DNA from: Terramyces sp. JEL0728
Taxonomy: Eukaryota; Chytridiomycota; Chytridiomycetes; Rhizophydiales; Terramycetaceae
Assembly: GCA_027603945.1 (NCBI GenBank)
Contig: JADIIU010000215.1
Span: forward strand, 1-13,756
Reading direction: 5' to 3'
Length of the DNA: 13,756 bases
Part shown: piece by piece, positions 1 to 13,756 of the stretch
Numbering within the stretch: the first letter of the stretch is position 1
How the letters are laid out: each line of letters opens with the position of its first letter
The notes under the pieces: model-generated
Databases searched by the model: none
Told to the model about the DNA's origin: nothing
Seen by the model: only the letters and a program-made list of their open reading frames with translations
Translations under genes and position numbers: made by a program

Positions 1-48
1 GTGAGACTTTTAATCTCAAGGTTGGGGGTTCGAGTCCCCCGTCGGGCT
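1..48 (+). tRNA. tRNA-Lys(UUU), 5' end cut by window edge
   Basis: The 3' part of a tRNA is visible. The anticodon stem TGAGA/TCTCA (2-6 with 14-18) closes loop CTTTTAA, giving anticodon TTT at 9-11 and so lysine. A five-base variable loop follows. The T arm has stem GGGGG/CCCCC around TTCGAGT. The acceptor 3' strand GTCGGGC ends at 47, with base 48 as discriminator. A T-run at 50-56 fits a Pol III terminator. The acceptor 5' strand and D arm lie outside the window. Confidence 0.93.
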
Positions 49-49
49 G

Positions 50-56
50 TTTTTTT
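50..56 (+). terminator. Pol III T-run terminator of tRNA-Lys
   Basis: Seven consecutive T residues start two bases after the tRNA discriminator, the usual position for RNA polymerase III termination. The stop codon of the convergent p24 gene is about 40 bp further on. Confidence 0.75.
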
Positions 57-96
57 GTTTTACTGAAAACAAGACCACAAAATACTCCTATTTAAA

Positions 97-704
97 CTAT
101 ATTCGATTTCTTTCAAAGAAGCTCCTGAGGAAAACAACCTGGAACGCTACTGCGCCAAGCAAGATTGCCCACTGAAAGAACGTCCACCAAAATACACGCG
201 AAAATGTAGATTTCGCAGTTGCAACATGTCTAGTAACTCTCCTATTCAAAAACCCCAGCTCGTCCTGCATCAACAAAAATTACTTTCATATACCGCACCT
301 GGTTCGACAACTCTCTAATAGTATTTCCCAGCTCCTTTTCGTCGTTAGACCCTGCAGTATCTAGATGCGATTGATCATCTGGCCCAATAAATGAAAATGA
401 AATTGATTTTGCTGCCGCAGAGTTCAAGTTTGAAAAACACATTTCATGGTTTCCATCGAATCCAGAATTGAATCCAAACGCAGATTCGCTTCCTTGGGCT
501 AGGTGTAAAATACTTTTATCAGGGTTGAATATCTATGTTAGATTAGTGTACTTTGTAATCTACCGATCCGCCGTTATCTAGCTCAAACGCAATTTCTAAC
601 CTATCACCGGATTTTAGTGACTCGTAAAAACATTGCTGGGAGTGTGGTGGTAGTTCAAATGAATATGTGCTGCAGAGGTATAACTGAAATAGCAGAATCA
701 ACAT
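97..704 (-). CDS. p24/TMED family cargo receptor (EMP24/GP25L), copy 1
   Basis: Type I membrane protein of the early secretory pathway; family members load cargo into COPII/COPI vesicles between ER and Golgi. Exons 704-552, 532-284 and 264-97 give 189 residues, usual for the family. A signal peptide spans about residues 1-15. A GOLD domain follows with the paired cysteines C25 (QCFYESL) and C83 (EMCFSNL). A coiled-coil region runs up to RYMKDELGFLNRR. One TM helix begins at VFWWTFF, and a short tail contains FLRSFFERNRI. The tail keeps the FF motif but has RNR rather than a KK dibasic signal. Both 19-nt introns are required: without removal the frame stops, while with removal the sequence aligns with the second p24 gene at 5647-6296. 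The next gene upstream on the same strand ends 65 bp before this start. The p24 subfamily is uncertain. Confidence 0.9.
265..283 (-). other. 19-nt spliceosomal intron 2 of p24 copy 1
   Basis: On the minus strand the sequence is gtaatttttgttgatgcag. Its removal joins RYMK to DELGFLNRR, matching the second p24 copy and the family. Retention gives a stop 13 codons later. Its last ten bases (gttgatgcag) are identical to those of the third intron of p24 copy 2. Confidence 0.92.
533..551 (-). other. 19-nt spliceosomal intron 1 of p24 copy 1
   Basis: On the minus strand the sequence is gtacactaatctaacatag. Its removal joins VDYK to IFNPDKS in frame. It carries CTAAC with the A five bases before the AG, and an in-frame stop if retained. 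Confidence 0.9.
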
Positions 705-769
705 TCGCGATTCAAAAGTTTAAAAGAAAATATTTTATTGCTACAAATTATATGAGGTTCAAATACAAA

Positions 770-1477
770 TCAGTACGAGCGTTGTCTAGTTGGTCTCTCT
801 CTCCTTTCTTCGCCTGCTCTTGATCTTGCCCAGTTGGTAGATGGCAGGGATTGGACTTTTTCTCTTGGAAGGGTTGGTTGTCTGGAGGCATGTACGCTCT
901 GTGATCTTGGTTGAATTCTTGTATGTTCAGTGTTCCTTGATCTTTCGCTATGTCGGCCACTTCTGTTATCAGCCCTGACACTCCTTTCAGAGTTTCCCCT
1001 TCGATCATACGCCCTATCGCTTGGGTGCAAGTTTCTTTCAGACTCTGACCTGGAAAAGTTTCTTTCTGATCTTGCCATTGGTTCGCTCGGCCTTCTTTCT
1101 GGCATTCCTTCACTTCTCCTTGGCCGTTCGCTCCTTTCATTGTAACGATCCAAGTTTCTTGAGGGTCTTTCATTCCTTTCGTTATACCGATCCAAATCCC
1201 TCGTTGGTCTTTGATTAGTGTCTCTTGAAGGACGTCTGCCATACTTTCCTTCAGGTTGTTCCTTTTCGTCTTGGCCGCTTTGGAAATAATCAGTAGCCTG
1301 CTTAACAGCATGTTCGTAGTAGGTAGCCGAAGTTGATGCAACAGTTGTAGAAGCAGCTACAATGGTGTCATACAGAGCTGTCATATTGTATGTATCTGCC
1401 AGGTTTTCTTTTTGTACTCTTTGTTTATTGTTCTTTGGCTGTTCTTTGGTTTCATATAGCGATTTGAAATAATCCAT
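770..1477 (-). CDS. Arg/Ser-rich disordered protein, function unknown
   Basis: A 235-residue product if translation starts at the ATG at 1477; I do not recognise a family. Residues 1-75 look ordered, with an Ala/Thr/Ser stretch (about 32-66) containing YYEHAVKQATDYFQ. From about residue 80 to the end it is low-complexity, rich in Arg, Ser, Glu and Asn. This part includes a 14-residue tandem duplication (residues 90-103 and 104-117, each containing LDRYNER) and many SER/RSE pairs. Such tails are typical of intrinsically disordered, RNA-binding or condensate-forming proteins, but that is inference. The frame is open upstream of the chosen ATG without another in-frame ATG, so an upstream exon is possible. 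The gene ends 65 bp before the p24 start on the same strand. Confidence 0.6.
   Translation of the reverse strand: MDYFKSLYETKEQPKNNKQRVQKENLADTYNMTALYDTIVAASTTVASTSATYYEHAVKQATDYFQSGQDEKEQPEGKYGRRPSRDTNQRPTRDLDRYNERNERPSRNLDRYNERSERPRRSEGMPERRPSEPMARSERNFSRSESERNLHPSDRAYDRRGNSERSVRADNRSGRHSERSRNTEHTRIQPRSQSVHASRQPTLPREKVQSLPSTNWARSRAGEERRERPTRQRSY
1127..1210 (-). repeat. two tandem 42-bp coding repeats in the Arg/Ser-rich gene
   Basis: Two adjacent 42-bp units encode RPTRDLDRYNERNE and RPSRNLDRYNERSE. The unit length is a multiple of three, so the frame is kept; this fits local in-frame expansion of a disordered tail. Confidence 0.75.
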
Positions 1478-1497
1478 CGGAAAGGAATTTGTAAACC

Positions 1498-1650
1498 TTA
1501 CTTTAATTGTGAGGGGCAAATCGTATGTTGGGCTCGTTCTGGGGGTATTATGAAATCATAGCGCGGTTTCACAAAGACTCCTTGCATAAATACCAATTGG
1601 CATTGATTCATTCCAGTTGTGCATTCACCGGAAATGCCTTGTTTGTCCAT
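1498..1650 (-). other. small open frame of 50 codons, possible upstream exon or gene
   Basis: From an ATG at 1650 a 50-codon frame encodes a coding-looking peptide (ISGECTTGMNQC near the start, KPRYDFIIPPERAQ in the middle). It stops 20 bp before the ATG of the Arg/Ser-rich gene. The stop overlaps a consensus-like 5' splice site, GTAAGG. Splicing into the downstream frame would need an intron of 17, 20 or 23 nt, but no AG lies at those positions. It may be a leader-encoded peptide, an exon with an unusual acceptor, or chance. Confidence 0.25.
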
Positions 1651-1880
1651 CCGGGGTGTTTTTAGCTGTTTCACATTTAATTTAACTGTTATAGTCCAGC
1701 TTGCAAAAAGTCTATCAGCTGATGATGAAGCCGAGTTGCAGAGAAGCTGGATTCTGTCCAGAAGTTCAACGATTCAATTCGTCGAGTCAGTCTTTTTTTT
1801 TTAATCAGAGATTATAAGAGCTCTACGAATTACAGTTTGCCTTTGGATATTTATTACAGCAGAGTTGAGTCGATGGCATT

Positions 1881-2026
1881 GGCTGTCAAACGATGCGAGA
1901 AATATCGGGTTGCATCCAATTAACTGGCTGTCAAACGATGCGAGAAATATCGGGTTGCATCCAACTAACTGGCTTTCAAACGATGCGAGAAATATCGGGT
2001 TGCATCCAATTAACTGGCTTTCAAAC
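1881..2026. repeat. 45-bp minisatellite, three full units and a partial fourth
   Basis: Units begin at 1881, 1926 and 1971 (each starting ggctktcaaacgatgcgaga); a partial unit of 11 bases begins at 2016. Units differ at only a few bases. Each contains GATGC and GCATC 15 bases apart, a short inverted repeat. Because 45 is a multiple of three, several frames on both strands are open across it and give 15-residue peptide repeats. I see no start context, conserved domain or composition supporting translation. Confidence 0.9.
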
Positions 2027-2399
2027 ACATGGCCAACTTTGTGCAACTGCAACTGCAACTGACCACGACATTGGTCATTGACAGCAAATATGTAACACGC
2101 TGCTGCTCACCATCTTTGTGCTCAATTAAACTAAATCCAGTTCGGCCATGTATTCCTGCGAATCTTAATTGCCTGCAATTTATCCCTGTGTTCTTTATTG
2201 CGACAGGCGCAAACCGTTTTTTGTGAAACAACACAAAGAGTGTTTGGAATAACTTCAACCAGGATAAAGATTAAACGGGCACTACCCTATCGGTTAAAAA
2301 TTTCCGTTCCTGCATTGTCACTATACTATAGATACAGAAAATTGGCAATTAATCGCCAATCACATTTTGTATTTAGTCACACAATTTTCCCTTCAAATG

Positions 2400-2495
2400 G
2401 TGTGGGGCTTTTGAGTTTGTTAAGGCCGACCCCGCAGGATTTTAGTTGCTCCTGCACGATAGAGATACAACTCGGCAGTGCGCATAGTGTGGGGC
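2400..2495. promoter_or_regulatory. cluster of GC-rich CreA/Mig1-like motifs upstream of the OPT gene
   Basis: GTGGGG occurs at 2402-2407 and 2489-2494 inside a 12-bp direct repeat (gtgtggggcttt). CCCCGC, the reverse complement of GCGGGG, lies at 2430-2435. All three fit the fungal carbon-repressor consensus SYGGRG and stand out in AT-rich sequence, about 180-270 bp before the OPT start. Binding is inferred from the motif only; other C2H2 zinc-finger regulators recognise similar sequences. Confidence 0.35.
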
Positions 2496-2636
2496 TTTAG
2501 TCATGCGAATAATATGCGAATAGCATTCAAGATTATGGTCACGGTTTATTGACAACTTTAAAATACAGTAAAGAGCAACGCATGGTAAAGCACCGGGACC
2601 TGCCAAATGAGGAGTGTTTGAGTACCATTTAGATAG

Positions 2637-2644
2637 TATAAAAA
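2637..2644 (+). promoter_or_regulatory. TATA box of the OPT gene
   Basis: TATAAAAA ends 27 bp before the ATG at 2672. If initiation lies at the usual metazoan-like spacing, the 5' leader would be only a few bases. Confidence 0.6.
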
Positions 2645-2671
2645 GACTGAAAAAATTCTCAACGCAAATCG

Positions 2672-4987
2672 ATGACTGACAAAGGTATAAATATCAAGAA
2701 TCTTGACGTCGAAGGACAGCTTGAAGATTTCGAACTAGATGACAAAGATGCGGAAAAAGCGCTAGGGGATCTTGCATTGGATTTTACCAGTGGTATCGTA
2801 TCAACTGACGACGATCCTACGCAGCATGCCATGACCTTGCGTGCATTGGTGATTTCAACGGTCTTTGCTATTCCGTTAGCTTTTGTTAATACCATTGGCT
2901 CATTCAGAAACAATCCATTTGCTATCCCGTCAACCATTGCAAATATCCTGGCATATCCAATTGGTGTTTTCTTTGCTGCTATTTTACCAGATGTCAGCCT
3001 CTTTGGAATTAGACTGAATCCAGGTCCATTCAACTTGAAGGAGCACGTTATTATCAACACAATCGTGTCTGCTGCTGCTAGCCAACCATATGGTATCGAC
3101 AACGTCGTCGCTCAAAAATTGATCTTTGGAGATGATAGTGTAAATATGGCCAACTCGTTCCTGTTTATTTTCTTTACGCAATTCTTGGGTTATGGTCTTG
3201 CTGGTTTGGGAAGACGATTCTTTGTTAAACCTACTGCAATGTTGTGGCCAACTGTTTTGGGACAGGTTGGTTTCTTTACCGCTTTCCACGGCGGTAAAGA
3301 AGATCCAAACAGCAAATACTTCCATAGCATGTCTAGATACACTGCCTTCTGGCTTTCATTTGGATTCATGTTTGTTTACGAATGGATTCCTTCCTTCTAT
3401 GCCAATGCATTAATGTCCGTTTCTTTGCTGTGTTTGATTACCAATAACCGCACTGTTCGTTTCTTGGGATCTGCCTGGTATGACCAAGGGCCTGGCATCT
3501 TGTCTTTTTCGTTTGACTGGACTCTGATCAATGGCCAGTATTCCCCAATGTACGTCAACTGGAACTCTATGTTTGGTAACATTCTTGGTATGTGGATCAT
3601 TGCTCCTCTTGGATACTACTTGGGTGCTTTCGGAACTCCAGTTTTGCAATCAACTATCAACTATGGGTCAGGAAGTATTAGAAGTGGTCAGGATTGGAAA
3701 AACGCTACTGATCCACTCCCAAGGTATTCTTCAAACAAACTGTTTGATTTGAACGGCTACCAAGTATCGTTCACTCAAGGTGGATATCCGCAGCTGTTGG
3801 ATGAAAATAACAACTTGAATGCTACTGCATATGAATTGGCTGGAAACAAAGTCTACATGTCGGAGGGGTTTGCATTCTCCTACCTGTCTTCTTTCATGAC
3901 TTTTGGTGCAATGTTCTCGCAAACCTTCTTGTTCTATGGTAAAGATATTGCGCGTCAAATGAAAGAGGCTTACTACCAAACTGATTCAGATCTTGATGCC
4001 AAAGACCCTCACTACAAGATCATGAGAAATTACCCTGATATCCCTGAATTGTACTATCTGCTCTACCTGGGTGCTATGATTGCTTGCACAGCTGTATTCA
4101 TGCAAGTATCGGTCTTTTATGTTCCATGGTACGGAACTCTATTTGCATTATTCCTCTCTATTTTAGGTGCTATTCCTGTTGCTTCTATTACCGGTATCAC
4201 TGGTCTCCAGCCTGGGCTAAACATCATTTCTGAATTGATTGCTGGTTTCACCTGGCCTGGAAAAACAATTATCGTTATGGGTTTCAAATCTCTCTCTACC
4301 AACGTCATGCTACAAGCCGTTGCTTTACTTGCTGATTTGAAACTCGGCCATTACATGCACATTCCGCCAATCTCAATGGTTGCAGCCCAATTCATTGGTA
4401 CCTTTTATGGTGCAGTTGCTAATACTGCAACTGCATTCTTTGCTATGAACACTATTGCGGATATTAACAATCCAGACTCTCAATACCAAGCCCAAACTTA
4501 TCAAGTGTTTTCTTCTGCTGCAGCCATCTGGGGAGCTTTAGGGCCAGCAAGACAGTTTGGGCCTGGATCTGCTTACTTTTCTCTTAACCTTGGGTATGTG
4601 GCAGGTTTCTTGGCTCCATTCATTCCGTGGATCATGAAGAAAATCCATCCATCCAGTATGTGGGACTATGTTAATATGTATATCGTTGTCGCTTCCATGG
4701 CGCCAGGTACTGGTACCATCAACTCTGGTTTCATCAATATTATCTTTGTACAGATCTTTGTTCAATGGTACTTGTTTAAATACCAAAGAGAGTTCTGGGA
4801 CAAGTATGTATTCTCTATCCAAAATGCAATGGATTGTGCCGCTCCTTTAGTCTCAGTGCTGGGAACTTTATTGAACACATTTGTAATTGATCCTACTGCT
4901 GCTCAACAAGGCTTGTTCTCACCATCCGGCCAATATGATTTCTACTGCTATGGAAAAACTTGGAATGGCAAAGCATCTAATTTCTAA
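2672..4987 (+). CDS. OPT family oligopeptide transporter
   Basis: Proton-coupled importer of small peptides (or metal chelates or glutathione in some members) in the plasma membrane or an endomembrane. It has 771 residues, typical of fungal OPTs, and is intronless. An acidic cytosolic N terminus of about 55 residues ends in STDDDPTQHAMTLRA, matching the conserved DDPT segment. Many hydrophobic helices follow. The family motif LNPGPFNLKEHVIINT lies at about residues 113-128. Further matches are the region around LGARQFGP-like sequence (GALGPARQFGPGSAY), IHPSSMWDYVN and the C-terminal REFWDKYVFSIQNAMDCA, corresponding to the WxKYNYxxSAALD region. The usual NPF/SPYPEVR motif before DDP and the canonical PP/NY motif near the C terminus are weak, so it is a divergent member. 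The ATG follows a TATA box closely. AATAAA overlaps the stop codon. It converges with the basic-protein gene 101 bp away. Substrate is unknown. Confidence 0.95.
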   Translation: MTDKGINIKNLDVEGQLEDFELDDKDAEKALGDLALDFTSGIVSTDDDPTQHAMTLRALVISTVFAIPLAFVNTIGSFRNNPFAIPSTIANILAYPIGVFFAAILPDVSLFGIRLNPGPFNLKEHVIINTIVSAAASQPYGIDNVVAQKLIFGDDSVNMANSFLFIFFTQFLGYGLAGLGRRFFVKPTAMLWPTVLGQVGFFTAFHGGKEDPNSKYFHSMSRYTAFWLSFGFMFVYEWIPSFYANALMSVSLLCLITNNRTVRFLGSAWYDQGPGILSFSFDWTLINGQYSPMYVNWNSMFGNILGMWIIAPLGYYLGAFGTPVLQSTINYGSGSIRSGQDWKNATDPLPRYSSNKLFDLNGYQVSFTQGGYPQLLDENNNLNATAYELAGNKVYMSEGFAFSYLSSFMTFGAMFSQTFLFYGKDIARQMKEAYYQTDSDLDAKDPHYKIMRNYPDIPELYYLLYLGAMIACTAVFMQVSVFYVPWYGTLFALFLSILGAIPVASITGITGLQPGLNIISELIAGFTWPGKTIIVMGFKSLSTNVMLQAVALLADLKLGHYMHIPPISMVAAQFIGTFYGAVANTATAFFAMNTIADINNPDSQYQAQTYQVFSSAAAIWGALGPARQFGPGSAYFSLNLGYVAGFLAPFIPWIMKKIHPSSMWDYVNMYIVVASMAPGTGTINSGFINIIFVQIFVQWYLFKYQREFWDKYVFSIQNAMDCAAPLVSVLGTLLNTFVIDPTAAQQGLFSPSGQYDFYCYGKTWNGKASNF

Positions 4988-5088
4988 TAAACCTTGGAAT
5001 TACTCTTGATTAGATTACTGGTAATAAGACAAACTAGCACGGTAAAAAGAAGTTTATTAAAACAGTTAATCCATATCTACAATTAATA

Positions 5089-5463
5089 TCAATTACCTAT
5101 ATCCTTCTTTTCAATAGCTTCCAAAATGTCCTTTTTTTTGTGCTTCAAAAGCTTCTTTACCTTCTTTTTATTTATCCTTGTAGGACGGATATACATACCA
5201 TGCTTACCCATTCGACCAGGTCTGACTCCAGATACGAGCTTGATTTTATTCGTATTGAATGGCTGATCGGATATCAAATCTTGTTTCTTGATTGATGCTG
5301 AAACTACATTGTCTATTATTGGAGTGATTTGGTCGTTTGTTTTTTTTAGCAGCGAGAGTGAGTCTGTCCCTGATTTCTTCTTTAGGCGCTGGATTTCTTG
5401 TCGTTTTTCTTTGAACAGGTTGCGCTTTCTGCCATTGACGTTGTTTTCTCCTTGCCCAACCAT
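5089..5463 (-). CDS. small Lys-rich basic protein, probably nucleolar
   Basis: A 124-residue product from the ATG at 5463. This start is preferred over an in-frame ATG at 5541 because it has A-rich context and the longer reading passes through a promoter-like poly-pyrimidine tract. The N terminus is GRKRNLFKEKRQEIQRLKKK. The middle is less charged (DQITPIIDNVVSASIKKQD). The C terminus contains VRPGRMGKHGMYIRPTR followed by a lysine-rich, probably helical tail (KKKVKKLLKHKKKDILEAI). Composition resembles small ribosome-biogenesis factors, and it carries several potential nuclear localisation signals. I do not recognise the family, so the function is inference from composition. It is the next gene downstream of p24 copy 2 on the same strand and converges with the OPT gene. 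Confidence 0.7.
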   Translation of the reverse strand: MVGQGENNVNGRKRNLFKEKRQEIQRLKKKSGTDSLSLLKKTNDQITPIIDNVVSASIKKQDLISDQPFNTNKIKLVSGVRPGRMGKHGMYIRPTRINKKKVKKLLKHKKKDILEAIEKKDIGN

Positions 5464-5506
5464 TTTAGTAAAGCTTTTTTTCTTTTTTTTTGTTGTTTGA
5501 CTTTTG

Positions 5507-5514
5507 GTCACGTG
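5507..5514. promoter_or_regulatory. GTCACGTG, E-box/Cbf1-like site
   Basis: GTCACGTG fits the RTCACRTG site of fungal bHLH factor Cbf1 and the CACGTG core of other bHLH proteins. It lies about 45 bp upstream of the basic-protein ATG, beside a long T-rich tract (A-rich on the coding strand). The position supports the start at 5463. The match is by motif only. Confidence 0.45.
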
Positions 5515-5646
5515 GTTTATTAGAATGATGGTTACATTCATTGGATAGAATTGCGGGTGTTCTCAAGCAGGATGTATGTGAAAGATGGCGCAAAGAGAGA
5601 CAAAGTTCCGCCAAGAGAACTACCAAACCGCAAATGATCAATAGGG

Positions 5647-6296
5647 TTATATTATTCGCTTCTTTTCAAAGAATTGACGGAGATAAGTGACTTGGAACCC
5701 AACAACACCCAATAAAATCATTAGTTGGAAAAATGTCCACCAAAATACACGTGAATAAGTAGATTCGGCAGTAGCTTTATGCCTCTTGATTCTACGATTC
5801 AAAAAGTCCAATTCATCCTTCATAAACCTGCATCAACATCAAATCACCTCATTTGATTAGATAAATCCTGAATGTTCTTTCCCAATTCTTTTTCATCCTC
5901 GCTCAAATCTTTGCCAATTTCAATTTTCGATTGATCGTCAGGTCCAAGGAAGGAAAACTGTACAATTTTGTCGTAGCCTGATTTGTTGTCAAAGCATTGA
6001 TGATGCTCGCCGTTTGATGCCGCATCGAATCCAAACGAAGAAGCTCTTTCCGACTGTACTTTATGGATGGTTGCACCGCCTACATTAACTACTAGTACCT
6101 GGTGTTTTAATTTCATAATCTACAGCCCAGTCTCCAATCGTTTGAATAACTTCAAAAGACACTTCAAGCCTATCTGATATTAATACCGAGTACCATCCTT
6201 TTTCAAGTCTTCAAAGAAGCATTCTTTTGTATATGGTTTGATATTTAGTGTAAATGAAGAGCAAAGTGCTGTTCCTAAAAGCAAGAACTTGAACAT
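5647..6296 (-). CDS. p24/TMED family cargo receptor (EMP24/GP25L), copy 2
   Basis: Type I membrane protein of ER-Golgi vesicles. Exons 6296-6194, 6173-6099, 6079-5848 and 5827-5647 give 196 residues. A signal peptide begins MFKFLLLGTALCSSF. The GOLD domain has paired cysteines C26 (KECFFEDL) and C88 (HHQCFDN) and the typical DRLEVSFEV and GGATIHKV segments. A coiled coil ends in DELDFLNRRIKRHKATAEST. One TM helix (VFWWTFFQLMILLG) and tail TYLRQFFEKKRII follow; the tail combines an FF motif with a dibasic COPI-type signal. Three introns of 20, 19 and 20 nt must be removed to recover the family sequence. It is a clear paralogue of the p24 gene at 97-704 (shared FxGPDDQS, DEKELG, RVFWWTFFQ), but intron positions differ. 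It is divergent from the MsrB gene with only 26 bp between start codons. Confidence 0.93.
5828..5847 (-). other. 20-nt spliceosomal intron 3 of p24 copy 2
   Basis: The minus-strand sequence is gtgatttgatgttgatgcag. Its removal joins SNQMR to FMKDELDF. The donor starts GTGA, unlike most here. Retention gives an immediate TGA. The last ten bases match intron 2 of p24 copy 1. Confidence 0.92.
6080..6098 (-). other. 19-nt spliceosomal intron 2 of p24 copy 2
   Basis: The minus-strand sequence is gtactagtagttaatgtag. Its removal joins DYEIKTP to GGATIHKV, the canonical p24 segment. TTAAT lies near the 3' end, with its A five bases before the AG. Confidence 0.92.
6174..6193 (-). other. 20-nt spliceosomal intron 1 of p24 copy 2
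   Basis: The minus-strand sequence is gtactcggtattaatatcag. Its removal joins LKKD to DRLEVSF. A TTAAT motif has its A six bases before the AG. Retention gives an in-frame TAA. Confidence 0.92.
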
Positions 6297-6322
6297 GAGA
6301 TTGCTTTTTTGTTGGAAAAAAC
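6297..6322. promoter_or_regulatory. 26-bp divergent intergenic spacer between p24 copy 2 and MsrB
   Basis: The whole space between the two start codons is 26 bp and A/T-rich, with a T6 and an A6 run and no TATA box. Both starts are constrained: the p24 ATG opens a signal peptide and the MsrB ATG opens a mitochondrial presequence, with no later usable ATG in either. Core promoter elements must therefore overlap the opposite gene. Confidence 0.7.
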
Positions 6323-6891
6323 ATGACAATAAGACAAACATTTAAATTAAGCCGCAGTATTATTAGTCGGACCGCAATCATATCCAGATACTCTACAAAA
6401 ACAAAGGAAGAGTGGAAGCAGATATTGGGTGAGCTAGAGTATAAAGTAATGATTGAAGGCAAGACCGAAGGTGCATTCACCGGAAAATATCTGAAATTAA
6501 ACCGCATAGGTATTTAGAACTTGATCTGTAGGTATACACAATTCTAAGCTAGGTATTCTTCACTAACAAAAGGGAACTATCACTGCAAAGGATGCGACAC
6601 TCCACTATTTTCTTACAAGCACAAGATTGATACGCTATCGGGATGGCCAACGTTTAATGATTGCTTTGAAAACACAATAGAAACAAAGCGAGACTATTCG
6701 ATGCCGCTAATGCCAAGGGACGAACTGATTTGCTCAAACTGCAAAATACATTTGGGACATTTATTCATGGAAAAGAATGATAATAGGTACTTGATGCTAA
6801 TATTAGGTTATTTCTGTCCTGACTATAGGTATTTGTGTCCTGATTTAGGTTTTCTGTCAACTCGATCTCATTGAAATTTGTCGCAGAATAA
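6323..6891 (+). CDS. msrB: mitochondrial-type methionine-R-sulfoxide reductase MsrB, active-site Cys replaced
   Basis: The family reduces methionine-R-sulfoxide in proteins with thioredoxin. Exons 6323-6509, 6573-6786 and 6849-6891 encode 147 residues. Residues 1-26 (Arg, Ser and Ile rich, no acidic residues) look like a mitochondrial presequence. The MsrB domain follows with KEEWKQIL, FTGKY, the zinc motifs CKGC (67-70) and CSNC (116-119), GWPTF (86-90), HLGHLF (122-127) and the C-terminal VNSISLKF. Two introns of 63 and 62 nt are needed, each made of three GT...AG units. The family signature R-H/Y/F-C-V/I-N reads R134-F135-S136-V137-N138 here, so the catalytic cysteine is Ser (codon TCT at 6853-6855). 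The stretch between HLGHLF and this motif is also a few residues short. It may be an inactive or repurposed paralogue, a decaying gene, or carry a sequence error. The name refers to the family, not proven activity. Confidence 0.85.
6510..6572 (+). other. 63-nt MsrB intron 1 made of three contiguous GT-AG units
   Basis: Removal joins KLNRI to GNYHCKGC in frame. The tract splits without leftover bases into units at 6510-6531 (22 nt), 6532-6552 (21 nt) and 6553-6572 (20 nt). Each begins GTAT and ends AG, with a branch-like TTGAT, CTAAG or CTAAC near its end. The unit boundaries read TAG|GTAT. It could be spliced as one 63-nt intron or as three stepwise introns. Retention hits a stop within four codons. 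Confidence 0.88.
6787..6848 (+). other. 62-nt MsrB intron 2 made of three contiguous GT-AG units
   Basis: Removal joins EKNDNR to FSVNSISLKF. Units lie at 6787-6806 (20 nt), 6807-6828 (22 nt) and 6829-6848 (20 nt), again with no bases between them. Branch-like CTAAT, CTGAC and CTGAT lie near their ends. The second and third units share tgtcctga. If fully retained, the frame stays open to a TGA at 6871 and gives a different, shorter C terminus. Confidence 0.87.
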
Positions 6892-7153
6892 ATATATATT
6901 AATAAACTTTTTGATGTGCATAAAATTCGAGTCAAGATCACACACTCACTGCTATCACATATCCCCAAACACAATTCCGTATAGGAAGGGTATCTGATTA
7001 TAACTCTTTGGATTCTGCCCGTTACAAGGTGGAGGAAGGAAAGACACGGTAACCAAGCATATCAGGAGCAACAATAATAGATCTAGAGTCCTAGATTGAG
7101 CCTGTTGATTATGTGTTGATCTGCAAAAACACGCTGAAAAAAGTAACACGAAA
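6892..7153 (+). other. intergenic region between MsrB and muskelin
   Basis: About 260 bp. The left end is AT-rich (aatatatattaataaa), consistent with the MsrB 3' end and poly(A) signals. The right part is the presumed muskelin promoter and leader. I see no gene, convincing TATA box or structured RNA. Confidence 0.5.
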
Positions 7154-9352
7154 ATGAATACAGCACTAGAAAAGTTGGACTTTACAATCTCTTCCTGGTC
7201 CTCGCACTCTGCCTCGTACCACCCAAAGAACATTACTGTAGCAAAACCTCAAGATCAGTCATCACGCTGGTCGTCAGGATCAAACAATCAACTACAATTC
7301 ATCACAGTCAAACTTGAAAAAATCAGTATCGTCAAAACCATTACATTTGGCAAGTACCATAAAGTACACGTCTGCAACCTGAAGGAATTTAAAGTGTTTG
7401 GCGGGCTAGATGAAAGTACGGTTTTGCTAATCAAGGCAATATGAATGAACTATTACACGCTGGATTGCATAACGACTCTGAACAAGAAACTTTTGCTCTT
7501 AAACATATTTTTAACGGTGTAAATGTCCCTTGTCTGTATATCAAAGTTGTACCTTTGCTTGCTTGGGGAGCAAACTTTAATTTCTCGATTTGGTATGTTG
7601 AACTTCGCGGCTACGATCAACCGGATGTAGTTGAAAAGGCATACAAGGAATATACAAACTATAAAGAAACTGAAGTAGTCAGATTATGCTTGAAACACTT
7701 TCGCCAGCGTAATTACATTGACTGTTTCAATTCTGTACAAAATCAAACTGGGCTACAGCTAGAACATCCTGTACTTACAGAGTTGCATCATAGACTAGTA
7801 GTCGAAGGCGACTTTGAAAATGCAGAGTTATTATTGAATCAAGCTATCGAACGCGACCTGTTTGATAATTACATTTCTGATTTACCGTACAAACCGAAAT
7901 GGAGTAGAGTCAATGTACCGCTTGGCATGCCTACTCCAAGTATGAGAGGTGGCCATCAAATGTGTATCGACAGCGAAGCAAACTTGATTTATTTGTTTGG
8001 TGGTTGGGATGGCACAAAAGATTTATCAGATTTCTGGCAGTTCAACCAAACCGATCGTATTTGGACATGCATTTCAATGGACACTCGCAAGCAAAATGGA
8101 CCCGAACCAAGGTACTTTTCACTAACAAGATCGTGTCATAAAATATGTTTAGATCCGTACCACAAAGTAATTTACGCCTTGGGTAAATATGTTGATTCAG
8201 AAAGTAGACCTGGACATGCACTAGAATCAGATTTCTGGAAGTATGATATCATCCAACAAAAATGGACCAAACTATCGAGCAATACAGGGGCGGAAGGAGG
8301 GCCTGAATTGATATATGATCACCAAATGGTTGTTGATTCTGATAAGAGCGTCATCTATGTATTTGGCGGCAGAACGGTCAGACAAGAAAGTTCTCAAAAT
8401 TACTCTGGTCTGTATACTTACAATATCCCTGCAAACAAGTGGAAATTGGTACGAGATGACCTACCATCTACTTCTCCTACCATTCAAATTAAATCCAGAA
8501 TCGGGCACTCAATGTTGTTTAACCCGTCAACTCGAGAAATCTATATTTTCGCTGGACAAAGGCACAAGGACTTTTTAGCAGACTTTTACGTTTACAATAT
8601 TGATAACGACACTGTTACAGAAATATCCAGGGACTATTCAAAGACTGGAGGTAGCTTTACGTTAAACTAGGTCCGGACGCAGGGTTTACCCAGCGAGCAA
8701 CTATCGACCCATACAAAAACGAATTCTATGTGTTATCAGGAATGATGAGAGAAAAGAATAGCTTGAACGATACAAAGAATGCTTTCTGGGTGTACAATTT
8801 GCAGAAAGGCAAGTGGTTAAAGATATACGAAAATGACAATATTGGATCTGATTATTGGATGAAAATGGCAAACATTGAGCCACGCCCTAGATTTGCACAC
8901 CAGCTAGTCTACAATGAAAGGACCAAAGTACAATACCTGTTTGGTGGCAATCCAGGTGAAACAAATAACCCAAATTTGCGTCTTGATGATATGTGGGAGC
9001 TTACTCTACAACGTCCATCGAGCCAAGATATCTTGCGCAGAGCCAAATTCCAGATCCGTAAACTGTGGTTCATTGAAAAATGCTTGCAAGGCGATATCCA
9101 ACAAGCACTGCAGTTTTTACAAACTAAAGTGTCGCAGTACGTTAATCATTTGGATCCCGAAGAATCTAAGCAGTTCCAGATGTTGGCGATGAATTTGTTT
9201 AGCTGGAATGCAAACAAGAGTGAAGGTAATTATTTGCTTATTGAGATTTGTTTGGCGGTAGAATCGGATTGTATCAGAATTTATTGAGGTATTTCCCAGA
9301 TACCATGCGCGAGCCACATGCCAATTTGGTTGATCTTGTTCCACTGGTTTAA
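7154..9352 (+). CDS. mkln: muskelin (discoidin-LisH-CTLH-kelch protein)
   Basis: Substrate-recruiting or scaffolding subunit of the CTLH/GID E3 ubiquitin ligase in animals; fungal homologues are less studied. Exons 7154-7415, 7436-8650, 8671-9225 and 9246-9352 encode 712 residues, close to animal muskelin. Domains in order: a discoidin-like N-terminal domain with DQSSRWSSGSNN and FGKYHKVHVCNLKEFKVFGG; LisH at about 162-194; CTLH at about 199-237; a six-blade kelch propeller from about 265 to 590 with MRGGHQM, YLFGGWDGTKDLSDFW, FDHQM-like YDHQMVVDS, IGHSMLF, GFTQRATIDP and RFAHQLVYNE; a helical C-terminal region; and the conserved end RYFPDTMREPHANLVDLVPLV. Three 20-nt introns, none a multiple of three, are fixed by exact restoration of conserved sequence. 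Ubiquitin-ligase partners are not in this window. Confidence 0.96.
7416..7435 (+). other. 20-nt spliceosomal intron 1 of muskelin
   Basis: The sequence is gtacggttttgctaatcaag. Removal joins FGGLDE to SNMNELL, matching animal muskelin. CTAAT has its A five bases before the AG. Confidence 0.95.
8651..8670 (+). other. 20-nt spliceosomal intron 2 of muskelin
   Basis: The sequence is gtagctttacgttaaactag. Removal joins SKTGG to PDAGFTQRATIDP inside the kelch region. Retention gives an in-frame TAG at its end. The following exon starts with GT, so the boundary reads AG|GT. Confidence 0.94.
9226..9245 (+). other. 20-nt spliceosomal intron 3 of muskelin
   Basis: The sequence is gtaattatttgcttattgag. 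Removal joins NANKSE to DLFGGRIGLYQNLLRYFPD, recovering the conserved C terminus. The branch-like motif is a weaker CTTAT. Confidence 0.92.
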
Positions 9353-9463
9353 CATCTAATAACTTATTATATTAATTTTGATTTCTGCTGCCGTTTTGAA
9401 TCGAGTCGCTTGAATCTTGATGTAAATGAAAAGGTGTTGTGATTAAATTGGCAAATTTCTTGA

Positions 9464-9535
9464 GCCCGTATAGCTCAGTGGTAGAGCGTCAGTCTTGTAA
9501 ACTGAAGGCCCTGTGTTCAATCCACAGTTCGGGCA
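9464..9535 (+). tRNA. tRNA-Thr(UGU)
   Basis: A complete 72-nt cloverleaf without intron. The acceptor is GCCCGTA with TTCGGGC, including one T-T mismatch at pair 6-67. The D arm is GCTC/GAGC. Anticodon stem TCAGT/ACTGA closes loop CTTGTAA, giving anticodon TGT. The T arm is CTGTG/CACAG around TTCAATC, and the discriminator is A. A T5 run at 9539-9543 fits a Pol III terminator. Muskelin ends 111 bp upstream on the same strand. Confidence 0.95.
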
Positions 9536-9538
9536 CAC

Positions 9539-9543
9539 TTTTT
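9539..9543 (+). terminator. Pol III T-run terminator of tRNA-Thr
   Basis: Five T residues start four bases after the tRNA end. The stop codon of the convergent PBP2-like gene lies 40 bp beyond. Confidence 0.7.
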
Positions 9544-9582
9544 CCTACACGAAAATCCAAGACAAATGTTTTTAAACTGTTT

Positions 9583-10632
9583 TTATTCAAAAGTAATGTT
9601 CTGGCAGATACGCTCAGCAATTTTTCCGTTTGCTTCTTCCCAATCTTTAAGCAGCTGTGAATCAATTAATTTAGCGCGGACCAGCGTATCAACGCAGAGC
9701 TGTATGGAAGCTCGTTTCACAAAACGTGGATCTAGAGTAAATTTTACAGTTTTGAACCAAGTCTTTACATCTGCAGCATCTGGGTAATGGAACACATCTT
9801 TACGCTCCAAAAGCAATGGCAATCCTTTAGGTTCAAAGTTGTTGACAAATTCTGCGATTGAATCTTTTAAATAAGATTGAAAATCTGGAATATTGAATTT
9901 TGGGTTGGATTGAGTGGCGAGCATGAAAGCTGGCCATGGCGAGTCAAATGTATCGAGCATTGATAGCTGATTCTTGTCGTAATACGGCTACTATTAAATA
10001 CATATACTTTAGTAGTAATAACTTCCCACATGAACGCATCCGCAGTACCATCAGTAACTCCATTAATTAATCCATTGATATCATTCAAAACGACAAATTC
10101 AAATTCTGGCCATCCATTTTGCATTGCTAGTACAACTGCCATTATATGCGACCCACTGCCAATTCGACTAATCCCAATCTTTCCGCCTTTCAAATCTTGT
10201 AATTTTGTAATTTTACTACTTGGTGCTACTGCTATTGACCAGCATAAAGAAGAGTTTGTATACGAACCAGCCAGTTTGATTGATGTGGAATTTGATTCTA
10301 ATAATTGAGTACATGTTTCTTGTTAGTGATAATTACTATACACTAGCCCTTCAGTAAGTGCGATAACAGCGTCCGTTTGGTTACCTTCCAAGAATTTAAT
10401 CATCTGGATTAGTAAACAGTACTTGGCCAGTTCCACCAGGACAAGACTTTATCTTAATTGTTGGCGAAGGGGATAGATACAGAGGTCCGCTGAAATGCTC
10501 TGGAACGCATCCAACGGTAATTGAATTTGGCTGGGAATCATGCCCGTTAATTTTTGTTTGAGCAGTTGGAGCCATTTTATTGAAAAATCTTACTCTGGAG
10601 ATTAGGGCATGGAGGTGGATGCGGCCGGCCAT
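9583..10632 (-). CDS. PBP type 2 (Ca3427/NMT1-like) substrate-binding-fold protein
   Basis: Two-lobed periplasmic-binding-protein fold resembling the Candida Ca3427 protein and THI5/NMT1-type or nitrate/sulfonate binding proteins. Cellular role and ligand are not established. Exons 10632-10423, 10403-10337, 10318-10008 and 9987-9583 encode 330 residues. Key segments are ITVGCVPEHFSGPLYL, CPGGTGQMIKFLEGNQTDAV, SIKLAGSYTNSSLCWSIAV, LKGGKIGISRIGSGS (about 135-149), FVVLNDINGLINGVTDG, ADAFMWEVITTKPYYD and SPWPAFMLA. Introns of 19, 18 and 20 nt are all required. The first in-frame ATG is at 10632 and adds a basic leader (MAGRIHLHALISRVRFFNK) that could be mitochondrial. An alternative ATG at 10575 would start at MAPTAQTK, just before the domain. 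No ABC permease or ATPase is nearby. It converges with tRNA-Thr. Confidence 0.88.
9988..10007 (-). other. 20-nt spliceosomal intron 3 of the PBP2-like gene
   Basis: The minus-strand sequence is gtatatgtatttaatagtag. Removal joins WEVITTK to PYYDKNQLSML, as in related proteins. The branch-like motif is TTAAT. Confidence 0.93.
10319..10336 (-). other. 18-nt spliceosomal intron 2 of the PBP2-like gene
   Basis: The minus-strand sequence is gtaattatcactaacaag, the shortest in the window. Its length is a multiple of three but it contains an in-frame TAA. Removal gives EGLVYKTCTQLLE, continuing into SIKLAGSYT. CTAAC has its A only four bases before the AG. Confidence 0.87.
10404..10422 (-). other. 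19-nt spliceosomal intron 1 of the PBP2-like gene
   Basis: The minus-strand sequence is gtactgtttactaatccag. Removal joins GGTGQ to MIKFLEGNQ. CTAAT has its A five bases before the AG. Confidence 0.93.
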
Positions 10633-10751
10633 GGCGATTAAACCAAATGGAAAAAGAATATTCGAAAGCTGCAATGAAAACTGGTAGTGCCATTAAATTA
10701 TTTACAGGCTTTATTTACAAGCTGGGATATATATGGATACTGATCATATAG

Positions 10752-10922
10752 TCATGCGATAGGCAGGTATCCCGATTTACACTGTCCTGTTTGTACATTT
10801 ACATTAAACTTGCAGTTTGAGCAAATTTGGGTTGTAACTTTACCAAATATTTTGAAGCAGCGGAATTTGTTTCGAACAGGCACGAAAGTTCTTGCGCAGT
10901 GTGGGCAGTTGATTCTAGTCAT
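10752..10922 (-). CDS. 56-residue zinc-ribbon-like small protein
   Basis: A short gene from the ATG at 10922. It has two CxxC knuckles, CPHC (residues 6-9) and CSNC (34-37), about 24 residues apart, with basic residues between them (RTFVPVRNKFRC). This arrangement is typical of a zinc ribbon that could bind one Zn ion. Two further cysteines lie at 22 and 48. The family is not recognised, so partner and role are unknown. A TATAAAATAA element 49-58 bp upstream and the regular CxxC spacing argue that it is real. It is followed on the same strand by the PBP2-like gene, about 120 bp downstream. Confidence 0.6.
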   Translation of the reverse strand: MTRINCPHCARTFVPVRNKFRCFKIFGKVTTQICSNCKFNVNVQTGQCKSGYLPIA

Positions 10923-10970
10923 TTTGATTATTATCGTCACATACAGTTGTGGTTGTATTCTGCAGTCCTG

Positions 10971-10980
10971 TTATTTTATA
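10971..10980 (-). promoter_or_regulatory. TATA box of the zinc-ribbon gene
   Basis: On the minus strand the sequence reads TATAAAATAA, ending 48 bp before the ATG at 10922. This predicts a leader of about 20 nt and supports the gene call. Confidence 0.5.
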
Positions 10981-11120
10981 CCTGTGTGAGGGTGTGCTCA
11001 TGACTGCGATGAATCATAGGGGGCTTGCAGTAATAAGGGTACAATAAAACAAAAAATTGGTGTCATGAGTTTGATTTATTATCTGGTTCTGAACAGAAAT
11101 GCAGTGTATTACAAGCAAAT

Positions 11121-12581
11121 TCAATTTACTTGCGCAGATCCTACAGCAGTAGTATTATTGGATTTCATTTGCGAAGTATTTGTAAACGCAGATGTTTGGG
11201 CAATAATTTGTCTTAACCGTTCAATCAAAACGATATTCAATACACCGTGGATTGCCAAACAACACGATAATACGCCAATAAATGCAACCCATGTACGGTC
11301 ACTGCCAAGCGATTCTGAATGATCGCGCAGCTGATCAAAAGTAATATACAATGCGATTATCAACAGCTGGAACACCAGAGTCATAAAGAACATGACATCA
11401 GATGTGATTACCAAAAAGATTTGCTCCGAAACTGATTTTGAACGGATCTTGTTGATTGCAAATGATACATAAATAGGTGGAATGCAATCCATAATAAACA
11501 TGGCAATCAGCCAATAAGGGAACAGATTACCCCAAGATACAATTGCATTAGGCAGAGATGTTCCCCATCTACAGTAGAACCCGCCTGCGAGGACACCATG
11601 GCAAATAATAACCACGAAATATACAATAATGCTGGTTGATCGATTGCAGTGAAGGAAATACAATAAAAATGAGGTGGAAGTCAGAACAGCAGTCAATGAG
11701 GCAATGCCTTCCAGAGTATTCAGTGTTCCGCTGAGTATACTCGTAAATACGGAAAAAGTGGCAGCTAAGCGAACAGATAACCAAGCAAGCCAAATAATTT
11801 GACTGGCAAGCAACCCCATTAAATATAATGTCCGTTTCCTGTTGAACTCGTTCCCTAAATACACAATTGTTGATATAATACACGCAAAAGATATTGCATA
11901 CAGGACCATATTGAAAACGTCAATTGCATATGAGAAATCAGGGAATAGTTGGGATAATGGCACGAATACCGTCCAGGATATTATGCCTTGGCCATCCTGA
12001 ATATTTACAAAAGTAGCGGTAAAGTTTTTCAATACAGTTGAATTAAATGTTTGATTTGCACCTGTCAACCCAAATTGCTCCACTTTCCCCGTACAATTTG
12101 GCTGAGAGTAGACTTTCAAGCTGCCATCAGGAGAACAAGTGATGCCTTCATTTGAGCAAACGTCATTGGCTAAATAATATACTTGGCTGAATCCATAAAT
12201 TTGTTTGTTTGATTGCAGAGTGCAGAAATTGTTTTGATTGACAGAGATTAGCATTTGGGCAGTTACATTATCCGGTGTGACTATTAGTGTTGATGCTGAA
12301 CCTACATTGGTTGCAGGATGCAAGAATGTAGCACAGCAATCTCCTGACAATGGCACTTTGACAGTCCCCCTACATTTTCCGCCAACTGCTCTTTCCTTTG
12401 CTTGCATTTGATATCCAATCGGCCAAGTTTCATTCTTGCTTGGATTCTTGCTATTTACTGACTGGATATTGTACAAATAAATTGAATTTGGCACACTGTT
12501 GCAGTCCCGTTCCTGGAATTGTATTGTCAGTGCTAAACTAGCAGAGACACCAGAAATAGTCGCAATAGAGAATATTTTCAT
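11121..12581 (-). CDS. seven-TM membrane protein with Cys-rich secreted ectodomain
   Basis: A 486-residue protein without introns; I do not recognise a named family. Residues 1-19 form a signal peptide. An ectodomain of about 195 residues has eight cysteines (27, 70, 82, 83, 120, 142, 149, 163), enough for four disulfides, and six N-glycosylation sequons (N50, N105, N162, N176, N180, N186). Seven hydrophobic helices follow at about 219-243, 251-274, 290-312, 316-337, 347-374, 387-415 and 431-453. A short polar tail rich in Ser, Thr and Asn ends the protein. This topology, extracellular N terminus plus seven TM, is that of a receptor-like (GPCR-type) protein, but no class-defining motif such as DRY or NPxxY is evident. 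It is divergent from the NmrA-like gene, with about 510 bp between starts. Confidence 0.85.
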   Translation of the reverse strand: MKIFSIATISGVSASLALTIQFQERDCNSVPNSIYLYNIQSVNSKNPSKNETWPIGYQMQAKERAVGGKCRGTVKVPLSGDCCATFLHPATNVGSASTLIVTPDNVTAQMLISVNQNNFCTLQSNKQIYGFSQVYYLANDVCSNEGITCSPDGSLKVYSQPNCTGKVEQFGLTGANQTFNSTVLKNFTATFVNIQDGQGIISWTVFVPLSQLFPDFSYAIDVFNMVLYAISFACIISTIVYLGNEFNRKRTLYLMGLLASQIIWLAWLSVRLAATFSVFTSILSGTLNTLEGIASLTAVLTSTSFLLYFLHCNRSTSIIVYFVVIICHGVLAGGFYCRWGTSLPNAIVSWGNLFPYWLIAMFIMDCIPPIYVSFAINKIRSKSVSEQIFLVITSDVMFFMTLVFQLLIIALYITFDQLRDHSESLGSDRTWVAFIGVLSCCLAIHGVLNIVLIERLRQIIAQTSAFTNTSQMKSNNTTAVGSAQVN

Positions 12582-12930
12582 TGAAATCCAGGGAATTGAG
12601 TAAAAAAAGTTGAAGCCGTTTCAATCGTGAACCAATCGCCACAATATTTGATTAGTGAAAATCAGAAACTGGCAAAGACTAGAGGAGGCTAACCGGTGGA
12701 ATACTGTTCTAGTAGCGAATGCATTATAATTTTGTTGACTAAATAAATTGCTCAGTTCCAAAGAAACTAGTTATTGGCCCAATTGTGGCTTTTATATGCG
12801 ATAATATTGAACCCCTTTTTGTAGCTGACAGCTGCAGCCCATTGAATGGAATCGTTCAATTTCAACTCGTTCAAGTTATTCGAATTGCTGCAGAAATTGC
12901 CAATTTTAATAATATTTGGTTTAGTTAACT

Positions 12931-13005
12931 TGCCTACGATATATTCTCGTGCAAAGTCACCTATTCTTAATGCCTATACGGTATATTCTCGGATCATTGT
13001 GCAAG
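12931..13005. repeat. diverged direct repeat upstream of the NmrA-like gene
   Basis: Two copies share TGCCTA, then ATATTCTCG or TATATTCTCG, then TGCAA. They start at 12931 and 12971; the second has an insertion of about eight bases. They lie 90-160 bp upstream of the ATG at 13093, so they could be paired regulatory sites, or simply a local duplication. Confidence 0.5.
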
Positions 13006-13059
13006 TACGAGAGATTTCTACTTGAAGATTATGCGGAAAATGATAGCCATACGGAAAAA

Positions 13060-13067
13060 TATTTAAA
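13060..13067 (+). promoter_or_regulatory. TATA-like element of the NmrA-like gene
   Basis: TATTTAAA ends 25 bp before the ATG at 13093. An out-of-frame ATG at 13071 would precede the start in any longer leader, so a transcription start between about 13074 and 13092 is favoured. Confidence 0.4.
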
Positions 13068-13092
13068 AACATGCTTTTTCAGATTTCCTCCA

Positions 13093-13749
13093 ATGCCAAA
13101 GACAATCCTTGTAATTGGAGCTACCGGAGCAACAGGAAAGCACTTTATGGCCCACTCGCTTGAAAAGGGATTTATTACCAGAGCAATTGTACGTGATCCA
13201 TCCAAAATTCCCAAAGAACACCAAACAAACGCCAATTTCCAAGTAGTAAAAGGAAGTTTTACCGATGCAAAAGCATTAGAAGAAGCGCTTCACGATGGTA
13301 AAGTCGATTATATCGTTGTAATGGCTGGCGATCCAAAACAAAAAACTCCATTCATGGAACCATTCATAAAGAGCCTCGTTCCACTGATGAAAAAATACAA
13401 TACAAAGAGAATCCTGTATCAAGCAGGAGCATTTAGCTGTAAACCAGGCGAAACCATTTCTTTTGTTGGTTCAATATTATTAAACACCGTTGCACTCGGA
13501 ATCGGAATCAAGGATCAAATACTGGATAACGATAAAGTTATAGAGTATTTGGCAAGTGAAAAGGATATTGAATGGATCGTTGTCAGGGCAGGTATGATTG
13601 TTGAAAAGCCATCGAAAGGAAAAATCGTGTTGAATGCAAGCTGGCCGGCACAAACTGGAGTCTCATTCACAGATCTGGCTCTGTTTAACCTTGAAGCTGT
13701 TCAAGATGAAAAGTTGCTTTATACTTGTGATTTCCCAAATTATAGCTGA
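13093..13749 (+). CDS. NmrA/SDR-like NAD(P)-binding Rossmann-fold protein
   Basis: Atypical short-chain dehydrogenase-like protein of the NAD(P)-binding (NmrA/SDR5) type; such proteins act as reductases or as redox-sensing regulators. It has 218 residues from MPKTILVIGATGATGK; the glycine-rich GATGATG (residues 8-14) follows the first beta strand directly. Further features are AIVRDPSKIP, where the Arg suggests NADP(H) preference, GSFTDAKALEEAL, DYIVVMAG, KRILYQAGAF and EWIVVRAGMI. The frame is open for 48 codons upstream, but the fold begins at the ATG used here, which is close behind a TATA-like element. The gene ends seven bases before the window edge. Substrate is unknown. Confidence 0.88.
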   Translation: MPKTILVIGATGATGKHFMAHSLEKGFITRAIVRDPSKIPKEHQTNANFQVVKGSFTDAKALEEALHDGKVDYIVVMAGDPKQKTPFMEPFIKSLVPLMKKYNTKRILYQAGAFSCKPGETISFVGSILLNTVALGIGIKDQILDNDKVIEYLASEKDIEWIVVRAGMIVEKPSKGKIVLNASWPAQTGVSFTDLALFNLEAVQDEKLLYTCDFPNYS

Positions 13750-13756
13750 ATAAATT

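What the first reader, a model, noticed from the sequence alone, without database searches (positions are those of the whole stretch)
97..10632. Every simple intron in the window is only 18-20 nt
Five genes (two p24, MsrB, muskelin, PBP2-like) are split. Eleven simple introns measure 18 (one), 19 (four) and 20 nt (six). Each is fixed by restoring conserved protein sequence, for example GGLDE|SNMNELL and GFTQRATIDP in muskelin. Fungal introns are usually tens of nt longer. Comparable sizes are known for the Bigelowiella natans nucleomorph (18-21 nt) and the ciliate Stentor (15-16 nt). A fungal nuclear genome with this as its standard size would be remarkable, because the U1, branch-point and 3' splice-site footprints nearly touch.
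Basis: partly seen in the sequence, partly recalled or inferred. Interest (0 to 1): 0.93.

Follow-up and report, generated by a model that had tools for sequence, protein, structure and literature searches.

The report
Chytrid with genome-wide 19-22-nt introns
A chytrid fungus interrupts its genes with introns of only about 20 letters, among the smallest known, and sometimes strings several of them back to back, which makes it a natural test of how small the splicing machinery can go.

Summary
The window is a whole contig of a 15.0-Mb chytrid assembly that I identify, from contig lengths, as Terramyces sp. JEL0728. A gene model with a uniform length prior, run on about 224 kb, gives one sharp peak: 185 of 253 GT-AG introns are 17-23 nt, against 7-17 for each of nine decoy dinucleotide pairs; longer classes lie at or below decoy level. 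Sixteen other loci repeat it (57 of 68 against 0-2). The introns share one plan: GTAAKT, a branch motif whose A is nucleotide 14 or 15 (159 of 189; none at 13), and 5-6 nt to the end. Nearly all junctions checked lie in aligned parts of conserved proteins. U2 snRNA, U2AF2 and SF1 genes are present. New here: trains of 3-6 complete tiny introns joined AG|GT, in MsrB (twice), TOP1, proteasome alpha-6 and others; one holds three perfect 20-nt copies. No RNA evidence was available. The deposited models splice many tiny introns but mis-splice both MsrB trains. My searches found no paper on this.

The parts
265..283 (-). p24-1 intron 2, 19 nt, GTAATTTTTGTTGATGCAG
   Evidence: p24 profile matched almost end to end after splicing; lies 10 nt (in coding terms) downstream of the place of the p24-2 intron 5828-5847
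533..551 (-). p24-1 intron 1, 19 nt, GTACACTAATCTAACATAG
5828..5847 (-). p24-2 intron 3, 20 nt; similar in sequence to 265-283 but not at the identical position
   Evidence: similarity
6080..6098 (-). p24-2 intron 2, 19 nt
6174..6193 (-). p24-2 intron 1, 20 nt
6510..6572 (+). MsrB composite intron 1: train of three units, 22+21+20 nt (6510-6531, 6532-6552, 6553-6572)
   Evidence: junction ungapped against a solved MsrB and against JEL0866
6787..6848 (+). MsrB composite intron 2: train of three units, 20+22+20 nt (6787-6806, 6807-6828, 6829-6848)
   Evidence: junction beside a 3-residue gap against a solved MsrB; units 2 and 3 more alike than 99.4% of intron pairs
7416..7435 (+). muskelin intron 1, 20 nt
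8112..8129 (+). muskelin intron 2, 18 nt, in frame and without a stop; missed by the automatic model
   Evidence: six-residue insert against seven relatives if kept
8651..8670 (+). muskelin intron 3, 20 nt
9226..9245 (+). muskelin intron 4, 20 nt
   Evidence: (close alignment with JEL0866 only)
9988..10007 (-). PBP2-like gene intron 3, 20 nt
   Evidence: junction at residue 177 inside the PBP2_Ca3427_like match 100-186
10319..10336 (-). PBP2-like gene intron 2, 18 nt, holds an in-frame stop; the automatic model put a 108-nt intron here
   Evidence: open frame after splicing and splice motif only
10404..10422 (-). PBP2-like gene intron 1, 19 nt
   Evidence: open frame and splice motif
97..704 (-). 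p24-1 (EMP24_GP25L) gene
5647..6296 (-). p24-2 gene
6323..6891 (+). MsrB (SelR) gene; deposited as HDV01_003240 with a different splice model
7154..9352 (+). muskelin gene
9583..10575 (-). PBP2-like (Ca3427-like) gene

Best explanation
These are genuine U2-type spliceosomal introns of a chytrid (Terramyces sp. JEL0728) whose standard intron is 19-22 nt across the nuclear genome. Each holds little but the splice signals: GTAAKT at the 5' end, a YTRAY-like motif with the branch A at nucleotide 14 or 15, then usually 5-6 nt ending in YAG. Introns are recognised by intron definition with the 5'-splice-site and branch-site footprints abutting; the absence of a branch A at 13 suggests a steric lower limit. 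Now and then introns stand in trains of 3-6 complete units joined AG|GT, most simply removed unit by unit and enlarged by tandem duplication. Shown: the sequence architecture, its wide extent in the genome, restoration of conserved proteins, and presence of U2, U2AF2 and SF1 genes. Inferred: splicing itself, the branch site (from the motif), the steric limit, and unit-by-unit removal of trains.
For: Length peak without length or motif prior: GT-AG 54 of 210 introns at 18-21 nt against 2-11 for nine decoy pairs. With motifs added: 185 of 253 at 17-23 against 7-17 (motifs were learnt on the same DNA). Sixteen loci not used for training: 21 of 62 at 18-22 against 0-8 without motifs, 57 of 68 against 0-2 with motifs. 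One plan in 189 distinct introns. Tiny junctions against solved proteins: CCT6 6 of 6 in aligned blocks, one 4 residues from a 1-residue gap; PP2A-A 6 of 6; cytochrome P450 reductase 4 of 5, the fifth in a poorly aligned part; branched-chain acyl-CoA dehydrogenase 5 of 5, one of these 24 nt. Muskelin as told in the observation check. The deposited CFAP91 model of the same contig removes the same introns at 5 of 6 junctions. U2 snRNA with GTGTAGTAT; U2AF2 and SF1 genes, themselves split by tiny introns. Trains.
Against: No cDNA or RNA-seq was available. U1 was not found with the Rfam model (where no control genome rang either) or by its 5' end, and U6 only as two sub-threshold hits that do not look like U6 and no convincing pattern hit (hits not read); weak evidence of absence. 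The ab initio model under-detects 3n introns without stops and makes long artefacts. A few 24-66-nt candidates with good motifs may be real longer introns. Without motifs the 22-30 class lies within, not below, the decoy range (16 against 11-26). One train candidate of seven fetched (L055) did not resolve. At a motif threshold of 4 no train is found at all.
Confidence: 0.94

Rival explanations
1. The tracts are introns, but each train is removed as one 62-130-nt intron from the first GT to the last AG; the inner sites are remnants of tandem duplication.
For: Both routes give the same mRNA. The train with three perfect copies (L049) shows that inner sites can arise by duplication alone. Train units score somewhat lower than single introns (mean 4.57 against 5.28).
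Against: Introns of 24-250 nt lie at or below decoy level in this genome, so removal of 62-130 nt in one step would be exceptional. In most trains neighbours have diverged (22 of 25 pairs are not more alike than 99% of intron pairs) yet keep GT, branch motif, AG and 19-23 nt (the search itself asked for units of 17-26 nt with a motif score).
Confidence: 0.3
2. The tracts are not spliced but skipped by the ribosome or removed by another non-spliceosomal route.
For: Short inserts skipped in translation are known from other systems (recalled). No RNA evidence here.
Against: Donor, branch and acceptor motifs are those of U2-type introns; U2 snRNA, U2AF2 and SF1 are encoded.
Confidence: 0.02
3. Sequencing insertions, assembly errors or pseudogenes.
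For: Draft assembly of 231 contigs.
Against: Decoy dinucleotide pairs do not show the peak; many of the genes are conserved housekeeping genes, with one splice plan over 20 sampled contigs; a sister species gives matching spliced proteins.
Confidence: 0.01

Closest known systems
Bigelowiella natans nucleomorph introns (18-21 bp)
   Same: nearly the same narrow length range, many introns
   Different: relict algal endosymbiont nucleus; here the 15-Mb genome of a fungus (lengths from a passage of PMC10245619; primary paper not read)
Heterotrich ciliate introns (Stentor, 15-16 nt)
   Same: uniform tiny introns with U2AF2 retained (passages of PMC9505925)
   Different: shorter and in a ciliate; no trains met in the passages read
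Mikrocytos mackini introns (16-17 nt, 224 introns)
   Same: narrow length range, conserved motifs
   Different: intracellular parasite with a reduced spliceosome (passages); here, by extrapolation, on the order of 12,000 introns
Stwintrons of fungi
   Same: complex intervening sequences of several U2 introns
   Different: stwintrons are nested, one intron interrupting a splice element of another (abstracts in the listing); the trains here are complete units side by side
Repeat expansion creating introns in Cryptococcus
   Same: identical intron copies ascribed to DNA repeat expansion or a similar process (passages of PMC2395259)
   Different: here the repeat unit is the intron itself, with no exon between copies
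Recursive-splicing ratchet points (zero-nucleotide exons, recalled)
   Same: juxtaposed AG|GT
   Different: those cut up very long introns; here the segments are about 20 nt

Membership tests
U2-type spliceosomal intron | GT...AG ends with donor consensus beyond GT | tested here: met
   A at +3 in 170 of 189, T at +6 in 119 of 189; decoy ends lack the peak
U2-type spliceosomal intron | branch-point motif upstream of the AG, matching U2 snRNA | tested here: met
   YTAAY in 132 of 189 by the four commonest motifs; U2 gene with GTGTAGTAT. Branch use itself not shown
U2-type spliceosomal intron | removed from mRNA, lariat formed | not testable with these tools
   no RNA data; indirect: conserved proteins restored
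U2-type spliceosomal intron | U1 and U6 snRNAs encoded | tested here: inconclusive
   not found; for U1 no control genome rang
genome-wide ultrashort introns (nucleomorph, Stentor, Mikrocytos class) | narrow length peak at about 15-22 nt as the standard intron | tested here: met
   on about 1.8% of the genome
stwintron | a splice element of one intron interrupted by another | tested here: not met
   units in nine trains are complete and side by side
introner elements | families of near-identical introns at dispersed sites | tested here: inconclusive
   pairwise scores of 189 introns reach at most 16 (identity of 20 nt would be 20); the sample is about 1.5% of the genome
U12-type introns | U12 branch and donor motifs | not tested
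   no U12 search; AT-AC ends used as a decoy show no peak

The most novel reading that the evidence does not exclude
Intron trains are a working form of gene structure here: a 19-22-nt intron can be copied in tandem AG|GT at little cost because every copy is excised on its own, so introns multiply as a minisatellite whose repeat unit is a complete intron. The spliceosome then works through strings of zero-length exons in 20-nt steps, with the step set by a 14-nt minimum from donor to branch A.
Probability: 0.5. Interest if true: 0.93.

Novelty: new variant of a known kind. Interest (0 to 1): 0.86.

Why it matters
Standard introns of 19-22 nt in a chytrid (free-living as far as I recall) would show that near-minimal introns need neither parasitism, an endosymbiont nucleus nor a ciliate nucleus, and would place them in an opisthokont, nearer to the yeast and animal spliceosomes that have been studied most. 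The sharp edge at nucleotide 14 for the branch A offers a measurable limit for spliceosome geometry. Trains of complete introns offer a visible route by which introns multiply, and a test of whether the spliceosome can deal with zero-length exons. Practically, gene predictors misread such genes: two deposited proteins of this species look wrong for this reason.

Tried and rejected
SSU rRNA for identification failed three times on the machine; the organism was identified instead by the contig lengths of deposited proteins. U1: Rfam model, 5' end plus loop (3 places, 4 in the reversed control) and 5' end alone (4 places, 12 in the reversed control) gave nothing convincing. My first look missed two of the four places because of their orientation; read, they do not look like U1 to me. 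Two of the places lie in what reads as coding sequence that itself holds tiny introns (by eye). U6 by Rfam gave two near-identical sub-threshold places that do not look like U6; the five pattern hits with 3 mismatches were not read.

The first strict gene model fused two window genes and misplaced a muskelin intron; lower penalties and decoy controls replaced it. The model's 16-nt and 108-nt introns in the PBP2-like gene are artefacts by hand reading, and a 20-nt intron it put at the end of the gene at 5066-5463 is unsupported. A 67-nt intron in the acyl-CoA dehydrogenase resolves into introns of 21 and 22 nt around a 24-nt exon. A 21-nt stopless unit in TOP1 was missed by the model. In-frame stops in 21-nt introns (32 of 35) were not interpreted, because stopless ones escape detection. 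The chain option inside the gene model found one composite in models scoring over 10; a direct chain search found more. I first thought two p24 introns shared one position; they lie 10 nt apart. Papers: no description of tiny introns in chytrids met in ten searches; these cover open-licence PubMed Central only, and most listed papers were seen as listings, eleven by a term search (passages; none returned for PMC5639578).
Full report
What the window is. The window is contig C215 entire (13,756 bases) of a 15,016,339-base, 231-contig assembly. Spliced muskelin is 93% identical to that of Boothiomyces sp. JEL0866. A CFAP91 protein that I spliced from contig C6 matches a deposited protein of Terramyces sp. 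JEL0728 on a contig of 252,070 bases, the length of C6, with identity at all aligned columns. MsrB from the window matches Terramyces sp. JEL0728 HDV01_003240 on a contig of 13,756 bases. I take the genome to be that assembly: Chytridiomycota, Rhizophydiales, Terramycetaceae.

The window's introns. Twelve simple introns, 18 to 20 nt, are listed with coordinates in the parts. Evidence differs by gene. Muskelin: three junctions align without a gap in all seven relatives, and the 18-nt stopless intron appears as RYFSLT only in the unspliced reading; the fourth aligns closely with JEL0866 alone. The p24 genes: Pfam matches over positions 2-182 of 182 after splicing. The last introns of the two p24 paralogues are more alike than 99.6% of intron pairs but lie 10 nt apart in the coding sequence, so they are either one intron that has shifted or two. 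PBP2-like gene: splicing gives one open frame; only the third junction lies inside the Pfam PBP2 match, and the 18-nt intron was missed by the automatic model.

Genome-wide test. I wrote a two-strand semi-Markov gene model with dicodon coding scores, a uniform prior on intron length and no motif beyond the two end dinucleotides. On 20 stretches of 10 kb (the same offset on contigs C1-C20) plus the window and three short loci (about 224 kb, of which L001 overlaps L017), GT-AG gives 54 of 210 introns at 18-21 nt in gene models above the score cut; nine decoy pairs give 2-11 of 184-224. At a stricter penalty it is 40 of 92 against 2-5 of 79-94. Motifs learnt from 59 of these introns raise it to 185 of 253 at 17-23 nt against 7-17 of 125-203 for nine decoy pairs. 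GT-AG counts at 24-36, 47-69 and 70-250 nt (10, 8, 41) lie below every decoy, and the count at 37-46 (7) equals the lowest decoy. Without motifs the 22-30 class (16) lies within the decoy range of 11-26. Since the motifs came from the same DNA, I repeated it on sixteen other loci (50,469 bases; four overlapping or near-identical loci dropped; L045 and L046 share their matched string and were not checked for duplication): 21 of 62 at 18-22 nt against 0-8 for decoys without motifs, and 57 of 68 against 0-2 with motifs. In the larger set 78 of 125 gene models hold at least one intron of 17-23 nt. Scaling 189 introns per 0.22 Mb to 15 Mb gives on the order of 12,000; this is an extrapolation.

Anatomy. 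In 189 distinct introns lengths are 18:2, 19:59, 20:77, 21:35, 22:14, 23:2. By best motif match the branch A falls at nucleotide 14 (91), 15 (68), 16 (16) or 17 (3); the other 11 assignments, at 9-12, are probably mis-picks; none is at 13. After the A, 5 or 6 nt follow in 159 of 189. Both 18-nt introns of the window also read A at 14, with 4 nt after it (read). Introns are 29.8% G+C, exons 40.0%. There is thus hardly room for a pyrimidine tract between branch and AG, although a U2AF large-subunit gene (C2; its best TIGR01642 match of 251.7 bits lies under the 310.3 cut-off, as expected of a gene searched with its introns) with two RRM stretches in Pfam and an SF1 gene (C39) are present; both are split by tiny introns. 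U2 snRNA is found at C70 with the usual branch-pairing stretch. U1 and U6 were not found (see tried and rejected).

Protein-level checks outside the window. CCT6 against CCT zeta: six tiny junctions (19-23 nt), all in aligned blocks, one of them 4 residues from a one-residue gap; a 172-nt model intron at its start lies outside the alignment and is doubtful. PP2A-A: six of six in ungapped blocks. Cytochrome P450 reductase: four of five; the first lies in a poorly aligned stretch. Branched-chain acyl-CoA dehydrogenase: five of five (20-24 nt), while a 67-nt model intron resolves into two tiny introns around a 24-nt exon that fits the frame. The deposited CFAP91 model agrees at five of six junctions; at the sixth it drops 26 residues that Globomyces and Kappamyces keep. 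In TOP1 a seven-residue insert against the human protein is a stopless 21-nt GT...AG tract that my model had kept. I did not check the remaining gene models against relatives.

Trains. Both composite introns of MsrB are exactly three complete units, 22+21+20 and 20+22+20. A direct search for chains of GT...AG units (18-24 nt, motif score at least 0) in 274,350 bases found three triples and two doubles at spacing 0, and no triple at any of 12 other spacings, where doubles ran from 0 to 5; at a motif threshold of 4 no chain is left at spacing 0. Two of the three triples are the window's own, so this is not an unbiased rate. The third is in TOP1; keeping its last unit creates the seven-residue insert that the alignment with human TOP1 shows. 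Over the whole genome the inner-junction pattern occurs 219 times, against 102 for the same pattern read backwards, and against 73 (85 backwards) when two bases are put between AG and GT; all counts include some duplicated segments. Among the 100 places listed of 219, seven sets overlapped as chains; I fetched all seven. Six resolve into trains: proteasome alpha-6 (21+20+20+20, the last three perfect copies), a MATH-domain gene (4 units), a CBS-domain gene (4), a SIKE-family gene (6 in the gene model, 7 in the bare chain), a Tom37/metaxin-like gene (3) and a gene with a sub-threshold TFIIH p62 match (4); the seventh, L055, did not. In the five named families other than proteasome the junction lies inside the Pfam match, and joined proteasome alpha-6 aligns without a gap to solved relatives. 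The deposited MsrB model keeps the middle unit of the first train as seven residues and loses the conserved C terminus at the second; the JEL0866 model has seven extra residues at the second site and the B. macroporosus model breaks off there, which suggests, but does not show, that sister species carry this train too.

How it probably works. Inferred from the anatomy: intron definition by the ordinary U2 spliceosome, with U6/5'-splice-site and U2/branch pairing side by side and little spare RNA between them; the lower edge at 14 may be the smallest donor-branch loop this machinery accepts. Trains are most simply removed unit by unit, because longer introns are at or below decoy level; one-step removal is the main rival. 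Tandem duplication is the plain reading of the three perfect copies in the proteasome train.

Known or new. Uniform tiny introns are known in the B. natans nucleomorph (18-21), heterotrich ciliates (15-16) and Mikrocytos (16-17) (PMC10245619, passages); a 23-nt Trichomonas intron was called among the shortest known in 2025 (PMC12316389, passages). A survey of fungal introns calls Cryptococcus introns, mean 63 bp, relatively short, and the passages I saw mention no such class in chytrids (PMC8476143). None of my ten paper searches brought up a description of tiny introns in a chytrid or of trains of complete tiny introns; see the limits in tried and rejected. The deposited gene models show that an annotation pipeline has already accepted many of these introns, so the introns are public although, as far as I can see, not described.

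Noticed in passing
window 6510-6891; deposited HDV01_003240 (P0241): The deposited MsrB model of this contig keeps a 21-nt train unit as seven residues and loses the conserved C terminus, apparently an annotation error caused by back-to-back tiny introns.
   Followed up: yes
window about 6849-6865: After splicing, the MsrB C terminus reads RFSVNS where Boothiomyces JEL0866 reads RFCVNS; the catalytic cysteine (recalled) would be serine in this copy.
   Followed up: no
window about 1878-2030: Direct repeat of a unit of about 45 bp between genes, roughly three copies, seen when reading the sequence.
   Followed up: no
window 1-48 and 9464-9536: A tRNA cut off by the contig start and a complete tRNA-Thr (TGT).
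   Followed up: no
L049 (C30:14450-15150): Three perfect copies of a 20-nt intron in a row in the proteasome alpha-6 gene: an intron acting as a minisatellite unit.
   Followed up: partly
L014 (C6), CFAP91: The deposited CFAP91 protein lacks 26 conserved residues beside a 19-nt intron.
   Followed up: yes
window 265-283 and 5828-5847: Two p24 paralogues carry similar tiny introns 10 nt apart in the coding sequence, a possible case of intron sliding.
   Followed up: partly
C3, C8, C18 pattern places: Some junction sequences recur on the same contig 12 to about 60 kb apart (for example C3:97051 and C3:126331), suggesting large duplicated segments in the assembly.
   Followed up: no
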